Below, piece by piece: positions 1 through 64,000 of a DNA stretch of 64,000 nucleotides (the first letter of the stretch is position 1; every line of letters starts with the position of its first letter). The stretch is from Streptomyces sp. LHD-70 (GTDB taxonomy: Bacteria > Actinomycetota > Actinomycetes > Streptomycetales > Streptomycetaceae), in assembly GCF_031157275.1 (NCBI RefSeq), contig NZ_JAVIFW010000001.1:558001-622000 (forward strand), written 5' to 3'. The notes under the pieces were generated by a model, which was not told where the DNA came from, did not search any database, and saw only the letters and a program-made list of their open reading frames with translations. The position numbers and the translations under genes were made by a program.

Positions 1-2483
1 CCGACCTGGCCACCGCGACCCTGCGGGCCGCCCTCGCCATCGCCCGCGGTGCGGCGCCCGAGGACGACGCGCTCTGCTCGCTCGCCGTGATCGCGATGGG
101 GAAGTGCGGCGGGCACGAGCTGAACTACGTGTCCGACGTGGACGTCATCTTCGTCGCGGAGCCCGCCAATGGCGCCGACGAGTCCAAGGCCATGCAGGCC
201 GCGACCCGGCTCGCCTCGCACATGATGCGGATCTGCTCCGAGACGACCGTCGAGGGCACCATCTGGCCCGTCGACGCCAACCTGCGGCCCGAGGGGCGCA
301 ACGGCCCGCTCGTCCGCACCCTCTCCTCGCACCTCGCCTACTACCAACGCTGGGCCAAGACCTGGGAGTTCCAGGCCCTCCTCAAGGCCCGCCCGGTCGC
401 CGGCGACCCCGAGTTGGGCGAGGCGTACGTGGAGACGCTGGCCCCGCTGGTCTGGCAGGCCGCCGAGCGCGACAACTTCGTGCCCGACGTGCAGAAGATG
501 CGCCGCCGGGTCGTGGACAACATCCCCGCCGCCGAGATCGAGCGCGAGCTGAAGCTCGGGCCCGGCGGCCTGCGGGACGTCGAATTCGCCGTCCAGCTCC
601 TGCAGTTGGTGCACGGCAGGGCCGATGCCTCGCTGCGCAGCGGTTCCACCCTCGACGCCCTCGCGGCCCTCGCGGCAGGCGGGTACGTGGGCCGGGCCGA
701 CGCCGCCCAGCTGGACGCCGCGTACCGCTTCCTGCGCGCCATGGAGCACCGCATCCAGCTGTACCGGCTGCGCCGTACCCATCTCGTGCCCGAGGACGAG
801 CGGGACCTGCGCCGCCTCGGCCGCTCCCTCGGCCTGCGCACCGAACCCGTCACCGAGCTGGGCCGGGCCTGGCGGCGGCACGCGGCCGTGGTCCGCAGGC
901 TGCACGAGAAGATCTTCTACCGGCCGCTCCTCGACGCCGTCGCCCAGCTCGCCCCCGGCGAGACCCGGCTCTCCGCGGACGCGGCCCGCGAACGCCTCGT
1001 CGCCCTCGGGTACGCCGACCCGGCCGCCGCCCTGCGCCACCTGGAGGCGCTGGCCTCGGGTGTGACGCGGAAGGCCGCCATCCAGCGCACCCTGCTCCCC
1101 GTGCTGCTCGGCTGGTTCGCGGACTCCGCCGACCCGGACGCGGGCCTGCTCGGCTTCCGCAAGGTCTCCGACGCCCTCGGCAAGACCCCCTGGTACCTGC
1201 GGCTCCTGCGCGACGAGGGCGCCGCCGCCGAGAACCTCGCCCGCGTCCTGTCCGCCGGCCGGCTCGCCCCCGACCTGCTGCTGCGCGCCCCGGAGGCGGT
1301 CGCCCTGCTCGGCGACTCCCGGGGCCTCGAGCCGCGCGGCCGGGACCACCTGGAGCAGGAGATCCTCGCCGCCGTGCGCCGGGCCGACGGCGCCGAGCAG
1401 GCCGTCGCGGCGGCCCGCGGGGTACGCCGCCGCGAGCTGTTCCGTACGGCCGCGGGCGACCTGATCGGCTCGTACGGGACGGAGGACAGCCCGGCCGAGG
1501 CTGACCCCGGTGCGTTGGTGGACCGGGTCGGGAGCGCGGTCTCCGACCTCACCGCCGCCACCCTCGCCGGGGCACTCCGTGCCGTGGTCCGGGCGGGCTG
1601 GGGGGACGAACTGCCCACCCGGTTCACCGTCATCGGCATGGGCCGCTTCGGCGGGCACGAGCTGGGCTACGGCTCCGACGCCGACGTGCTCTTCGTGCAC
1701 GAGCCGCGCGAGGGCGTCGACGACCAGGAGGCGGCCAAGGCCGCGAACCAGGTGGTCGCCGAGATGCGCCGGCTCCTCCAGCTGCCCACGTCCGACCCGC
1801 CGCTGCTCATCGACGCGGACCTGCGCCCGGAGGGCAAGAGCGGCCCGCTGGTGCGCACCCTCAAGTCGTACGCCGCGTACTACCACCGCTGGTCGCACGT
1901 CTGGGAGAGCCAGGCGCTGCTGCGCGCCGAGCCCGTCGCGGGCGACGCGGACCTGGGGCGCCGCTTCATCGAGCTGGTCGACCCGCTGCGCTACCCGCAG
2001 GAGGGCCTCGGCGACGACGCGGTGCGAGAGATCCGCCGCCTCAAGGCCCGTATGGAGGCCGAGCGGATGCCGCGCGGCGCCGACCCGACGCTGCACGCCA
2101 AGCTGGGCCGCGGCGGGCTCTCCGACGTCGAGTGGGCGGTGCAGCTCCTCCAGCTCCAGGAGGGCTGGGCCGAGCCGGGCCTGCGGACGACCAGGACCCG
2201 TGAGGCGCTGGCCGCGGCGCGTGCCGCCGAGCTGATCTCCACGGAGGACGCGGAGGTCCTCGACGAGGCCTGGGTGCTCGCCACCCGCGTACGGAACGCG
2301 GTGATGCTGGTGCGCGGCCGGGCCGGCGACACGTTCCCGTCGGACGGCCGCGAACTGGCCGCGGTGGGCCGCTATCTCGGGTACGAGGCGGGCACGGTCG
2401 GCGAGATGATCGACGATTACCGGCGGATTACCCGGCGGGCCCGGCACGTGGTGGAGGAGCTGTTCTACGGGGCTGCCGGGTAG
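1..2483 (+). CDS. glnE: Glutamine synthetase adenylyltransferase/deadenylase, 3' part (5' end outside window)
   Basis: GlnE transfers AMP to, and removes it from, a tyrosine of GlnA-type glutamine synthetase, lowering its activity when nitrogen is plentiful. About 827 residues lie in the window; the frame is already open at base 3, so the start is upstream. The two-fold architecture is visible. A first nucleotidyltransferase site (GGHELNYVSDVDVIF, near base 110-155) is followed by a helical segment with KLGPGGLRDVEFAVQLLQL. A second site (GGHELGYGSDADVLF, near 1647-1695) is followed by KLGRGGLSDVEWAVQLLQL. By analogy with the E. coli enzyme the first half is the deadenylase and the second the adenylase, and the Asp pairs are intact in both. 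Its target glnA is at 30.3-31.7 kb, with Tyr397 present. Identification is firm; only the 5' end is missing. Confidence 0.97.
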   Translation, partial: DLATATLRAALAIARGAAPEDDALCSLAVIAMGKCGGHELNYVSDVDVIFVAEPANGADESKAMQAATRLASHMMRICSETTVEGTIWPVDANLRPEGRNGPLVRTLSSHLAYYQRWAKTWEFQALLKARPVAGDPELGEAYVETLAPLVWQAAERDNFVPDVQKMRRRVVDNIPAAEIERELKLGPGGLRDVEFAVQLLQLVHGRADASLRSGSTLDALAALAAGGYVGRADAAQLDAAYRFLRAMEHRIQLYRLRRTHLVPEDERDLRRLGRSLGLRTEPVTELGRAWRRHAAVVRRLHEKIFYRPLLDAVAQLAPGETRLSADAARERLVALGYADPAAALRHLEALASGVTRKAAIQRTLLPVLLGWFADSADPDAGLLGFRKVSDALGKTPWYLRLLRDEGAAAENLARVLSAGRLAPDLLLRAPEAVALLGDSRGLEPRGRDHLEQEILAAVRRADGAEQAVAAARGVRRRELFRTAAGDLIGSYGTEDSPAEADPGALVDRVGSAVSDLTAATLAGALRAVVRAGWGDELPTRFTVIGMGRFGGHELGYGSDADVLFVHEPREGVDDQEAAKAANQVVAEMRRLLQLPTSDPPLLIDADLRPEGKSGPLVRTLKSYAAYYHRWSHVWESQALLRAEPVAGDADLGRRFIELVDPLRYPQEGLGDDAVREIRRLKARMEAERMPRGADPTLHAKLGRGGLSDVEWAVQLLQLQEGWAEPGLRTTRTREALAAARAAELISTEDAEVLDEAWVLATRVRNAVMLVRGRAGDTFPSDGRELAAVGRYLGYEAGTVGEMIDDYRRITRRARHVVEELFYGAAG

Positions 2484-2517
2484 GCCGACCTCAGGGGCGT
2501 CGTCGACTCGGGCACCG

Positions 2518-3477
2518 TCATCGCCCTGCGGGCTCGTCCTCAAGCGCCGGACGGGCTGATTCTGCCGCGGCGGCTTCGCTGGTTCCCTGCGGGCCGGTGG
2601 GGGCTGGTCGCGCAGTTCCCCGCGCCCCTTGGGGGCGCCCCCTGACTGCGGCCATCCGGCGCGGCAGGCGGTGCGGGGCCCTGCCGTACCAGACGCGGGT
2701 GAGCGCGAGGGCCGCCATGAGGCAGAGGAGGCCGCCGATCGCGTCGAGCCAGAAGTGGTTGGCCGTCGCGATGATCACCACGAGCGTCGCCAGCGGGTAC
2801 AGCACGGCAAGGACCTTGACCCACGGCACCCGGGCGAGCGTGAACAGGGCGAGGCCGCACCACAGCGACCAGCCGATGTGCATCGACGGCATCGCCGCGT
2901 ACTGGTTCGTCATGTGCTTCAGGTCGCCGGAGGCCATCGAGCCCCAGGTCTCGTGGACGAGGACCGTGTCGACGAAGCCGCCGCCCTCGAAGAGCCGCGG
3001 CGGGGCCAGCGGGAAGAAGTAGAAGCCGACCAGGGCGAGACCGGTGGTCACGAAGAGGACGGTGCGCATCGCCGCGTACCGGCCGGGGTGGCGGCGGTAC
3101 AGCCACACCAGTACCGCGATCGTCACGATGAAGTGCAGCGTCGCGTAGTAGTAGTTCATGCCGACGACGAGCCATGTCACCGAGTTCACGGCCTGGTTGA
3201 CGCCCCGCTCGAAGGCGAGGCCGATGGCCTGCTCGGCCTGCCAGATCCAGTCGGCGTTCTGCATCGCCGCGGCCTGCTGCTCGGGCACGGCGTTGCGCAC
3301 CAGGGAGTACAGCCAGTAACTCACCGCGATGAGGGCCAGCTCGTACCAGATACGGGGGCGCCGGGGGGTGCGCAGTCGGCGCACGAAGGCCCCTGCCGGA
3401 CGGGTTCCCTCCGCTTCGAGGGGTGAGGTTCCGGCCGCCGTCCGACCTTCCCGTGTACTCACATTCGTCTCACCCAT
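2518..3477 (-). CDS. PAP2 superfamily membrane phosphatase (AUR1/inositol phosphotransferase-like)
   Basis: A 319-residue integral membrane protein of the type 2 phosphatidic acid phosphatase superfamily, probably acting on a lipid phosphate at the outer membrane face. After a ~40-residue cytoplasmic N-terminus come about six hydrophobic segments. The superfamily active site is visible as PSMH at residues 197-200 and NHFWLD at 240-245, whose His and Asp are the expected catalytic pair. The arrangement, with APPRL before it, resembles the AUR1/PAP2_3 branch, but the substrate cannot be read from sequence. The last ~43 residues (from about residue 277) are low-complexity and are encoded by dispersed intergenic repeats that occur elsewhere in the window (see 2521-2650), so the natural protein probably ended earlier. 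The start is one of several close candidates. It lies between glnE and the LacI gene. Confidence 0.85.
   Translation of the reverse strand: MGETNVSTREGRTAAGTSPLEAEGTRPAGAFVRRLRTPRRPRIWYELALIAVSYWLYSLVRNAVPEQQAAAMQNADWIWQAEQAIGLAFERGVNQAVNSVTWLVVGMNYYYATLHFIVTIAVLVWLYRRHPGRYAAMRTVLFVTTGLALVGFYFFPLAPPRLFEGGGFVDTVLVHETWGSMASGDLKHMTNQYAAMPSMHIGWSLWCGLALFTLARVPWVKVLAVLYPLATLVVIIATANHFWLDAIGGLLCLMAALALTRVWYGRAPHRLPRRMAAVRGRPQGARGTARPAPTGPQGTSEAAAAESARPALEDEPAGR
2521..2650 (-). repeat. Adjacent dispersed intergenic repeats A and B, captured as the 3' end of the PAP2 gene
   Basis: Read on the minus strand, 2521-2560 matches repeat A (core GTCCGGCGCTTGAGGACGAG, flanked by AGCCC and a GGGCGA end), also present at 32446-32484 and split at 49308-49377. 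Bases 2602-2640 match repeat B (AGGGGCGCGGGG followed by a CGCGACCAGCCCCCAC-type segment), of which a diverged copy lies at 4728-4815. Both lie inside the PAP2 frame and encode its tail, which ends in ARPALEDEPAGR. These sequences are familiar from intergenic regions of many Streptomyces genomes (from memory, not searched). Their role is unknown; the hairpin potential suggests transcript ends. Confidence 0.75.
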
Positions 3478-3595
3478 GGACAGAAAGTCTGCCAGAAATT
3501 CACCTTTGCCCGATCATCCCTCGGGTGGGTCCGGGGTGCATTTTCTACGCCCCAGGAACGATGCGTGAAAGGCCTCAGACCGAGGAATCTCGGCT

Positions 3596-4633
3596 TCAAC
3601 CCTTAGGGGAAGAAGCCTTGCGCGCAGAAGCAGTTGAACCGCGTACGACCAGTTCGGGCATGAACACGAACTCGCTGCGCGGGGCCGGGGTGCCCGCGAT
3701 CTCCTCGAGCAGCGTGTTCACCGCGGCCTGGCCCATCGCCGGGACGGGTTTGCGCACCGTGGTCAGCGGCGGGTCGGTGAACGCGATCAGCGGGGAGTCG
3801 TCGAAGCCGACCACCGAGATGTCGTCCGGCACCTCGAGGCCGCGCCGGCGTGCCGCGCGGATGGCACCGAGGGCCATCATGTCGCTCGCGCACACCACCG
3901 CCGTGCAGCCCCGGTCAAGGAGCGCCGCGGCCGCCGCCTGCCCGCCCTCCAAGGTGAACAGCGAGTGCTGGACGAGCCGCTCGTGCACCGCGTCCTCATC
4001 GAGGCCCAGCTGCTCCCGTACGGCCCGTACGAACCCCTCGATCTTCCGCTGCACCGGCACGAACCGCTTCGGGCCGAGGGCCAGGCCGATGTCCGTGTGC
4101 CCGAGGGAGACGAGGTGGGTCACGGCCAGGCGCATCGCGGCCCGGTCGTCGGGAGAGATGAACGGGGCCCGCACCTTCTCCGCGAAGCCGTCGACCAGGA
4201 CGAACGGCACGCCCTGGGCACGCAGCTGCTCGTAGCGGTCCATGTCGGCGCTGGTGTCGGCGTGCAGCCCGGAGACGAAGATGATGCCGGAGACACCGCG
4301 GTCCACGAGCATCTCCGTCAGCTCGTCCTCCGTGGACCCGCCGGGGGTCTGGGTGGCGAGCACCGGCGTGTACCCCTGCCGGGTCAGGGCCTGGCCGATG
4401 ACCTGTGCGAGGGCCGGGAAGATCGGATTCTCCAGCTCCGGCGTGATCAGCCCGACCAGACCCGCGCTCCGGCTGCGCAGCCGCACCGGGCGCTCGTAGC
4501 CGAGGACGTCGAGAGCGGCAAGCACGGACTGGCGGGTGGTCGCGGCTACGCCCGGCTTCCCGTTCAGCACCCTGCTGACCGTGGCCTCGCTGACCCCCGC
4601 CTGGGCTGCGATGTCGGCAAGCCTCGCGGTCAT
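3596..4633 (-). CDS. malR: LacI-family repressor, probably MalR (maltose regulator)
   Basis: A 345-residue LacI/GalR regulator. Residues 3-25 form the helix-turn-helix (LADIAAQAGVSEATVSRVLN), followed by the hinge helix and a periplasmic-binding-protein-like effector domain with the usual ending VVGFDDSPLIAFTDPPLTTV. The ATG at 4633 places the HTH at the N-terminus as in the family; upstream codons in frame (4657, 4678) would add an unconserved extension, and no clear ribosome site distinguishes them. From memory, the gene order glnE, membrane protein, malR and the protein length fit the S. coelicolor maltose repressor, but the malEFG transport genes that follow malR there are absent here. 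The family assignment is certain; the name malR is inference. If correct, it would repress maltose/maltodextrin uptake and amylase genes located elsewhere. Confidence 0.8.
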   Translation of the reverse strand: MTARLADIAAQAGVSEATVSRVLNGKPGVAATTRQSVLAALDVLGYERPVRLRSRSAGLVGLITPELENPIFPALAQVIGQALTRQGYTPVLATQTPGGSTEDELTEMLVDRGVSGIIFVSGLHADTSADMDRYEQLRAQGVPFVLVDGFAEKVRAPFISPDDRAAMRLAVTHLVSLGHTDIGLALGPKRFVPVQRKIEGFVRAVREQLGLDEDAVHERLVQHSLFTLEGGQAAAAALLDRGCTAVVCASDMMALGAIRAARRRGLEVPDDISVVGFDDSPLIAFTDPPLTTVRKPVPAMGQAAVNTLLEEIAGTPAPRSEFVFMPELVVRGSTASARKASSPKG

Positions 4634-4727
4634 GGGACGCGACTGTACCGGGCGCATCCGGCAGTGCCTATCGGGCAAGGAGTCCCTGGCGGGCTCCTAC
4701 GGTCAACTCCCGTGCCCCGCAGAGGGC

Positions 4728-4815
4728 ATGGTGACGTGCCCCGTAAGGGGCGCGGGGCTGTCACATTTGCGGCTCCGCCGCGGGGCGCGAGCAACCACCG
4801 ACGGCCCGCACCCGG
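4728..4815 (+). repeat. Diverged copy of dispersed intergenic repeat B
   Basis: Contains CCCCGTAAGGGGCGCGGGGC followed by TTGCGGCTCCGCCGCGGGGC, two self-complementary stretches, and then GCGCGAGCAACCACCGACGG. It resembles the B repeat at 2602-2640 and lies between the start of the LacI gene and the end of the TetR gene. The hairpins could end transcription of the TetR gene. Function is inferred only from position and symmetry. Confidence 0.55.
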
Positions 4816-4847
4816 CGACGAAACAGAACAGGGCAGACGGGTTGCCG

Positions 4848-5552
4848 TCACACCGAACCCGGCAACGGCGCCAGCGCGACCAGCCGGTCGACCAGGTCCG
4901 CGAAAGGCCCGTCCGACGGCTCGGCGGCGAGGATGCCGCGAAGGACGGACGCCATCTCCTCGTCGTACGCCGCACTGACCGCAGCCAGCGCAGCGAAGTC
5001 GTGGACCAGCTGGAGTTCGAGCTCGGCGCGCGGCACCCGGCGGCCGTCCAGCCACAGCAGTGCCGTGGACTCCGCGAGCGACACCCAGGAGCGCACGACG
5101 AGTTGGAGGCGGGCGGACGGCGCGGTGATGCCGAGGTGCGCGAGGATCTGCTCGTACGCGGCCTGCCGGACCGAGTCGATCAGGGCGTTGGTGGTCGACG
5201 AACCGACCGCGGGGCCGCCGCGCATCAGGGCCGAGAAGCCCGGGCCGTGCTCGTCGACGAAGTCGAAGAAGCGGCCCATCACCCGCAACAGGCGGGCGCC
5301 GAGGGGGCCTTCGCGCGGCTCCTCGAAACGCTCGGCGAGGTCTTCCGCGGCCTTGCGCAGCGCCGCTTCGTACAGGCTGCGCTTGCCCGGGAAGTAGTGG
5401 TACACCAGCGGGCGGGAAATTCCCGCCGCACCGGCTATCTCGTCGATGGAGACCTCGTCGGGGGAGCGGTGGCTGAACAGTTCGAGCGCCACGGCGATCA
5501 ACTGCTCCCGCCGCTCCTCGACTCCCATCCTGCGGCGCACCCCGGTCGTCAT
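4848..5552 (-). CDS. TetR/AcrR-family transcriptional regulator
   Basis: A 234-residue TetR-type regulator. The N-terminal DNA-binding domain spans about residues 12-60, with VSIDEIAGAAGISRPLVYHY as the helix-turn-helix and the typical FPGKRSLYEAAL that follows. The remaining ~170 residues form the all-helical ligand/dimer domain and are not informative about the effector. It is the last gene of a same-strand run, hydrolase (6685-7611), ferredoxin reductase (5607-6683), this gene, with a 54-base gap before it. It therefore most likely controls that operon; a 5-4-5 inverted repeat immediately upstream of the first gene (7621-7634) is a candidate operator. The ATG at 5552 has a weak AGGGTG about 8 bases upstream. 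Confidence 0.9.
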   Translation of the reverse strand: MTTGVRRRMGVEERREQLIAVALELFSHRSPDEVSIDEIAGAAGISRPLVYHYFPGKRSLYEAALRKAAEDLAERFEEPREGPLGARLLRVMGRFFDFVDEHGPGFSALMRGGPAVGSSTTNALIDSVRQAAYEQILAHLGITAPSARLQLVVRSWVSLAESTALLWLDGRRVPRAELELQLVHDFAALAAVSAAYDEEMASVLRGILAAEPSDGPFADLVDRLVALAPLPGSV

Positions 5553-5606
5553 ACGAACACCCTAATGGGCGGTGCCACGTTCGACGCCAGGGGTCGACCG
5601 TGCGGA

Positions 5607-6683
5607 TCACAGGTCCAGGACCAGCCTCCCGCCGCGCGCGCGGGACACGCAGATCAGCATCGAGTCGCGCCGCTCCTCGTCCGTGAGCAGCTCGTCGCGG
5701 TGCTCGACCTCGCCCGCCACGACCCTCAGTCGGCAGGTGCCGCAGAAGCCCTGCTCGCAGGAGTACGCGACGTTCGGCAGCTGCTCGCGGACTGCGGCGA
5801 GGACCGTCTCGTCGGCCGGGACGGCCACCGTGGTGCCGCTGCGCCGCAGTTCGACCTCGAAGGCCGTGTTGCCCTCGGTGGCCGCGGCGGGCGTGAACCG
5901 TTCCAGGTGCAGGGTGCTGCCGTGCGGGAGCGCCGCCGCCACCGCGTCCATCAGGCCCTCGGGCCCGCAGCAGTACACGGCCGCGGCCTGCGGCGCCCCG
6001 TCGAAGAGCGCGGCCGCGTCGGGCCGGCCGGACTCGTCCTCGGCGATCACCGTCACCCGGCCCCGGCGGCTGCGGCCGAGCCGCTCCACCTCGTCCAGGA
6101 ACGGCATCGAGGCGCGGGAGCGGCCCGCGTACACCAACTGCCACTGCGCGCCGGACAGTTCGGCCGCGCGCAGCATCGGCAGGACCGGGGTGATGCCGAT
6201 GCCGCCGGCCACGAAGACGTACGCGTGCGCGGGCTCCAGCGGGAAGCGGTTGCGCGGGCCGCGCACCTCGATCTCGGTGCCCTCGGCCAGCTTCTCGTGC
6301 ACCTCGCGCGAGCCGCCGCGGCCGTCCTCGATCAGCCGGGTCGCCACGGTGTACGCGGTGCGGTCCGCGGGGTCGCCGCAGAGCGAGTACTGCCGGACCG
6401 CCCCGGACGGCAGCACCAGGTCCAGGTGGGCGCCCGGCTCCCAGGCAGGCAGCGGGCCCGATCCCGAGTCGCGCGGCGCAAGGCGCAGCCGGACCACGCC
6501 GTCGGCGACCTCGGTGCGGGCCGCGACCCGCAGACGCTGGGCGCGCCCGCGCGGCCGGCCCGAGATCGGGGTCTGAAGGGCGGGCATCGGCCACAGGGGT
6601 GCGGTCCCCATACGGCTGCGCACGGCCCGCCGTACGAGCAGCGCGGCGCCCGCGACGGCGGCGACGGTGCGGATCCTGGGCAT
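5607..6683 (-). CDS. Ferredoxin reductase-type flavoprotein with C-terminal plant-type [2Fe-2S] domain
   Basis: A 358-residue single-chain electron-transfer protein of the phthalate dioxygenase reductase-like family. A flavin-binding beta-barrel comes first (RQYSLCGDPAD, the flavin-contact motif), then an NAD(P)-binding half (FVAGGIGITPVLPML and YCCGPEGLMDAV), then a ferredoxin domain with the cluster ligands CEQGFCGTC plus a final Cys in MLICVSR. It would pass electrons from NAD(P)H to a partner oxygenase. The stop codon of the upstream hydrolase gene (6685-7611) sits two bases before this ATG, so the two are translationally coupled; a GAAGGG lies 11 bases upstream. A GTG at 6695 is an alternative start but has no ribosome site. 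The immediate partner is probably the adjacent hydrolase. Confidence 0.92.
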   Translation of the reverse strand: MPRIRTVAAVAGAALLVRRAVRSRMGTAPLWPMPALQTPISGRPRGRAQRLRVAARTEVADGVVRLRLAPRDSGSGPLPAWEPGAHLDLVLPSGAVRQYSLCGDPADRTAYTVATRLIEDGRGGSREVHEKLAEGTEIEVRGPRNRFPLEPAHAYVFVAGGIGITPVLPMLRAAELSGAQWQLVYAGRSRASMPFLDEVERLGRSRRGRVTVIAEDESGRPDAAALFDGAPQAAAVYCCGPEGLMDAVAAALPHGSTLHLERFTPAAATEGNTAFEVELRRSGTTVAVPADETVLAAVREQLPNVAYSCEQGFCGTCRLRVVAGEVEHRDELLTDEERRDSMLICVSRARGGRLVLDL

Positions 6684-6684
6684 C

Positions 6685-7611
6685 TCAGGCGGCACCCTTC
6701 TCGCGGGCCTCGGCGGCGACGGCGGCGGGCGACGACGCCAGGTAGGCGACCGCCTGCGCCGTGGAACCCTCGTGCGAGGGGTGGTAGGCGCGGTTCAGAT
6801 ACCGGGGGATGGAGCGGACCATCGCGCCGGTCGTCGGCAGCACGCCCTGCCGGCCCTTGGCGAAGAACTCCTTGAACGTGGCGCGGCCGTCGACCAGCGT
6901 CGGGTCGTTCTCCATGAAGAACCGCGCCCCGCGCTGCCACAGGAAGACGAGCGCGGCGAACGCGACTCCCCAGGTCCGCACCCGGCGCGCGTACGAGCCG
7001 TCCACGTGCATGAACAGGTCGAACGCCACCGAGCGGTGCTCGACCTCCTCCGCGCCGTGCCAGCGCAGCAGGTCCAGCATCGTCGGGTCGGCGCCGCGCC
7101 GGTCCAGCTCGTCGGCGTTCAGGACCCAGTCGCCGAGGAACGCGGTGTAGTGCTCGATCGCCGCGATCGTCGCGATCCGCTCCATCAGCCACCACTTGCG
7201 GGCCTTGCCGGGCGGCAGCGTGCGGTCGCCGAGCAGCTTCTCGAAGAACCAGTCGATCTGCGCGGTGTACGGGGTCGGGTCCAGGCCCTGCTCACGCAGG
7301 TGCGGCAGGACCTCGTCGTGAGCCTGGGAGTGCATGGCCTCCTGCCCGATGAACCCGATCACGTCGGCGCGCAGCTGCTCGTCCTCGATGTACGGCAGGA
7401 CCTGCTTGTAGACGTGCACGAACCAGCGCTCGCCCGCGGGCAGCAGGAGGTGCAGGACGTTGATGGTGTGCGTCGTGAACGGGTCGCCGGGCAGCCAGTG
7501 GAGCGGCGTCTCCTCCCAGGCGAAGGAGACCTTGCGTGCCTTCAGCGCCGTCCACTCGGAGGCGATGGGCTGCGGCGCCCGGTCGAACCGGGCCTGCGGC
7601 GTATTAGACAT
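6685..7611 (-). CDS. Predicted metal-dependent hydrolase (PF10118-type, diiron-like helical protein)
   Basis: A 308-residue, mostly helical protein of the family labelled predicted metal-dependent hydrolase. Several carboxylate/histidine pairs typical of a ferritin-like metal site are visible: QEAMHSQAHDE (near residues 87-97), IAAIEHYTAFLGD (near 142-154) and HGAEEVEHRSVAFD (near 180-193). The spacing of E..H pairs suggests a diiron centre and therefore an oxygenase or desaturase-like reaction rather than hydrolysis. That would fit the ferredoxin reductase encoded immediately downstream with overlapping signals. The ATG at 7611 was chosen because homology begins there; a longer open frame upstream is antisense to the next gene. 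The substrate is unknown; a lipid is a guess based on similar TetR-controlled operons. Confidence 0.85.
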   Translation of the reverse strand: MSNTPQARFDRAPQPIASEWTALKARKVSFAWEETPLHWLPGDPFTTHTINVLHLLLPAGERWFVHVYKQVLPYIEDEQLRADVIGFIGQEAMHSQAHDEVLPHLREQGLDPTPYTAQIDWFFEKLLGDRTLPPGKARKWWLMERIATIAAIEHYTAFLGDWVLNADELDRRGADPTMLDLLRWHGAEEVEHRSVAFDLFMHVDGSYARRVRTWGVAFAALVFLWQRGARFFMENDPTLVDGRATFKEFFAKGRQGVLPTTGAMVRSIPRYLNRAYHPSHEGSTAQAVAYLASSPAAVAAEAREKGAA

Positions 7612-7620
7612 GGCGTCAAT

Positions 7621-7634
7621 GTACTGACGAGTAC
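7621..7634. promoter_or_regulatory. Candidate TetR operator before the hydrolase-reductase-TetR operon
   Basis: GTACTGACGAGTAC is a perfect 5-4-5 inverted repeat lying 9 bases upstream of the hydrolase ATG. Its position in the leader of an operon that ends with a TetR gene suggests the autoregulatory binding site. No second copy was seen in the operon. This is inference from symmetry and position. Confidence 0.45.
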
Positions 7635-7727
7635 GGGCGAGGTGTACCCCTTGTGCGGCCCTTTTCTGACGACTCTCCGGCGCTTGAGGAGCCCGCCGCC
7701 CCTCAGCCCTCCGCTTCCGTACGGCTG

Positions 7728-9683
7728 TCAGCGCAGCGCCGACACCTCCGTACCGTCCGCGAGGCGCCCCCTCAGCTGCGCCCGCGCGCCCTTGCGGGCC
7801 GGTGCCGCGAGGGTGTTGCCGCGGGCCGAGCCCTGCGCGCCGCCCGTCACCCGCACCGACGCCACGTCCTTGCTGCCCGCCGCCAGTACGTGCCAATGGC
7901 CCGCCCGCGACTTCCACAGCACCCCGGCGAGCACCCGCGGCTCGCGCGCCCCGCAGGCCGGTGAGTCCTGCGCCCGCGCCGCGATCGCCCCGGTGTCCTT
8001 GCCCGGCGCCTGGAACTGCGCGAGCACCCTGCTGCCCGCTCCCCGCCAGGTCTCCGCCCGCGTGCACACCCAGGTCGCCGTGCCGTTCCCCTCGGGCAGC
8101 CGCTGTGCCGCGTACGCCCAGGAGTTCACCGACCGCACCCCGTTCGAGCGGACCGCCCCGAGCAGACAGGCCGTACGCGCCCAACTCGCCCGCGCCGCCT
8201 GCCCGTCCACCTCGCCCGGGGACTGAGGGCGCCCGGACGTGAGGTGGGCCGGGGTGAGCTCGCCGAGGTCGGTCACGAGCCGGGTGCCACCTGCTCCTGG
8301 ACCGTCCTCGCGCAGTTCGAGCGCGGCGACCTCCGTGCAGTCCGTCGACGGCGCCACGGCGGCCAGGGGCGCCGTCACGCCGTCCGCCGACCGGTCCAAC
8401 TCCCGTGCGGGCGCGCCCGGTTCGCGCAGGTCGCGGACGGCGACGGTACGCACCCACGGCGCCGTCAGATACCGCACCTCACCCTTGCCCCGGCCCACGA
8501 CCACCGCCCCCGACGTGGCCTGCGCGGCGCCGTCGACCCGCGCGAAGTCGAGGGCCGCGCCACCGCCCGCCCCGGACCGCGGCTCGGCGTACCGCACCAG
8601 GCGCAGGCCGTCGTGCAGGACCACCACGCGGGCCCGGCCCACCTCGCCCGCGTACAGCAGTTGCGCCGGTCCCGGCGGGGCGCCCGAGGCGGTGCCGGGG
8701 GTCGCCGAGACCTGCACGGACGGGCCCGGGCGCGCCCACACGGCGAGCGCCCGGCCGAGCAGCTCGCGGTCGCCGGTGAGGGAGCCGCGGGCCGGCCACA
8801 CGGAGAAGTCGGTGCGCGCCGAGCGCCGCCACTCGCCCGCCCCGACGCGCGTCAACTCCTCCGGGTCCAGGGCCGCTTCGGCCGCCGGGTTGCGTGCGTA
8901 CGCGGGGGCCGCGGGGGTGCCGGGCGCCAGGCCGTCGCCCGGCAGGGCGAGGAGCGTGCCGCAGACCAGGGCGGCCGCCGTGGCGGCGAGCGCGGCGCGG
9001 CCGTGCTGCCTGCGCCGCATCAGGTCCGGCGGCCTGGCCTGGAGGGAGCACGGGTCGAACTCGGGGGAGTCGAGCAGCTCGTACGAGGCGGCCACACCGT
9101 CCGCCTCCGCGAGCGCCGCATGCGGGTCCTCGACCCCGGCGCCCTCCAGGATCCTGCGCACTTCGGCGTCCGGCAGCCGCTCCAGGCCGCGCAGCACGAA
9201 CGCGGCGCGCGCCGGGCCGCCGAGCGCGGAGAGCCGCTGGTCGAGGGCGAGTTCATCGGCGCCGCCGGAGCGCGGGAACAGCCGCAGGCCCCACACCTGC
9301 GGCAGCAGCGGCGGCAGTTGCGCGCGCCGCGGCCAGGCCCGCCGCCGCAGCGGAAGCCCCGCCTCCAGGGCGCTCCGCAGCACCCGCAGGCGCACATAGC
9401 CGTACCCGGGGTCGCCGCCCGGCCTGCCCGCCCCGCGCTGCGCCGGGACCATGGCGCGTTCCACGGTCGTACGGGCGCGGGGCAGGGCGCGCTGGGTGAG
9501 CCAGTGCGCGGTCAGCACCCGCCGGTTGCGCCCGAGCGACGGCGGCAGGACGAGGTAGCCGAGCCGCACGAGTCGCGGATAGTGCTCGACGAGCGCGGCC
9601 TCGGCCTGCTCCACGTCGACGACGGGAGCGGGCCCGGGGGACGGGGGCGGGGAGGTGCGCGTGGCGGCGTCCGAAGAACTCAC
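7728..9683 (-). CDS. Membrane-anchored protein with sigma-factor-like cytoplasmic region
   Basis: A 651-residue protein I do not recognise as a named family. Residues 22-75 (EAALVEHYPRLVRLGYLVLP) resemble region 2 of ECF sigma factors. Residues 143-200 (LSALGGPARAAFVLRGLERL, then PDAEVRRILEGAG) resemble region 4, but basic and proline-rich insertions separate them and the core promoter-binding segments look degenerate. A single hydrophobic segment at about 229-247 follows a basic stretch (MRRRQHGR). The remaining ~400 residues would be outside the cell and contain Ala/Gly-rich beta-type sequence with a few Cys. The topology is therefore sigma-like part inside, one membrane helix, large exported domain. 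It may be an anti-sigma or sensor derivative rather than an active sigma factor. The start is GTG at 9683 with a weak ribosome site; a nearby later start is possible. It stands alone between the hydrolase operon and the GH89 gene. Confidence 0.75.
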   Translation of the reverse strand: MSSSDAATRTSPPPSPGPAPVVDVEQAEAALVEHYPRLVRLGYLVLPPSLGRNRRVLTAHWLTQRALPRARTTVERAMVPAQRGAGRPGGDPGYGYVRLRVLRSALEAGLPLRRRAWPRRAQLPPLLPQVWGLRLFPRSGGADELALDQRLSALGGPARAAFVLRGLERLPDAEVRRILEGAGVEDPHAALAEADGVAASYELLDSPEFDPCSLQARPPDLMRRRQHGRAALAATAAALVCGTLLALPGDGLAPGTPAAPAYARNPAAEAALDPEELTRVGAGEWRRSARTDFSVWPARGSLTGDRELLGRALAVWARPGPSVQVSATPGTASGAPPGPAQLLYAGEVGRARVVVLHDGLRLVRYAEPRSGAGGGAALDFARVDGAAQATSGAVVVGRGKGEVRYLTAPWVRTVAVRDLREPGAPARELDRSADGVTAPLAAVAPSTDCTEVAALELREDGPGAGGTRLVTDLGELTPAHLTSGRPQSPGEVDGQAARASWARTACLLGAVRSNGVRSVNSWAYAAQRLPEGNGTATWVCTRAETWRGAGSRVLAQFQAPGKDTGAIAARAQDSPACGAREPRVLAGVLWKSRAGHWHVLAAGSKDVASVRVTGGAQGSARGNTLAAPARKGARAQLRGRLADGTEVSALR

Positions 9684-9786
9684 GTTCAGCAGAACGAGCG
9701 AATCGTCGGATGGTCACTCGAACAGGCCTCAGAGGAGGGAGAGTTGACTGCTCCGCGCCTCCGCGCCTCCGCCGTACGCCCTGGCC

Positions 9787-12700
9787 TCACCCCAGCGCGA
9801 ACCCGCTGAACTCCACCGTCCCCCGGGCCCCGCTGCCCCCGTGCGCGGCCGACATGAAGAAGCCGACGTCCTGGCTCGCCGCCGCACCCCCGACCGGCAC
9901 CTCGGCGACCGTCCGCCAGCTCGCCCCGTCGTCCGTCGAGCACTCCCCGCGGAACGTGTCCCCGGTCCGGCTCAGACGGAGCAGTACCGGGGCCTTGATT
10001 CCGGTGATCCGCTTGTACGTGTCCAGGGTGCCGTCGCCGTTCGTGTCGTAGGAGAGCACCACCCCGTTCGCGGGCGTCACCGACAGGTTCACGAAACCCG
10101 GGGAGCCGGGCGTGGAAAGGGAGTTGCGGGCGATCACACCCGCCCGCGCCCACGGACCCGTAGCGGCCTGCGCGTCCACCCGCACCGTCACCGCGACCCC
10201 GTCCAGCAGGGCGCCCTCGCGGTACGCGGCGCCGAACTCGCTGGTGCCCTTCCACAGGTCCTGGCCGCCGCCGTTGACCGCGAACCGCTCGCCGACCTGC
10301 CCGAACACGGCCGCGCTGTTGGTGTACGTCCGCCACGCCTCGTCCAGGGGACCGGCCACATACAGGCTGTCCTCGACGACCGTCGTGACCCGGTCCTCGT
10401 CCTTCGGGCCGTACCGCACGGACAGTTCGTACGGCAGCGGCTTCAGCGGCGAGGTCAGCGGCTCGTCCGGGGCCTTCGCGCGCCAGGTCACCGCGCCCTC
10501 GCCGGCCGGGGGCACCGACCTCAGCGACGTGCCGTCCTCCGGTTCGGCGTCCAGGCCGTTGAGGGTGAAGTCCACCCGGCCGGTGGCGCGCAGCCCGTTG
10601 ACGTTGGTGAAAACCGCCCGCACGCGCGCGTGGCCACCGGGCGGGAACGCGGACGGCTCGGCGGAGACGGCGACCTTGCCCTGATAGGGGGCCCGGGCCA
10701 GGACGTCGTACGCCTGCTTCGCCGTGCGGTACGCGTCGTTCGGCGGGCGCAGCGGATACACCTTCCGCTCCCGCGTCCAGGGCTCCTCGATCGCGTACCA
10801 GTCGAACGCCTTCGGCTCCCGCCCCGCCGCGAGCGCGTCCTCCAGCTCGTCCAGGTACGCCGTCCACTGCGGCAGGTGGAAGTCGCCGATCAGGCCGTGC
10901 CAGTCCCGGTTGGCGTAGTTGGCGAGGCGCCCGCCGTCGGCGGTGGCCCGGTCCGCCCAGGTGGTGATCAACACCCGTGCCGTGCGCTCCAGTTCCGCCG
11001 CTTCGGCGGGTGTCGACGCCATCCGCTTCGCGTCCTCCAGCCACGGCCCGAGCAGGAACGCCCGGTGCGCTCCCGTGACCTCCTCGCTCAGCCGCATCAG
11101 CCTCAGCCACAGACGCGCGAGGGTTCGGAACGTCTCCCGGTCCTTCCTCCCGTACGCCGCCCGCAGCTGCGGCAGCAACTGCCAGGACCGGTTGGCGAGC
11201 GCCTGCCGGGCCAGATCCGTGAGGTCGTAGCGGTACGCGTCCGAGCGGCGCAGCGAGTCCCGCACCCCGAGCAGCGCCGCGAAGGCCCGGTCGAAGCCGC
11301 CGGGCGGGAACGCGGGGGTGTGCGTCGCGTAGTACGTACCGGAGTTGGCGCTCAGGCTCGGGCGCGCCGCGAAGATCGAGTCGTGCGGCCGGCCGTCCTT
11401 GCTGGTGATCCGGTACGCGGTCTCGCGCAGCGCCGCCATCGCCGCGCGGGCCTGCCCGTCCTGCCCGCCGTAGCGCAGATCGGCGTACGCACGGAACCAC
11501 TCGGCGCGGTCCACGGCCTCCTCGCGCCAGGCCAGCTCCGTGAACAGTTCGAGCGCCGCCGGGTCGCGTTCGGCGGCCTCCGGCATGTACGCGGTGCCCG
11601 CGAGCGTCGAGCCCGGTCTGTCCCGCCAGACCGTGAACCGCTCCGTCCACATATGGGTCTTCGCGCCGATGGTGGTGCGGCCGCCGAAGTTGGGGATCGT
11701 GCCGAACGCGTACGGCGCGCCGCCCCAGTCCTTCTCCCGGTCGGTGACCGTCTCCAGGTCGGACAGGCCGTCCACGACCAGGAGCTGCTTCTTGTCCAGG
11801 GCGTCGATCACGTCGCGCCGCGGGTTGGCCTGCCAGCCGAGGATCGTCCACAGCGCCCGGGGGCGTGCGGTGTGCAGCGCCCGCTCCACGGCGCGCGCCG
11901 CCTCCGGCACCGGCACGTCGCCCGGGTCGCCGCCCTCGTGCAGCAGGTCCATCTTGAACAGGTCGATCTCGCCGAACAGTTCGGCCTGGTGCCGATAGAA
12001 CGCGGCCGCGACCTCGGCGAACGGCTCGGTGCGCGGATCGAGCCAGTCCGGCCGCCGCAGTCCGTTCCAGTCGCCCTGCGGGACGGTACGGGCGCCCGGG
12101 TTGCGCTCGGCGAAGCCGTCCGGGACCGTCCCGAAGTAGCCGGGCATGACCGGCTTCATGCCGAGCGCGCGCAGCCGGTCCGCGATCCTCCGGCCCAACT
12201 CGACGCGCCGCTCGATCAGTTCAGGGCTGAGCGGACCGCCGTACGCGCTCATGTTCTGCAGCAGCCACCACGGCTGGTGCGAGGGCGCGGGCAGCCAGGT
12301 GCGGGCCTCGGTGTCGGAGTAGCCGAAGTCCTGCAGGAGGCGGTGGTAGACGCCCTCCTGACCTGCGGTGACGAGCACTTCGTTGCAGCCGTGCAGCGCC
12401 AGCACGTCGATCATGCGCTCCCAGCGGGGCCAGTCCGCGTACGGGGCGGTGTAGCCGTCGTGGGTGTCGTTGAAGACGAAGCGGTGCGGCACCGTCGCTC
12501 TGCGGTGGAGCGGCCGGTCCGGCCCCGGGAGCCGCTCGGGCAGCTCCAGTTGGCTGCCCGACCAGGAGATATGGGCGCCGCACACATACTTCAGATACCA
12601 GTGCACGCCGGTGAGCAGCGCCAGCGGCCCGGTGCCCGCGACGGCGATCCGGCCGGTGGACCCACTGACCCTGAACCCCTCGCCGGAGTCGCGGAGTTGG

Positions 12701-12903
12701 TCGAGCCGGAACTGGTCCGCGTGCTCGGGCAGCAGCCGGTTGAGCGCGGCGCGCACGGGATCCGTATCGAGGGCGGGGCCCTGCGTGGGCCGACCCGATG
12801 CGTGGCTCGGGATGGCGTGGGCCGGGACGGTCGTGCCGAGGACGGTGCCGAGGCCGACGGCTCCGGCCGTCCCGATGACTCTGCGGCGGGACGGGTCAGT
12901 CAT
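9787..12903 (-). CDS. Secreted alpha-N-acetylglucosaminidase (GH89, NAGLU family) with C-terminal accessory domains
   Basis: A 1038-residue enzyme. The N-terminus (SRRRVIGTAGAVGLGTVLG, then AHA) is a twin-arginine-type signal peptide. Residues ~50-130 form the NAGLU N-terminal domain (GPLALLTGVHWYLKYVCGAH) and the long TIM-barrel part includes WPRWERMIDVLALHGCNEVL and KMDLLHEGG. A helical NAGLU C-terminal domain then runs to ~730 (TYYATHTPAFPPGGFDRAF, WHGLIGDFHLPQW). The last ~300 residues add beta-rich domains, ending with a laminin-G/concanavalin-like module (ARAGVIARNSL, GFVNLSVTPANGVVLSYD). It should release terminal alpha-linked GlcNAc from glycans outside the cell. The ATG at 12903 has a purine-rich GAGGGGGG about 7 bases upstream. 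Length exceeds human NAGLU by the extra C-terminal modules. It is monocistronic. Confidence 0.93.
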   Translation of the reverse strand: MTDPSRRRVIGTAGAVGLGTVLGTTVPAHAIPSHASGRPTQGPALDTDPVRAALNRLLPEHADQFRLDQLRDSGEGFRVSGSTGRIAVAGTGPLALLTGVHWYLKYVCGAHISWSGSQLELPERLPGPDRPLHRRATVPHRFVFNDTHDGYTAPYADWPRWERMIDVLALHGCNEVLVTAGQEGVYHRLLQDFGYSDTEARTWLPAPSHQPWWLLQNMSAYGGPLSPELIERRVELGRRIADRLRALGMKPVMPGYFGTVPDGFAERNPGARTVPQGDWNGLRRPDWLDPRTEPFAEVAAAFYRHQAELFGEIDLFKMDLLHEGGDPGDVPVPEAARAVERALHTARPRALWTILGWQANPRRDVIDALDKKQLLVVDGLSDLETVTDREKDWGGAPYAFGTIPNFGGRTTIGAKTHMWTERFTVWRDRPGSTLAGTAYMPEAAERDPAALELFTELAWREEAVDRAEWFRAYADLRYGGQDGQARAAMAALRETAYRITSKDGRPHDSIFAARPSLSANSGTYYATHTPAFPPGGFDRAFAALLGVRDSLRRSDAYRYDLTDLARQALANRSWQLLPQLRAAYGRKDRETFRTLARLWLRLMRLSEEVTGAHRAFLLGPWLEDAKRMASTPAEAAELERTARVLITTWADRATADGGRLANYANRDWHGLIGDFHLPQWTAYLDELEDALAAGREPKAFDWYAIEEPWTRERKVYPLRPPNDAYRTAKQAYDVLARAPYQGKVAVSAEPSAFPPGGHARVRAVFTNVNGLRATGRVDFTLNGLDAEPEDGTSLRSVPPAGEGAVTWRAKAPDEPLTSPLKPLPYELSVRYGPKDEDRVTTVVEDSLYVAGPLDEAWRTYTNSAAVFGQVGERFAVNGGGQDLWKGTSEFGAAYREGALLDGVAVTVRVDAQAATGPWARAGVIARNSLSTPGSPGFVNLSVTPANGVVLSYDTNGDGTLDTYKRITGIKAPVLLRLSRTGDTFRGECSTDDGASWRTVAEVPVGGAAASQDVGFFMSAAHGGSGARGTVEFSGFALG

Positions 12904-13017
12904 GTGGTGCCCCCCTCTGTCGTCTGCTGCGGCGCACGCTAACCGGACGGTCGACGGTGCTCAACGGTGCTTGCGGAGCTGGCGCGTTCGTGTCGGCCCA
13001 AGGGATGGGAGAGGCGC

Positions 13018-13449
13018 ATGAAGCGTGTCCTGCTGGTGGTCGTCGCCGTGCTCGTTGTCGCGGGATGTGGGTCCGGCGCCGACGAGGCCGGGGTGGTCGT
13101 GACCGGCACGTCTGGCCTGGAGCCGCTCGCGGCGGCAGCAGGGTGCAAGCCGGTCGTACGTGCGGAAAGCCGCGATCTCCGCCAGGCCAACTGCCGTAGT
13201 GGCAAAGCCCGTTACGTGCTCGCGGCCTTCCGCACCGACCGTGGCCAGAGCGAGTGGCTGGACGCCGCGAACGACTACGGCGGCAGCTATCTCGTCGGAC
13301 GCCGGTGGATCGCGGTCGGCGAGCGGAGTGTGCTCGTGGAGCTGCGCGGCCGGCTCGGCGGGACCGTGGTGACGTCCTCGCACCACTCGGGGAACAGCGG
13401 TGGTGGGGGGAGGGAGGAGGAACACCATGCGGGCCACGGCACGAACTGA
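13018..13449 (+). CDS. Small lipoprotein of unknown function
   Basis: A 143-residue protein starting MKRVLLVVVAVLVVAGC, a clear lipoprotein signal with lipobox VAGC, so it should be anchored to the outer face of the membrane through Cys17. Two further Cys (AAGCKP and QANCRS) could form a disulfide. The core, ending ERSVLVELRGRLGGTVV, looks like a small alpha/beta domain. The tail is Gly- and His-rich (HHSGNSGGGG, EEEHHAGHG). The ATG at 13018 is preceded by GGGAGAGG at good spacing; an upstream ATG-like start at 12967 would break the signal peptide. Divergent from the GH89 gene, with ~115 bases between. No function can be assigned. Confidence 0.75.
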   Translation: MKRVLLVVVAVLVVAGCGSGADEAGVVVTGTSGLEPLAAAAGCKPVVRAESRDLRQANCRSGKARYVLAAFRTDRGQSEWLDAANDYGGSYLVGRRWIAVGERSVLVELRGRLGGTVVTSSHHSGNSGGGGREEEHHAGHGTN

Positions 13450-13530
13450 CCGCGCAGCGGTACGGGGGGGTACCGGGGGGTGGGGTGGTGCTGTTTGTGT
13501 GTGGGGGAAGCCGGTGGGTGGAGGGTTGGC

Positions 13531-15039
13531 TCACGTACAGCGGTCGCCGCTGTTGATGCAGCGCACCATCCGGTCCATGAGCTCTTCGTCGAAGACGTTG
13601 ATGAAGTCGCCGTGGTCGGTGATCGGTTTGTGCAGTTGCTCGGGGGAGGAGTCGACGGCGAAGTTCCGCTCCGGCGCCACGTCGTACACGATGCGCTGCA
13701 CGAGCTGCGGCACGGCCTGGAACCCTTGCGGGCAGCGGCCCTGCTCGTCGGTGAAGGCCACGTGGGTGCGGTGGTTGGCGCTGTCGGTGTTCTGGCCGTC
13801 CCAGCAGCTCTGGAAGCGGAACGACCGGACGACGTCGCTGCCGTCGGGGCACAGCGGGTACTTGTCCGCCAGCTGACGGTCCTCGAATCCGGTGCAGCTC
13901 CAGGACGCGTTGGCGTTGGCGTCGCCGTTGGTGAAGGCCTTGGCGTCGCCGGTGATCACCCGCAGGAACCTGGGCATCGCGGTGACCTCGCCGACCGGGC
14001 TGCCCTCGAACTTCAGGCTCACCTCGACCGGCGTCTGGATCTCCCCGACGTTCTGGTCGTTGCCGCCGCCGTCGGCCCCCGCGTCCTCCTCGTCCTGACC
14101 GTTCTGCACCCGCAGCACCGGCCAGTAGTACGTGGAGCGGTCGCCCTGGTCGCGGCAGCTGGTGTCGCCGTTCGCGAGGTCCTCGTCACCGGCGAAGGCG
14201 TCGTTGGCCTGGTTGCCGACGTAGTCGTGCATGTGGTGCGCGCCGTTGCTCACGCCGGGGGCCGCGATGACGTTGTCCGGGTTGCGGTTGCCGTTCTCGT
14301 TCGTGCCGCAGTCCGTCGTGAACGTGCCGCGGGATGCGCCTTGTTGCTCGCGCGGGAGGTTGACGTTCGGCTCGACCGTACGGATGTCGACGAAGTCGTC
14401 GTCCACGGGGCCGTTCCCGGCTTGCCCGCCCTGGCCGCCTTGGCCGCCCTGGTCGCCCTGCCCGCCTTGGTCCTGGCCGTCCTGGTCTTGATCATCCGGG
14501 TCTTGACTGTCCTGGTTCTGGCCGTCTTCCCCTGGTTCTTGTCCTCCGTCTCCTTCCTGCCCCTCCGGTCGGCCGTCCTCGTCGGCGGCGCGGAGGGTGC
14601 ACGGGGCCAGGCTGTCGAGGTTCTCCGGTGCGCGGGCGCCGTTCTCCTCGATCGCGGCCACGATGCCGCCGATGGACTCGCGGCGCTGCTGCTCCAGCGG
14701 GCCCAACAGCTCGGCGGGATCCTCACCGGCCTGCTGGCGCTCGGCGAGCTGCGCGTACGCCTCGGTGATCTGGCTGTCCAGGCCGGCCAGTCGGTTGTCG
14801 ACCTCCTGGCGTGCGGTCTGCGGCACCTCCCTCAGTTCGTCGCCCACGTCGGGGCAGTCGATGGTGGTCATGGCGGCGGGCTGCCCGGCCCCGGCGTCGC
14901 GTTGCTCGCTGCTGCCGCTCTCGCCGGCTGAGGCGTAGACATTCACCACAGCAAGGCCGCCGCCGCCGAGTATCAGGGCCGTGGCGGCGGCGATCGCCCG
15001 GCCTGCCAGCGTCGATCGTTTTCGTGATGTGCGTCCCAT
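13531..15039 (-). CDS. Secreted DUF1996 protein
   Basis: A 502-residue exported protein. A basic N-terminus (GRTSRKRS) and a hydrophobic segment ([20 protein letters not shown]) form a signal or anchor. Residues ~50-165 are predicted helical, including a coiled-coil-like stretch ([20 protein letters not shown]). A low-complexity Gln/Asp/Gly linker of ~50 residues follows, and then the DUF1996 domain, recognised by [23 protein letters not shown], the SW-C pattern [11 protein letters not shown] and [12 protein letters not shown]1996 is found in secreted actinomycete and fungal proteins whose activity is undefined. The ATG at 15039 is chosen because the signal starts there; the extra upstream frame covers a direct repeat (15070-15105). 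The linker DNA is itself repetitive and may vary between strains. Confidence 0.88.
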
Positions 15040-15069
15040 GCGTTGACGTACGCAACAGGAGCCCCCCGT

Positions 15070-15105
15070 GTTCAACTCCCGGTTCAACTCCCGGTTCAAC
15101 TCACG
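15070..15105 (+). repeat. Three tandem 12-base repeats between DUF1996 and epimerase genes
   Basis: GTTCAACTCCCG occurs at 15070-15081 and 15082-15093, and with one change at 15094-15105. It lies 15 bases beyond the stop codon of the epimerase gene (minus strand, stop 15121-15123). It could be a slippage product or a multi-site operator for the DUF1996 gene; the sequence gives no way to decide. Confidence 0.8.
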
Positions 15106-15120
15106 CCGGAACGCGTCGCT

Positions 15121-16113
15121 CTACCCGAGTCCCAGCACCTTCTGCTCCACCTCCGGCGCGAGTCCGAGCGGAGGGCGGTCGGGGCGCTGGGGCGCGGTGC
15201 CGCCGATGGACCGCAGCCACTCCCAGGTGTCCCGCACGGTCTCCGTCGCCGGTCTGCACCGCAGGCCCGCCGCCAGCACCTTCGACACGTCGGCGCCGTG
15301 CAGAGCGTCGTGCATGTCGGTCTGCGGCGGCACCCAGATCGGCAGCTGAGCCCAGGGCTCGATGCCCGCCTCGGCGATCACCTCCGGTGCGGTCCAGCGC
15401 AGCTCGGCGTCGCTCCCCGTGACCTGCACGCAGGCGTCGAGCAGCTCCCCGGTCGTGGTGTGGCCGGGAGGCGCGAGGACGTTGTACGGACCGCTCAGCT
15501 CCGCCGCGGCCGCGTCCAGGGTCCACTCGGCGAGGTCCCGTACGTCGATGAACTGGAGCGGCAGCTCACGCGGACCGGGTGCGAGGACCGGCCCGCCGCG
15601 CGCGATCCGGCCCAGCCACCAGGGCAGTCGGCCCACGTTCTCGTACGGCCCGATGATGAGTCCGGCCCGCACGAGCAGGGAGCGGTCCGCGCCGAAGGAC
15701 TCCAGGACGGCCAGCTCGCCGCCGCGCTTGTCCTGGGCGTACGTCGTCTGCTCCGCGTCCGCCGCGCCGTCGTTCAGGGGCGCGCTCTCGTCGAAGCCGG
15801 CCGGGGGCGCCCAGACGTAGACCGAGCCGCTCGACACGTACACGTATCTCCCGGCCCGCTCGGCGAGCAGCCGTGCGCTGTCCCGCACGACGCGGGGCGC
15901 CGCCGACCAGGTGTCGACCACCAGGTCCCACGCGCCGTCCGCCAGCGCCGCCAGGCCGTCGGGTGCCGTGCGGTCGCCGTGCAGGGCGTGGACACCGGCC
16001 GGGGGTGCGTGCCGGCCGCGGTGCAGCACCGTCACGTCCCAGCCGCGGGCGAGCGCCGACTCGGCCACGGCCCGGCCCACGAATTCGGTGCCGCCGAGGA
16101 TCAGAAGTTTCAT
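15121..16113 (-). CDS. NAD-dependent epimerase/dehydratase (extended SDR)
   Basis: A 330-residue Rossmann-fold protein. The N-terminus KLLILGGTEFVGRAVAESAL has the GGTxFVGR variant of the dinucleotide motif found in atypical extended SDRs. VYVSSGSVYVW and TYAQDKRGGEL carry the Ser, Tyr and Lys of the active site in weakened form. The middle contains a substrate-loop segment (EWTLDAAAAELSGPYNVLAP) typical of UDP-sugar epimerases and of mRNA-binding-like SDRs. The ATG at 16113 puts the glycine motif at the N-terminus; a longer open frame upstream lacks homology. The neighbouring DUF1996 gene downstream is on the same strand with an 81-base gap containing a 12-base repeat. The substrate is unknown. 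Confidence 0.85.
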   Translation of the reverse strand: MKLLILGGTEFVGRAVAESALARGWDVTVLHRGRHAPPAGVHALHGDRTAPDGLAALADGAWDLVVDTWSAAPRVVRDSARLLAERAGRYVYVSSGSVYVWAPPAGFDESAPLNDGAADAEQTTYAQDKRGGELAVLESFGADRSLLVRAGLIIGPYENVGRLPWWLGRIARGGPVLAPGPRELPLQFIDVRDLAEWTLDAAAAELSGPYNVLAPPGHTTTGELLDACVQVTGSDAELRWTAPEVIAEAGIEPWAQLPIWVPPQTDMHDALHGADVSKVLAAGLRCRPATETVRDTWEWLRSIGGTAPQRPDRPPLGLAPEVEQKVLGLG

Positions 16114-16274
16114 GCCCGAGAGCTTGCCCGCCGACGGGCCGCGGCGGAACACCGCTCTGCTGTCAGAAGATTCGGCGAAGTCCCCGGCGGAACCGGGAAC
16201 GATCCGGGGCGCCTGCACATTGCGCGCGGTGGCGGTGTTTTCAGCCACCTACCTGGGTGGCACTATGTGCGCCG

Positions 16275-16994
16275 ATGACGGATGCCCGGTCGCCCTTGCG
16301 CGCCTTTCGGGCCGCGATCTTCGCGGCGGTGGGCGTCTCGTTGGCCGCTGTGGGGCATTCATCCATGTCTGCTCATGACATTCCCTTCAATGGCCTCTTT
16401 GCGGCGTTCGTCCTCACCGTGATCGTGGCTTGGACTGTCGGGCACCGCCGCCGAGGCATCCCGTCCATCGCGACCGGACTGCTCGCGATGCAGGCCGGAC
16501 TGCACCTGACGTTCGCCGGTTCCCAAGGCCACGGTTCCCAGGCCTACGCGAGCCATGGATCCGGCCTGCACGCGAGCACCGGAACGGGCCCCCACGCGGG
16601 CCACGGATCCGCCACCTATATGAGTGCCGGAACGCACCTGGGCCACGACGCCCCCATGAGCGGATCCGGAGCCGGTGCACACGGCGCCGCCACGGACCAC
16701 AGCTCCCTCGGCATGCTCGCCGTCCATGTGCTCGCCGCGCTCGTCTGTGCCCTGTGGCTGGCGCGCGGCGAGGCGGCGTTCCTCCAACTCCTCGCCGCCG
16801 TCGACTCCCTGGCCTTCGCGCCCCTGCGGCTGCTGCTCACGGCGGTACGGCTGCCGCTGCCGCCCCGCATCACCCGGCGGCCCCGCCCCCGCCCGGCCGC
16901 ACGCGCGCGTGCGGCCGTTCTCGCGTACGCCGTCACCCGGCGCGGCCCACCCGCCACGGCGCCTCTTCTCCGTCACGCGCCCCTGGCGTCCTGA
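16275..16994 (+). CDS. His-rich multi-pass membrane protein, candidate metal-related
   Basis: A 239-residue protein with two hydrophobic segments near the N-terminus (about residues 10-30 and 42-55), a third at ~70-82, an extracellular-type loop of ~65 residues very rich in His, Gly and Ser (GHGSQAYASHGSG, GPHAGHGSATYMS, GHDAP), a further membrane segment (MLAVHVLAALVCALWLA) and a basic Pro/Arg tail. A His-rich loop of this kind is usually a metal-binding feature. It is followed 74 bases later by a PepSY membrane protein that also has a His/Gly-rich insertion, so the two probably work together, perhaps in copper or iron handling at the membrane. I cannot name the family with confidence. The ATG at 16275 has no strong ribosome site. 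Confidence 0.78.
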   Translation: MTDARSPLRAFRAAIFAAVGVSLAAVGHSSMSAHDIPFNGLFAAFVLTVIVAWTVGHRRRGIPSIATGLLAMQAGLHLTFAGSQGHGSQAYASHGSGLHASTGTGPHAGHGSATYMSAGTHLGHDAPMSGSGAGAHGAATDHSSLGMLAVHVLAALVCALWLARGEAAFLQLLAAVDSLAFAPLRLLLTAVRLPLPPRITRRPRPRPAARARAAVLAYAVTRRGPPATAPLLRHAPLAS

Positions 16995-17068
16995 GTCACG
17001 CTCTCGTACGACCGTCCGACGCCACGGGTGTGCTTCCCCCTGCCGTCGTACGCGTACCGAAGGACGCC

Positions 17069-18538
17069 ATGGCCATCGAAGACCGGCCCAAGCCGGATGA
17101 GACAGACCAGCCACAACAGCCCGATCCTGCCGACCTCAGCGGCGACCAGTCCCCACCCCGCAACACCCCCTGGGCCGCCCTCCGACCGCTCCTCCTGAGG
17201 CTGCACTTCTACGCCGGAGTGCTCATCGCCCCGTTCCTGCTCGTCGCCGCCGTGAGCGGACTGCTGTACTCGCTCTCCTTCCAGGCGGAGAAGATCGTGT
17301 ACGCGCACGAACTGGAGGTCCCCGTAGGCGACAAGGCCCTGCCGCTGAGCGAGCAGGTCGACGCCGCGCGTGCGGCGCATCCCGAGGGCACCGTCACCGC
17401 GGTCTGGCCCGCGCCCGCCGAGGACCGCAGCACGCGCGTGCTGCTGTCCACGCCCGACGTGCCCGAGGACCGCTCCCTCGCGGTCTTCGTGAATCCCTAC
17501 GACGCCGAGATCCGCGGCGAGCTCGAAAGCTACGGCAGCTCCGGCGCGCTGCCGCTGCGCACCTGGATCGACATGCTGCACCGCCAGCTGCACCTCGGTG
17601 AGTTCGGCCGCAACTACAGCGAGCTGGCGGCCAGTTGGCTGTGGGTCGTCGCGCTCGGCGGGCTCGCCCTCTGGTTCGGCCGCCGTCGCGCCCGCCGCCG
17701 CGACCTCGTCGTACCCGCGAAGGGCCAGGCCAAGGGCCGTCCCCGCACGCTGTCCTGGCACGGCGCCGTCGGGCTGTGGGCGGTGCTCGGGCTCGTGGCG
17801 CTCTCCGCCACCGGTCTGACCTGGTCGAAGTACACCGGCGCCAACATCGACGAGCTCAAGGCCCAGCTGGGCGGCGCCACCCCCGTCGTCGACGCGACCC
17901 TCGCCGGAGGCACATCCACCGGCGGCGGCCACGAGGGCCACGGCTCCGGCTCCGGGCACGGCCACGGCGGCCACGGCGGCGCGGACATCGGGGTCGACCG
18001 GGCCCTGGAGATCGCCCGCGGCCAGGGCGTCGACGGCCAGATCTCGGTGATCCTGCCGGTCGACGGCCAGGGCTACGTGGTCAAGGAGACCGACGCCGAG
18101 TTCCCGGTCCACCTCGACTCGGTCGCCGTCGACCCGGCCGACGGGCGGGTCATGGACGAGGTGGCCTTCGCCGACTACCCGGTGCTCGCCAAGCTGACCC
18201 GGTTCGGCATCGACGCGCACATGGGCGTCTTCCTGGGCCTGCCCAACCAGTTGGCGCTCGCGGCCCTGATGGTCGCCACCGCCCTGCTGATCGTCTGGGG
18301 CTACCGCATGTGGTGGCTGCGCCGGCCGACCAAGGGCCGCGCCCTGAGCTTCGGCCGGCCGATGCCGCGCGGTGCCTGGCGCAAGGTGCCGCTGCCGCTG
18401 CTCGTACCGCTCGCCGCGGCGACGGCCGTGATCGGCTGGTTCGTCCCGCTGCTCGGGATCAGCCTGCTCGCGTTCCTCGTCCTCGACGCGGTGCTCGGCC
18501 GCGTGGCACGCGCCCGCGCGACGACGTCGAGCGACTGA
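17069..18538 (+). CDS. PepSY-associated transmembrane protein with His/Gly-rich insertion
   Basis: A 489-residue membrane protein. After a Pro-rich cytoplasmic start, the first membrane segment (LHFYAGVLIAPFLLVAAVSG) has the PepSY_TM signature LHFYAG and is followed by a PepSY-like external domain (residues ~80-180). Further helices include WLWVVALGGLALWFG and HGAVGLWAVLGLVALSATGL. A loop rich in His and Gly (HEGHGSGSGHGHGGHGG, near residue 290) precedes a second PepSY domain (ALEIARGQGVDG) and C-terminal helices. Proteins of this group occur in iron-siderophore and copper operons; the His loop, shared in character with the upstream gene, supports a metal role here. The ATG at 17069 has GAAGGA about 7 bases upstream. 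A 28-base duplication covers the stop codon, and a strong hairpin follows at 18582-18618. Confidence 0.88.
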   Translation: MAIEDRPKPDETDQPQQPDPADLSGDQSPPRNTPWAALRPLLLRLHFYAGVLIAPFLLVAAVSGLLYSLSFQAEKIVYAHELEVPVGDKALPLSEQVDAARAAHPEGTVTAVWPAPAEDRSTRVLLSTPDVPEDRSLAVFVNPYDAEIRGELESYGSSGALPLRTWIDMLHRQLHLGEFGRNYSELAASWLWVVALGGLALWFGRRRARRRDLVVPAKGQAKGRPRTLSWHGAVGLWAVLGLVALSATGLTWSKYTGANIDELKAQLGGATPVVDATLAGGTSTGGGHEGHGSGSGHGHGGHGGADIGVDRALEIARGQGVDGQISVILPVDGQGYVVKETDAEFPVHLDSVAVDPADGRVMDEVAFADYPVLAKLTRFGIDAHMGVFLGLPNQLALAALMVATALLIVWGYRMWWLRRPTKGRALSFGRPMPRGAWRKVPLPLLVPLAAATAVIGWFVPLLGISLLAFLVLDAVLGRVARARATTSSD

Positions 18539-18568
18539 CGAGGCGACGGTGACGTCGAGCGACTGACG
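18523..18568 (+). repeat. 28-base-period duplication spanning the PepSY stop codon
   Basis: GACGTCGAGCGACTGACG occurs at 18523-18540 and again at 18551-18568. The first copy contains the TGA stop (18536-18538), so the last codons and the stop have been copied into the 3' flank. It is one of a series of stop-linked duplications in this window. Confidence 0.9.
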
Positions 18569-18581
18569 CAGGACGTACGAG

Positions 18582-18618
18582 GAGGGCCGCTCCGTACACC
18601 GCGTACGGGGCGGCCCTC
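18582..18618. terminator. Bidirectional terminator hairpin between PepSY and winged-helix genes
   Basis: GAGGGCCGCTCCGTAC (18582-18597) pairs with GTACGGGGCGGCCCTC (18603-18618) with one T-G wobble and a short loop, a 16-base stem. The flanking genes converge, so it can serve both. No U-tract, as usual in Streptomyces. Confidence 0.8.
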
Positions 18619-18635
18619 TGCCGCTGCGAAAGGCG

Positions 18636-19190
18636 TCAACGCCCGCCGGGAGGCGTGTACTTGTACCCCACCCGTCGCACCGTCTGGATGACCTGCCGGT
18701 GCTCGGCGCCCAGTTTGCGGCGCAGGCGGGCGACGTGGACGTCGACCGTCCGGCCGTCACCGACGTGCCCGTACCCCCACACCGTGGTGACCAGCTGGTC
18801 GCGGGAGTGGACCCGGTGCGGGTGGGCGACCAGGTGGGCGAGGAGCTCGAACTCCAGGTACGTCAGGTCGAGTCGGTGCCCGTCGACCTCGGCGGTGCGC
18901 TGCACGGAGTCGATGCGCATCAGCGGCCCGGCGCCGTCGACGGACACGGGGGCCGCGAGCCTCGGCTGCTGCTCGATGGCGCCCGCCTGCTGGTCGGCGG
19001 GGACCAGGACCAGGTACCCGATCATCGGCGGATGCCCCGGCAGGGCCGGCACGGCGTGCTGCGGTGCGGGCAGCCAAGTGGCGCCGGGCGGCAGGAACTC
19101 GGCGACGTCGACCATCTCGTCGCGGCCGATGGCCCGCAGGTGGTGACGCTTGAGGGGAGGGGTGGATGAGGCGCTCTGGGGGTTCGTCAT
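18636..19190 (-). CDS. Winged-helix (OmpR/PhoB-type) regulator without receiver domain
   Basis: A 184-residue protein whose last ~95 residues form an OmpR-type winged helix: LDLTYLEFELLAHLVAHPHR, VHSRDQLVTTVWGYGHVGDG, RTVDVHVARLRRKLG and VQTVRRVGYKY in other family members, here read as VIQTVRRVGYKY. The first ~85 residues are not a response-regulator receiver: no phosphorylatable Asp pocket is seen and the segment is Pro-rich (LPPGATWLPAPQHAVPALPG). It is therefore an orphan DNA-binding protein controlled by something other than a kinase, possibly a small ligand or protein contact. The ATG at 19190 is followed by sequence expected for a start. It sits between the PepSY gene (convergent) and glnII, suggesting but not proving a local target. 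Confidence 0.85.
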   Translation of the reverse strand: MTNPQSASSTPPLKRHHLRAIGRDEMVDVAEFLPPGATWLPAPQHAVPALPGHPPMIGYLVLVPADQQAGAIEQQPRLAAPVSVDGAGPLMRIDSVQRTAEVDGHRLDLTYLEFELLAHLVAHPHRVHSRDQLVTTVWGYGHVGDGRTVDVHVARLRRKLGAEHRQVIQTVRRVGYKYTPPGGR

Positions 19191-19468
19191 GAGGGGTCAG
19201 CTCGATTCGCGCGAGAGGCGTCCGGGGGGAACGTACTCAGTCGTGCGCCGACCAAAAGCCGTACTACAGAAGGAGTGAACGGCGTTAGCGGGTCGGCGCG
19301 TTCAGCGCGCGGCAACAGACACGGTCGAAGTCGTGGTGCTGCCGGGAGGGCCAGAACGGCTCGAGGTCGTGACGACCCGGCGTGGAGTTCTGGAGGCTGA
19401 CCATGCCCCCATTGAAACAGATGCCCGACAACGCGGTCAGCGCCTGCCCAGCAGCTGGACGGGAACAC
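19191..19468. other. Intergenic region upstream of the winged-helix gene
   Basis: Together with the glnII terminator and its flank this makes a 344-base gap (19191-19534) between the winged-helix start and the glnII stop. It must contain the promoter of the winged-helix gene. I see no convincing coding frame, no clear -35/-10 pair and no extended repeat. Confidence 0.5.
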
Positions 19469-19505
19469 GAGGAAGCGCCCGCCGGACCTCGACGGGCGCT
19501 TCCTC
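19469..19505 (-). terminator. glnII terminator
   Basis: GAGGAAGCGCCCG (19469-19481) and CGGGCGCTTCCTC (19493-19505) form a perfect 13-base stem with an 11-base loop, 30 bases beyond the glnII stop codon on the minus strand. Confidence 0.9.
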
Positions 19506-19534
19506 ACGTACGACGGGAGCCGTTTGGTGGAGGC

Positions 19535-20566
19535 TCAGACCTGGCCGGCCTTCTCCAGCGCGCTGCAGCAGGTGTCGACGATCAGCCGCGTCACGACGTA
19601 CGGGTCGACGTTCGCGTTCGGGCGGCGGTCCTCGATGTAGCCCTTGCCGTCCTGCTCGACCTGCCACGGGATGCGGACCGAGGCGCCGCGGTCCGAGACG
19701 CCGTAGCTGTACTCGTTCCACGGGGCGGTCTCGTGCAGACCGGTCAGGCGGTCGTCGATGCCCGCGCCGTAGTTCTTGACGTGGTCCATCGGCTTGGAGC
19801 CCTCACCGAGGGACTCGCAGGCGGTGATGATCGCGGCGTAGCCCTCGCGCATGGCCTTCGTGGAAAAGTTGGTGTGCGCGCCGGCGCCGTTCCAGTCGCC
19901 CTTGACCGGCTTCGGGTCGAGGGTCGCGGAGATGTCGAAGTCCTCGGCGGTGCGGTACAGCAGCCAACGGGCCACCCACAGCTGGTCGGAGACCTCCAGC
20001 GGGGCGAGCGGGCCGACCTGGAACTCCCACTGGCCGGGCATGACCTCGGCGTTGATGCCGGAGATGCCGAGACCGGCCTTGAGGCAGTTCTCCAGGTGTG
20101 CCTCGACCACGTCGCGGCCGAAGATCTCGTCCGAGCCGACACCGCAGTAGTAGCCGCCCTGCGCCGCCGGGAAGCCGCCCTCGGGGAAGCCGAGGGGACG
20201 CGCGCCCTTGAAGAACGTGTACTCCTGCTCGATGCCGAAGATCGACTCCTGGCCCGCGAACTTCTCGTCGACCTCGCGGAGCGCGGCACGGGTGTTGGAG
20301 ACGTGCGGCGTCATGTCCGTGTTCAGGACCTCACAGAGCACCAGGATGTCGTCGCCGCCGCGGATCGGGTCCGGGCAGGTGAAGACCGGCTTCAGGACGC
20401 GGTCGGAGGCGTGGCCCTCGGCCTGGTTGGTGCTGGAACCGTCGAAGCCCCAGATCGGCAGCTCGGCCAGGCTCGCCGACGAACCGGTCATGATCTTCGT
20501 CTTGGAGCGCAGCTTCGCGGTCGGCTGGGTGCCGTCGATCCAGATGTATTCGGCCTTGAAGGTCAC
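19535..20566 (-). CDS. glnII: Glutamine synthetase type II
   Basis: A 343-residue eukaryote-like glutamine synthetase that joins ammonia and glutamate using ATP in the cytoplasm. It starts TFKAEYIWIDGTQPTAKLRS after the GTG and contains LPIWGFDGSSTNQAEG, the metal/glutamate segment GQWEFQVG, the ATP-site region GDWNGAGAHTNFSTKAMR and RIPWQVEQDGKGYIEDRRP. Type II enzymes are about 340-370 residues, octameric or decameric, heat-labile and not adenylylated by GlnE. The GTG at 20566 has AAAGGA about 11 bases upstream and matches the family N-terminus. A four-half-site GlnR box lies at 20673-20710 and a strong terminator at 19469-19505, so it is a single-gene unit under nitrogen control. GlnA at 30.3-31.7 kb is the type I partner. 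Confidence 0.98.
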   Translation of the reverse strand: MTFKAEYIWIDGTQPTAKLRSKTKIMTGSSASLAELPIWGFDGSSTNQAEGHASDRVLKPVFTCPDPIRGGDDILVLCEVLNTDMTPHVSNTRAALREVDEKFAGQESIFGIEQEYTFFKGARPLGFPEGGFPAAQGGYYCGVGSDEIFGRDVVEAHLENCLKAGLGISGINAEVMPGQWEFQVGPLAPLEVSDQLWVARWLLYRTAEDFDISATLDPKPVKGDWNGAGAHTNFSTKAMREGYAAIITACESLGEGSKPMDHVKNYGAGIDDRLTGLHETAPWNEYSYGVSDRGASVRIPWQVEQDGKGYIEDRRPNANVDPYVVTRLIVDTCCSALEKAGQV

Positions 20567-20672
20567 GGGGGCGCCATCCTTTGCGGGCTGTGCGTGCGAT
20601 GCGGGTGAATCGCGGATGCGGGTGGGGTCGCGGCGGTGCTGTCGCGCTGTACCCGCAGCCTGCCAAGGAGCG

Positions 20673-20710
20673 ATTTCCCGACCGTTGCCCGTCTGTGAAC
20701 CCCGTGTAAC
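20673..20710 (-). promoter_or_regulatory. GlnR box upstream of glnII
   Basis: On the minus strand the pattern is GTTAC, 6 bases, TTCAC, 6 bases, GCAAC, 6 bases, GAAAT. That is the a-b-a-b arrangement expected for GlnR (consensus gTnAC-n6-GaAAC repeated), with two weaker half-sites. It ends 107 bases upstream of the glnII GTG. The spacing is identical to the box before glnA. Confidence 0.8.
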
Positions 20711-20787
20711 GCGGCTCGCCGCTCGCGTGACACGTCCGCGCCCGGCTCCGGTGGTCAGGTGCGTCGTATCCGCGATTGACTGGCCGC

Positions 20788-21705
20788 ATGGCGACACCAC
20801 CGATGACCCCTGAGGCTCCCGCGGCGCCGCTGCGCGTCGGCCTCTTCGGTACGGGGCCCTGGGCCGCGCGTGTGCACGGCCCGGCGCTCGCCGCGCACCC
20901 CGACGTGGAGCTCATCGGGGTGTGGGGGCGCAGGCCCGAGGCGGCCGGTGAGCTGGCGACGGAGCTCGCCACCCGGGCGTACACGGAGGCGGACGCCCTG
21001 ATCGCCGACGTCGACGTGGCCGCGTTCGCGCTGCCGCCCGACGTGCAGGCGGACATCGCCGCACGCGCGGCGCGGGCCGGGCGGCATCTGCTGCTCGACA
21101 AGCCGGTCGCGACCGATGTGGCCGTCGCGCGGGACCTCGCCGACGCGGCCGCCTCCGTCGCCTCCGTCGTCTTCTTCACGTTGCGCTTCTCGGCGGCGAG
21201 CGGCCCGTGGCTCGCCGAACAGGCCGCGGTGGACGGCTGGTTCACGGGCCGGGCCGAGTGGCTCGGCAGCATCTTCGCGCCGGACGCGACGTCCCCGTAC
21301 CCAGCTTCGCCCTGGCGGCAGGAGAAGGGCGCGCTGTGGGACGTGGGGCCGCACGCCCTGTCGCTCCTTGTGCCCGCGCTCGGCGACGTGACCGCGGTGA
21401 CGGCCGCGCGCGGCCCCCTCGACACCACGCATCTGCTGCTGCGGCACCACTCCGGCGCCTCCTCGGTCGCCACGCTGAGCCTGACGGCGCCGGAGAAGGC
21501 GGGTGGTGTGACGGTCGAGCTGCGCGGCGCGTCCGGCGTCGCCACCCTGCCCGAGGTGTGGGGCGAGGGACCGGTCGACGCGTACGCGCGCGCCGTCGAC
21601 GCCCTCCTGACCGCCGCCCGCACGGGCGTCCCGCACGCCTGTGACGTGCGGTTCGGGCTGCGCGTGACGGAGATCCTCGCGGTGGCGGAGAGCTCGCTGA
21701 GCTGA
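20788..21705 (+). CDS. Gfo/Idh/MocA-family oxidoreductase
   Basis: A 305-residue NAD(P)-dependent sugar or inositol-type dehydrogenase. The N-terminal Rossmann domain starts LRVGLFGTGPWAARVHGPAL (about residues 14-33) and includes DVAAFALPPDVQADIAARAA. HLLLDKPVAT has the family EKP-like motif, here DKP, whose Lys is catalytic. The C-terminal alpha/beta domain contains WRQEKGALWDVGPHALSLL, with the GxxxDxxxH pattern (DVGPH). The ATG at 20788 is preferred over a TTG at 20776. The real substrate is unknown. The gene is divergent from glnII, so the 221-base region between them carries promoters for both. The 3' flank is a minisatellite. Confidence 0.92.
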   Translation: MATPPMTPEAPAAPLRVGLFGTGPWAARVHGPALAAHPDVELIGVWGRRPEAAGELATELATRAYTEADALIADVDVAAFALPPDVQADIAARAARAGRHLLLDKPVATDVAVARDLADAAASVASVVFFTLRFSAASGPWLAEQAAVDGWFTGRAEWLGSIFAPDATSPYPASPWRQEKGALWDVGPHALSLLVPALGDVTAVTAARGPLDTTHLLLRHHSGASSVATLSLTAPEKAGGVTVELRGASGVATLPEVWGEGPVDAYARAVDALLTAARTGVPHACDVRFGLRVTEILAVAESSLS

Positions 21706-21710
21706 CGCTC

Positions 21711-21827
21711 GGCCCAGACGGCCCAGACGGCCCAGACGGCCCAGACGGCCCAGACGGCCCAGACGGCCCAGACGGCCCAGACGGCCCAGACGGCCCAGGC
21801 GACTCAGACGGCCCAGATGGCTCATAC
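21711..21827 (+). repeat. 9-base minisatellite after the oxidoreductase gene
   Basis: GGCCCAGAC is repeated nine times without error from 21711 to 21791, then four degenerate copies follow to 21827. It begins five bases after the stop codon of the oxidoreductase gene and fills most of the gap to the ArsC-like gene, which converges on it. Such an array should be unstable and strain-variable. It lacks unique spacers, so it is not a CRISPR. Confidence 0.97.
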
Positions 21828-21872
21828 GGCCCAAGACGGACCAGGCGGCCCGGCGGCCTGACGGGGGAGCGG

Positions 21873-22241
21873 TCAGCGGCTGAGCGCGTCCCGTACCGCC
21901 TCGTCCGTGCGGGCCACCACGGCGGTGCCGTCGTCCGCCGTGATGATCGGGCGCTGGATCAGCTTCGGGTGCGCGGCGAGCGCGGCGATCCAGCGGTCGC
22001 GGGCGGCGGCCTCGCGCGGCCACTCCTCGCGGTCCTTGAGGTTCAGCTCCTTCGCGGCCGCTTCCTGGGTGCGGGTGATGTCCCAGGGTTCGAGCCCGAG
22101 CCGGTCGAGTACCGCGCGGATCTCGTCCTCGCTGGGCACGTCCTCCAGGTAGCGGCGCACCGTGTACGACGCGCCTTCCTCGTCGAGCAGCTGCACCGCG
22201 CTGCGGCACTTCGAGCAGGCCGGGTTGATCCAGATCTCCAT
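21873..22241 (-). CDS. ArsC/Spx-family thioredoxin-fold protein
   Basis: A 122-residue glutaredoxin-like protein of the arsenate reductase (ArsC) family. The N-terminus reads MEIWINPACSKCRSAVQLL, giving a CxxC pair (Cys9 and Cys12); Cys12 is at the position of the catalytic ArsC cysteine. The helix-strand order that follows (YTVRRYLEDVPSEDEIRAVL) and a late LIQRPIITADDGTAV, with the conserved Arg-Pro cis-proline site, match the family. It could reduce arsenate or act as a redox-linked regulator; no arsenic genes are nearby, so arsenate reduction is not supported by context. The ATG at 22241 starts exactly at the fold. Its end faces the minisatellite. Confidence 0.87.
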   Translation of the reverse strand: MEIWINPACSKCRSAVQLLDEEGASYTVRRYLEDVPSEDEIRAVLDRLGLEPWDITRTQEAAAKELNLKDREEWPREAAARDRWIAALAAHPKLIQRPIITADDGTAVVARTDEAVRDALSR

Positions 22242-22413
22242 GCCGCAAGCGTAAGCCCGCACTCCGCTACGAGGGGTCCCGGCGGGGCTCAACGCCCTTG
22301 TGGCCAGGGGCGATTGTCAGTGGTGGGTCGTAGAATAGAAGCAGTGTTCGAGACGGGTTGGGCACTGCCGTGGAAGCGGTGTGTCCCACCCCCGACCACC
22401 CAGGAGGATGTTC

Positions 22414-22701
22414 ATGGCCGCAGTCCTGTCCGCTGTCCCGAAGCCCTTGCCGATCGACCTTCCGTACATGCCGCTGCTGAAGCAGCCGCTCCCCGCGGGC
22501 CGCCCGCGCGAGTTCTACATCATGCACAACCGCCGCCTGAAGGCCATGCGTCTGGCCATCGCCCTGCTCGACTCGGGCGTGCTCCGCGCGGAGCAGGCGA
22601 ACAACCGCAAGATACGCAGCACGGCCGAACTCGTCGGTGTGCACCCGCCGTCGGACATCACCTGCCACATGGTCCGCGCGCTGATGCGTTACAGCCGCTG
22701 A
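22414..22701 (+). CDS. Small conserved protein of unknown function
   Basis: A 95-residue basic protein. AGGAGG at 22402-22407 gives ideal spacing to the ATG at 22414 and excludes the ATG at 22408. The first half is Pro/Leu-rich (PKPLPIDLPYMPLLKQPLPA), and the second half is helical and basic (HNRRLKAMRLAIALLDSGVL, then RAEQANNRKIRSTAELVG). No membrane segment or signal is present. I do not recognise the family, though from memory a protein of this kind sits near glnII in other streptomycetes. It is followed by a 9-base tandem repeat and a strong terminator, so it forms its own transcript. A role in nucleic-acid binding is possible from the basic helices, but this is only a guess. Confidence 0.8.
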   Translation: MAAVLSAVPKPLPIDLPYMPLLKQPLPAGRPREFYIMHNRRLKAMRLAIALLDSGVLRAEQANNRKIRSTAELVGVHPPSDITCHMVRALMRYSR

Positions 22702-22702
22702 C

Positions 22703-22747
22703 GTCAAGGCAGTCAAGCCAGTCAAGCCAGTCAAGGCAGTCACGGCT
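22703..22747 (+). repeat. Five 9-base tandem repeats after the small gene
   Basis: GTCAAGGCA, GTCAAGCCA, GTCAAGCCA, GTCAAGGCA and GTCACGGCT run without gaps from 22703, one base after the stop codon, up to the terminator stem. Confidence 0.92.
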
Positions 22748-22750
22748 GTC

Positions 22751-22777
22751 GCGGGACCGCGAGGTTCGCGGTCCCGC
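22751..22777 (+). terminator. Terminator of the 95-residue protein gene
   Basis: GCGGGACCGCGA (22751-22762) pairs perfectly with TCGCGGTCCCGC (22766-22777) around a 3-base loop. Confidence 0.85.
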
Positions 22778-22878
22778 ACCCGTGGGCGCCGAGGGTTCAC
22801 GCCGACCGCCCTCTTGAACTGCCCACGACAGTGCGGCAAATATGTCCAGACCAATGCTGTCGAGCGGAAGGCCGCAGC

Positions 22879-23868
22879 GTGCGACGCACCCGGCTCCTCG
22901 TCCCCGCAACCCTGGCCGCAGTCCTCGGCGCCACGCTGACCGGCTGCGCCACCGACACCAGGGCCGCGGAGCCGGACCTCGTCGCGCCGCGCGGCCTCAC
23001 CGCCCAGGCGTCCAGCGCCACTTCGGTCCACGTCATGTGGAACAAGGCGGCGGCGGGAGACGTCACGGCGTACGAGATCTACCGAGGCAAGACCCGCGTC
23101 AGGACCGTCCCCGCCGACCGCTTGATGGTCGACATCACGGGCCTGAAACCCGCCGCCACCTACAAGTTCACCGTCCGCGCCAAGGGCGACGACGGCGCAG
23201 CCTCACCCCTGAGCCGCCCCGTCACCGTCACCACCCGCGCACACACCACCACCGACCACGAACCGCCCACCGCCCCCACCCACTTGCGCGCCCGCGCCTC
23301 CGGCCCCCGTGCGGCCACCCTGTCCTGGCGCGCGGCGACCGACAACGAGGAGGTCACCTCGTACGACATCTACCAGCGCGGCTCGAAGATCCACAGCGTC
23401 AACGGAGACTCGACCGCCGCCCTGGTCACGGGACTTCGCCCCGGCACCGACTACACCTTCACGGTCAAGGCCAGGGACGCCGCCGACAACAGCTCCCGCG
23501 CCGGCGACGCCGCGGGCCTCACCACGGCCGAGGCACCCGACGGCGCCGAGGACACGTCGAAGGACACCGCACCCACCGGATTCCGTGTCACCACACACGC
23601 CGACGACGGCGCCCACCACCTCGACCTGTCCTGGACCCCGCCCGACACCGGGGGAGACGTCAGCGAGTACCAGATCCACCTCAACGGCAGACCCGCCACG
23701 ACCCTGATGTGGGGCGCCGAGGCACCCGAAGGCCGGGCGGAGCACAGCTTCTTCATCAGCCGCGAGGCCGGCCAGACGTACCGCGTGAAGCTGCGCGCCA
23801 AGCTGCCCGACGGCAACTGGGGCGCGTTCTCCGAGGAGCGCACGGTGACCACGGGCGCGGGCCAGTAG
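22879..23868 (+). CDS. Fibronectin type III lipoprotein
   Basis: A 329-residue exported lipoprotein. The signal RRTRLLVPATLAAVLGATLTG ends in a lipobox (LTGC), placing the mature protein on the outer membrane face. Three fibronectin type III domains follow, each about 85-95 residues: from APRGLTAQASSATSVHVMWN, from APTHLRARASGPRAATLSWR and from APTGFRVTTHADDGAHHLDL. No catalytic domain is present, so it is a binding or spacer protein, perhaps a carbohydrate or cell-wall ligand. The GTG at 22879 has GGAAGG upstream at good spacing, and the signal peptide decides this start. A 20-base direct repeat separates it from the asparaginase gene 84 bases downstream on the same strand. Confidence 0.92.
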   Translation: MRRTRLLVPATLAAVLGATLTGCATDTRAAEPDLVAPRGLTAQASSATSVHVMWNKAAAGDVTAYEIYRGKTRVRTVPADRLMVDITGLKPAATYKFTVRAKGDDGAASPLSRPVTVTTRAHTTTDHEPPTAPTHLRARASGPRAATLSWRAATDNEEVTSYDIYQRGSKIHSVNGDSTAALVTGLRPGTDYTFTVKARDAADNSSRAGDAAGLTTAEAPDGAEDTSKDTAPTGFRVTTHADDGAHHLDLSWTPPDTGGDVSEYQIHLNGRPATTLMWGAEAPEGRAEHSFFISREAGQTYRVKLRAKLPDGNWGAFSEERTVTTGAGQ

Positions 23869-23894
23869 CCTCGGCGTGCCAGGTCGGCCGGGTG

Positions 23895-23940
23895 TGCCGC
23901 GCCCCGTCTCTGAACGGGTCTGCCGCGCCCCGTCTCTGAA
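23895..23940 (+). repeat. 20-base direct repeat before the asparaginase gene
   Basis: TGCCGCGCCCCGTCTCTGAA occurs at 23895-23914 and 23921-23940, a 26-base period, in the short gap between the FN3 lipoprotein stop and the asparaginase GTG. Confidence 0.93.
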
Positions 23941-23952
23941 AGGGAACTCCTC

Positions 23953-24933
23953 GTGACCGTAGCCCTGTTCACCCTCGGCGGGACCATCGCGATGGCGGGC
24001 GCCACGGCGGACGAGCGCGGCGGCACTGTCGTCACCCGCCTCACCGGCGCCGACCTGACCGCGGCCGTCCCCGGACTCGACATCCCGCTCGACGTCCACG
24101 ACACCCAGGCCGTCCCCAGCGCCAATCTCACCTTCCGGCACCTCCTCGACCTCGTCGAGCAGGCCTCGAAGGCGCTGCGCGGGGGCGCCCGCGGCGTCGT
24201 CGTCACCCAGGGCACCGACACCCTGGAGGAGAGCGCCTTCCTCATCGACCTGGTGTGGCCGCACCCCGAGCCGTTCGTCCTCACCGGCGCCATGCGCAAC
24301 CCCACCCTCGCGGGCCCCGACGGACCGGCCAACCTGCTCGCCGCAGCCCGCGTCGCCGCCGCGGACGACGCCCGCGAGCTGGGCGCGCTCGTCGTCCTGG
24401 GTGATGAGATCCACGCCGCCCGAGCGGTCCGCAAGACGCACGCCACCAGCACGGCCGCGTTCACGTCCCCCGACACCGGCCCCGTCGGCCACGTCATCGA
24501 GGGCACGCCCCGCATCCTGACCCGCCCGCCCCGCCGCACCCCAATCACCGTCGGCACGGCCGAACCCGCCCGCGTCGCCCTGCACACCGTCACCCTCGAC
24601 GACGACGGCCACGCGCTCACCCGCCTCGGCGAGGACGTCAAGGGCCTGGTCGTCGCGGGCTTCGGCGTGGGGCACGTCCCGGCCGGCCTCGCGCCCGTCC
24701 TCGGTGACCTCGCCACCCGCATCCCGGTCGTCCTCGCCTCCCGCACCGGCGCCGGATCCGTGCTCCGGCACACCTACGGCGCCCCCGGCTCCGAGACCGA
24801 CCTCCAGCGACGCGGCCTCATCAACGCCGGACTCCTCGACCCGTACAAGGCGCGGGTGTTGCTGCGGCTCCTGCTGATGACGGCGGACGTGACGCCGAAG
24901 GACATCGCGGAGACGTTCTCGCGGTACGCCTGA
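23953..24933 (+). CDS. L-asparaginase (type I/II bacterial family)
   Basis: A 326-residue cytoplasmic enzyme that hydrolyses asparagine to aspartate and ammonia. The first active-site motif TLGGTIAM (residues 6-13) supplies the nucleophilic Thr, and the second motif VVVTQGTDTLEESAF (near residues 79-93) supplies the Thr-Asp-Lys region. AHATS-type C-terminal sequence and GVGHVPAGL complete the fold. No signal peptide. The GTG at 23953 has AGGGAACTCC upstream and directly precedes the first motif. Release of ammonia links it functionally to the nearby glutamine synthetase genes, but no GlnR box was seen in its short upstream gap. Confidence 0.94.
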   Translation: MTVALFTLGGTIAMAGATADERGGTVVTRLTGADLTAAVPGLDIPLDVHDTQAVPSANLTFRHLLDLVEQASKALRGGARGVVVTQGTDTLEESAFLIDLVWPHPEPFVLTGAMRNPTLAGPDGPANLLAAARVAAADDARELGALVVLGDEIHAARAVRKTHATSTAAFTSPDTGPVGHVIEGTPRILTRPPRRTPITVGTAEPARVALHTVTLDDDGHALTRLGEDVKGLVVAGFGVGHVPAGLAPVLGDLATRIPVVLASRTGAGSVLRHTYGAPGSETDLQRRGLINAGLLDPYKARVLLRLLLMTADVTPKDIAETFSRYA

Positions 24934-25241
24934 GCCGACGCCTCCCGGCGACTCCTCCCGGCGACTCCTCCTGGCCGAAAACATCCGCCGGAAATGCCCG
25001 AGTCGAGCCCTGGTCCCGTATGTCCGAAGCACCCCGAGGCGTGGCGTGACAAGAGTCGCACTGACCCAGAGACCAGCCGATTCCCCTTGCCCTGTACGGC
25101 CCTTGAACCCGGGGATTACTCATGGGTAGCGCGTAATTTCGCCCGAATTTCCGGCCCACGTGCGGAGATCGTGCGGAGATTCAGTGCGTGCTAGGTTCCC
25201 GTCCGACCGGGGGGTCGACCGCTCGAAGCGAGAGGGAAACC
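24934..25241. other. Intergenic region between asparaginase and MHYT genes (308 bases)
   Basis: It opens with a 13-base duplication (CCTCCCGGCGACT at 24941-24953 and 24954-24966), seven bases after the asparaginase stop. Near the end, GTGCGGAGAT is directly repeated (25160-25169 and 25171-25180). No credible coding frame. The promoter of the MHYT gene should lie in the AT-richer stretch around 25100-25160. Confidence 0.6.
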
Positions 25242-26024
25242 GTGGGTCACATGCACCACATGGACGGTGGCTGGATCACGCCAGTCCTGTCGTACGTCAT
25301 GGCCGTCGTGGGGGCAGCGCTCGGACTGCGCTGCACCGTACGGGCCCTGGCCGCCGGGGGGCGGGCCAAGAGGAACTGGCTGATCACCGCGTCCGCCGCG
25401 ATCGGCGCGGGCATCTGGACGATGCACTTCATCGCGATGCTCGGCTACAAGGTCGAGGGCACACCGATCCGTTACGACATCCCGCTCACCCTGCTGAGCC
25501 TCGCCGTGGCCATCGCCGTCGTCGGCGCGGGCGTCTTCATCGCCGGATACGGCGGGTCCCGCGCCCGCTCCGTCCTCCTCGGCGGCCTCGGCACCGGACT
25601 CGGCGTCGCCGCGATGCACTACATCGGCATGGCCGCCGTGGAACTCAACGGCAGCCTCACGTACGCCCCGACGCTCGTCGCGGCGTCCGTCGTCATCGCC
25701 GTCGTCGCCGCGTCCGCCGCCCTGTGGGCCGCGCTCGCCGTACGCGGACCGGTGATCGCGGCAGTCGCCGCCCTCGTCATGGGTCTGGCCGTGAGCAGCA
25801 TGCACTACACCGGCATGGCCGCGGTCTCCGTCTCCGTACGTGCGAGCACCGAGCCTCTCACCGGCGCCAGCGCGCCCGCGTTCATCCTGCCGCTCGCCGT
25901 TGTGCTCGGCTCGTTCCTCTTCCTGACCTGCGCCTTCGTCGCGCTGTCGCCGACCGCGCGGGAGAGCGCCGAGAACGCGGCCGCGGCCCGTCCGCTGCAC
26001 GAGGTGGAGCTCCCGGCGACCTGA
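25242..26024 (+). CDS. MHYT-domain integral membrane sensor
   Basis: A 260-residue membrane protein with about seven hydrophobic segments. Three copies of the MHYT motif are visible, MHFIAMLG, MHYIGMAA and MHYTGMAA, each near the outer end of a helix. The motif is thought to bind copper and to sense oxygen, CO or NO. In other proteins MHYT domains are fused to GGDEF/EAL or kinase domains; here the domain stands alone. The tail after the last helix is short and has no enzymatic domain. The GTG at 25242 has AGAGGGA about 5 bases upstream. It precedes the conservon by 115 bases on the same strand, so it could be the signal input for it, but that is inference. Confidence 0.9.
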   Translation: MGHMHHMDGGWITPVLSYVMAVVGAALGLRCTVRALAAGGRAKRNWLITASAAIGAGIWTMHFIAMLGYKVEGTPIRYDIPLTLLSLAVAIAVVGAGVFIAGYGGSRARSVLLGGLGTGLGVAAMHYIGMAAVELNGSLTYAPTLVAASVVIAVVAASAALWAALAVRGPVIAAVAALVMGLAVSSMHYTGMAAVSVSVRASTEPLTGASAPAFILPLAVVLGSFLFLTCAFVALSPTARESAENAAAARPLHEVELPAT

Positions 26025-26139
26025 GCGCCGGCGTTCCCTCCCTTCCCTCCCTTCCCTTCCGCACTTTTCCTCAGGGCGTGCCGTCCCCTCGCCCGCTCAA
26101 CTCCCGCACCACCGCGTGCCGCCGAGGAGCCACTCCGTC

Positions 26140-28710
26140 ATGCCCGTACGCCAACCGCTGCCCGAACGGCTGCGCCGCACATCCCCCGGGGCCGAGACCG
26201 CCGGGGCCGAGTCCGCCGGGGCCGAGTTTCTCCGAGGCGAGTCCCCCAGAGGCGAGTCCCTCAGGGGCAAGTCCTTCCGAGCCAAGTCCTTCCGAGCTAA
26301 ATCCTTCCGAGCCAAATCCATCAGAGCCAAGGTCGTCACCCTGCTGACGGTTCCGGTGGTCTCCCTGATGGCGCTCTGGGGTCACGCCGCGGTCACCACC
26401 GCGACCCAGGTCTCGGACGCCGAGCAGCTGAAGCAGGTCAACTCGGCCCTCGTACAGCCCATCTCGGACTTCACCCGCGCCGTCCAGGACGAGCGAGCCG
26501 CCGCCCTCGTCAAGCACACGGCCCGCGACGCCACCGCCCCCGACGCCACCGCCCGCGACGCCACCGCCCGCGACGCCACCGCCCGCGACGCCTACGACGC
26601 GGCCAAGTCCCGTACGGACAAGGCCGCGGCGGCGCTGCGCGCGGGCGTCCACTCCAGCAGCACCGACATCGCGGGCATCGACGCCACCCTGCCCGACCGC
26701 ATCCAGCGGCTGCTCGACAGCGCCGAGACGGTCACCGGACGGCAGGCGGACACCGGTCCCGCCGCGCTCGCCCGCTACAGCACCGCCGTCGACCACGGCT
26801 TCGCCGTCCGCTCCGCGCTCGCCCGCGCCGACCGCACCGGCGCCGCCGCCGACACCCGCGCCGTCCTCGAACTGGCCCGCGCCCGCGAGGCGTTGAGCCG
26901 CCAGCACGCGGTGTACGGGGCCGCGCAGGCCGACGGCACCATGACCGCGGCGCAGTACCGCACCTTCGTCGGCGACGTCGCCCTCCAGCGCGACCTCACC
27001 CGGAGCGCCGCCGCCGACCTCGCGCCCCGCGACGCCGCCGCCTACCGCAAGGTCCTCGACTCCACCTCCGCCACCGACCTGCACACCGCCCAGGACGCCG
27101 TCCTCGACGCCGGTGCCGCCGACGCCGCAGGCGCCGTACCCGCCGAGCGCTGGCGGTCCGCCGCCGGGGACACGCTCGCCGGACTCGACCGCGCCGAGCG
27201 CGCCACCACCGCCCCGGCGGCCTCCGCGGAGCCGTACTCCCTTGCCACCCTGGGCAGTTCGGGCCTCGCCGTGATCCTCGGTCTGCTCGGCGTGGTGCTC
27301 GCCCTGATCCTCTCCGTACGCATCGGGCGCGGCCTCGTCGCCGACCTCACCGGACTCCGCAACCGCGCCCTCGAACTGGCCGCCACCCGCCTGCCCGCCG
27401 CGATGCGCCGCATCCACAACGGCGAGGACGTCGACCTCGACGCCGAGGCGCCGCTCGCGCGCACGCCCGTCCGGGACGAGGTCGGCCAGGTCGGCGCGGC
27501 GCTCACCACCGTGCAGCGCGCCGCCCTGCGCGCCGTCGCGGGCCGCGCCGCCGTCCTCACCGGGGTCTCCGGCGTGTACGTCAGCCTGGCCCGGCGCAGC
27601 CAGGTCCTGCTCCACCGCCAGCTGGAACTCCTCGACACGATGGAGCGCCGCACCGAGAACCCCACCGACCTCGAAGACCTGTTCCGCCTCGACCACTTGA
27701 CGACCCGCATGCGCCGGCACGCGGAGTCCCTCCTCATCCTCTCCGGTTCGGCCCCCGGCCGCGCCTGGCGTAACCCGGTCCCGCTGATCGACGCCGTACG
27801 CGCGGGCATCGCCGAGACCGCCGACATCGACCGGGTCCAGCTGCACGACATCCCGGACCTGCGGCTCGCGGGCTCCGCGGTGGCCGACCTGGTCCACCTC
27901 GTCGCCGAACTCGCCGAGAACGCCGCCCAGTTCTCGCCCCCGCACACGCCTGTGGTGGTACGCGGCGAGGAGGTCGGGGCCGGCGCGGTCCTGGAGATCG
28001 AGGACCGCGGCCTCGGCATGGGCGACGAGGCCCTGGCGGCGGCCAACGAGAAGATCCATGCCCCCGACATCGACCTCCTCGACTCCCGCCAGCTGGGCCT
28101 CTTCGTGGTCAACCGCCTCGCCGACCGCCAGCGCGTGGACGTCACGCTGCGGCGCTCGGTCTACGGCGGCATCACGGCGGTCGTCTTCGTACCGAAGGAA
28201 CTCCTGGAGGCCCCCCACCCGGGCCTGCGCCCGCTGCCGGAACAGCAGCCCGAGCCGCTGCCCGCGCGCACGGAGCGACAGGCGGCGCCGAACGCCCTCC
28301 CGGCGCCGAACGCCCTCCCGGCCCGGCGAGCGAAGCCCCGCCCGGAGCCCGACGAGGCGCCGCAACCCGACCAGACGCCGCAACCCGAACCGGCCTCGGT
28401 CCCTGCCGCACCCCCGCCCCCGCCCCCGCAGCCGACCCCAACTCCCCCCGAAGACGGCCTCCCCCGCCGCGTACGCCAGGCGAACATGGCGCCCGAACTG
28501 CGGGAAGCGGACACCGCGCCGGAACCCGTACGGGAGCTGCCGGGCCGCCGCTCCCCGGAGGCGGCGCGGGCCACCATGGCCTCCCTGCGCTCGGGCCGCC
28601 ACCGCGCCCGCACCGCCCGCGACGCCGCCGTACCGCAGGCACCGCACACTCCGGGCGCCACCGCCCCCCACGGCACCCCCGCCGACGACGAAGGACAAGG
28701 ACCCCGATGA
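26140..28710 (+). CDS. cvnA: Conservon sensor kinase-like protein CvnA (nitrate/sulfite-sensing domain)
   Basis: An 856-residue membrane protein heading a cvnABCD operon. Residues ~17-64 form an unusual run of period-5 repeats ending in SFRAKSFRAKSIRAK just before the first membrane helix (VVTLLTVPVVSLMALWG). An extracellular nitrate/sulfite-sensing-type helical domain follows (with an Ala/Asp repeat ATARDATARDATARD near residue 130-150). A second helix at ~370-394 (SGLAVILGLLGVVLALILS), a HAMP-like linker and a HATPase domain (LVAELAENAAQFSPPHTP, EDRGLGMGDEAL) come next. A Pro-rich tail of ~160 residues ends the protein. The His in LLHRQLELLDTMERR is where a phosphoacceptor would be expected, though the family is divergent. 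The ATG at 26140 has GAGGAG upstream. It overlaps cvnB by four bases. Confidence 0.92.
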   Translation: MPVRQPLPERLRRTSPGAETAGAESAGAEFLRGESPRGESLRGKSFRAKSFRAKSFRAKSIRAKVVTLLTVPVVSLMALWGHAAVTTATQVSDAEQLKQVNSALVQPISDFTRAVQDERAAALVKHTARDATAPDATARDATARDATARDAYDAAKSRTDKAAAALRAGVHSSSTDIAGIDATLPDRIQRLLDSAETVTGRQADTGPAALARYSTAVDHGFAVRSALARADRTGAAADTRAVLELARAREALSRQHAVYGAAQADGTMTAAQYRTFVGDVALQRDLTRSAAADLAPRDAAAYRKVLDSTSATDLHTAQDAVLDAGAADAAGAVPAERWRSAAGDTLAGLDRAERATTAPAASAEPYSLATLGSSGLAVILGLLGVVLALILSVRIGRGLVADLTGLRNRALELAATRLPAAMRRIHNGEDVDLDAEAPLARTPVRDEVGQVGAALTTVQRAALRAVAGRAAVLTGVSGVYVSLARRSQVLLHRQLELLDTMERRTENPTDLEDLFRLDHLTTRMRRHAESLLILSGSAPGRAWRNPVPLIDAVRAGIAETADIDRVQLHDIPDLRLAGSAVADLVHLVAELAENAAQFSPPHTPVVVRGEEVGAGAVLEIEDRGLGMGDEALAAANEKIHAPDIDLLDSRQLGLFVVNRLADRQRVDVTLRRSVYGGITAVVFVPKELLEAPHPGLRPLPEQQPEPLPARTERQAAPNALPAPNALPARRAKPRPEPDEAPQPDQTPQPEPASVPAAPPPPPPQPTPTPPEDGLPRRVRQANMAPELREADTAPEPVRELPGRRSPEAARATMASLRSGRHRARTARDAAVPQAPHTPGATAPHGTPADDEGQGPR

Positions 28711-29159
28711 CCCCGACGTACACCGTCACCAACCTGGGCGACGGAGACCGCTCCGGCGGCGAGGGCCGCGGCGGCGTCGACTGGCTCCTCGACGACCTGG
28801 TGGACCGGGTCGCCGAGGTCCGCCACGCGGTGATGCTCTCCAGCGACGGCCTGTGCGTGGGCGCCTCCACCGGCATGGGCCGCGACGAGTCGGAACGCTT
28901 CTCGGCGATCGCGTCCGGCTTCCACTCCCTGGCCAAGGGCGCGGGCCGGCACTTCGACGCGGGCGGCGTCGTCCAGACGATGGTCGAACTGCAGGGCGGC
29001 TTCCTGTTCGTGGTCGCCGCCGGGGACGGCTCCTGCCTCGCCGTCTTCACGGACGGCCACGCGGACATCGGCCTGGTGGCGTACGAGATGGCCCTCCTGG
29101 TCGACCGCGTACGCGAGCACCTCGGCGTCCCCACCCGCGCGGACGGCGAGACCCCATGA
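28707..29159 (+). CDS. cvnB: Conservon protein CvnB (Roadblock/LC7 domain)
   Basis: A 150-residue cytoplasmic protein of the Roadblock/LC7 family, usually a docking partner for the CvnD GTPase. VDWLLDDLVDRVAEVRHAVM, LSSDGLCVGASTGM and MVELQGGFLFVVAAGDGSCL give the characteristic helix-strand pattern. The start codon overlaps the cvnA stop in an ATGA arrangement (28707-28710), and its own stop overlaps the cvnC start in the same way at 29156-29159. The three genes are therefore translationally coupled. The first ~18 residues (TYTVTNLGDGDRSGGEG) are flexible. In conservons CvnB, C and D form a membrane-bound complex with CvnA. Confidence 0.94.
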   Translation: MTPTYTVTNLGDGDRSGGEGRGGVDWLLDDLVDRVAEVRHAVMLSSDGLCVGASTGMGRDESERFSAIASGFHSLAKGAGRHFDAGGVVQTMVELQGGFLFVVAAGDGSCLAVFTDGHADIGLVAYEMALLVDRVREHLGVPTRADGETP

Positions 29160-29629
29160 CGGACGCACACCCCGGCAACCACCCGGACGCGGACGCACAC
29201 CCCGGCAACCACCCGGGCGCGGACGCCCACCCCGGCCGCCCGGACGCCTGGACCGACCGCTACGACGACGAGGCCGGCCCCCTGGTCCGCCTCTACGCGA
29301 TGACGGCGGGCCGGGCCCGTACCGCGAACGGCGCGGAGCGGGTCGACCTGATGGCGATCGTCCGCGCCCGCCCCGAAGCAGCGCACCCACCCGGCCCGCT
29401 CCCGCCCGAGCAGCGCGACCTCCTCGCGCTCTGCGCCCGCGGCCCGCGCCCCGTCGCGGACCTCGCCTCGGACTCGGGCCTGCCCCTCGGCGTCGTACGC
29501 GTCCTGCTCGGCGACCTCGCCGCGGCCGGCCTGATCGCCATCACCCCGCCCGAAGCCGCCCCGCACACCGGCGCCCGCCCTGACGCCCATCTCCTGCGAG
29601 AAGTGATCCATGGCCTACGAGCACTCTGA
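29156..29629 (+). CDS. cvnC: Conservon protein CvnC (DUF742)
   Basis: A 157-residue DUF742 protein. The conserved core begins with PLVRLYAMTAGRA, a hallmark of this family. It continues with VDLMAIVRAR, LCARGPRPVADLASDSGLPL and GVVRVLLGDLAAAGLI, a winged-helix-like arrangement, and ends HLLREVIHGLRAL. The N-terminal ~35 residues are unusual: ADAHPGNHPDADAHPGNHPG repeats come from a 30-base tandem duplication (about 29160-29240) and are rich in His, Asp and Pro. DUF742 proteins act with the Roadblock and GTPase components; the fold suggests possible DNA or protein contact. The ATG at 29156 overlaps the cvnB stop; the gene overlaps cvnD by 20 bases. Confidence 0.93.
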   Translation: MTDAHPGNHPDADAHPGNHPGADAHPGRPDAWTDRYDDEAGPLVRLYAMTAGRARTANGAERVDLMAIVRARPEAAHPPGPLPPEQRDLLALCARGPRPVADLASDSGLPLGVVRVLLGDLAAAGLIAITPPEAAPHTGARPDAHLLREVIHGLRAL

Positions 29630-30182
29630 CCGCGCCGACTTCACCGCCCTGAAGCTCCTGATCGCCGGCGGCTTCGGCGTCGGGAAGACCACGCTGGTGG
29701 AGTCGGTGAGCGAGATCCGCCCGCTCCGCACGGAGGAACAGCTGACGGAGGCCTCCCGTCCGGTCGACGACCTGCAGGGCGTGGCCACCAAGACCACGAC
29801 GACGGTCGCGATGGACTTCGGCCGCATCACCCTCCGCGACGACCTCGCGCTCTACCTCTTCGGCACCCCGGGCCAGGACCGCTTCTGGTTCGTCTGGGAC
29901 GAGCTGGCCACCGGCTGCCTCGGCGCGGTCGTCCTCGCCGACACCCGCCGCCTGGCGGACTCCTTCCCCGCGGTCGACTACTTCGAGAGCCGCGGCATCC
30001 CCTTCATCGTCGCCGTCAACTGCTTCGACGGCCTGCGCACCCACACCCCCGAAGCCATCGCGGGAGCCCTCGACCTCTCCGCCGAAACGCCCGTAATCCT
30101 CTGCGACGTACGCGACCGGGAATCGGGCAAGGACGTCCTGATCTCCCTGGTGGAGCACGTCCTGAGCCATGTACCGGGCTGA
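29610..30182 (+). CDS. cvnD: Conservon small GTPase CvnD (MglA/Ras-like)
   Basis: A 190-residue Ras-like GTP-binding protein. The P-loop reads AGGFGVGKTTLVESV (about residues 15-29), and the G3 region reads LFGTPGQDRFWF, with Pro-Gly-Gln at the switch II position. The G4 motif is degenerate (NCFDG instead of NKxD), as in other conservon GTPases. DFGRI and ILCDVRDRESGKDVL complete the fold. It is the output or switch of the Cvn complex at the membrane. The start overlaps cvnC. Its stop is the first base triplet of three 9-base repeats (30180-30206) and a strong hairpin follows, so the operon ends here, facing glnA. Confidence 0.95.
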   Translation: MAYEHSDRADFTALKLLIAGGFGVGKTTLVESVSEIRPLRTEEQLTEASRPVDDLQGVATKTTTTVAMDFGRITLRDDLALYLFGTPGQDRFWFVWDELATGCLGAVVLADTRRLADSFPAVDYFESRGIPFIVAVNCFDGLRTHTPEAIAGALDLSAETPVILCDVRDRESGKDVLISLVEHVLSHVPG

Positions 30183-30206
30183 TACAGCTGATATCGCTGA
30201 TACCGC
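30180..30206 (+). repeat. Three 9-base repeats starting on the cvnD stop codon
   Basis: TGATACAGC, TGATATCGC and TGATACCGC lie end to end; the first TGA is the cvnD stop and the other two are in the same frame, giving three in-frame stop codons. Confidence 0.9.
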
Positions 30207-30258
30207 GGACTTGAGGCCGGTGTTCGATGCGGCCGATGTGCGCCACACCGCAACGCGC

Positions 30259-30293
30259 GAGGGCCGCCACCCCGAATCGGGATGGCGGCCCTC
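30259..30293. terminator. Bidirectional terminator between cvnD and glnA
   Basis: GAGGGCCGCCA (30259-30269) and TGGCGGCCCTC (30283-30293) pair perfectly, and the loop can pair further (CCCGA with TCGGG). It lies between convergent genes and can end both transcripts. Confidence 0.9.
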
Positions 30294-30310
30294 AGTGGCG
30301 CAGGCGCGGC

Positions 30311-31720
30311 TTAGAGGTCGAAGTACAGCTCGAACTCGTGCGGGTGCGGGCGCAGCTGGATCGGGGCGATCTCGTTCGTGCGCTTGTAGTCGATCCACGT
30401 CTCGATCAGGTCGGACGTGAAGACGCCGCCCTGCTGCAGGTACTCGTTGTCCGCCTCCAGGGCGTCGAGGACCGCGGGGAGCGAGGTCGGGACCTGCTGG
30501 ACGTTGGCGTGCTCCTCGGGAGCGAGCTCGTACAGGTCCTTGTCGATCGGCTCGGCCGGCTCGATCTTGTTCTTGACGCCGTCCAGGCCGGCGAGCAGCA
30601 GCGCCGAGAAGGCCAGGTACGGGTTGGAGGACGGGTCCGGCGCACGGAACTCGACGCGCTTGGCCTTCGGGTTCGAGCCGGTGATCGGGATACGCATGGC
30701 CGCGGAGCGGTTGCGCTGCGAGTACACCATGTTGACCGGGGCCTCGAAGCCGGGCACCAGGCGGTGGTACGAGTTCACCGTCGGGTTGGTGAACGCGAGC
30801 AGCGACGGGGCGTGCTTGAGGATGCCGCCGATGTAGTAGCGGGCGGTGTCCGAGAGGCCCGCGTAGCCCTGCTCGTCGTAGAAGAGCGGGTTGCCGCCGG
30901 ACCACAGCGACTGGTGGACGTGCATGCCCGAGCCGTTGTCACCGAAGATCGGCTTCGGCATGAAGGTCGCGGTCTTGCCGTTGCGCCAGGCGACGTTCTT
31001 CACGATGTACTTGAAGAGCATCAGGTCGTCGGCCGCGGCGAGCAGCGTGTTGAACTTGTAGTTGATCTCGGCCTGGCCGGCCGTGCCCACCTCGTGGTGC
31101 TGGCGCTCGACCTGCAGGCCGGAGTTCTCCAGCTCCAGGGAGATCTCCGAGCGCAGGTCGGCGAAGTGGTCGACCGGCGGGGCGGGGAAGTAGCCGCCCT
31201 TGTAACGGACCTTGTAGCCGCGGTTGTTCTCCTCCGCACCGGTGTTCCAGGCGCCGGCCTCGGAGTCGATGTGGTAGAAGCCCTGGTTCGCGGAGGTCTC
31301 GAAGCGGACCGAGTCGAACACGTAGAACTCGGCCTCGGGGCCGAAGTACGCGGTGTCGGCGATACCGGTCGACGCGAGGTACGCCTCGGCCTTCTTCGCG
31401 ATGTTGCGCGGGTCACGGCTGTACTGCTCGCCCGTGATCGGGTCGTGGATGAAGAAGTTGATGTTCAGCGTCTTGTCGCGGCGGAAGGGGTCCACGCGAG
31501 CCGTCGAAAGGTCGGCGCGCAGCGCCATGTCCGACTCGTGGATGGCCTGGAAGCCGCGGATCGACGAGCCGTCGAAGGCCAGCTCCTCGGACGGGTCGAA
31601 CGCCGTCGCCGGGATCGTGAAGTGCTGCATCACGCCCGGGAGGTCGCAGAACCTGACGTCGACCATCTTGACGTCATTGTCCTTGATGAACTTCTTGGCA
31701 TCGTCGGCGTTCTGGAACAT
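30311..31720 (-). CDS. glnA: Glutamine synthetase type I
   Basis: A 469-residue dodecameric-type glutamine synthetase, the main ammonia-assimilating enzyme. It starts [20 protein letters not shown] and contains the metal/ATP-site segments [18 protein letters not shown]-type [19 protein letters not shown], the catalytic [11 protein letters not shown], and GGLKHAPS-like [20 protein letters not shown]. Counting from the C-terminus, Tyr397 lies in [11 protein letters not shown], the adenylylation site of GlnE (gene at the left end of the window). The ATG at 31720 has a near-perfect AGGAGG six bases upstream. A GlnR box is at 31821-31858. It ends at a bidirectional terminator shared with cvnD. Confidence 0.99.
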
Positions 31721-31820
31721 CCGGCTCCTCCTACTCCCGGTCCGGGGTGGAGCCGGGGATGTCTCGCTTGAGTGCGGCCAGTGCGGTGGCACACGCTGGT
31801 CCTGACCATAAGGACGGGGG

Positions 31821-31858
31821 ATTTCTCAAGCATGACCCATTTGTTTCGTCGAAGTTAA
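31821..31858 (-). promoter_or_regulatory. GlnR box upstream of glnA
   Basis: On the minus strand: TTAAC, 6 bases, GAAAC, 6 bases, GTCAT, 6 bases, GAAAT, a near-consensus pair of GlnR a/b half-sites. It ends 101 bases before the glnA ATG. GlnR and PhoP are known to act at such sites upstream of glnA in Streptomyces; the match here is read directly from the sequence. Confidence 0.9.
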
Positions 31859-31931
31859 CCGAACGACGAGCCGCGCGCTCATCCACGACCCGGCCTCCGG
31901 GGTGCGAAAGGGGGCGCAGTACCGTGGACGG

Positions 31932-32399
31932 GTGGACAACAGACAGGCAATCGGATCGTGGCTCTCCGGCCCCCGCCAGGCGGCCGAGGACATGGGCGCC
32001 GACTTCGGTTACCGGGGCCAGCAGCTGGGTCTGCCCGAGGAGGGCCCCGGCGCCATCGCCCCGCTCGGCCGCCGCTTCGGAGCGGTCGTCGTCGACTGGG
32101 CCGGGTGCATGCTCATCGCATACGGCCTCTTCGCTCAGGGCAACCAGCAGACGATGGGCAATTGGGCCCTCGGCATCTTCCTCGTCCTGAGCGTGCTCAC
32201 CGTCGGCACGGTCGGCTCCACCCCGGGCAAGCGCCTGTTCGGCCTGCGCGTGGTCGCCGAGAACGGCGGCCGCCTGGGCCTCGGCCGCGTACTGCTCCGC
32301 AGCCTGCTCCTGTGCCTCGCCATCCCGGCCCTGATCTGGGACCGCGACGGCCGCGGCCTCCACGACCGCCTGGCCAAGGCGATCCAGGTCCGCATCTGA
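31932..32399 (+). CDS. RDD-family membrane protein
   Basis: A 155-residue membrane protein. The first ~45 residues are cytoplasmic (DNRQAIGSWLSGPRQAAEDM, then GYRGQQLGLPEEG). APLGRRFGAVVVDWAGCMLI begins the RDD domain with its Arg and Asp in the first helix, and the second helix follows (WALGIFLVLSVLTVG). TPGKRLFGLRVV is the usual cytoplasmic loop of this family, and IWDRDGRGLHDRLAKAIQV carries the last conserved Asp-Arg region. RDD proteins are thought to transport ions or small solutes, but this one is not assigned. The GTG at 31932 fits the usual N-terminus, although its ribosome site is weak. Divergent from glnA, it lies beside DUF4191 as in other streptomycetes (from memory). Confidence 0.88.
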   Translation: MDNRQAIGSWLSGPRQAAEDMGADFGYRGQQLGLPEEGPGAIAPLGRRFGAVVVDWAGCMLIAYGLFAQGNQQTMGNWALGIFLVLSVLTVGTVGSTPGKRLFGLRVVAENGGRLGLGRVLLRSLLLCLAIPALIWDRDGRGLHDRLAKAIQVRI

Positions 32400-32445
32400 A
32401 TCCAGCCCGTCCGGCGCTCGCGTTCCGGCCCGGCGGGGGCCAATT

Positions 32446-32484
32446 CAGCCCGTCCGGCGCTTGAGGACGAGCCCGAAGGGCGAT
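32446..32484 (+). repeat. Dispersed intergenic repeat A (intact copy)
   Basis: The element starts TCAGCCCGTCCGGCGCTTGA and continues GGACGAGCCCGAAGGGCGA. It lies 47 bases after the RDD gene stop. It matches the minus-strand copy at 2521-2560 and the interrupted copy at 49308-49377. A truncated relative of its left half lies just before it (32403-32420). Confidence 0.88.
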
Positions 32485-32527
32485 CAAGGGCAAGCGAGCC
32501 GACCGCACGAAAACATCCGCATACGCC

Positions 32528-32568
32528 GATGGGGCGCCGGGAACCGATCAAGTTCCCAGCGCCCCATC
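32528..32568. terminator. Bidirectional terminator between RDD and DUF4191 genes
   Basis: GATGGGGCGCCGGGAAC (32528-32544) pairs with GTTCCCAGCGCCCCATC (32552-32568), a 17-base stem with one mismatch and a 7-base loop, between convergent genes. Confidence 0.9.
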
Positions 32569-32607
32569 GACGTACAGGCAAAACCCCGCAAGCCAAAGCG
32601 GCCAGCG

Positions 32608-33309
32608 TCACCGCATCTTGGGCCCACCCTTGGGCATCCGCATCCCCTTCGGCATCGGGCCCTTGGGCAGCGGCATGTTGCTCATCATGTCGCCCAGCGC
32701 CTTGAGGCGGTCGTTGGTCTGTGTGACCTGCGGACCGGCGAGCACGCGCGGGAGCTTCAGCATCGTCGTGCGGAGCTTCTTCAGCGGGACCTGGCCCTCG
32801 CCGTTGCCGACGATGAAGTCGTGCACCGGTACGTCGACGACGATCCGGGCCATCTTCTTCTTCTCCGCCGCAAGCAGCCCCTTCAGCCGGTTCGGGTTGC
32901 CCTCGCCGATCAGCACGATGCCGGCCTTGCCGACCGCGCGGTGCACCACGTCCTGGCTGCGGTTCATCGCCACCGCCGGGGTCGTGGTCCAGCCGCGGCC
33001 GACATTGTCGAGCACCGCGGCCGCCGCACCGGGCTGCCCCTCCATCTGCCCGAACGCCGCCTTCTCGGCCCTGCGGCCGAAGACGATCGCCATCGCCAGG
33101 AAGGCGAGCAGCACGCCGAGGATGCCCAGATAAACCGGGTATCCGATCAGGAGGCCGATTCCGAGAAGGACACCGAAGGTGACGATTCCCACTGCGGCTA
33201 GAACGAGACCGATCTTGGAGTCGGCCCGCCGGGTCATCTTGTAAGTGAGAGCGATCTGCTTGAGCCGCCCTGGGTTCGCAGCGCTCGCTGCGTCGTCCTT
33301 CCTCGCCAT
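32608..33309 (-). CDS. DUF4191 membrane protein
   Basis: A 233-residue protein of the actinobacterial DUF4191 family. It has a basic N-terminus with KQIALTYKMTRRADSKIG, then two closely spaced membrane helices (LVLAAVGIVTFGVLLGIGLL and YLGILGVLLAFLAMAIVFG) and a cytoplasmic domain beginning RRAEKAAFGQMEGQPGAAAA. It contains VGKAGIVLIGEGNPNRLKGL and KKKMARIVVDVPVHDFIVG, and ends in a basic Met/Pro/Lys-rich tail (PLPKGPMPKGMRMPKGG). From memory the family sits beside lipA in many actinobacteria. Function is unknown. The ATG at 33309 has only a weak ribosome site. The small gene at 33340-33543 lies immediately upstream on the same strand, 30 bases away. Confidence 0.9.
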   Translation of the reverse strand: MARKDDAASAANPGRLKQIALTYKMTRRADSKIGLVLAAVGIVTFGVLLGIGLLIGYPVYLGILGVLLAFLAMAIVFGRRAEKAAFGQMEGQPGAAAAVLDNVGRGWTTTPAVAMNRSQDVVHRAVGKAGIVLIGEGNPNRLKGLLAAEKKKMARIVVDVPVHDFIVGNGEGQVPLKKLRTTMLKLPRVLAGPQVTQTNDRLKALGDMMSNMPLPKGPMPKGMRMPKGGPKMR

Positions 33310-33339
33310 AACTGGAAGTTTACGTGCCCTTCGAACGGA

Positions 33340-33543
33340 CTACGACGTGCGGGCCGTACTGGCCGCCTCGAGCACCCGCTGGGCCTCGACCCGGTCCTTG
33401 GCTCGGCGCCGGTCCTCCACGACCGAGGACCACGCGTTACGGCGGGCGGTGCGCTGGCCGCTGCCCATCAGCAGCGACTCGACGGCGCGCAGAGCGTCGG
33501 TGACGGAAGGGATGGCGGTGGCGCGTACGGGCGCGGCCTGCAT
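33340..33543 (-). CDS. Small conserved hypothetical protein
   Basis: A 67-residue soluble protein reading QAAPVRATAIPSVTDALRAV, ESLLMGSGQRTARRNAWSSV and VEDRRRAKDRVEAQRVLEAA. The last 45 residues should form a long charged helix. The GAGAGGG eight bases before the ATG at 33543 is a good ribosome site, and codon use matches the neighbours, supporting a real gene. It is 30 bases upstream of DUF4191 and could be cotranscribed. I recall a similar small protein next to DUF4191 and lipA in other streptomycetes, but its role is not known. Confidence 0.75.
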   Translation of the reverse strand: MQAAPVRATAIPSVTDALRAVESLLMGSGQRTARRNAWSSVVEDRRRAKDRVEAQRVLEAASTARTS

Positions 33544-33688
33544 GGCGGGTCCCTCTCTGGAAGACCGGACGGAGCGGGAAGTGCGCGGGGGGTACGTGGC
33601 GTAGTGCCAGCGTCACAGATTGGTGTTACCAGCGCATGGCGGGCCGGTCAAACACCTATGAAGCCTTGATGCGGAGCCCGGAAAACTA

Positions 33689-33738
33689 GACGCGGTCCGT
33701 ACGGCGCCCCCACCTGCGGGGACCGTACGGACCGCGTC
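33689..33738 (-). terminator. Terminator after lipA
   Basis: GACGCGGTCCGTACGG (33689-33704) and CCGTACGGACCGCGTC (33723-33738) form a perfect 16-base stem with an 18-base loop that can itself pair (CGCCCCC with GCGGGGA). It lies 75 bases beyond the lipA stop. Confidence 0.9.
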
Positions 33739-33813
33739 GTCGCAGCCGATACCGGCCAGTAATCACTTGTGCGGGAGTTCACACGGCCTGAGGGGCCGCG
33801 GCTCACCCGTCGC

Positions 33814-34779
33814 TCACACCGCCTGCGAGGCGGCGTACTCACCACGCTTCTCGACGGCCATCTTGAACAGCCGGCCCGCGCGGTACGAGGAGCGGACCAG
33901 CGGCCCGGACATCACACCGGAGAAGCCGATCTCCTCGGCCTCCTCCTTCAGCTCCACGAACTCCTGGGGCTTGACCCAGCGCTCCACGGGGTGGTGGCGC
34001 ACGGTCGGGCGGAGGTACTGCGTGATCGTGATGAGCTCGCAGCCCGCGTCGTGCAGCTGCTGGAGCGCCTCGCTGATCTCCTCGCGGGTCTCGCCCATGC
34101 CGAGGATCAGGTTCGACTTCGTGACCAGGCCGTCGTTGCGGGCCTCGGTGATGACCTTGAGCGAGCGCTCGAAGCGGAAGCCGGGGCGGATCCGCTTGAA
34201 GATCCGCGGCACCGTCTCCACGTTGTGCGCGAGCACCTCGGGGCGGGACGAGAAGACCTCGGCCAGCTGGTCGGGCTCGGCGTTGAAGTCGGGGATGAGC
34301 AGCTCGACCTTCGTCTGCCCGGCCTCGCGCTCCGCCGTCATCGCGTGGATCTGGCGCACCGTCTCCGCGTACAGCCAGGCGCCGCCGTCCTCCAGGTCGT
34401 CGCGGGCGACGCCGGTGATGGTGGCGTAGTTCAGGTCCATCTTCACGACGGACTCACCGACGCGACGCGGCTCGTCGACGTCGAGGGCCTGCGGCTTGCC
34501 CGTGTCGATCTGGCAGAAGTCACAGCGCCGCGTGCACTGGTCACCGCCGATGAGGAACGTGGCCTCGCGGTCCTCCCAGCACTCAAAGATGTTCGGACAG
34601 CCCGCTTCCTGGCACACGGTGTGCAGGCCCTCGCTCTTGACGAGGTTGTGCAGGTCCTTGTACTCGGGGCCCATCTTCGCCCGGGTCTTGATCCACTCGG
34701 GCTTGCGCTCGATGGGGGTCTGGCTGTTGCGGACCTCCAGGCGCAGCATCTTGCGTCCGTCGGGTGCGACTGCGGACAC
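33814..34779 (-). CDS. lipA: Lipoyl synthase
   Basis: A 321-residue radical SAM enzyme that inserts two sulfur atoms into the octanoyl group carried by lipoyl domains. Both iron-sulfur cluster motifs are complete: the auxiliary cluster Cys56, Cys61 and Cys67 ([12 protein letters not shown]), and the radical SAM cluster Cys82, Cys86 and Cys89 (CTRRCDFC). Other matches include [34 protein letters not shown] and the final [11 protein letters not shown], with the Ser-Ser ligand region. The GTG at 34779 has AGGGAG at good spacing and gives the family N-terminus [17 protein letters not shown]. It is downstream of lipB on the same strand, with 120 bases between. It supplies the E2 protein at 50-52 kb. 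Confidence 0.98.
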
Positions 34780-34899
34780 GACCGGCTCCCTACAGCTTCG
34801 ATTCTTCGGCGTACACCAGGGTACGCCCGTTGTTCGTACGCTCTTCAGTGCGGCCAACCTGTGGACGGTGGCCTGCATTCCCTGCGGCGTTTCCTCCGC

Positions 34900-35730
34900 T
34901 CAGACGGCCGGCTGGGGCTCCGGCTCCGGTGCCTGCCCGGGTTCCTTCTCGCGGACGACCTCGCGCGGCTTGAGCTCCGCGTTCGCCAGTACGTCCCGCA
35001 GGTGCTTCTCGACGACCGGCAGGACCTCGTCGATGGTGAGGTCGCGGCCCAGCTCGTTCGCGAGCGAGGCGACGCCCGCGTCGCGGATCCCGCACGGCAC
35101 GATCTTGTCGAACTCGGTGTTGTCCGGGTTCACGTTCAGCGCGAAGCCGTGCATCGTGACGCCCTTGGCGACGCGGATGCCGATCGCGGCGAGCTTGCGG
35201 TCCTCCCGGCGCTGGCCCGCGTTGGACGGCGCGTACTCCGGGCCGTTCATCCGCGGGTCGAACTCATCGTCCTGCAGCCTCGGATCGAAGTCGAGGGAGA
35301 GCCCGCCGAGGCGCTGCTCCACCGGATCGCCGAGCACCCACACACCGCTGCGCCCCTCGACCCGGCTGGTCTCCACGCCGAACTCGGCGCACGCGCGGAT
35401 CAGCGCCTCCTCCAGGCGGCGCACATGCGCGACGACGTCCACCGGGCGCGGCAGCTTCAGGATCGGGTAGCCGACGAGCTGGCCGGGACCGTGCCAGGTG
35501 ATCTTGCCGCCGCGGTCCACGTCGACGACCGGGGTGCCGTCGAGCGGCCGCTCGCTGTCGGCCGTACGGCGGCCCGCGGTGTAGACGGAGGGGTGCTCCA
35601 GGAGCAGACAGGTGTCGGGCACCTCGTCGGCGAAGCGGGCGGCGTGCACCCGGCGCTGCTCCTCCCAGGCCTCCACGTAGTCGACCTTGTCCGGGCCGAA
35701 GCCCAGACGTACGAATCGCAGCTCACTCAC
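34900..35730 (-). CDS. lipB: Octanoyltransferase (lipoate-protein ligase B)
   Basis: A 276-residue enzyme moving octanoate from acyl carrier protein to lipoyl domains, the first step of lipoate assembly. The family signature [18 protein letters not shown] is present, with the catalytic Cys in [15 protein letters not shown] and the earlier [16 protein letters not shown]. Compared with the usual ~220-240 residues, an insertion of ~35 residues (from [19 protein letters not shown] to [13 protein letters not shown]-type sequence) and a Pro/Glu-rich tail ([13 protein letters not shown]) make it longer, as in some streptomycetes. The GTG at 35730 has GGGAGG eight bases upstream. It is cotranscribed with lipA. 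Confidence 0.97.
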
Positions 35731-35971
35731 GGCAAGCGCCTCCCTGAAAACTTTCACCGTGCACGTTTCGCGCCCCGAGCCACTGTACGACCCGGCGCGC
35801 AACCCGTTCGAGTCGCCCGTGGCGGCCGAAACCCGTCACATCCTCGCCCAATCCTCACACGATCGGATGAATGCGAGGCCGAGGCTGCGATGAGGGCGCC
35901 GACGGCCGCTAAATTCGCGCCGTTCCATGAGGGCTGCACCCCGGCCCGGAAGGCAGGAGACCGCAGAGCCG

Positions 35972-37414
35972 ATGACGGATCGACCCCCGCAGCGCACGCC
36001 CAACCGCCAACTAGCCGCGCTGATCGCCGAGGCCGGCTTCTCCAACGCGGGGCTCGCCCGCAGGGTCGATCAACTGGGCCTGGAGCACGGACTCGACCTG
36101 CGCTACGACAAGACCTCCGTGACGCGCTGGCTGCGCGGCCAGCAGCCCCGCGGCACGACGCCCGCCCTGATCGCCGAGGTCTTCACCCGCAGACTCGGCC
36201 GCCGCCTCTCCGCCCAGGACCTCGGGCTCGACGCCTGCGCCCCGGTCTACGCGGGCCTGGAGTTCGCCGGCTCGCCCGAGGAGGCCGTCGACATCGTCAG
36301 CGGCCTGTGGCGCAAGGACTCCGGCAGCCACGCCGAGCTGCAGAAGATCGCCTTCACCCCGGCCGGTCTCGTCGTGCCCAGCAGGGACTGGCTGATCGGC
36401 CGCGCCGACGAGCGGGTCGGCCGGGGGGAGCCGGCGAACGGCGCCCGGGTCCCCGTCCAGGGCCGCGCCTCCGTGCCCCGGCAGCGCTCCCAGACCGAGC
36501 GCGGCCCGGGCCAGAAGGTGACCGGCGGCGACATCGCGGCGCTCCGCTCCGTCGGCGAACTGTTCCGCGCCCTCGACCACGCCTACGGCGGCGGCCACGC
36601 CCGCCAGGCCCTCGTGCGGTACCTGGAGCACGAGGCCGAGCCGATGCTGCGCGGGGTGTACGGCGAGCAGACCGGGCGCCGGCTCTTCGCGGCGGCCGCC
36701 GACCTGACCCGGCTCGCGGGCTGGACCTCGTACGACATCGCGGCGCACGGACTCGCGCAGCGGTACTTCGTCCAGGCGCTGCGGCTCGCACAGGCCGCGG
36801 GGGACCGGGCGTACGGCAGCTATGTGCTGGTCACGATGAGCCGGCAGGCGGTCTATCTCGGGCACGGGCGGGAGGCGGTGCAGCTCGCCCGGGTCGCGCA
36901 GCAGGGCGTGGGCGCGGCGGCGCCGCCCGTGGTGCAGGCGCTGCTGCACGCCGTGGAGGCACGCGGACACGGCGTCCTCGGCGAGGTCCGCGCCTGCACG
37001 GGTGCTCTCGTACGGGCCGAACGCGCCCTCGAAGCCGCCCGGCCCGGCGACGAAGTGCCGCACTGGGCACGGTTCTTCGACGAGGCGCAGCTCGCCGACG
37101 AGTTCGGGCACTGCCACCGCGACCTGCAGCAGTACCGGGCGGCCGCGCAGCACGCGGAGCGCTCCCTGCATCTGCGCGCGCCCGCGTTCGCCCGCTCGCG
37201 CCTCTTCAGCCGGGTCGTCCTGGCCACCGCCCGCCTGGGCCTCGGCGAGCTGGACCAGGCCTGCGCGCTCGGCGCGGAGGCGGCCCAGCAGGCCTCGGAG
37301 ATGCGGTCGGCTCGCGCCCTTGAGTACGTACGGGACTTCGAGCGGAGGCTCGAGCCTTATCGCGACGCGATGCCGGTGCGGGGGTACCGGGACCGGGTGG
37401 CGGCGATCGGCTGA
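35972..37414 (+). CDS. NsdA-type regulator with HTH-like N-terminus and TPR-like repeats
   Basis: A 480-residue cytoplasmic protein. The first ~70 residues (PNRQLAALIAEAGFSNAGLA, then GLDLRYDKTSVTRWLRGQQP) match the N-terminus of the Streptomyces regulator NsdA, a negative regulator of differentiation and antibiotic production, and look like a degenerate XRE helix-turn-helix. From ~230 onward the chain consists of TPR-like helix pairs (LAQRYFVQALRLAQAAGDRA, HWARFFDEAQLADEFGHCHR, LRAPAFARSRLFSRVVLATA). It is probably a paralogue rather than NsdA itself; the known nsdA has different neighbours as far as I recall. The ATG at 35972 follows GCAGGAGA. Divergent from lipB; convergent with the flavoprotein gene 33 bases away. 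Confidence 0.85.
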   Translation: MTDRPPQRTPNRQLAALIAEAGFSNAGLARRVDQLGLEHGLDLRYDKTSVTRWLRGQQPRGTTPALIAEVFTRRLGRRLSAQDLGLDACAPVYAGLEFAGSPEEAVDIVSGLWRKDSGSHAELQKIAFTPAGLVVPSRDWLIGRADERVGRGEPANGARVPVQGRASVPRQRSQTERGPGQKVTGGDIAALRSVGELFRALDHAYGGGHARQALVRYLEHEAEPMLRGVYGEQTGRRLFAAAADLTRLAGWTSYDIAAHGLAQRYFVQALRLAQAAGDRAYGSYVLVTMSRQAVYLGHGREAVQLARVAQQGVGAAAPPVVQALLHAVEARGHGVLGEVRACTGALVRAERALEAARPGDEVPHWARFFDEAQLADEFGHCHRDLQQYRAAAQHAERSLHLRAPAFARSRLFSRVVLATARLGLGELDQACALGAEAAQQASEMRSARALEYVRDFERRLEPYRDAMPVRGYRDRVAAIG

Positions 37415-37447
37415 GCCCGACAGGAGGGAAAGCCGCCCGCAGGGCGA

Positions 37448-38818
37448 CTACGCCGCGACCCGCACCGCCTCCGCCCGCGGCGCAACCCCCAGATCCCGCA
37501 GCACCGCCCGCGCCGCCCGCCGCCCCGAGTGCAGCGCACCCTGCACCGTGCTGGTGTCCCGGTGGTCGCCGCACACGTACAGGCCCGCGAGGATCCGGAC
37601 CTGGCGGCGCGGGTCGTGCGGGACGGGCATCGCGGGGACGGCCTCCGGGTCGTGGTGGACGGCGAGGAGGTCCCAGTGGGCCGTGGACGTGCCGTAGAGC
37701 CGGGCGAGTTGGGACCGCACCTCGCGCTCGGCCGGGGGCGGCCCGAGGACCACGGACGTGATCAGGGCGCGGCCCGCGGGGGCCCGGGACGGGTCGACCT
37801 CGCTCATCACCGCCGTGTGCGCGACGGGACCCGAGCGGTCGGCGTCCAGGAGCAACGCGGGCTCGGCGAGCGGCGGTTCGGGGGCGCTGTGGTGGAACAC
37901 GGTCACCGCGTGGAACGACGGCATCCGCAGGCCGGGCAACAGCTCGGCGGCCTGCCGCGCCCCGGTCGCCAACAGCACGGAACGGCACGGCAGTTCACCG
38001 TGGTCGGCGGTGCGTACGGAGGTGGTGGCGACCTCCACCGCCTTCACCCCGGTGTGCACCGTGCCCGGCGGCAGCGCGGCCGCGAGCAGGGCCGGCAGGG
38101 TGTCGGCGCCGCCCGCGGGCACACCGAGCCGGCCCCGGGCGAAGCCGCGCAGCGCGAGGTCGGCGCAGCGGCTGGACGTCTCCAGGTCCGGGTCGCAGAG
38201 CAGCGCGGCGAGCAGCGGGCGCAGAAAGCCGTCGACGGTACGGGTGGGCAGTCCGCGCGTCGACAGGGCCTGGGCGGTGGACAGTTCGGGCCGGGTGAGC
38301 AGGCGGTCCACGGGGGTGGCGGCGAGCCGGGTCAGGGCGGCGCCGAGCCGGGCGTGGTCGAGCGGTCCGCTCAGGGCGGGGCGGGCGCGCTGCGGGCGGA
38401 GCGCGGGGAGCGGCGCCCGTGGCGTACCGGCCAGCGCACGCGCGGCGCTGAGTGCGCCCCGTGCGCCCCTCGCGCTCCGGCGGCCGCTGAGTGCGGCGCT
38501 CAGGGCGCTCCCGGCCTCCCAGGTGCGGTGGAGGCGGCCACCGCTGTGGACCAGGACGCCCGGCGCGAACGTACGCAGCGCGAGGGTGTCCAGGGCCGGG
38601 ATGCGGCGCAGTTCGGGATCGGCTGTGGAGAGCAGACGGCCGATCCGGTCGAGCCGGAATCCATCGATCCGTTCCGTGCTCATCCGGCCGCCGACAGCGG
38701 GGGCCGCCTCCAGGACGGCGGTGCTCACCCCGGCTTCGGTCAGCTGGAGGGCGGCGGAGAGCCCGGCGAGCCCGGCTCCCACGATGACGACGTCCGCCTG
38801 TTCCGCGGGCTCATGCAC
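37448..38818 (-). CDS. FAD-dependent amine oxidase/phytoene desaturase-like oxidoreductase
   Basis: A 456-residue flavoprotein. It opens with the FAD-binding motif ADVVIVGAGLAGLSAALQLT and the associated VLEAAPAVGGRMST, both typical of flavin amine oxidases and carotenoid desaturases. The C-terminal motif GLYVCGDHRDTSTVQGALHS closes the cofactor site. The central substrate domain is Ala/Arg-rich and not diagnostic. No membrane helix or signal peptide. The GTG at 38818 with GGGGAGGGG just upstream gives a start close to the FAD motif; a longer frame reaches 38863 without a ribosome site. It is convergent with the NsdA-like gene and followed upstream by a 240-base gap before the TIGR01777 gene. 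The substrate is unknown; no carotenoid genes are nearby. Confidence 0.88.
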   Translation of the reverse strand: MHEPAEQADVVIVGAGLAGLSAALQLTEAGVSTAVLEAAPAVGGRMSTERIDGFRLDRIGRLLSTADPELRRIPALDTLALRTFAPGVLVHSGGRLHRTWEAGSALSAALSGRRSARGARGALSAARALAGTPRAPLPALRPQRARPALSGPLDHARLGAALTRLAATPVDRLLTRPELSTAQALSTRGLPTRTVDGFLRPLLAALLCDPDLETSSRCADLALRGFARGRLGVPAGGADTLPALLAAALPPGTVHTGVKAVEVATTSVRTADHGELPCRSVLLATGARQAAELLPGLRMPSFHAVTVFHHSAPEPPLAEPALLLDADRSGPVAHTAVMSEVDPSRAPAGRALITSVVLGPPPAEREVRSQLARLYGTSTAHWDLLAVHHDPEAVPAMPVPHDPRRQVRILAGLYVCGDHRDTSTVQGALHSGRRAARAVLRDLGVAPRAEAVRVAA

Positions 38819-39058
38819 GTGCCCCTCCCCGAGGTTGCGGCTGCTGGGGTCGTGATGCCCCAACTCGACCCAGGAATACCCGAGTTCGGCACGAGGTTAG
38901 GAGGGGTTTCGGTCAGGTGCAGTCGCGCATGCACCGAGCACGGTCGCACGAGGTCGCATTCGATCGCGTACACCTCATTCAGGCGTACGCCGGGGGCGCA
39001 TCGGGGCGTGGCCGGTTTCGCGCCGACGACTGAGACTTGCGGCTGGCCCGGCGGTGGT

Positions 39059-39961
39059 TCAGCGCAGGGCTGCCCGTACCGCGTCGTCGATCGTCGGGAA
39101 GGCGAAGCGGAAGCCCGACTCCAAGAGCCGGGTGGGCAGGACGCGTTGGCTGCCGAGCACCTCCGAGGCCATCTCGCCGAGGACCAGGCGCAGCGCGGGC
39201 GTGGGCGCCGGGAAGAGGGTCGGCCGGTGCAGGGCGCGGCCCATCGCGGCCGTCACCTCGCGGTTGGTCACCGGGTGCGGCGACGTCACGTTGACCGGCC
39301 CGGACAGCGAGTCCGTGTCGAGGAGATGGCGCAGCGCGGCCACCTCGTCGTGCCGGGCGATGAAGCTCCAGTACTGCCCGCCGTCGCCGAGCCTGCCGCC
39401 GAGGCCCGCCTTGAACAGCGGGAACATCCGCCCCCAGGCGCCGCCCTCACGCGCGACCACCAGGCCGGTGCGGGAGAACACGGTGCGCACCCCGGCGTCC
39501 ACCGCCGGGCCCGCCGCCTCCTCCCACTCCACGCACACGGACGACAGGAATCCGTCGCCCGCCGGGGCGGTCTCGTCCACCGCGCGGTCGCCGGTGTCGC
39601 CGTAGTAGCCGACCGCGCTGCCGTTCAGGAAGACCCGGGGCGGGGTGTCCAGGGAGGCCACGGCCTCGGCGAGGGCGGCGGTGCCGAGCACGCGGCTGTC
39701 CCGCAACTCCCGCTTGTACGCGTCCGTCCAGCGGTGGTCGCCGATGCCGGCCCCGGCCAGGTTGACCACCGCGTCACAGCCGGCGAGCGCCGCCGCGCGG
39801 ATGCGGCTGCGCTTCGGGTCCCACTCGACCTCGTCGGCGGTCTCGGCGGGCCGGCGGACCAGGCGCAGCACCTGGTGTCCGTCCGCGACGAGCGAGCGCG
39901 CGAGGGCCGAACCGATGAGGCCGGATGCGCCCGCGATGACGATGCGCTGTGTGGCGTCCAT
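39059..39961 (-). CDS. TIGR01777-family NAD-dependent epimerase (SDR39U1-like)
   Basis: A 300-residue atypical extended SDR. The glycine motif RIVIAGASGLIGSALARSLV starts at residue ~6. VNLAGAGIGDHRWTDAYKRE is the family hallmark, followed by the LNGSAVGYYGDTGD, DGFLSSVCVEWEEAA and RTGLVV segments. GQYWSFIARHDEVAALRHLL and the final domain (LRLVLGEMASEVLGSQRVLP) complete the TIGR01777 pattern. The catalytic Tyr-Lys pair of classical SDRs is altered, and no reaction is known for the family. The ATG at 39961 has AGGAT upstream. The divergent GNAT gene starts 102 bases away, so promoters for both lie in that short gap. Confidence 0.93.
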   Translation of the reverse strand: MDATQRIVIAGASGLIGSALARSLVADGHQVLRLVRRPAETADEVEWDPKRSRIRAAALAGCDAVVNLAGAGIGDHRWTDAYKRELRDSRVLGTAALAEAVASLDTPPRVFLNGSAVGYYGDTGDRAVDETAPAGDGFLSSVCVEWEEAAGPAVDAGVRTVFSRTGLVVAREGGAWGRMFPLFKAGLGGRLGDGGQYWSFIARHDEVAALRHLLDTDSLSGPVNVTSPHPVTNREVTAAMGRALHRPTLFPAPTPALRLVLGEMASEVLGSQRVLPTRLLESGFRFAFPTIDDAVRAALR

Positions 39962-40063
39962 GGGGCCCATCCTGCCCACAGAGGACGGGAGTCGGCACCT
40001 ATGGCCGGGCCGTTTCTCCGCCGCCCGGCCGGACTGTCAGTGCCCGGTTCTACGCTGGCGGGC

Positions 40064-40555
40064 ATGCCGCTCGACGACGCCCGCATCCGCCCCGCCCAGC
40101 CGTCCGACGAGAGTGCGCTCGCCGCGCTCGACCGGGAGGCCTGGTCGCGGCTGCACGCCGTGACGCCGAGGCCCGAGCCGGACGGGTCGTTCTTCGACGA
40201 ACGGCACACCCCGGACGACTTCCTCGTGGGCGTGGTCGACGACGCGATAGCGGGTTACGTCCGCCTGGTGCCGTCCACCCCGCTCGCCGTCAACGCCCAT
40301 GTGCGGCAGATACAGGGCCTGGCCGTCGCCGACCGTGCGCGCGGCCGGGGCCTCGGTCGCGCGCTGATCAGAGCGGCCTGCGCGCTGGCGCGCGAGCAGG
40401 GGGCGCACCGCATCACGCTCCGCGTGCTCGGCCACAACACCCCGGCCCGCGCGCTCTACGAGACGGAGGGCTTCGTCGTGGAGGGCGTGCTGCCGGGGGA
40501 GTTCCTGATGGACGGGGAGTACGTGGACGACGTACTCATGGGGCGCTCCCTCTGA
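40064..40555 (+). CDS. GNAT-family N-acetyltransferase
   Basis: A 163-residue acyltransferase. The acetyl-CoA binding motif is QIQGLAVADRARGRGLGRAL (about residues 87-106), with the RGRGLG phosphate loop; the preceding strand is GYVRLVPST and the later one HRITLRVLGHNTPARALYET. The EGFVVEGVLPGEFLMDGEYV ending resembles RimI- and MnaT-like acetyltransferases. The acceptor is unknown. The ATG at 40064 is clear. The 3' end is marked by three 22-23-base repeats, each beginning with TGA or TGC, that fill the whole gap to the convergent TetR gene. Confidence 0.9.
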   Translation: MPLDDARIRPAQPSDESALAALDREAWSRLHAVTPRPEPDGSFFDERHTPDDFLVGVVDDAIAGYVRLVPSTPLAVNAHVRQIQGLAVADRARGRGLGRALIRAACALAREQGAHRITLRVLGHNTPARALYETEGFVVEGVLPGEFLMDGEYVDDVLMGRSL

Positions 40556-40620
40556 CCCCTCCGAGGCGCGAGCCCTGCCCCCTCGGAGGCGCGGGCCCTG
40601 ACCTCTTCGAGGCGCGGCCC
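40553..40620 (+). repeat. Three 22-23-base tandem repeats starting on the GNAT stop codon
   Basis: Units at 40553-40575, 40576-40598 and 40599-40620 share the pattern TGAcCCcTCcGAGGCGCGgGCCC with a few substitutions. The first TGA is the GNAT stop. The array ends one base before the stop codon of the convergent TetR gene (40622). Confidence 0.9.
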
Positions 40621-40621
40621 G

Positions 40622-41227
40622 TCAGCCGGGCATGAGCTCCCGCAGGCAGCGCAGGGCGAGCTCCGCGGGTGCGCCCGGGTGTCGTACGTCCGCGTCCTCC
40701 CGCTCCGCCCAGGTCTCGAGCGCGATCCGGATCGCTGCCGTCGCCGCGGCCGCCGCGAGGCGGACCCGCAGCGGTTCCGCGTCCGGGCCGAGCAGGGCGG
40801 CGAGCACCGGCCTGAGCTGTTCCTCGGACTCCTGGTTCACGCGGTACCAGACCGCCCGCAGCGCCGGGTCCTCGGCCGCGGCGCGGAGCAGTCCGCGGGT
40901 CTGGCGCAGCCCGTCGACCGCGGCGTCGTCGGTGGGCGTGAGGGCGTCCGCGACGGCCGCGTGCAGGGCCTCGGGCAGCGGGGTGCCGGGTTCCGTCGCC
41001 GCGAGGCGGGCGCGCCACTGCTCACCGCCGACGGCGAGCAGCGGGCCCACGGCGTCCTGCTTGTTGCGGAAGTACCGGTAGAAGGTGCGCAGTCCGACAC
41101 CGGCGCGGCCCGCGATCGCCTCGGTCGTCGTGGCGTCCGGGCCGAGTTCGGTGAACAGCTCGGCCGCGGCGTGCGCGATCTCCAGCTGCGTGGCGGCCTT
41201 GCGGCGCTCGGTCAAAGAGGTGCTCAC
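40622..41227 (-). CDS. TetR-family transcriptional regulator
   Basis: A 201-residue regulator. The DNA-binding domain is residues ~8-60: RKAATQLEIAHAAAELFTEL, then ATTTEAIAGRAGVGLRTFYR and YFRNKQDAV. The C-terminal ligand domain (LHAAVADALTPTDDAAVDGL, VWYRVNQESEEQLRPVLAAL) is of the acyl-CoA/drug-binding helical type and the effector is unknown. The GTG at 41227 gives the normal N-terminus; the frame upstream crosses the promoter region. It is divergent from an SDR gene, and the 136-base spacer contains two related palindromes (41260-41274 and 41286-41302), the expected layout for a TetR repressor of a single oxidoreductase. Confidence 0.92.
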   Translation of the reverse strand: MSTSLTERRKAATQLEIAHAAAELFTELGPDATTTEAIAGRAGVGLRTFYRYFRNKQDAVGPLLAVGGEQWRARLAATEPGTPLPEALHAAVADALTPTDDAAVDGLRQTRGLLRAAAEDPALRAVWYRVNQESEEQLRPVLAALLGPDAEPLRVRLAAAAATAAIRIALETWAEREDADVRHPGAPAELALRCLRELMPG

Positions 41228-41259
41228 GCCGGAAGCGTACGCCTCCTGCCCTGCCCCTA

Positions 41260-41302
41260 ATGCCTCTGTGGCATGCATCGCCATGATGGCAAAACGTGCC
41301 AT
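41260..41302. promoter_or_regulatory. Two palindromic candidate operators between TetR and SDR genes
   Basis: ATGCCTCTGTGGCAT (41260-41274) is a 5-5-5 inverted repeat, and ATGGCAAAACGTGCCAT (41286-41302) is a 6-5-6 inverted repeat. Both are built from the same ATGCC/GGCAT and ATGGCA/TGCCAT elements. They lie in the divergent promoter region and are likely the TetR binding sites. Confidence 0.6.
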
Positions 41303-41363
41303 GTGGGCGTACTCTGCGAGGGGGAAGAAGGAACCGCCGGAAGAACACAGCAGGGAGCAGGTC

Positions 41364-42158
41364 ATGCAGAACCTCGATCGCTACGCGGGCCGCCGCGTCC
41401 TCGTCACCGGCGCGGGATCCGGGATAGGCCAGGCCACCGTCGTCCGCATGCTCGCCGAGGGCGGGCGCGTGGTGGCCGCCGACATCAGCGAGGACGGCCT
41501 GAAGGACACCGTCGCGCAGGCCGGCGCGGACGCGGAGCGGCTCACCACCCTGGTCCTGAACATCGCCGACGAGGCCGCGGTCCGCGCCGGTGTCGCCTCC
41601 GCCGTGGAGACGCTCGGCGGACTGGACGCCCTGGTCAACGCGGCCGGCATCCTGCGCTCCTCGCACACCCACGAGACGACCCTGGACGCCTTCAACCAGG
41701 TCATCGCCGTCAACCTCACCGGCACGTTCCTGGTGATCCGCGAGGCGATCCCGGCGCTGCTCCGCGGCGAGGGCCCGGCGGTGGTCAACTTCAGCTCGAC
41801 CTCGGCGATGTTCGCCCACCCGTACATGGCGGCGTACGCGGCCAGCAAGGGCGGCATCCAGTCGATGACCCACGCCCTCGCGAGCGAGTACGGGAAGCAG
41901 GGCATCCGCTTCACCGCCGTACAGCCCGGATCCATCTCCTCCGGAATGACCGACGGCTCGGGCGCCAGCCGCCGGAGCATCGGCCCCGGCCTGCCCGACG
42001 ACGCCGACATGAGCCTCTTCGTGAAGCTCGCCCCCGCGCTCGGCGAGGGCTTCGCCGGGCCGGAGACGGTCGCCTCCGTCGTCGCGATGCTCGCCTCGGA
42101 CGACGGCCGGTTCATCACCGGTACGGAGATCCGCATCGACGGCGGCACGCACTTCTGA
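41364..42158 (+). CDS. Short-chain dehydrogenase/reductase
   Basis: A 264-residue classical SDR using NAD(P). VLVTGAGSGIGQATVVRMLA has the TGxxxGIG cofactor motif, ALVNAAGIL is the NAG-type strand, and VVNFSSTSAMFAHPYMAAYA then SKGG supplies the Ser-Tyr-Lys catalytic set (YAASK). VQPGSISSGMTDGS and GTEIRIDGGTHF finish the fold. GGGAG sits seven bases before the ATG at 41364. The gene is divergent from a TetR regulator, so its substrate is probably the same small molecule that the regulator senses. The stop codon is the first triplet of a 9-base repeat. Confidence 0.95.
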   Translation: MQNLDRYAGRRVLVTGAGSGIGQATVVRMLAEGGRVVAADISEDGLKDTVAQAGADAERLTTLVLNIADEAAVRAGVASAVETLGGLDALVNAAGILRSSHTHETTLDAFNQVIAVNLTGTFLVIREAIPALLRGEGPAVVNFSSTSAMFAHPYMAAYAASKGGIQSMTHALASEYGKQGIRFTAVQPGSISSGMTDGSGASRRSIGPGLPDDADMSLFVKLAPALGEGFAGPETVASVVAMLASDDGRFITGTEIRIDGGTHF

Positions 42159-42182
42159 GTCCGATGAGTCCGATGAGTCCTT
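42156..42182 (+). repeat. Three 9-base repeats starting on the SDR stop codon
   Basis: TGAGTCCGA at 42156-42164 and 42165-42173, then TGAGTCCTT at 42174-42182. The first TGA is the SDR stop and the others are in the same frame, so three stops occur in register. Confidence 0.92.
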
Positions 42183-42261
42183 CGGTCAGCGGGCGCCCGC
42201 CGGTCACCCTGACCGACCGGCCCGAGGTGCGCCCGAGCGGGCCGCGCCGCAGGGTGGCCGT

Positions 42262-42303
42262 ATGAGCCCCCAACGTCCCGGAACCCCCGGAACGGGAGCG
42301 TGA
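42262..42303 (+). other. Candidate 13-codon leader frame coupled to the PP2C gene
   Basis: An ATG at 42262, preceded by AGGGTGG at proper spacing, opens a 13-residue frame (MSPQRPGTPGTGA) whose TGA (42301-42303) overlaps the GTG start of the PP2C gene (42300-42302). The arrangement would couple translation of the two. It is read only from spacing and overlap and may be accidental. Confidence 0.3.
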
Positions 42304-43442
42304 CCGGCGCGGCCGACCGCCGCCGGCACGTCGAGGCGCGCGGCGGCGGGCAGGCAACCTGGCTGCGCCCCGGCGCCGGCCCGCCGCGCTGGGCCCGCTG
42401 GGCGCCGCCGCTCCTGCTCGCCGTGCTCGGCACGGTGCAGATCCTCACCCCGCCCGAGATCGAGCTGGGCCTGCTGCTGGCCGCCACGCCGCCGCTCGCC
42501 GCCCTCGCGTACGGGCCGGTCGCCACGGGCTGCATGGGCGCCGTGGCCGTGGCCGTCGCCGCCCTGCCCAACGCGGGGCCCGACCAGCCGGTCCACAGCG
42601 ACCTCCTCATGATCGCGTTCGTCGCGGTGCTCAGCGTCGGCATCTCCTGGGTACGGCGCCGCCGCGACGCCCAGCTGGTCAGCGTGGGCTCCGTCGCCGA
42701 GGCCGCCCAGCTCGCCGTCATGCCCCCGCTGACCGAACGCGTCGGCCGGGTGCGCTGTGCGGGCCTGTACCGGGCGGCCGAGCGCGGCACCCTGGTCGGC
42801 GGCGACCTCTACGACGTACGCGAAGGACCCTGGGGCGTAAGGGCGTTGGTCGGGGACGTGCAGGGGCACGGGCTCGCCGCCGTCGGCACCGTGGCCGCGC
42901 TGCTCGGGGCGTTCCGGGAGGCCGTGCTCGACGAGCCGCACCTCGAAGGCCTCGCCGCCAAGCTGGACCGGCGGCTCGTCACGGACAACGCCCGCGCCGA
43001 GCACGCCGAGCTGTTCGCCACCGCGCTGCTCGTCGCGTTCGTGCCGGGCTCGCCGACCGTACGCCTCCTGTCCTGCGGACACCCGCCGCCCCTGCTGCTG
43101 CGGGCCGGGTCGGCCGAGGAGCTGGCGCCGGAGCCCGGCACTCCGCTCGGCCTCGGCCTGACCGCGTACGCCCCGCCGGACCAGCTGCTCCTCGACCTCG
43201 CACCGGGCGACCAGCTCCTCGCCCACACCGACGGCCTCTCCGAGGCGAGGGACGCGCAGGGCGAGCTGTACGTGCCGGTGGCCCGGTTCGCCGCGCTGCC
43301 CCTGGAGGAGCGGGAGGGGGAGCCGGCGGTGCTCGTGGGCGCGCTGTGGCGGGATCTGCGCGGCTTCGCGGGGGAGGTCAAGGACGATGTGGCGCTGCTT
43401 GTCCTGGCGCCGACGGAAGCGGAGCCCGATCCCGGGGCCTGA
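42300..43442 (+). CDS. PP2C/SpoIIE-type membrane serine/threonine phosphatase
   Basis: A 380-residue protein. Three or four hydrophobic segments occur in the first ~125 residues (APPLLLAVLGTVQILT, LGLLLAATPPLAALAYG, GCMGAVAVAVAALPNA, LLMIAFVAVLSVGISWV), and a PP2C domain of the SpoIIE class follows. The metal-binding motifs are present: RAAERGTLVGGDLYDV, GDVQGHGLAAVG, SCGHPPPLLL, DGLSEARD and DDVALLVL. Such phosphatases typically dephosphorylate anti-anti-sigma factors; no anti-sigma gene is adjacent. The GTG at 42300 is the only sensible start, and its ribosome site is close. The 3' end merges into a 13-base tandem repeat that begins with its own stop codon. Confidence 0.93.
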   Translation: MTGAADRRRHVEARGGGQATWLRPGAGPPRWARWAPPLLLAVLGTVQILTPPEIELGLLLAATPPLAALAYGPVATGCMGAVAVAVAALPNAGPDQPVHSDLLMIAFVAVLSVGISWVRRRRDAQLVSVGSVAEAAQLAVMPPLTERVGRVRCAGLYRAAERGTLVGGDLYDVREGPWGVRALVGDVQGHGLAAVGTVAALLGAFREAVLDEPHLEGLAAKLDRRLVTDNARAEHAELFATALLVAFVPGSPTVRLLSCGHPPPLLLRAGSAEELAPEPGTPLGLGLTAYAPPDQLLLDLAPGDQLLAHTDGLSEARDAQGELYVPVARFAALPLEEREGEPAVLVGALWRDLRGFAGEVKDDVALLVLAPTEAEPDPGA

Positions 43443-43528
43443 CCCCCGGCCCTGACCCCCGGCCCTGACCCCCGGCCCTGACCCCCGGCCCTGAGCCCGG
43501 GCCCTGACTCCGGGCCCTGAGCCCGGCC
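43440..43528 (+). repeat. 13-base tandem repeat starting on the PP2C stop codon
   Basis: TGACCCCCGGCCC is repeated four times exactly (43440-43491), followed by TGAGCCCGGGCCC, TGACTCCGGGCCC and a partial TGAGCCCGGCC. The first TGA is the gene's stop codon. The 13-base period puts later TGA triplets into all three reading frames. Confidence 0.95.
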
Positions 43529-43555
43529 TGAGCCTGGGGGCTGGTCAGGGGGCGG

Positions 43556-44080
43556 TCAGTCCTGCGGCCCGAACCGGTCCCACAGCTTCGGGTAGTAGCG
43601 GGCGAGCGCCGTGTCGTCCTCGAAGTCGACGGGCGCGCCCTGCGGTTCGGCGGGCGCGGGCGGAATGCCCAGGTCGGCGGCGACCGTGCCGGTCAGCTGC
43701 TCGTACGCCTCGTCGGCCGCGTACCCCAACTCCTCGGCGTCGCCGTCGATCTCCTCGTCGAAGTCGTCCAGGAGGTCGGCGAGCGCGTCCGGGTCGTGCA
43801 GGGCGCCCTCGAAGACCTCCCGGCCCTGGCCGATCAGCCAGCAGCGGAAGAAGTCGAAGGCGTCGTCGCTGGCCCCGTCGAGCAGGACGGCGGCCGCGCC
43901 CCACAGGTCCCAGCGGTAGGCGCGGTTGTAGCGGGCCTCGTAGTGGCGGGCGAAGTCCAGGACGGCGTCCGGGTCGAGCCGCACCAGGCGTTCCACGAGC
44001 AGGTCGGCGTGGTCCTCCGGGTCGCCGTCGGCGGCCGCGCGGGTGCTGTCGATGAGCTCCCAGAACTCCGTCTCGTCCAT
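43556..44080 (-). CDS. DUF4240 protein
   Basis: A 174-residue acidic cytoplasmic protein beginning MDETEFWELIDSTRAAADG, the hallmark of DUF4240. The middle (VLDFARHYEARYNRAYRWDL, WGAAAVLLDGASDDAFDFFR, CWLIGQGREVFEGALHDPDA) matches the family closely, and LGYAADEAYEQLTG and YYPKLWDRFG finish it. Function is unknown; the family is widespread in actinomycetes and often occurs near signalling or toxin-like genes. The ATG at 44080 fits the conserved N-terminus. It converges on the PP2C gene across the 13-base repeat. A longer upstream frame has no homology. Confidence 0.92.
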   Translation of the reverse strand: MDETEFWELIDSTRAAADGDPEDHADLLVERLVRLDPDAVLDFARHYEARYNRAYRWDLWGAAAVLLDGASDDAFDFFRCWLIGQGREVFEGALHDPDALADLLDDFDEEIDGDAEELGYAADEAYEQLTGTVAADLGIPPAPAEPQGAPVDFEDDTALARYYPKLWDRFGPQD

Positions 44081-44204
44081 CACGGGACCAGCATCGTGCC
44101 TGGGCGGGGCCGACGCACCCGGAGTGCGGCTCTTGTTACTGGTACGACCGCGCGCCGCCGCCTTCCAGACAGAAGATGTCCGGATTCGCTGCCAGGCTCT
44201 CCGT

Positions 44205-45209
44205 ATGACCGACAGAAGGACATCCGCAGACGGCACCGAAACCTCCACGACCCGCACGACCCGCACGACCCCCGCAACCACGCCTGGCCCCCTGCACGGA
44301 AAGATCGCCCTGGTCGCGGGCGCGACCCGGGGTGCGGGCCGGGCCATGGCCGTGGAGCTCGGGCGGGCCGGGGCCACCGTGTACGCGACGGGCCGCACCA
44401 CCCGCGAGCACACCAGCGAGGTCGGCCGCGACGACGAGACCATCGAGGGCACCGCGGACCTCGTCACCGAGGCGGGCACGGAGTCCGGCGGCCGCGGCGT
44501 CGCCGTACCCACCGACCATCTCGACCCCGAGCAGGTCCGCGCGCTCGTCGACCGGATCGACCGGGAGCAGGGCCGGCTCGACATCCTGGTCAACGACATC
44601 TGGGGCGGCGACGTCCACGTCGAGTGGGGCCGCAAGATGTGGGAGCACGACCTCGACAAGGGCCTGCGCGTGCTGCGCCTGGGCGTCGAATCCCACATCG
44701 TCACCAGCAGCTGCGCCCTGCCGCTGCTGATCAGGAACCCCGGCGGCCTGGTCGTCGAGGTCACCGACGGCACCGAGGAGTACAACCGCCGCTACCGCGA
44801 GCCGTTCTACTACGACCTCGCCAAGTCGGCCCCGCTGCGGATGGCCCGCGGCCTCGCCGAGGAGCTGAAGGAGTACGGCTGCACGGCGGTCGCCCTGACG
44901 CCGGGCTGGCTGCGCTCCGAGGCGATGCTCGACACGTACTTCAAGGTCACCGAGGAGAACTGGCGCGAGGGCTGCAAGCAGAACCCGCACTTCGCGATCT
45001 CCGAGACCCCGACCTACATCGGCCGCACCCTCGCCGCCCTCGCCGCCGACCCGGACCTCGCCCGGTTCAACGGCAAGTCCCTGTCCAGCGGCGGCCTCGC
45101 GCAGGAGTACGGCGTGACCGACGTGGACGGCTCGGCGCCGGACGCCTGGCGCTACCTGACGGAGGTCGACCAGACGGCCCCCGAGGCGGACGTCACCGGT
45201 TACCGGTAG
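44205..45209 (+). CDS. Short-chain dehydrogenase/reductase, longer variant
   Basis: A 334-residue SDR. After a Thr-rich N-terminal extension of ~30 residues (TSTTRTTRTTPATTPG) comes the cofactor motif KIALVAGATRGAGRAMAVEL, then LDILVNDIWGGDVHVEWGRK in place of the usual NNAG. The active-site region contains EYNRRYREPFYYDLAKSAPL, where Tyr and Lys are in register (YYDLAK). A C-terminal extension (FAISETPTYIGRTLAALAAD) is typical of a family often encoded next to WYL regulators, as here. The overlap with that convergent gene is ten bases. The ATG at 44205 lacks a strong ribosome site. The substrate is unknown. Confidence 0.9.
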   Translation: MTDRRTSADGTETSTTRTTRTTPATTPGPLHGKIALVAGATRGAGRAMAVELGRAGATVYATGRTTREHTSEVGRDDETIEGTADLVTEAGTESGGRGVAVPTDHLDPEQVRALVDRIDREQGRLDILVNDIWGGDVHVEWGRKMWEHDLDKGLRVLRLGVESHIVTSSCALPLLIRNPGGLVVEVTDGTEEYNRRYREPFYYDLAKSAPLRMARGLAEELKEYGCTAVALTPGWLRSEAMLDTYFKVTEENWREGCKQNPHFAISETPTYIGRTLAALAADPDLARFNGKSLSSGGLAQEYGVTDVDGSAPDAWRYLTEVDQTAPEADVTGYR

Positions 45210-46171
45210 AGATCCCCGAGCCGGGCTGTCGTCTCCGTGAACCGGCCGCGCAGCGCGGCCGGTTCGAGCACCTCGCACTCGGCGCCGAGCACGATCAGCT
45301 GGCTGTACGCGACGTCGTCGTTCTCCACCGGCAGCACGATCCGCACCCACCCCTGCTCGTCGGCGGGACCGGCCGCCTCCAGGGCCTCGCGGGCGGCGGC
45401 CGGGTCGGTGACGTACGGCAGTCTGCGCACGCCCGCGGGGGAGAGGCGCAGGACGGCCGCGGAGCGGAGGATCGCGCGCGCGAACTGCTCCGCCCGCTCC
45501 TCCCAGAACCGGGGCAGCTCGAACTCCTCGTCCCGTACGAAGCGTTCCTCGCCGGGCGTGACGGAGGTGAAGCGGTCGATCCGGTACACCCGGTAGGCCC
45601 TGTGCTCCGGGACGCGGGCGCACAGATACCAGACACCCGCCTTCAGGATCAGCCCGTACGGCTCCAACTCCCGCTCCACCTCGGTGTCCTGGCGGCGGTA
45701 GCGGGCGGTGACGAGGCGGTCGTCCCATACCGCGTCGGCCACGACCGGCAGCAGCTGGGGCGGATCGGCCTCCCGGAACCAGGCCGGGGCGTCCAGGTGG
45801 AACCGCTGCGAGGCGCTGCGCGAGGCGTCCCGGAGGCTGGGCAGCAGCGCCGCCGAGACCTTCAGACGGGCGGCGGAGGCGGCGTCCTCCAAGCCCATCT
45901 CGCGCAGGGCGCCCGGCACGCCGGACAGGAACAGCGCCTCCGCCTCGCTGCGGGCGAGTCCCGTGAGGCGGGTGCGGTACCCCCCGATCAGCCGGTACCC
46001 GCCGAGCCGCCCTCGGTCGGCGTACACGGGGACGCCGGCTTCGGAGAGTGCCTGGGCGTCTCGGGTCACGGTCCGCTCGGAGACTTCCAGTTCCTGGGCG
46101 AGTTCAGCCGCGGTCATGGACGGACGGTTCTGCAGCAGGAGCACCATCTTGATGAGGAGGGCGGCACGCAT
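45200..46171 (-). CDS. YafY-type transcriptional regulator (HTH_11 plus WYL domain)
   Basis: A 323-residue regulator. The N-terminal winged helix is MRAALLIKMVLLLQNRPSMT, then AAELAQELEVSERTVTRDAQ, residues ~1-60. The WYL domain spans ~140-230 with YRRQDTEVERELEPYGLILK and AGVWYLCARVPEHRAYRVYR, plus the WYL C-terminal extension (WVRIVLPVENDDVAYSQLIV). WYL domains bind nucleotide-type or nucleic acid ligands in some members. The neighbouring convergent SDR gene, overlapping by ten bases, is the likely regulatory target or at least a conserved partner. The ATG at 46171 has GGAAAG about eight bases upstream. Downstream of aceE on the same strand, separated by a terminator and a large inverted repeat. 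Confidence 0.92.
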   Translation of the reverse strand: MRAALLIKMVLLLQNRPSMTAAELAQELEVSERTVTRDAQALSEAGVPVYADRGRLGGYRLIGGYRTRLTGLARSEAEALFLSGVPGALREMGLEDAASAARLKVSAALLPSLRDASRSASQRFHLDAPAWFREADPPQLLPVVADAVWDDRLVTARYRRQDTEVERELEPYGLILKAGVWYLCARVPEHRAYRVYRIDRFTSVTPGEERFVRDEEFELPRFWEERAEQFARAILRSAAVLRLSPAGVRRLPYVTDPAAAREALEAAGPADEQGWVRIVLPVENDDVAYSQLIVLGAECEVLEPAALRGRFTETTARLGDLYR

Positions 46172-46181
46172 GCGCTGATTC

Positions 46182-46288
46182 TTTCCCCACCCCGCCCCTT
46201 CCCGAAAGCCTGCGGCGCTTCGGGGGGTCCGGCAGGCCACGCGGCGCCAGCCGCATATCGACACAGCCGGGAAGGGGCGGGGTGGGGA
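46182..46288. repeat. Long inverted repeat upstream of the WYL regulator gene
   Basis: TCCCCACCCCGCCCCTTCCC with its last G (46184-46204) is matched on the opposite strand by CGGGAAGGGGCGGGGTGGGG with its A (46268-46288), giving a 21-base perfect stem around a 63-base loop. The G/C-rich arms resemble a dispersed Streptomyces intergenic element. It lies in the leader of the WYL gene and just beyond the aceE terminator. Confidence 0.88.
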
Positions 46289-46297
46289 GAAAGCAGG

Positions 46298-46330
46298 CGG
46301 CCCCCGCCACGACGAACGTGACGGGGGCCG
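46298..46330 (-). terminator. aceE terminator
   Basis: CGGCCCCCG (46298-46306) pairs with CGGGGGCCG (46322-46330) across a 15-base loop, 17 bases beyond the aceE stop on the minus strand. Confidence 0.8.
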
Positions 46331-46346
46331 ACCCACAAGACAGGGC

Positions 46347-49043
46347 TCAGAGCCCGTACTTCTCCCGAGCCTCCTTGACCGCGGCAGCGGACACCTCACC
46401 GCGGCGAGCCAGCTGCGCAAGAGCAGCAACCACGATCGACTCCGCGTCGACGCCGAAGTGGCGACGGGCCGCGTCCCGGGTGTCGGAGAGGCCGAAGCCG
46501 TCCGCGCCGAGGGACGTGTAGTCCTGCTCGACCCACTGCGCGATCTGGTCCGGCACCTGCCGCATGTAGTCGCTGACGGCGAGCACCGGCGAGGTGACAC
46601 CCTCCAGCGCCTTGCGGACGTACGGCACCCGCTCCTCGCCGCGCAGCAGCGCCGCATCCGACTCCAGCGCGTCGCGCCGCAGCTCCGTCCAGGAGGTCGC
46701 GGACCACACGTCGGCGCCCACGCCCCACTCCTCGGACAGCAGCTTCTGCGCCTTGAGGGCCCAGTGGATCGCCGTACCGGAGGAGAGCAGCTGGGTGCGC
46801 GGGGCGTCCGAGGAGACGGAGAGGCCCGCGGACTCGGCGGTGTTGAAGCGGTACAGGCCCTTCACGATGCCCTCGTCGACGCCCTCGGGCTTCGCGGGCT
46901 GCGGCATCGGCTCGTTGTAGACCGTGAGGTAGTAGAAGACGTCGGAGTCCTCGCCGGGCGCGGCCTCCCCGTACATCCTCCGCAGACCGTCCTTGACGAT
47001 GGCCGCGACCTCGTAAGCGAACGCCGGGTCGTACGACAGCGCCGCCGGGTTGGTCGCCGCGATCATCGGCGAGTGGCCGTCGGCGTGCTGGAGACCCTCA
47101 CCCGTCAGCGTCGTACGACCGGCCGTGGCGCCGATCAGGAAGCCCTTGCCGAGCTGGTCGCCGAGCTGCCACATCTGGTCGGCCGTGCGCTGCCAGCCGA
47201 ACATCGAGTAGAAGATGTAGAAGGGGATCATCGTCTCGCCGTGCGTGGCGTACGCCGACGCCGCGGCGATGAAGTCGGCCATCGAGCCGGCCTCGGTGAT
47301 GCCCTCGTTGAGGATCTGGCCGTCCTTGGCCTCGCGGTAGTACATGAGCTGGTCGCGGTCGACCGGCTCGTACGTCTGGCCCTTCGGCGAGTAGATGCCG
47401 AGCGACGGGAACAGCGACTCCATACCGAAGGTGCGGGCCTCGTCCGGGACGATCGGCACCCAGCGCTTGCCGGAGGTCTTGTCCCGCATCAGGTCCTTGG
47501 CGAGGCGCACGAATGCCATCGTCGTCGCCATCGACTGCGAGCCGGAGCCCTTGTCGAAGGCGGCGAAGGTCTTCGCGGCGGCCTCGGGCAGCGCGGGCAG
47601 CGGCTGCGTACGGCGGGCCGGGGCCGGACCGCCGAGGGCGGCGCGGCGCTCCTGGAGGTAGCGGACCTCGGGGGAGTCGGCGCCCGGGTGGCCGTAAGGC
47701 ACCTGGCCGTCGACGAAGTCGCTGTCCTTGATGGGGAGTTCGAGAAGGTCACGCATGTTCTTGAACTCGTCCGTCGTGAGCTTCTTCATCTGGTGGTTCG
47801 CGTTCTTCGACGCGAAGCCCTCACCGAGGGTGAAGCCCTTGACGGTCTGCGCGAGGATCACGGTCGGCGCGCCCTTGTGGGCGAGCGCGGCCTTGTACGC
47901 GGCGTACACCTTGCGCGGCTCGTGGCCACCGCGCGACAGCTGGAAGCACTCGATGATCTTGTCGTCGCTGAGCGACTTGCCGAGCTGGACCAGCGCCGGG
48001 TCGCCCGCGAAGAAGTGGTCGCGGATGTAGGCGGCGTCCCGCGTCTGGTACGTCTGGATCTGCGCGTCCGGGACCTCACGGATGCGGCGGACCAGGGCGC
48101 CGTTGGTGTCGAGCTGGAACAGCTCGTCCCAGGCGTTGCCCCACAGCGACTTCACGACGTTCCAGCCGGCGCCGCGGAACTGGGCCTCCAGCTCCTGCAC
48201 GATCTTGAAGTTGGCGCGGACCGGGCCGTCGAGGCGCTGCAGGTTGCAGTTGATGACGAAGGTCAGGTTGTCCAGACCCTCGCGGCTCGCGAGTGCGAGG
48301 GCCGCCGTCGACTCGGGCTCGTCCATCTCGCCGTCACCGAGGAACGCCCACACGTGGGAGTTGGAGACGTCCTTGATGCCGCGGTTGGTGAGGTACCGGT
48401 TGAACCGGGCCTGGTAGATCGCCGACAGCGGGCCGAGGCCCATGGAGACCGTCGGGAACTCCCACAGCCAGGGGAGGCGGCGCGGGTGCGGGTAGGAGGG
48501 CAGGCCGTTGCCGCCGGACTCCTGCCGGAAGTGGTCGAGCTGCTGCTCGGAGAGGCGGCCGTCCAGGAAGGCGCGGGCGTAGATGCCGGGCGACGCGTGA
48601 CCCTGGATGTAGAGCTGGTCGCCGGAGCCGTCCTGCTCCTTGCCGCGGAAGAAGTGGTTGAAGCCCGTCTCGTAGAGCCAGGCCGCGGAGGCGAAGGTGG
48701 CGATGTGGCCGCCGACGCCGTGCTTGGAGCCGCGGGTCACCATGGCGGCCGCGTTCCAGCGGTTCCACGCGGTGATCCGGCGCTCCATCTCCTCGTCGCC
48801 GTCGATGGCCGGCTCGGCGGAGGTGGGGATGCTGTTGACGTAATCCGTCTCCAGGAGCCGGGGGAGGGCGAGGCCCGCGTCCTCGGCGTGCTGGAGGGTA
48901 CGGCGCAGCAGGTACTCCGCGCGATGCGTACCGGCGTGCTCACTCACGGCGTCCACGGAGGCCGCCCACTCGGCGGTCTCCTCGGGGTCGCGGTCCGGCA
49001 GCTGGTCCAGCTGGCTCGGAAGCTTGCCTACGGGGTCGGTCAT
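46347..49043 (-). CDS. aceE: Pyruvate dehydrogenase E1, homodimeric type
   Basis: An 898-residue thiamine diphosphate enzyme that decarboxylates pyruvate and passes the acetyl group to the lipoyl domain of E2. The N-terminus contains RITAWNRWNAAAMVTRGSKH and GVGGHIATFASAAWLYETGF. The TPP-binding motif is GDGEMDEPES (about residues 235-244) with NCNLQRLDGP (263-272). STDIGGHEP-like QLSRGGHEPRKVYAAY and the transketolase-type second domain (ATAGRTTLTGEGLQHADGHS) follow. Length and order match the single-chain AceE of actinobacteria and gamma-proteobacteria. The ATG at 49043 has GGAAGG nine bases upstream. The FCD-type GntR gene lies upstream, and the partners E2 and Lpd follow further right, on the same strand. 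Confidence 0.98.
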   Translation of the reverse strand: MTDPVGKLPSQLDQLPDRDPEETAEWAASVDAVSEHAGTHRAEYLLRRTLQHAEDAGLALPRLLETDYVNSIPTSAEPAIDGDEEMERRITAWNRWNAAAMVTRGSKHGVGGHIATFASAAWLYETGFNHFFRGKEQDGSGDQLYIQGHASPGIYARAFLDGRLSEQQLDHFRQESGGNGLPSYPHPRRLPWLWEFPTVSMGLGPLSAIYQARFNRYLTNRGIKDVSNSHVWAFLGDGEMDEPESTAALALASREGLDNLTFVINCNLQRLDGPVRANFKIVQELEAQFRGAGWNVVKSLWGNAWDELFQLDTNGALVRRIREVPDAQIQTYQTRDAAYIRDHFFAGDPALVQLGKSLSDDKIIECFQLSRGGHEPRKVYAAYKAALAHKGAPTVILAQTVKGFTLGEGFASKNANHQMKKLTTDEFKNMRDLLELPIKDSDFVDGQVPYGHPGADSPEVRYLQERRAALGGPAPARRTQPLPALPEAAAKTFAAFDKGSGSQSMATTMAFVRLAKDLMRDKTSGKRWVPIVPDEARTFGMESLFPSLGIYSPKGQTYEPVDRDQLMYYREAKDGQILNEGITEAGSMADFIAAASAYATHGETMIPFYIFYSMFGWQRTADQMWQLGDQLGKGFLIGATAGRTTLTGEGLQHADGHSPMIAATNPAALSYDPAFAYEVAAIVKDGLRRMYGEAAPGEDSDVFYYLTVYNEPMPQPAKPEGVDEGIVKGLYRFNTAESAGLSVSSDAPRTQLLSSGTAIHWALKAQKLLSEEWGVGADVWSATSWTELRRDALESDAALLRGEERVPYVRKALEGVTSPVLAVSDYMRQVPDQIAQWVEQDYTSLGADGFGLSDTRDAARRHFGVDAESIVVAALAQLARRGEVSAAAVKEAREKYGL

Positions 49044-49160
49044 GATCGACGCCTTCCGGACAGGTTCTCCCGCGACATCGCGGGGGAGGCGGTGGAGATG
49101 GCCCTATCTGGCAGGACAGGGCGGCGGGCTGGGTGCAGCCCGACGTCGACTGTAAGCCGC

Positions 49161-49177
49161 TGATCGATGATCGATCA
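49161..49177. promoter_or_regulatory. 17-base palindromic operator candidate upstream of aceE
   Basis: TGATCGATGATCGATCA is a perfect 8-1-8 inverted repeat in the 364-base gap between the GntR gene and aceE, 118 bases before the aceE start. No second copy was seen near the GntR start or before lpd. It is a strong candidate for GntR control of pyruvate dehydrogenase. Confidence 0.6.
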
Positions 49178-49307
49178 AAGGTTGAGGGGGAGATTTTTCT
49201 CTAGGCAGAGAAGTCGGCACCCGGTGCCTCTGCTTTGGGCACAGGGTGCCGCCTAAATCGGGCTTTTCCGGGCGCTATTTTGGGCGCGCTGTACGGCAGG
49301 TGAGCAA

Positions 49308-49377
49308 ATTCAGCCCGTCTGGGGGCACCTCCCGGCCGGAGGCTGGGGGAGTTTGAGGACGAGCCCGAAGGGCGATA
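49308..49377 (+). repeat. Repeat A interrupted by a second hairpin repeat
   Basis: The left end (AATTCAGCCCGTCT) and right end (TTTGAGGACGAGCCCGAAGG, then GCGAT) of repeat A flank an inserted GGGGGCACCTCCCGGCCGGA, then GGCTGGGGGAG. The insert is a separate hairpin-forming element familiar from Streptomyces intergenic regions (from memory). The intact version is at 32446-32484. The flanking gap (49044-49407) otherwise contains only the operator and no credible gene. Confidence 0.8.
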
Positions 49378-49407
49378 GACGGCGCGGTGGTCCACGGCAA
49401 GGAACGG

Positions 49408-50055
49408 TCAAGCCCTGGGAGCGCACCCCAAGACGTGCTCCTTGACCAGCGCCCCGATCTGCGGATCCCGGCGCCGGAACGCCGCAACGAGAGCCTCGTG
49501 CTCCTCCGCGTACGACTGCTGGACCGTGCCGAGCCAGCGGATCGACAGGGCCGTGAACACCTCGATGCCCAGGCCCTCCCAGGTGTGAAGCAGCACGGAG
49601 TTTCCCGCGGCGCGCACCAGTTCGCGGTGGAAGCCGACGGTGTGCCGCACCTGGGCCGTGCCGTCGGCGTTCCGGTCGGCCTCGTAGAGCGGCGTCACGT
49701 GCGCCTCCAGGGCCGAGCAGTCCTCGGCGAGGCGGTCGGCGGCCAGCTCGGCGGCGATCTGCTCGAGACCGGCCCGTACCGGATAGCTCTCCTCCAGGTC
49801 GGCCGCGGTCAGGTTCCGCACGCGGACGCCCTTGTTCGGCGCCGACTCGATCAGGCGGAGCGACTCCAGCTCGCGCAGCGCCTCCCGCACCGGGGTCTGG
49901 CTGACCTCCAACTCGACCGCGATCCGGCGCTCCACGATGCGCTCGCCCGGCTTCCAGCGGCCGCTGACGATCCCCTCCACGATGTGCTCGCGGATCTGGT
50001 CGCGCAGCGAGTGGACGACGGGCGCGGACATGGCCGTCCCGGGGCTCGAACTCAT
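49408..50055 (-). CDS. GntR-family regulator, FadR/FCD subgroup
   Basis: A 215-residue regulator. Residues ~15-80 are the GntR winged helix: SLRDQIREHIVEGIVSGRWK, then PGERIVERRIAVELEVSQTP and VREALRELESLRLIESAPNK. The FCD helical domain follows; YPVRAGLEQIAAELAADRL starts it, and His residues suited to metal and acid binding appear in EAHVTPLYEA, VGFHRELVRAAGN and EEHEALVAAF. FCD members respond to small carboxylic acids such as pyruvate, lactate or sugar acids. The GAGGAG eight bases before the ATG at 50055 is a clear ribosome site. The palindrome at 49161-49177 upstream of aceE is its likely target, which would tie it to pyruvate metabolism. Confidence 0.93.
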   Translation of the reverse strand: MSSSPGTAMSAPVVHSLRDQIREHIVEGIVSGRWKPGERIVERRIAVELEVSQTPVREALRELESLRLIESAPNKGVRVRNLTAADLEESYPVRAGLEQIAAELAADRLAEDCSALEAHVTPLYEADRNADGTAQVRHTVGFHRELVRAAGNSVLLHTWEGLGIEVFTALSIRWLGTVQQSYAEEHEALVAAFRRRDPQIGALVKEHVLGCAPRA

Positions 50056-50201
50056 GGGTGGTGGCTCCTCAGGCAGGTGCGATGGGACGACGATACGGCG
50101 TTCACCACGACCTTGGGATGTGCGGGGGGTGCGGGATCCGTCACGCGTGGCTGCTACGGGGCCGCTCCCGCGCGGGCGGCGGAACGGGTGCGCACACGGC
50201 G

Positions 50202-50234
50202 GCGCCCCCGCCCGGAGAGCTCCGGACGGGGGCG
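50202..50234 (-). terminator. Terminator after the E2 gene
   Basis: GCGCCCCCGCCCGGAG (50202-50217) pairs with CTCCGGACGGGGGCGC (50219-50234, one mismatch), 26 bases beyond the stop of the E2 gene on the minus strand. It ends the lpd-E2 transcript. Confidence 0.82.
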
Positions 50235-50259
50235 CTGACGTACTACGGGAACCCGCAGG

Positions 50260-52032
50260 TCAGAGGCCGAGCTCGACCTCGAACTCGCCCGCCTCCAGGA
50301 TCTGCTTGACCGCGGTCAGGTAGCGGGCGGCGTCGGCGCCGTCCACCAGACGGTGGTCGTAGGAGAGCGTCACGTACGTCATGTCACGGACGGCGATGGT
50401 CTCGCCGAGGTCCGGGTGGTTGATGACGACGGGGCGCTTCACCGTGGCACCGATGCCCAGGATGGCGACCTGGTTCGGCGGGACGATGACCGTGTCGAAG
50501 AGCGCACCGCGCGAACCCGTGTTGGAGATCGTGAAGGTGGCGCCCGACAGGTCGTCCGGGGCGATCTTGTTGGTGCGGACCTTGTTGGCCAGCTCCGCGG
50601 TCTTCTTGGAGATGCCCGCGATGTTGAGGTCACCCGCACCCTTGATGACCGGGGTCATCAGGCCCTTCTCCGAGTCGACGGCGATGCCGACGTTCTCGGA
50701 GTCGAAGTAGGTGATGGTGCCCTCGTCGTAGTTCAGGCGGGCGTTGATGACCGGGTGGGCCTTCAGCGCCTGGACGGCGGCCTTGACGAAGAACGGCATC
50801 GGGGAGAGCTTGACGCCCTCGCGGGCGGCGAAGCCGTCCTTGGCCTTGTTGCGCAGCTTCATCAGCTTGGTGATGTCGACCTCGATGACCGAGGACAGCT
50901 GCGCCTGCTCCTGCAGGGCCTTGTGCATGTTGTCCGCGATGGCCTTGCGGATGCGCGGCAGCTTGACCGTCTGGCCGCGGAGGGGGGAGACCTCCAGGGC
51001 CGGGGTCTTCGGCGCGGCAGCGGCAGCCGGGGCGGCCGGAGCCGGAGCGGCGGCCTTGGCGGCCTCCGCGGCGGCGATGACGTCCTGCTTGCGGATACGA
51101 CCGCCGACGCCCGTGCCCTTGACGGCCGACAGGTCCACGCCGTTCTCCGACGCGAGCTTGCGGACCAGCGGGGTGACGTACGCGCCGTCGTCCACCTGAG
51201 CCACGGCCTGCGCGGCCGGGGCGGGAGCGGCGGGCGCGGCCGGAGCCGGGGCGGCCGGAGCAGCCTGGGCGGCGGGCGCGGCCGGAGCGGCGGCGGCCGG
51301 AGCCGGGGCGGCGGGAGCCGGGGCCGGAGCGGCCGGAGCCGCGGGGGCGGCCGGGGCCGGGGCGGGCTCGGCAGGCGCGGCGGGGGCGGCCGGGGCAGCG
51401 GCAGGAGCCGCACCCGCGGCGCCGATGACGGCGAGCTTGGCGCCGACCTCGGCGGTCTCGTCCTCACCGACCACGATCTCGAGCAGGACACCGGCGGCAG
51501 GCGACGGGATCTCGGTGTCGACCTTGTCGGTCGAGACCTCGAGCAGCGGCTCGTCCTCCGCGACCTCCTCGCCGACCTCCTTCAGCCAGCGGGTGACGGT
51601 GCCCTCGGTGACGGACTCGCCCAGGGCGGGCAGCGTCACGTCGGTGCCCTCGGCACCACCCGCGGGGGCGGCGGCGGGGGCCTCAGCAGCAGGCGCGGGA
51701 GCCGCGGGGGCCTCCTGCGCGGGGGCGGGCTCGGCGGCGGGCGCCTCGGCGGCGGGGGCCTCGGCGGCGGCCGGGGCAGCAGCCGGGGCGCCGGAGCCGT
51801 CGTCGATGATGGCCAGCTCGGCGCCGACCTCCACGGTCTCGTCCTCGGCGACCTTGATGGACGCGAGGACACCGGAGGCGGGGGCCGGGATCTCGGTGTC
51901 GACCTTGTCGGTCGAGACCTCGAGCAGCGGCTCGTCGGCCTCGACGTGCTCGCCCTCGGCCTTCAGCCAACGGGTGACGGTGCCTTCGGACACGCTCTCG
52001 CCGAGCGCCGGCAGGGTTACGGAAACCGACAT
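50260..52032 (-). CDS. sucB: Dihydrolipoamide acyltransferase (E2) with two lipoyl domains
   Basis: A 590-residue E2 core protein. Two lipoyl domains are present with lipoylated Lys43 and Lys170 (both in STDKVDTEI), joined by Ala/Pro-rich linkers. A peripheral-subunit-binding domain follows at about 285-325 ([34 protein letters not shown]), then the acyltransferase domain with [14 protein letters not shown] (His560, Asp564). By naming convention it is the 2-oxoglutarate dehydrogenase E2, but in actinobacteria one E2 serves both the pyruvate and 2-oxoglutarate complexes, so it most likely also partners AceE here. The ATG at 52032 has AGGAG upstream. It follows lpd by 63 bases on the same strand. 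The repetitive linker is long and may vary among strains. Confidence 0.95.
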
Positions 52033-52095
52033 GGTTTCGGTTGCTCCTAACGAACTACGTACGGATAAGGGGGCGCGATCCCTGCGGGAGAGCGA

Positions 52096-53484
52096 TTAGT
52101 CGTGGGAGTGCAGCGGCTTGCCGGCCAGAGCCAGGTGAGCTTCGCCGAGCGCCTCGTTCTGCGTCGGGTGCGCGTGGAGGAGCTGCGCGACCTCGGCGGG
52201 CAGCGCTTCCCAGTTGTAGATGAGCTGCGCCTCACCGACCTGCTCGCCCATGCGGTCACCGACCATGTGGACACCGACCACAGCGCCGTCCTTGACCTGG
52301 ACGAGCTTGATCTCGCCCGCGGTCTTCAGGATCTTGCTCTTGCCGTTGCCCGCCAGGTTGTACTTCAGAGCGACGACCTTGTCCGCACCGTAGACCTCCT
52401 TGGCCTTGGCCTCGGAGAGGCCCACCGAGGCGACCTCGGGGTGGCAGTACGTCACCTTCGGCACGCCGTCGTAGTCGATCGGGACGGTCTTGAGACCGGC
52501 CAGACGCTCCGCCACCAGGATGCCCTCGGCGAAGCCGACGTGCGCGAGCTGGAGCGTCGGGACCAGGTCACCGACGGCCGAGACGGTCGGCACGTTGGTC
52601 TGCATGTACTCGTCGACCAGGACGAAGCCGCGGTCCATCGCGACGCCCTGCTCCTCGTAGCCCAGGCCCTGCGAGACCGGGCCGCGGCCGATGGCGACCA
52701 GGAGGACCTCGGCCTCGAAGGTCTTGCCGTCGGCCAGGGTCACGCGGACGCCGTCCTGCGTGTACTCGGCCTTCTCGAAGAACGTGCCGAGGTTGAACTT
52801 GATGCCGCGCTTGCGGAACGCGCGCTCAAGAAGCTTGGAGCTGTTCTCGTCCTCGACGGGGACGAGGTGCTTGAGGCCCTCGACGATCGTGATCTCGGCG
52901 CCGAAGGACTTCCACGCAGAGGCGAACTCGACGCCGATGACGCCGCCGCCGAGCACGATCGCGGACTTCGGGACCCGGTCCAGGGTCAGCGCGTGGTCCG
53001 AGGAGATGATGCGGTCGCCGTCGATCTCCAGGCCGGGCAGCGACTTCGGCACGGAGCCGGTCGCAAGGAGCACGTGGCGGCCCTGGACACGCTGGCCGTT
53101 CACGTCGACGGAGGTCGGGGAGGAGAGCTTGCCCTCGCCCTCGATGTACGTCACCTTGCGAGAGGCGATCAGCCCCTGCAGGCCCTTGTACAGGCCGGTG
53201 ATGACCTCGTCCTTGTACTTCTGGACGGCGGGCATGTCGATGCCCTCGAAGGTGGCCTTCACGCCGAACTGCTCGGACTCGCGGGCCTGGTCGGCGATCT
53301 CGCCGGCGTGCAGCAGGGCCTTCGTCGGGATGCAGCCGACGTGCAGGCAGGTGCCGCCGACCTTGTTCTTCTCGATCAGGGCGACGTCAAGGCCCAGCTG
53401 CGCTCCGCGCAGGGCCGCGGCGTAACCGCCGCTACCGCCGCCGAGGATCACTAGGTCGAAAACGGTGCTGGCGTCGTTCGCCAC
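52096..53484 (-). CDS. lpdA: Dihydrolipoyl dehydrogenase (E3)
   Basis: A 462-residue flavoprotein that reoxidises dihydrolipoamide with NAD. It contains FDLVILGGGSGGYAAALRGA, the FAD motif, the redox disulfide GGTCLHVGCIPTK (Cys46 and Cys51), the NAD motif SAIVLGGGVIGVEFASAWKS and the dimer-domain active-site His-Glu in HAHPTQNE. The GTG at 53484 has GGAGG six bases upstream; the longer frame is not supported. It precedes the E2 gene by 63 bases in the same direction, so the two form an operon, ended by the hairpin at 50202-50234. It serves the pyruvate, 2-oxoglutarate and possibly branched-chain complexes. Confidence 0.98.
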   Translation of the reverse strand: MANDASTVFDLVILGGGSGGYAAALRGAQLGLDVALIEKNKVGGTCLHVGCIPTKALLHAGEIADQARESEQFGVKATFEGIDMPAVQKYKDEVITGLYKGLQGLIASRKVTYIEGEGKLSSPTSVDVNGQRVQGRHVLLATGSVPKSLPGLEIDGDRIISSDHALTLDRVPKSAIVLGGGVIGVEFASAWKSFGAEITIVEGLKHLVPVEDENSSKLLERAFRKRGIKFNLGTFFEKAEYTQDGVRVTLADGKTFEAEVLLVAIGRGPVSQGLGYEEQGVAMDRGFVLVDEYMQTNVPTVSAVGDLVPTLQLAHVGFAEGILVAERLAGLKTVPIDYDGVPKVTYCHPEVASVGLSEAKAKEVYGADKVVALKYNLAGNGKSKILKTAGEIKLVQVKDGAVVGVHMVGDRMGEQVGEAQLIYNWEALPAEVAQLLHAHPTQNEALGEAHLALAGKPLHSHD

Positions 53485-53748
53485 GTCACGTCCTCCATGC
53501 ATGTGCGCCGTACGCCGGTCTGCGATGACCGCGCGGCGGCTGGTGTTCGGCCGCTTGTTCCTTCGGCCCTGTGGTGGGGGCCCTGTCCTGCCGAGAACCC
53601 ATCTTCGCACTTGTCGACGGGTGGCGGGACGCCGGGCCGCTGACTGAGACGGGGACCTCACCGTCTCCGACGGTTGTTGCTGCGTATGAACCTGCGGATT
53701 CCGTACGAGTTCGTCGCGAGCGAAATCCGGCTGTGCAGCCGGTCATGC
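53485..53748. other. Intergenic region between lpdA and pepA genes
   Basis: With the terminator it makes a 310-base gap between the lpdA start and the pepA stop. It must hold the lpdA promoter, but I see no convincing coding frame, operator or repeat. The pepA terminator occupies its right end. Confidence 0.5.
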
Positions 53749-53782
53749 GTACGGCCCCGGGGTCTGAACTCCGGGGCCGTAC
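53749..53782 (-). terminator. pepA terminator
   Basis: GTACGGCCCCGG (53749-53760) and CCGGGGCCGTAC (53771-53782) form a perfect 12-base stem with a 10-base loop, just beyond the pepA stop on the minus strand. Confidence 0.9.
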
Positions 53783-53794
53783 AGGGAATTCCCG

Positions 53795-55315
53795 TCAGCC
53801 CAGGTCGCCGGCGGCGGTGCGCTCGGCGAGCCGGACCAGCGTGCGTACCGCGGAACCCGTACCGCCCTTGGGCGTGTATCCGTACGGCGCGGACTCGTTG
53901 TAGGCCGGGCCCGCGATGTCCAGGTGGGCCCAGCTGATGCCCTCGCCCACGAACTCCTGCAGGAACAGGCCGGCCACGAGGCCGCCGCCCATCCGCTCGC
54001 CCATGTTGGCGATGTCGGCGGTCGGGGACTCCATGCCCTTCTGCAGGTGCTTCGGCAGCGGCATCGGCCAGGACGCCTCGCCGACCTCCTCGGCGATCTC
54101 GTGGATCGACGTACGGAGAGCGTCGTCGTTGGCCATGATCCCGAAGGTGCGGCTGCCGAGGGCCATCATCATCGCGCCGGTCAGCGTGGCCACGTCGACG
54201 ATCGCGTCGGGCTTCGCCTCGGAGGCCTTCCACAGCGCGTCGGCCAGGACGAGCCGGCCCTCGGCGTCGGTGTTGAGGACCTCGACGGTCTTGCCGCTGT
54301 ACATCCGCAGCACGTCGCCGGGGCGGGTGGCGGTGCCGGACGGCATGTTCTCGGCGAGGGCCAGCCAGCCGGTGACGTTGACCTCCAGGCCGAGGCGGGC
54401 GGCGGAGACGACCGCGGCGAACACGGCGGCGGCGCCGCTCATGTCGCACTTCATCGTCTCGTTGTGCCCGGCCGGCTTCAGCGAGATGCCGCCGGAGTCG
54501 TACGTGATGCCCTTGCCGACGAAGGCCAGCGACTTCTTCGCCTTCGGGTGCGTGTACGCGAGCTTCACCAGCCGCGGCGGGGCGTCCGAGCCGGCGCCGA
54601 CGCCGAGGATGCCGCCGTACCCGCCCTTGGCGAGCGCCTTCTCGTCGAGCACCTGCACCTTGATGCCGTGCTCCTTGGCCGCGGCCGAGGCGACGGCGGC
54701 GAAGGCCTCCGGGGTGAGGTCGTTCGGCGGGGTGTTGATCAGGTCGCGGGAGCGGTTGACCTCCTCGGCGACCGCGACCGCGCGCTCCAGGGCGGCCTTG
54801 ACGGCCTTGTCGCGCGGCTTGTCCACGGCGATGGCGGCCTCGCCGAGCGGGCCCTTGCCGTTCTTGCCGTCCTCGCCGTTCTCCTTGTACGCGTCGAAGA
54901 CGTACCCGCCGAGCGCGGCGCCCTCGGCGATCGCGGAGACGGCCTCGTCGTTCTCGGCGGGCAGGGCGAACACGGCCTTCTTCGTGCCGGCCAGGGCGCG
55001 GGCGGCGACGCCGGCGGCGCGGCGCAGCGCGTCCTCGTCGTACGCCTCGTCCTTCTCCGGGAGGCCGCCGAGCCCGACCGCGAGCACGACCGGAGCCTTC
55101 AGGCCGTCTGCTGCGGGCAGCTTCGTGGTCTCACCCTCGCCGCCCGAAGCTCCGAGCGTCTCGAGGACAGCGGCGAGCTTGCCGCCGAACGCCTCGTCCA
55201 CGACGGCGGCGCCCGGTGCGACGACCGGTCCCTTCGCGCCCTTCGCGACACCGACGACGATCACGTCGGCGCGCTGCCCGGCAGCGGCGGCGGGCTTCAG
55301 AGTCAGAGCAGTCAC
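53795..55315 (-). CDS. pepA: Leucyl aminopeptidase (M17 family)
   Basis: A 506-residue di-metal aminopeptidase acting in the cytoplasm. The catalytic C-terminal half contains FVGKGITYDSGGISLKP with the first metal ligands, CDMSGAAAVFAAV, and the family signature NTDAEGRLVLADAL (catalytic Arg in EGRL). The N-terminal alpha/beta domain (TLKPAAAAGQRADVIVVGVA) is typical. The length matches M17 enzymes. The GTG at 55315 begins TALTLKPAAA; a weak GAGA lies upstream. It is a single-gene unit with its own terminator. Divergent from cobS, with a 164-base spacer carrying both promoters. Confidence 0.97.
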   Translation of the reverse strand: MTALTLKPAAAAGQRADVIVVGVAKGAKGPVVAPGAAVVDEAFGGKLAAVLETLGASGGEGETTKLPAADGLKAPVVLAVGLGGLPEKDEAYDEDALRRAAGVAARALAGTKKAVFALPAENDEAVSAIAEGAALGGYVFDAYKENGEDGKNGKGPLGEAAIAVDKPRDKAVKAALERAVAVAEEVNRSRDLINTPPNDLTPEAFAAVASAAAKEHGIKVQVLDEKALAKGGYGGILGVGAGSDAPPRLVKLAYTHPKAKKSLAFVGKGITYDSGGISLKPAGHNETMKCDMSGAAAVFAAVVSAARLGLEVNVTGWLALAENMPSGTATRPGDVLRMYSGKTVEVLNTDAEGRLVLADALWKASEAKPDAIVDVATLTGAMMMALGSRTFGIMANDDALRTSIHEIAEEVGEASWPMPLPKHLQKGMESPTADIANMGERMGGGLVAGLFLQEFVGEGISWAHLDIAGPAYNESAPYGYTPKGGTGSAVRTLVRLAERTAAGDLG

Positions 55316-55479
55316 GGTGGTGAATTCTCGCTTCCGTTGAGTTGTGGCCGATGGGATCGGGTCGACCGGGCCCAGCCGCATCGTAGGCCGTGCCTCAGGA
55401 GCGCCCGGAGTGAGCCTACGCTCGCCGCTCCCGCCGCCGCCGGGGAGTGGCCCGCCCGACCTGCGGATAACCTGCCGCG

Positions 55480-56307
55480 GTGAACTCAGTGGGTGGCGGC
55501 GGCAGCGGCAAGGGCATACGGGACGACCTGGAGCACGGACTCCGGTTCGCCTTCGGCACGTTGACGGTCCTGCCGGTGCGGCTGACCCGCTGGGACCGGG
55601 GCGCCGCCCGCGCGGGCATGCTGTGCGCGCCGCTCGCCGGGCTCGTCGTCGGCCTCTGCGCCGCCGCCCTCGGCTCGGCGCTGCTGCTGCTCGGTACGGG
55701 ACCGCTGCTCGCCGCGGTCGCCACGGTCGCGGTGCCCGCGGCGCTCACCCGCGGACTGCATCTCGACGGCCTCGCCGACACCGCCGACGGCCTCGGCAGC
55801 AACAAGCCCGCCGAGGCCGCGCTCGCCATCATGAAGCGCTCCGACATCGGCCCGTTCGGCGTGGTCACGCTGCTCTTCGCGCTGCTCGCCCAGGTGGCGG
55901 CGGTCTCACGGGCGTACGAGTCGGGGTGGGCCGAGGGTGCGGTCGCCGCTGTTGTCTCCGCCGTGGCCGCCCGCCTCGCGCTCACCCTCGCCTCGCGTAC
56001 CGGGGTCCCGGCCGCCCGGCCCGAGGGGCTCGGCGCCGCCGTCGCGGGCACGGTCACGGCCCGCTCCGCGCTGCTCGTCCTCGCCGTCGTGACACTGCTC
56101 GCGGCGGGGTGCGGTGCGCTGTGGGGTGAGGCCACCATCAGCGCTGCGGTGCGCTGCGGGGGTGCGGTCCTGGTGGCGGTGGGGGCGGCGGAGCTGCTGC
56201 TGCGGCGCTGTGTGCGCAGGTTCGGCGGGGTGACCGGGGACGTCTTCGGCGCGCTCGCGGAAACGGCGGCGACGGCGGCGCTCGTCGTGCTCGTCCTCGG
56301 GGGGTAG
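55480..56307 (+). CDS. cobS: Adenosylcobinamide-GDP ribazoletransferase (cobalamin synthase)
   Basis: A 275-residue integral membrane enzyme that joins activated cobinamide to alpha-ribazole in the last steps of cobalamin synthesis. The family signatures are GLHLDGLADTADGLGSNKP, with the Asp cluster, and the C-terminal RRFGGVTGDVFGALAET. LRFAFGTLTVLPVRL opens the protein. About six helices are predicted. The GTG at 55480 gives this start; no strong ribosome site is present. No cobalamin riboswitch is apparent in the 164-base spacer before it. The partner genes cobT and cobU are 3-6 kb to the right on the opposite strand. A gene for a membrane protein follows 63 bases downstream. Confidence 0.96.
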   Translation: MNSVGGGGSGKGIRDDLEHGLRFAFGTLTVLPVRLTRWDRGAARAGMLCAPLAGLVVGLCAAALGSALLLLGTGPLLAAVATVAVPAALTRGLHLDGLADTADGLGSNKPAEAALAIMKRSDIGPFGVVTLLFALLAQVAAVSRAYESGWAEGAVAAVVSAVAARLALTLASRTGVPAARPEGLGAAVAGTVTARSALLVLAVVTLLAAGCGALWGEATISAAVRCGGAVLVAVGAAELLLRRCVRRFGGVTGDVFGALAETAATAALVVLVLGG

Positions 56308-56370
56308 CGGCCGAGCCGGGGTGCCCGTACCGCGTTAAGTTGCGCAGAACGGGCAATTCGGGAGCGGTGG

Positions 56371-57252
56371 ATGAGCGACTGGTGGTACCGGAACATCGTC
56401 GAGCCGGGGAAGCTGCCGCTGCTGCTCGCGCTGCTCTCGTTCGTGTTCGCGTTCCTGGTCACCCGGGTCATCACGCGCATGATCCGGGCCGGCCGCGGCC
56501 CCTTCGGCAACGTCAAGACCGGTGACCTGCACATCCACCATGTGGTCCCGGGCATCGTCCTGACCGTCATCGGCGGCTTCGGCGCGGTCGCGGCCGGGCG
56601 GCACAGCTTCGCCTCGCTGGTCTCCGCGGTGATCTTCGGCCTCGGTGCGGGCCTGGTCCTCGACGAGTTCGCGCTGATCCTGCATCTGGACGACGTGTAC
56701 TGGAGCGAGGCCGGCCGCAAGAGCGTCGAGATCGTCGTGCTCACCGCGGCCCTCGTGGCCCTCGTCCTCGGCGGGTTCCTGCCCTTCGGGGTGAACGAAC
56801 TGACGCCCGAGGAACGGCACAACCGCGCGCTCGTCGTGATGAACACCGCCCTGAACTTCTTCTTCGCCCTGGTCGCCCTCGGCAAGGGCAAGCCGCGCGT
56901 CGCGCTGATCGGCACGGTCGTACCGTTCGTCGCCCTCTTCGGCGCGGTCCGGCTCGCGCGGCCCACCTCGCCCTGGGCGAAGCTCTTCTACCGCAACCGG
57001 CCGCGCGCCCGCGCCCGCGCGGGCCTGCGCGCCTTCCGCCACGACCGCCGCTGGGACGGGCCGCGGCGCAGGTTTCAGGACCTCATCGGCGGCCGCCCCG
57101 ACCCGGACCCCGGGCCGGGACCGTCCGACGGCGGCCCGGATTCCCTGTCCGGTGGTCCGGATTCCCGGTCCGGCGGTACGGATTCCCGGTCCGGCGGTCC
57201 GGATTCCCGGTCCGGCGGTACGGAGGAACGCCGCCCGCCCGAGGACGGTTGA
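56371..57252 (+). CDS. Membrane protein of unknown function with repetitive C-terminus
   Basis: A 293-residue membrane protein. After a short start (SDWWYRNIVEPGK) five to six hydrophobic segments follow (LPLLLALLSFVFAFLVTRVI, VVPGIVLTVIGGFGAVAAG, SAVIFGLGAGLVLDEFALIL, IVVLTAALVALVLGG, NTALNFFFALVALG). A conspicuous GDLHIHHVVPG at about residue 50 and a DEFALILHLDDVYW segment carry His and Asp residues that could bind metal. The C-terminus is basic, then becomes four copies of DSRSGGP/T-like 7-mers from 21-base DNA repeats (57139-57222). These last 178 bases are shared with the 3' end of the opposite-strand rhomboid-like gene. The ATG at 56371 has GGGAG upstream. No named family is recognised. 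Confidence 0.82.
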   Translation: MSDWWYRNIVEPGKLPLLLALLSFVFAFLVTRVITRMIRAGRGPFGNVKTGDLHIHHVVPGIVLTVIGGFGAVAAGRHSFASLVSAVIFGLGAGLVLDEFALILHLDDVYWSEAGRKSVEIVVLTAALVALVLGGFLPFGVNELTPEERHNRALVVMNTALNFFFALVALGKGKPRVALIGTVVPFVALFGAVRLARPTSPWAKLFYRNRPRARARAGLRAFRHDRRWDGPRRRFQDLIGGRPDPDPGPGPSDGGPDSLSGGPDSRSGGTDSRSGGPDSRSGGTEERRPPEDG

Positions 57253-57890
57253 CGCAGTTCCGCGACCCCGCACACGACGATCACGAGCGCGATCGCGGCC
57301 AGGTGCTCCCGCCCCGCCAGGTTGTCCTTCACCACCACCTCGACCACCATCAGCGCCACCACCAGACCCGCCGTGAAGCAGGCCCGGTAACGCCAGCACA
57401 CGTACACCGCGAGCCCCACCACCGCCGCCGACGGGCCGGTGTCCACCACCTGCGCGTCGGACGCCGGGAGGCCGAGCGGGTGGCCGGGGCCGAGGGCGAC
57501 GCCCACGCGCGCGTAGAGCGTTCCGGCAAGCGTGGCCGCGTACCCGACGACGAGCGTGCGCACCCGGCCGACGCAGATCTCCGCGATCCCGAACACCAGC
57601 AGGATCTGCGCCAGCGCACCCCACACCGGCAGGTCGAGCGCGGGCACGAACAGCGACTGGGGAGTGCGGAGCAGAGCGAGCCAGAGCGGATCCTCGGCCC
57701 GTACGGCACCGATGTTCTGGACGAACCGGTAGCCCCAGTCCTGGTTCTGGACGTACTGCAGGAGCGAGGTCAGGCAGACCGCGCCGAGCGCCAGGGGGAC
57801 CGCGCGCCACTTCCGGGCGGCGAGCGCGGTCCGCACGGCGGCGAGGAGGGCTCCCCACTCCGCCCTGGCGAGCTCGGCCGGTCTGCGCAT
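57075..57890 (-). CDS. Rhomboid-like membrane protein
   Basis: A 271-residue protein with about six helices. GPSAAVVGLAVYVCW (Gly-x-Ser before a helix) and GREHLAAIALVIVVCGVAEL (His in a late helix) correspond in order and spacing to the Ser-His dyad of rhomboid proteases. LQYVQNQDWGYRFVQNIG and DLPVWGALAQILLVFGIAEI resemble the loop 1 and second-helix region of that fold, so it may be an active or degenerate rhomboid. It starts 25 bases after the MprF-like gene and is probably cotranscribed with it. GGAG is better placed for the ATG at 57890 than for the one at 57896. The last ~60 residues are repeats of PPDRESG, encoded on the antisense strand of the convergent gene. Confidence 0.72.
   Translation of the reverse strand: MRRPAELARAEWGALLAAVRTALAARKWRAVPLALGAVCLTSLLQYVQNQDWGYRFVQNIGAVRAEDPLWLALLRTPQSLFVPALDLPVWGALAQILLVFGIAEICVGRVRTLVVGYAATLAGTLYARVGVALGPGHPLGLPASDAQVVDTGPSAAVVGLAVYVCWRYRACFTAGLVVALMVVEVVVKDNLAGREHLAAIALVIVVCGVAELRQPSSGGRRSSVPPDRESGPPDRESVPPDRESGPPDRESGPPSDGPGPGSGSGRPPMRS
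57139..57222. repeat. Four 21-base repeats shared by two convergent coding regions
   Basis: Units of 21 bases (consensus GATTCCCGGTCCGGCGGT, then MCG) run from 57139 to 57222. Because 21 is divisible by three, both strands stay open: DSRSGGP/T on the plus strand, PPDRESG/V on the minus strand. Confidence 0.93.
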
Positions 57891-57915
57891 CGTCATGACT
57901 CCAGGTGTCTGCGTC

Positions 57916-59757
57916 TCATCGTGGGGACGCGAACCGTCCGCGCCGCAGCCGCTCGGGCAGGCCGGGAGCTTCCAGGAAGCCCTCGGCGCGGGCGGCGGCG
58001 AGCGAGATGCGCGGCAGGTCGCCGCTCCTCTCGAAGAGCACGAACCGCGGTTCCCAGTCGGGCCGGTACTTGGCGTTGGCGCGGTAGAGCGACTCGATCT
58101 GCCACCAGCGGGAGCAGAAGCCGAGCAGCGAGCGCCACAGTCGGAGCACCGGGCCCGCGCCGAGACGCGAGCCACGTTCGAAGACCGACCGGAACATCGC
58201 GAAGTTCAGTGAGACGCGAGTGATCCCGATCTCCCCGGCGCGCTGCAGGAGTTCGATGACCATGAACTCCATCAGGCCGTTCCCGGTGTCCCGGTCCCGC
58301 CGCATCAGGTCGAGCGAGAGCCCCTTCGGGCCCCACGGCACGAACGACAGGAGCGCCCTCGACTCGCCCTGCTCATCGGTGCATTCGAGCATCACGCAGT
58401 CCCCGTCGGCCGGGTCGCCGAGCCGCCCGAGCGCCATCGAGAAGCCGCGCTCGGTCGCACCGTCCCGCCAGTCGTCGGCGCGCTGCAGGAGCCGGGCCAG
58501 CTCGGGCGCGGGGATGTCCCGGTGGCGGCGTACGCGTACCTCGTACCCGGAGCGCCGGACCCGGTTGTGGGCCTGTCGTACGGTGCGCATCGCGCGGCCG
58601 GAGAGGGTGAAGTCGGCGGTTGTGACGACCGCTTCGTCGCCCAGCTCCAGGGCGTCCAGGCCGTGCCGGGCGTAGATCGTGCCCGCCTCCTCGCTCGCGC
58701 CCATCACGGCCGGGGTCCAGGCGTGCGCGTGGGCCTCGGCGAGCCAGGGTTCGATGGCGCCGGGCCAGGCCTCGGGGTCGCCGATCGGGTCGCCGGAGGC
58801 CAGGGACACGCCGCCGACGACGCGGTAGACGACGGCGGCCTTGCCGGTCGGCGACCACATCGCGCTCTTCTCCCGGCGCAGCGCGAAGTAGCCGAGCGAG
58901 TCGCGTTCCCCGTGCCGGTCGAGCAGTGCGCGCAGCCGGGCCTCGTCGGACGGGGTGAGCGGGTCGACGGCGCGGCGTGAGCGGAACGCGGCGTACAGGA
59001 CGGCGAGAAGGAGCAGGAAACTGATCCCGTTCACGGCGACGTCGACCCACCCCGGGGTGGCCACGCCGGGCAGGCGCGCGTCGTCGGCGGCGAGCGAGAC
59101 CAGCCGGAGCGCGCCGTACCGCCAGCGGTCCCCGAACGTCGAACTCGCCGCGTCCGGCGCCCGGTTGGTGAGCGTGACCAGGAGCGCGGCGAGCAGCGAG
59201 CAGACCAGGAGGCCACCGGCGGCGACGGCGGCGGCGAGCCTCGGGTTGGCCCGGTCGCCCTTCGCGTAGAACGCGCGCCGCCCGGTCAGCAGGGCCGCGA
59301 CGAAGCCGGCGGTCAGGGCGAGGGAGATCCAGTTCTGGGCGTGCGCGCGGATCTCGGGGAACAGCATCGCGAAGCCGAAGAGCAGCAGGAAGGGGACGCT
59401 GAGCACCAGGTTGAGGATCCACGCGGCCCGCTTGCGGCGGCGCATCGTGACGGCGAGGAAGAACGTCACGAGCGCCGAGCCGAACCCCGCGGTCAGCAGA
59501 TACGGGGTGAACAGATCCGCGGTGTTGTGCCGCCGCAGATCCTGGCCGAGGGAGACCCAGACGGCGCTGAGCAGGTTCAGGAAGGTGACGCCCCGCAGGT
59601 ACCAGACGGTGAACTCGGCGGCGCGTACGGCTGCTCCGCCGGCCGGCCGGGTCGCCGCGCGGTCCGGATCGGCACCGGTGCGGGGCGCTTCCGCGCGCGG
59701 CGCGCGATCCGGAGGGGGCTCTTCTACGGGTGCTTCGAGCGCCTCTGCCGTTCCCAT
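57916..59757 (-). CDS. MprF-like protein: membrane helices plus DUF2156 aminoacyltransferase domain
   Basis: A 613-residue protein. The N-terminal half has about six membrane helices (TVWYLRGVTFLNLLSAVWVS, SALVTFFLAVTM, AAWILNLVLSVPFLLLFGFA, ISLALTAGFVAALLTG, GGLLVCSLLAALLVTL, GISFLLLLAVLYAAF). The C-terminal half, ~270-613, is a GNAT-like DUF2156 domain with LGYFALRREKSAMWSPTGKA, YRVVGGVSLASGDPIGDPEA, GWRQEA-type AVMGASEEAGTIYARHGLDA and LMRRDRDTGNGLMEFMVIEL. Such proteins transfer lysine or another amino acid from tRNA to phosphatidylglycerol, or use a related acceptor, changing membrane charge. It has no tRNA-binding fusion (unlike LysX). The first ~45 residues are Pro/Ala-rich. The rhomboid-like gene follows after 25 bases. 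Confidence 0.9.
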   Translation of the reverse strand: MGTAEALEAPVEEPPPDRAPRAEAPRTGADPDRAATRPAGGAAVRAAEFTVWYLRGVTFLNLLSAVWVSLGQDLRRHNTADLFTPYLLTAGFGSALVTFFLAVTMRRRKRAAWILNLVLSVPFLLLFGFAMLFPEIRAHAQNWISLALTAGFVAALLTGRRAFYAKGDRANPRLAAAVAAGGLLVCSLLAALLVTLTNRAPDAASSTFGDRWRYGALRLVSLAADDARLPGVATPGWVDVAVNGISFLLLLAVLYAAFRSRRAVDPLTPSDEARLRALLDRHGERDSLGYFALRREKSAMWSPTGKAAVVYRVVGGVSLASGDPIGDPEAWPGAIEPWLAEAHAHAWTPAVMGASEEAGTIYARHGLDALELGDEAVVTTADFTLSGRAMRTVRQAHNRVRRSGYEVRVRRHRDIPAPELARLLQRADDWRDGATERGFSMALGRLGDPADGDCVMLECTDEQGESRALLSFVPWGPKGLSLDLMRRDRDTGNGLMEFMVIELLQRAGEIGITRVSLNFAMFRSVFERGSRLGAGPVLRLWRSLLGFCSRWWQIESLYRANAKYRPDWEPRFVLFERSGDLPRISLAAARAEGFLEAPGLPERLRRGRFASPR

Positions 59758-59828
59758 GAACGGTGATCATATGGCGCAGAGTGGGCGAATTCGGGCGGGC
59801 GGGCCGCCCGAATTGCCCCGTGAGCGGA

Positions 59829-61076
59829 CTACGGGCGGGACTCCCGCCCCTGGCCCCCCAACTCCGGCTCCGCACCGGCCTGTTCGGCCTCGACGCCGGG
59901 GTCGGCCTCGGGTTCGGGATGGGCCTCGACCTTGGCCTCGGGTCCGGGATCGGCCTCGACCTCGGCCTTGGGTTCGGGCTCGTCCTCCAGCTCCGGCTTG
60001 ACCTCCGGCTCCGGCTTGGCCTCCGGCTCCAGCTTGATCTCCGGCAGCTCCGCCGCGAGCGCCGCGGCCGCCTGGACCAGCGGGAGGGCCAGCATCGCGC
60101 CGGTGCCCTCGCCGGCCGTGACGCCCTGGTCGAGCAGCGGGTCGACGGCGAGGCGGTCGAGGGCCTTCGCCTGGGCGGGCTCGCCGCTGCGGTGCCCCGC
60201 GAGCCACCAGTCGGGCGCCCGGAACGCGACCCGCTGTGCGACGAGCGCGCACGCCGCCGAGACGACCCCGTCGAGGATCACCGGCGTACGGCGTACCGCG
60301 CTCTGCAGCAGGAACCCCGTGATCGCCGCGAGGTCGGCCCCGCCGACGGTACGCAGCAGCTCCAGCTGGTCGCCCAGGACCGGCCGGGCCCGGCGCAGCG
60401 CGTCGCGGACGGCGGCGCACTTGCGCATCCAGGCCAGGTCGTCGATGGGCTGGCCGCCGCGCCCGGTGACCACCGAGGCGTCCGTGCCGCACAGCGCCGC
60501 GACGAGGGTGGCCGCCGCCGTCGTACCGCCCACGCTGAGGTCGCCGAGGACCACCAGGTCCGTTCCGGAGTCGGCCTCCTCGTCGGCGATCGCCATACCC
60601 GCGCGGAACGCCTGCTCGGCCTCCGCCGCGGTGAGCGCGTCCTCGACGTCGATCCGGCCGCTGCCGCGCCGCACCCGGTGCCGTACGACCTCGGCGGGCA
60701 GCTCGTCCGGGTCGCAGTCCAGGGCGACGTCCACGACGCGGACCGGTACGCCGCTGCGGCGGGCGAGCACCGCGACCGGGCTCTCACCGTCGAGCACGGC
60801 GCGCGCCAGGCGGTGGGCGCCGCCCGCGGGGCGCGCGGAGACGCCGAGCCCGGCCACGCCGTGGTCGCCCGCGAACAGCACCGCGCGCGGCCGTTCGATC
60901 GCCTTCACCGGCACCGTCGACTGCGCGGCCGCCAGCCACTCGCCCAGCTCGTCGAGCCGCCCGAGCGCACCTGGCGGCACGGCGAGCCGCTCCCTGCGCT
61001 CTTCGGCGTCGCGGCGCACCCCGCCGTCGGGGCGCTCGATCAGATCGGAGAAGTCATCGAGATTCAGCGAGCTCAT
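59829..61076 (-). CDS. cobT: Nicotinate-nucleotide-dimethylbenzimidazole phosphoribosyltransferase, with acidic tail
   Basis: A 415-residue cytoplasmic enzyme making alpha-ribazole phosphate for the lower ligand of cobalamin. SLNLDDFSDLIERPDGGVRR starts the chain. ALGRLDELGEWLAAAQSTVP, VLFAGDHGVAGLGVSA and GVTAGEGTGAMLALPLVQAA are family motifs, with the catalytic Glu expected in the GEGTGA region. Most CobT proteins are ~350-360 residues; here residues ~345-415 form an added Glu/Pro/Lys/Ala tail (PEIKLEPEAKPEPEVKPELE and similar) coded by degenerate DNA repeats. The ATG at 61076 is clear. It follows cobU by 93 bases on the same strand, so the two are likely cotranscribed. Confidence 0.97.
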   Translation of the reverse strand: MSSLNLDDFSDLIERPDGGVRRDAEERRERLAVPPGALGRLDELGEWLAAAQSTVPVKAIERPRAVLFAGDHGVAGLGVSARPAGGAHRLARAVLDGESPVAVLARRSGVPVRVVDVALDCDPDELPAEVVRHRVRRGSGRIDVEDALTAAEAEQAFRAGMAIADEEADSGTDLVVLGDLSVGGTTAAATLVAALCGTDASVVTGRGGQPIDDLAWMRKCAAVRDALRRARPVLGDQLELLRTVGGADLAAITGFLLQSAVRRTPVILDGVVSAACALVAQRVAFRAPDWWLAGHRSGEPAQAKALDRLAVDPLLDQGVTAGEGTGAMLALPLVQAAAALAAELPEIKLEPEAKPEPEVKPELEDEPEPKAEVEADPGPEAKVEAHPEPEADPGVEAEQAGAEPELGGQGRESRP

Positions 61077-61169
61077 TCGCCGAACAGTACCGGGATCCTT
61101 TCGAACACGAGGAGCACCGGGGGCGCAGGCTCCACGGGCCCGTACGAACCCGCCCCCGCCGCGCGCCCG

Positions 61170-62366
61170 TCAGCCGCGCAGCGTCACCGCCTGGCCCGCC
61201 ACCACCAGGAGCACGCACTCGCACTCCGCCGCGAACGCCGCGTTCAGGCGGCCGAGTTCGTCGCGGAAGCGGCGGCCCGCCGCGGTCGCGGGGACCACAC
61301 CCGAGCCGACCTCGTTGGAGACCGCGACCACCGTCCTGCGCGTCGCCCGCACCGCCTCCGTCAGCTGCGCCACCCGCTCCCGCAGGGCCCGCTCGCCGCC
61401 CGCCGCCCACTTGTCGTCGTCCCACGCGCCGACCCGGTCCATCGCGTCGGTCAGCCACAGCGACAGGCAGTCGACGAGCAGCGGCGGCCCGTCCGCGTCG
61501 AGCAGCGGCACCAGCTCGCAGGTCTCCTCCGTACGCCAGCTGCCCGGCCGGCGCTCCCGGTGCAGGCCGACCCGCGCCGCCCACTCCGCATCGCCCTCGC
61601 GGCTCCCGCCCGTCGCGACGTACACCACCTCAGGGAAGGACTCCAGGCGCCGCTCCGCCTCTACGGACTTGCCGGAACGGGCCCCGCCGAGCACGAGCGT
61701 GCGCCGCGGCAGGTCCGGTACGGCGTGGAACTCGCCGACCACCACCGTCGTACCGTCCGGCACGGCCCGCGCCCCGGCCGCGGCGAGCCGGCGGCGCAGC
61801 TCGGCGCCGGGCGGCACGTCGTGGTCGAGGTGCACGGCGAGCACGTCCGTCGTGGCGGTCACCGCACCGGCCGCGCGCAGCCGCGCCAGCGCGTCGGGCC
61901 GCCCGACGACATCGGCCACGACCATGTCGTACGGCGCCGGATGGTTCAGGCCCGCGGGCGCGCAGCCCGGCGGCAGGTAGAGCAGCCGCTCCCCGCCGGG
62001 ACCGATCACCTCGTACCCGGTGCCCGGCGCGTCCATCGCGAGCGCCCGCACCCGGTGCCCGTCGAGCAGCGCCAGCTCACGCCCCTCCGGCACCCGGCCA
62101 GCAGCGGGCAGCCCCGCCGGGTGTTCGAGCGCCGGGCCCTCCTGGGGGTGCGAGAGCAGCACCTGGCGCACGCCGCTGAGCGAGCGGCCCGCGCGGGCGG
62201 CCGCGAACGCCGCTCCCGGCGTGAGGTCGAGCAGCAGCACGCCGTCCACGAGGAGCGCGGTCGCGGCGCGCACATGGTCTCCGAGGGCGCTCGCGCAGGC
62301 GGCGCAGGGGCAGTCGGGGCGGGGCAGCCCGTCGGGGGCGCCGGTGCCGAGCAGAGTCAGTTCCAC
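61170..62366 (-). CDS. cobU: Fusion of degenerate MBL-fold domain and adenosylcobinamide kinase/guanylyltransferase (CobU)
   Basis: A 398-residue two-part protein. Residues 1-215 resemble a PhnP-like metallo-beta-lactamase fold (MELTLLGTGAPDGLPRPDCP, then CAAC and LLDLTPGAAFAAARAG). The zinc HxHxDH motif is replaced by SHPQEGPALEH, so the domain is probably not an active hydrolase. From ~220 the chain is CobU: RTLVLGGARSGKSVEAERRL (P-loop at 226-234), VVYVATGG, LLVDCLSLWLTDAM, VSNEVGSGVVPATAAGRRFR and a NAAFAAE-type ending. CobU phosphorylates adenosylcobinamide and attaches GMP. The GTG at 62366 has AGGAT upstream. cobT follows. The fusion seems common in streptomycetes from memory; its role is unknown. 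Confidence 0.92.
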   Translation of the reverse strand: MELTLLGTGAPDGLPRPDCPCAACASALGDHVRAATALLVDGVLLLDLTPGAAFAAARAGRSLSGVRQVLLSHPQEGPALEHPAGLPAAGRVPEGRELALLDGHRVRALAMDAPGTGYEVIGPGGERLLYLPPGCAPAGLNHPAPYDMVVADVVGRPDALARLRAAGAVTATTDVLAVHLDHDVPPGAELRRRLAAAGARAVPDGTTVVVGEFHAVPDLPRRTLVLGGARSGKSVEAERRLESFPEVVYVATGGSREGDAEWAARVGLHRERRPGSWRTEETCELVPLLDADGPPLLVDCLSLWLTDAMDRVGAWDDDKWAAGGERALRERVAQLTEAVRATRRTVVAVSNEVGSGVVPATAAGRRFRDELGRLNAAFAAECECVLLVVAGQAVTLRG

Positions 62367-62458
62367 GGGGACGATCCTGCCGCGTCGGAGACGGTCTTGC
62401 GCGCCCGGATAGGCTGCAGCCAGAAGTCGGATCTTGGACCAGCACCTGGGAGGCTGAC

Positions 62459-62683
62459 ATGGCGGCGTGGACGTGGCGGTTCGAGAGGTCCGACGGCACC
62501 GAGGTGGAACCGTCGGTCCAGCCCGAGGAGTTCACGACGCAGGGCGACGCGGAGTCCTGGATCGGCGAGGTCTGGAAGGACCTCGCGGACGGCGGCGCCG
62601 ACCAGGTGCGGCTCTTCGAGGACAGCACGGAGATCTACGGGCCGATGAGCCTGCACGCGGAGGAAGCGGCGGCGCAGGACTGA
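62459..62683 (+). CDS. Small conserved actinobacterial protein
   Basis: A 74-residue acidic protein reading AAWTWRFERSDGTEVEPSVQ, PEEFTTQGDAESWIGEVWKD and LADGGADQVRLFEDSTEIYG, with PMSLHAEEAAAQ at the end. It looks like a compact alpha/beta domain with many acidic and aromatic residues. GGGAGG is placed five bases before the ATG at 62459, giving strong support for translation. A perfect hairpin follows the stop. Divergent from cobU, the start-to-start gap is 92 bases. I recall small proteins of this type in streptomycetes but know no function. Confidence 0.85.
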   Translation: MAAWTWRFERSDGTEVEPSVQPEEFTTQGDAESWIGEVWKDLADGGADQVRLFEDSTEIYGPMSLHAEEAAAQD

Positions 62684-62691
62684 GTGAGCGG

Positions 62692-62717
62692 GCTCCGTGG
62701 GGTGCGCCCCACGGAGC
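62692..62717. terminator. Bidirectional terminator between the small gene and the RDD gene
   Basis: GCTCCGTGGGG (62692-62702) and CCCCACGGAGC (62707-62717) form a perfect 11-base stem with a 4-base loop between convergent genes. Confidence 0.88.
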
Positions 62718-62741
62718 TTCCCTCGGCACGCACTCGGCGGC

Positions 62742-63401
62742 TCAGCCAAGATCCTTGCTGCGGACGTAGCGCAGCCCGCAATGGTCGTCGTCGTACGGCT
62801 CGCCCTCGCCCGATATCAGGCTGAGGGGCAGCTGCATCGGGAGCCAGGTCAGGCCAAGGAGCCAGCGCCGGACGGTCTGCCAGAAGCGCGGACGTCCACA
62901 GTCCTCGGAGCGCACCACACGCGTGGTGAAGAGGAACTTGCCGACGGTCGCGCGGAAGATCAGCGCCCCGAACACGTGGTGCACGAAGGAGATCCCGAGG
63001 ACGAGCCCCACCGCGTACCCCCAGAAGGTCCCGACGCTCTCGCCCTCGGTCAGCAGCTCCGCGAGCTTGAGACCGCCGAAGAGCGCGATCAAGCCGTCGA
63101 CCAGGGCGGCGAACAACCGCCGGAAGTCCCCGACCGCCTCCGGCACGGACGGCGTCGGCTGGAGCGGATGTGCCTGCCCATAAGGATGCGCGGGCTGCTG
63201 CTGGTGCTGCTGATACGGATGCTGGGCGTACTGCTGCTGATACGGGCCCGGCTGCTGATGCGGGCCCGGCTGCTGAGCCGCGTACGGATGGGGCGGCTGC
63301 TGCGGCGCGTAGGGCTGGTTCGGCTGCTGTGGAGCGTGGGGCTGGTTCGGCGGGGCGGCGTACGGGTGGTTCGGCTGCTGCTGGTTGGTCACGGTCCCCA
63401 T
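62742..63401 (-). CDS. RDD-family membrane protein with Gln/Pro-rich N-terminus
   Basis: A 219-residue protein. The first ~80 residues are a disordered Gln/Pro/Tyr-rich stretch (NQPYAPQQPPHPYAAQQPGP and related), a type seen at the cytoplasmic end of many actinobacterial membrane proteins. The RDD domain starts at VGDFRRLFAALVDGLIALFG, with Arg-Arg and Asp in the first helix, continues with GYAVGLVLGISFVHHVFG and TVGKFLFTTRVV, and ends with WLLGLTWLPMQLPLSLIS. Likely a small transporter or membrane-assembly factor, unassigned. The start at 63401 (ATG) or 63392 (GTG) is open; both have G-rich sequence upstream. It converges on the 74-residue gene. Confidence 0.85.
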   Translation of the reverse strand: MGTVTNQQQPNHPYAAPPNQPHAPQQPNQPYAPQQPPHPYAAQQPGPHQQPGPYQQQYAQHPYQQHQQQPAHPYGQAHPLQPTPSVPEAVGDFRRLFAALVDGLIALFGGLKLAELLTEGESVGTFWGYAVGLVLGISFVHHVFGALIFRATVGKFLFTTRVVRSEDCGRPRFWQTVRRWLLGLTWLPMQLPLSLISGEGEPYDDDHCGLRYVRSKDLG

Positions 63402-63429
63402 CCTGCACCACCCCACTGACACACGAACC

Positions 63430-63454
63430 CCCCTACTGCTCACAGCAGAAGGGG
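63430..63454 (-). terminator. Terminator after the methyltransferase gene
   Basis: CCCCTACTGCT (63430-63440) pairs with AGCAGAAGGGG (63444-63454) with one A-A mismatch and a 3-base loop, beyond the methyltransferase stop on the minus strand and upstream of the RDD start. Confidence 0.65.
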
Positions 63455-63491
63455 AGTTGGGCGTTCCGAAGAGAGGCGGGTCCGTGGGCGT

Positions 63492-64000
63492 TCAGCCCCG
63501 CACCCCGAACAGGTGCGTCAGCGCCGCCACCGCTCGGTAGGGATCGGTGCGCCCGGCGCGTTCCTCCGCCGCGAGCAGCGCCGCGAGTTCCGCTTCCGGC
63601 GGCAGCTCGGCGTCGTCGGGGGCCGTGTCCGTGAAGACGCGTACGCCGTACCAGGCGTGCAGCGGTGCGCCGATGCCCGCGAGCGTCGACGTCAGGGCGG
63701 CACGGCGGTCCGCGCGCACCTCGAGGCCGATGCGGTTGGTGTACGCCGTGGTGTCGAACGCGGTGAGTGCCGTCGGCCAGTCGCCGGACAGGCCGGGCCG
63801 CATCGCGAGCGCGTCCGCGTTCCGCACGAGCAGCGAGAGCAGCCCGCCCGGCGCCAGCATCCGGGCCAGACCGGCGAGCATCCCGTCCGGCTCGGCCACG
63901 TACATCAGGACACCGTGGCAGAGCACCACGTCGAAGGAGCCGGGCAGGAAGTGCACCCCGGTGTCACGGCCGTCGCCCTCGATCAGGCGGACCCGCGCGC
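63492..64000 (-). CDS. SAM-dependent methyltransferase, C-terminal part (5' end outside window)
   Basis: The last ~169 residues of a class I methyltransferase. The frame runs in from the right edge, and the visible part contains RVRLIEGDGRDTGVHFLPGS, FDVVLCHGVLMYVAEPDGML and LARMLAPGGLLSLLVRNADA. The pattern (DVVLCHGVLMY after an acidic strand, then LAPGGLLSLLV) is the post-motif I to motif III region of ubiquinone/CmoM-type methyltransferases. NRIGLEVRADRRAALTSTLA and a short C-terminal helix follow. The N-terminal glycine-rich SAM-binding motif lies outside the window. The substrate is unknown. Its stop is followed by a weak hairpin and then the RDD gene in the same direction. Confidence 0.88.
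   Translation of the reverse strand, partial: ARVRLIEGDGRDTGVHFLPGSFDVVLCHGVLMYVAEPDGMLAGLARMLAPGGLLSLLVRNADALAMRPGLSGDWPTALTAFDTTAYTNRIGLEVRADRRAALTSTLAGIGAPLHAWYGVRVFTDTAPDDAELPPEAELAALLAAEERAGRTDPYRAVAALTHLFGVRG

Follow-up and report, generated by a model that had tools for sequence, protein, structure and literature searches.

The gene at positions 7728–9683 of the window, by which we mean the whole stretch of 64,000 nt from Streptomyces sp. LHD-70 analyzed here, raises the question of what a domain resembling a sigma factor does when it is attached to the membrane. An initial annotation, made from the sequence alone, had described an inner domain with regions resembling sigma regions 2 and 4, joined to one membrane helix and an outer domain of about 400 residues. 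It had offered three possible roles for the protein, namely a decoy, an anti-sigma partner or a released transcription factor.

We delineated the layout of the protein from its reading frame and its relatives. The coding sequence and all its parts mentioned below lie on the minus strand; it begins with a GTG start codon and is free of stop codons through 651 residues. A variable N-terminal tail (residues 1–21) precedes the sigma-like cytoplasmic domain (residues 24–200), which consists of a sigma2-like part (residues ~24–110; 9354–9614) and a sigma4-like part (residues ~142–200; 9084–9260). Next follows a juxtamembrane motif (residues 206–227, SPEFDPCSLQARPxDLMRRRQH; 9003–9068), recognized by identity and column counts, and then the membrane helix (residues 230–248; 8940–8996). 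This helix is the sole hydrophobic segment of the window protein, with a KD19 value of 1.93 and a best value of 0.87 elsewhere, and about 400 residues lie beyond it, which bears out the single helix and the large outer domain of the initial annotation. The outer beta-rich domain itself spans residues 281–651 (7731–8843).

Residues were counted column by column in 172 distinct relatives, which derive from a collection of 177 from which two duplicate places had already been omitted. At the position of the membrane helix, KD19 reaches at least 1.6 in 171 of these relatives. The four cysteines of the outer domain (Cys 449, 506, 540 and 577) are each found in 172/172, and the juxtamembrane C212 is found in 168/172. 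N-terminal of the helix lies an arginine stretch that is nearly as constant (R223 in 170, R224 in all 172 and R225 in 170 relatives). An Arg-rich stretch before the helix and invariant cysteines after it fit a topology in which the N-terminal domain would be inside and the Cys-containing domain outside.

The sigma likeness of the inner domain is not visible when the window protein is searched alone, as no match was obtained in Pfam (E up to 1), NCBIfam (E up to 10) or PDB (E up to 10). Within its own genome, the window locus is also absent among the listed matches of Sigma70_r2 (91 of 91 candidates scored) and of Sigma70_r4_2 (150 of 306 candidates scored). Ten of 33 diverse family members match Sigma70_r4_2 in Pfam at E ≤ 1 (best 1.5e-4) and two match PhyR_sigma-like (best 0.0094), the window protein being in neither group. 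A stronger signal came from comparing profiles. By hhalign, the profile of residues 24–226 aligned to a set of 25 ECFs from this genome with a probability of 95.8% and a score of 59.4; nine chosen seeds had recruited the set, and of the 35 proteins left after a span filter we retained the 25 with fewer than 230 residues. For comparison, none of 100 column shuffles scored above 17.7. The reversed profile scored 12.7, and aligning the outer domain to the same ECFs gave 10.9, while one half of the ECFs aligned to the other half with a score of 264. Most of the signal is carried by region 4, which alone reached 90.7%, and region 2 alone gave 32%. The sigma-model profile search proposed in the initial annotation thus failed for the window protein itself and succeeded for part of its family and in the profile comparison.

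Searches with the family profile point in the same direction. Against solved structures, it yielded two marginal matches, 3t0y_A (E 0.064), which the fold-search listing gives as a PhyR-NepR complex, and a photosystem subunit (E 0.76). In whole-genome searches, it also reaches true sigma genes (in G407 with E 6.6e-7, locus L286, and in G674 with 3.7e-5, locus L288), whose proteins belong to the SigE family according to NCBIfam (TIGR02983). The sequence comparisons thus identify the cytoplasmic domain as a homolog of ECF sigma factors. The usual annotation masks this likeness, since none of the three databases returns anything for the sequence alone and two plasmid relatives are labeled hypothetical protein.

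The initial annotation had made its proposal depend on a sigma-like fold being predicted for residues 20–210. AlphaFold2 modeled residues 20–228 with a pLDDT of 81.2 and a pTM of 0.82, using an alignment of 81 sequences, all close relatives, and the model resembles sigma factors and PhyR. Foldseek matches of the inner domain were weak (best E 0.74); the top six were sigma factors or PhyR, and unrelated proteins ranked lower. When 132 chains chosen by Foldseek were aligned with VIA-align, all 21 entries shown were again sigma factors or PhyR, led by SigG1 (Z 9.1, rmsd 4.2, 146 residues aligned), SigW with RsiW (Z 8.9, rmsd 3.7, 132 aligned) and PhyR with NepR (4qic; Z 8.4, rmsd 3.4, 118 aligned), whereas the lower rows had Z values of 2–3.4, two of them with an rmsd near 28. 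Because Z values below about 13 can be commonplace among helical proteins, we judged the sigma fold from the agreement of fold and sequence and not from Z alone. The inner domain is predicted to keep the two-domain ECF sigma fold, with hhalign, the AlphaFold2 helices and VIA-align all placing the sigma2-like part, and region-4 alignments and family Sigma70_r4_2 matches placing the sigma4-like part. The claim of an inner region resembling sigma 2 and 4 therefore stands, its region 2 being weak when taken alone.

The outer domain (modeled as residues 251–651) is beta-rich, with a pLDDT of 89.3 and a pTM of 0.88. Its best Foldseek matches were big unrelated beta proteins with query TM-scores near 0.12–0.15, and the best VIA-align result had a Z of 5.0 with an rmsd of 20, the remaining rows having large rmsd values or covering fewer than 90 residues. 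As neither program gave a clear match, we assigned no fold to this domain.

A sigma fold does not make a sigma factor, and the residues on both working faces of the inner domain depart from those of ECF sigma factors. We compared the region-2.2-like helix (residues 57–70, AHxLxQRALPR; 9474–9515) with 23 ECFs of the same genome, two of the 25 having been dropped for gaps; the equivalence of residues was taken from the profile alignment, in which region 2 alone is weak (32%). At the position of the region-2.2 Asp, an acid is present in 23/23 ECFs and in 0/172 relatives, which have Ala (108), Ser (36), Arg (12) or other residues. Gln64 is retained in 170/172, and the residue following it is Arg in 164/172, whereas 18/23 ECFs have Asp or Glu there. 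Over these 14 residues, the net charge averages +2.03 in the 172 relatives (minimum +1) versus −2.78 in the ECFs (maximum 0). The recognition-helix segment (residues 183–198, GVxDPxAALxEADxV; 9090–9137) is altered in the opposite direction: counted over 16 residues beginning at the sigma4-turn Gly, the mean net charge is −3.41 (n = 172, −9 to +3) versus +2.40 in the ECFs (n = 25, 0 to 5), with overlapping ranges, and Lys and Arg number 0.71 per 16 residues versus 3.08.

In sigma70, residues 403, 406, 407 and 409 of region 2.2 are described as touching the beta′ coiled coil, and substitutions there may merely weaken core binding (PMC8321222). For this reason, we infer a loss of RNA polymerase binding from the changed residues and do not state it as a fact. 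Of the features of a functional ECF sigma factor, the fold and homology of sigma2 and sigma4 are present, and the acidic region 2.2 and the basic recognition helix of region 4.2 are absent. Going by these residues, the window protein does not resemble a functioning sigma factor and presumably does not start transcription.

The family is widespread in the genus. A match at E ≤ 0.001 was found in 188 of 199 sampled Streptomyces genomes, four of them weaker than 1e-25, where a match may represent a paralogue. At family level, 108 of 150 genomes from 13 of 17 genera were positive, and at class level 71 of 394 genomes passed E 1e-3 with the family profile, some through true sigma factors or marginal matches. 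The closest relative found is that of Streptomyces sp. B-S-A12, with 96% identity in the window protein. One paralogue exists in the genome of LHD-70 (G000:C7:290092–292008; loci L073 and L290); it is 47% identical, lies in a different neighborhood and matches TIGR02983 at E 0.0084, under the cut-off of that family.

More distant relatives vary in what is attached to the sigma-like module. Family f17 has the same layout in 533–584 residues (L270–L274 and L276–L278; the reading of L275 is split over two frames). The actinomycete family f13 includes short forms of 148–182 amino acids without a membrane helix (L281–L283; L279 and L280 are alike inside longer frames) and forms of 278–313 amino acids with a helix and a short charged tail (two in L284, L285 and L289). 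Scanning L281 and L284 returned no Pfam or NCBIfam name and weak matches only, those of L284 being to PhyR models. The sigma-like module thus occurs in f13 separately from the helix and outer domain, and the architecture is modular.

Substitution patterns show that the window protein is under purifying selection and is not decaying. Nine pairs of relatives, some of them not independent of one another, gave dN/dS values of 0.10–0.32 for the sigma-like domain. These were lower than in the outer domain in six of eight computable pairs, one of the nine estimates having been stopped by an ambiguous base; L159/L164 and L177/L185 showed the reverse. Identity of the N-terminal domain exceeded that of the outer domain in seven of the nine pairs and equaled it in one. 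Across 80 relatives, the mean identity to the window protein was 0.74 for sigma2, 0.72 for sigma4 and 0.63 for the outer domain. The juxtamembrane motif reached 0.93, the highest value among six stretches compared.

The gene is flanked on one side by an alpha-N-acetylglucosaminidase gene (9787–12903, minus strand), which is near in 12 of the 80 relatives, followed by genes for a small putative lipoprotein (12967–13449; 43/80) and a DUF1996 protein (13531–15099; 67/80). On the opposite flank lie, all on the minus strand, a Metal_hydrol gene (6685–7590), a ferredoxin-type reductase gene (5607–6695) and a gene for a TetR-type regulator (4848–5552). The latter is the most constant neighbor, present in 76 of 80 relatives with a mean identity of 83%. 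Other recurrent clusters among the 80 loci are tautomerase-like (57), TPR (53), histidine kinase (50), Metal_hydrol (42), SpoIIE-type phosphatase (42), pullulanase (40) and response regulator (24); these names were taken from one example each, and the counts rest on gene calling that misses or misframes some genes. The SpoIIE-type phosphatase (PF07228) lies within about 5 kb of the gene in its 42 relatives (for example L133:11167–11919). Phosphatases of this type act in partner-switch circuits elsewhere.

We looked specifically for sigma and anti-sigma genes in these neighborhoods. None of the recurrent clusters at the 80 loci belongs to a sigma or known anti-sigma family, and Pfam scans of eight recurrent examples and ten neighbors of paralogues or distant members identified no partner. 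A six-frame scan of 202 loci, which include some places twice and three loci that are true sigma genes, and many of which have flanks of only about 1.5–2 kb, placed a sigma-type frame close to a member of the family just three times: near L205, which is among the 80 named loci, near L270 at about 2 kb, and at the divergent paralogue L087/L291, which is 45% identical. At L291, the family frame (8974–10938, minus strand) and the sigma frame (11077–11772, plus strand) are divergent and about 0.1 kb apart, and the sigma frame resembles the SigE family, under its cut-off. The paralogue loci L290 and L292 have no such adjoining sigma frame. Elsewhere in the genome of LHD-70, NepR gave no match among 78 candidates scored, with a positive Caulobacter control, and zf-HC2 gave at least seven matches (150 of 195 candidates scored), which are candidate anti-sigma factors, none at the window locus. 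The same genome holds two other sigma-type frames with hydrophobic helices, one (L127; C12:45112–45540) in which a helix and then a proline-rich tail come after the ECF sigma frame, the other (L239; C14:201129–201776) an ECF52-like frame that combines sigma region 2, zf-HC2 and a helix in 666 residues.

Among known systems, PhyR of the Alphaproteobacteria is the closest in kind. It is described as folding correctly like an ECF while its promoter and RNA polymerase regions are degenerate, and as titrating an anti-sigma factor (PMC8103513). PhyR, which stands outside our charge comparison, shares the degenerate sigma-like fold with the window protein (PMC8103513) and ranks near the top of the fold comparison (4qic, Z 8.4), besides the marginal profile match to 3t0y (E 0.064). 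However, PhyR is a response regulator with a C-terminal receiver, whereas the window protein has a membrane helix and a beta-rich outer domain without a Pfam match, and NepR, the partner of PhyR, is absent from this genome by our search. The ECF52, ECF48 and ECF53 groups, with SCO4117, share an N-terminal sigma-type domain, a membrane region, a long extracytoplasmic extension and their occurrence in Actinobacteria, but the literature presents them as zinc-finger-containing sigma factors (PMC5826349, PMC8999054), while the window protein lacks a detectable zinc finger and has lost the contact residues. The nearest true sigma relatives seen are of the SigE family (TIGR02983), in which the family profile reaches L286 and L288; these proteins of 171–178 amino acids have an AED-LVQ type region 2.2 and a TVKS-type recognition helix, both missing from the window protein.

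We therefore favor, with a probability of roughly 0.45, the interpretation of the window protein as a membrane-tethered pseudo-sigma factor that acts through a protein partner of the sigma circuitry. Since the residues needed to run RNA polymerase are lost, an outside signal is probably relayed by binding such a partner rather than by reading genes, and because PhyR shows that a degenerate ECF fold can serve as an anti-sigma decoy, the signal could enter a sigma circuit by partner binding or release. The outer domain would sense the state of the envelope or the extracellular space, the signal would cross via the membrane helix and the juxtamembrane motif and alter the availability of the pseudo-sigma domain, and this domain would then bind or free its partner, as in a PhyR-type partner switch driven across the membrane. 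As first choice, the partner would be an anti-sigma factor, whose capture through sigma mimicry would free a true sigma factor; an anti-sigma factor bound by a PhyR-like decoy and a sigma factor are both possible. Class I anti-sigma factors are described as binding regions 2.1/2.2 and 4.2 (PMC7406223). With the 2.2 and 4.2 faces inverted in charge, one would not expect the window protein to be taken by an ordinary anti-sigma factor for its own sigma factor, and the partner may instead be dedicated to this protein, or else be a true sigma factor of complementary charge. The lack of a sigma or recognized anti-sigma gene among the recurrent neighbors and the absence of NepR from the genome also weigh against the favored interpretation. 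The divergent sigma gene beside the L087/L291 paralogue is a lead towards a sigma-factor partner, and we treat it as that alone. Of the roles offered initially, a decoy and a partner that binds a sigma factor are possible, whereas the charge inversion throughout the 172 relatives argues against the released transcription factor, which appears unlikely.

Three other explanations have to be weighed against the favored one. The protein could be a sigma factor turned to the opposite use, that is, an anti-sigma factor descended from a sigma factor within a wider actinomycete pseudo-sigma family, whose inverted faces would keep a true ECF sigma factor or a dedicated partner bound at the membrane and release it when an outside signal reaches the outer domain. 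Membrane-bound anti-sigma factors share this topology of a domain in the cytoplasm, a single helix and a portion outside. In charge, the basic 2.2 helix and the acidic sigma4 segment complement those of true ECFs, and the SigE-like frame lies divergently at about 0.1 kb from one paralogue. Yet that adjacency is seen at a single paralogue, with two isolated cases elsewhere, charge complementarity by itself is weak evidence, and we know of no anti-sigma factor with a sigma fold. The window protein has no Pfam or NCBIfam match to a known anti-sigma domain, which says little either way given the diversity of such domains. We consider this explanation doubtful, both for the window protein and as an account of the wider family. 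The remodeled faces count against a fusion, as in ECF52, ECF48 and ECF53, in which a true ECF sigma factor carries its membrane regulator within the same protein and is released by proteolysis. The layout does resemble that described for the ECF52 protein SCO4117, with its membrane region and outer extension (PMC5826349, PMC8999054), but the region-2.2 acids are missing in 172/172 relatives, the recognition segment is acidic on average and no zinc finger was matched in the window protein or among the families listed for 33 members. Moreover, the window locus is absent from the listed Sigma70 matches of its genome, whereas the listing does include the 666-residue frame that joins sigma region 2 to zf-HC2. 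A fused working sigma factor seems quite improbable.

The same remodeling could also mean that a cell-envelope protein has put the sigma-like fold to some other, structural or scaffolding use, with no link to a sigma circuit. Nothing on either working face would then tie the protein to known sigma partners, and its recurrent neighbors are envelope, metabolic and signaling genes together with the TetR regulator. Against this stand the higher conservation of the N-terminal domain (0.72–0.74 versus 0.63 for the outer domain in the 80 relatives) and the survival of the module elsewhere as a short stand-alone protein, both of which suggest a specific cytoplasmic partner and make a reused fold unlikely in our view.

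In titles and the first parts of abstracts of the open-licence literature, we found no description of a membrane-bound pseudo-sigma protein in actinomycetes; the “sigma-like protein” that appears in a paper on ArgR is another protein, AfsS. ECF sigma factors are reported to contribute to development and antibiotic production in Streptomyces, SCO4117 being an example (PMC5826349). If the window protein is indeed a membrane-tethered pseudo-sigma factor, it would represent a second, probably independent case of sigma mimicry after PhyR, built into a single-pass membrane protein of Streptomyces.
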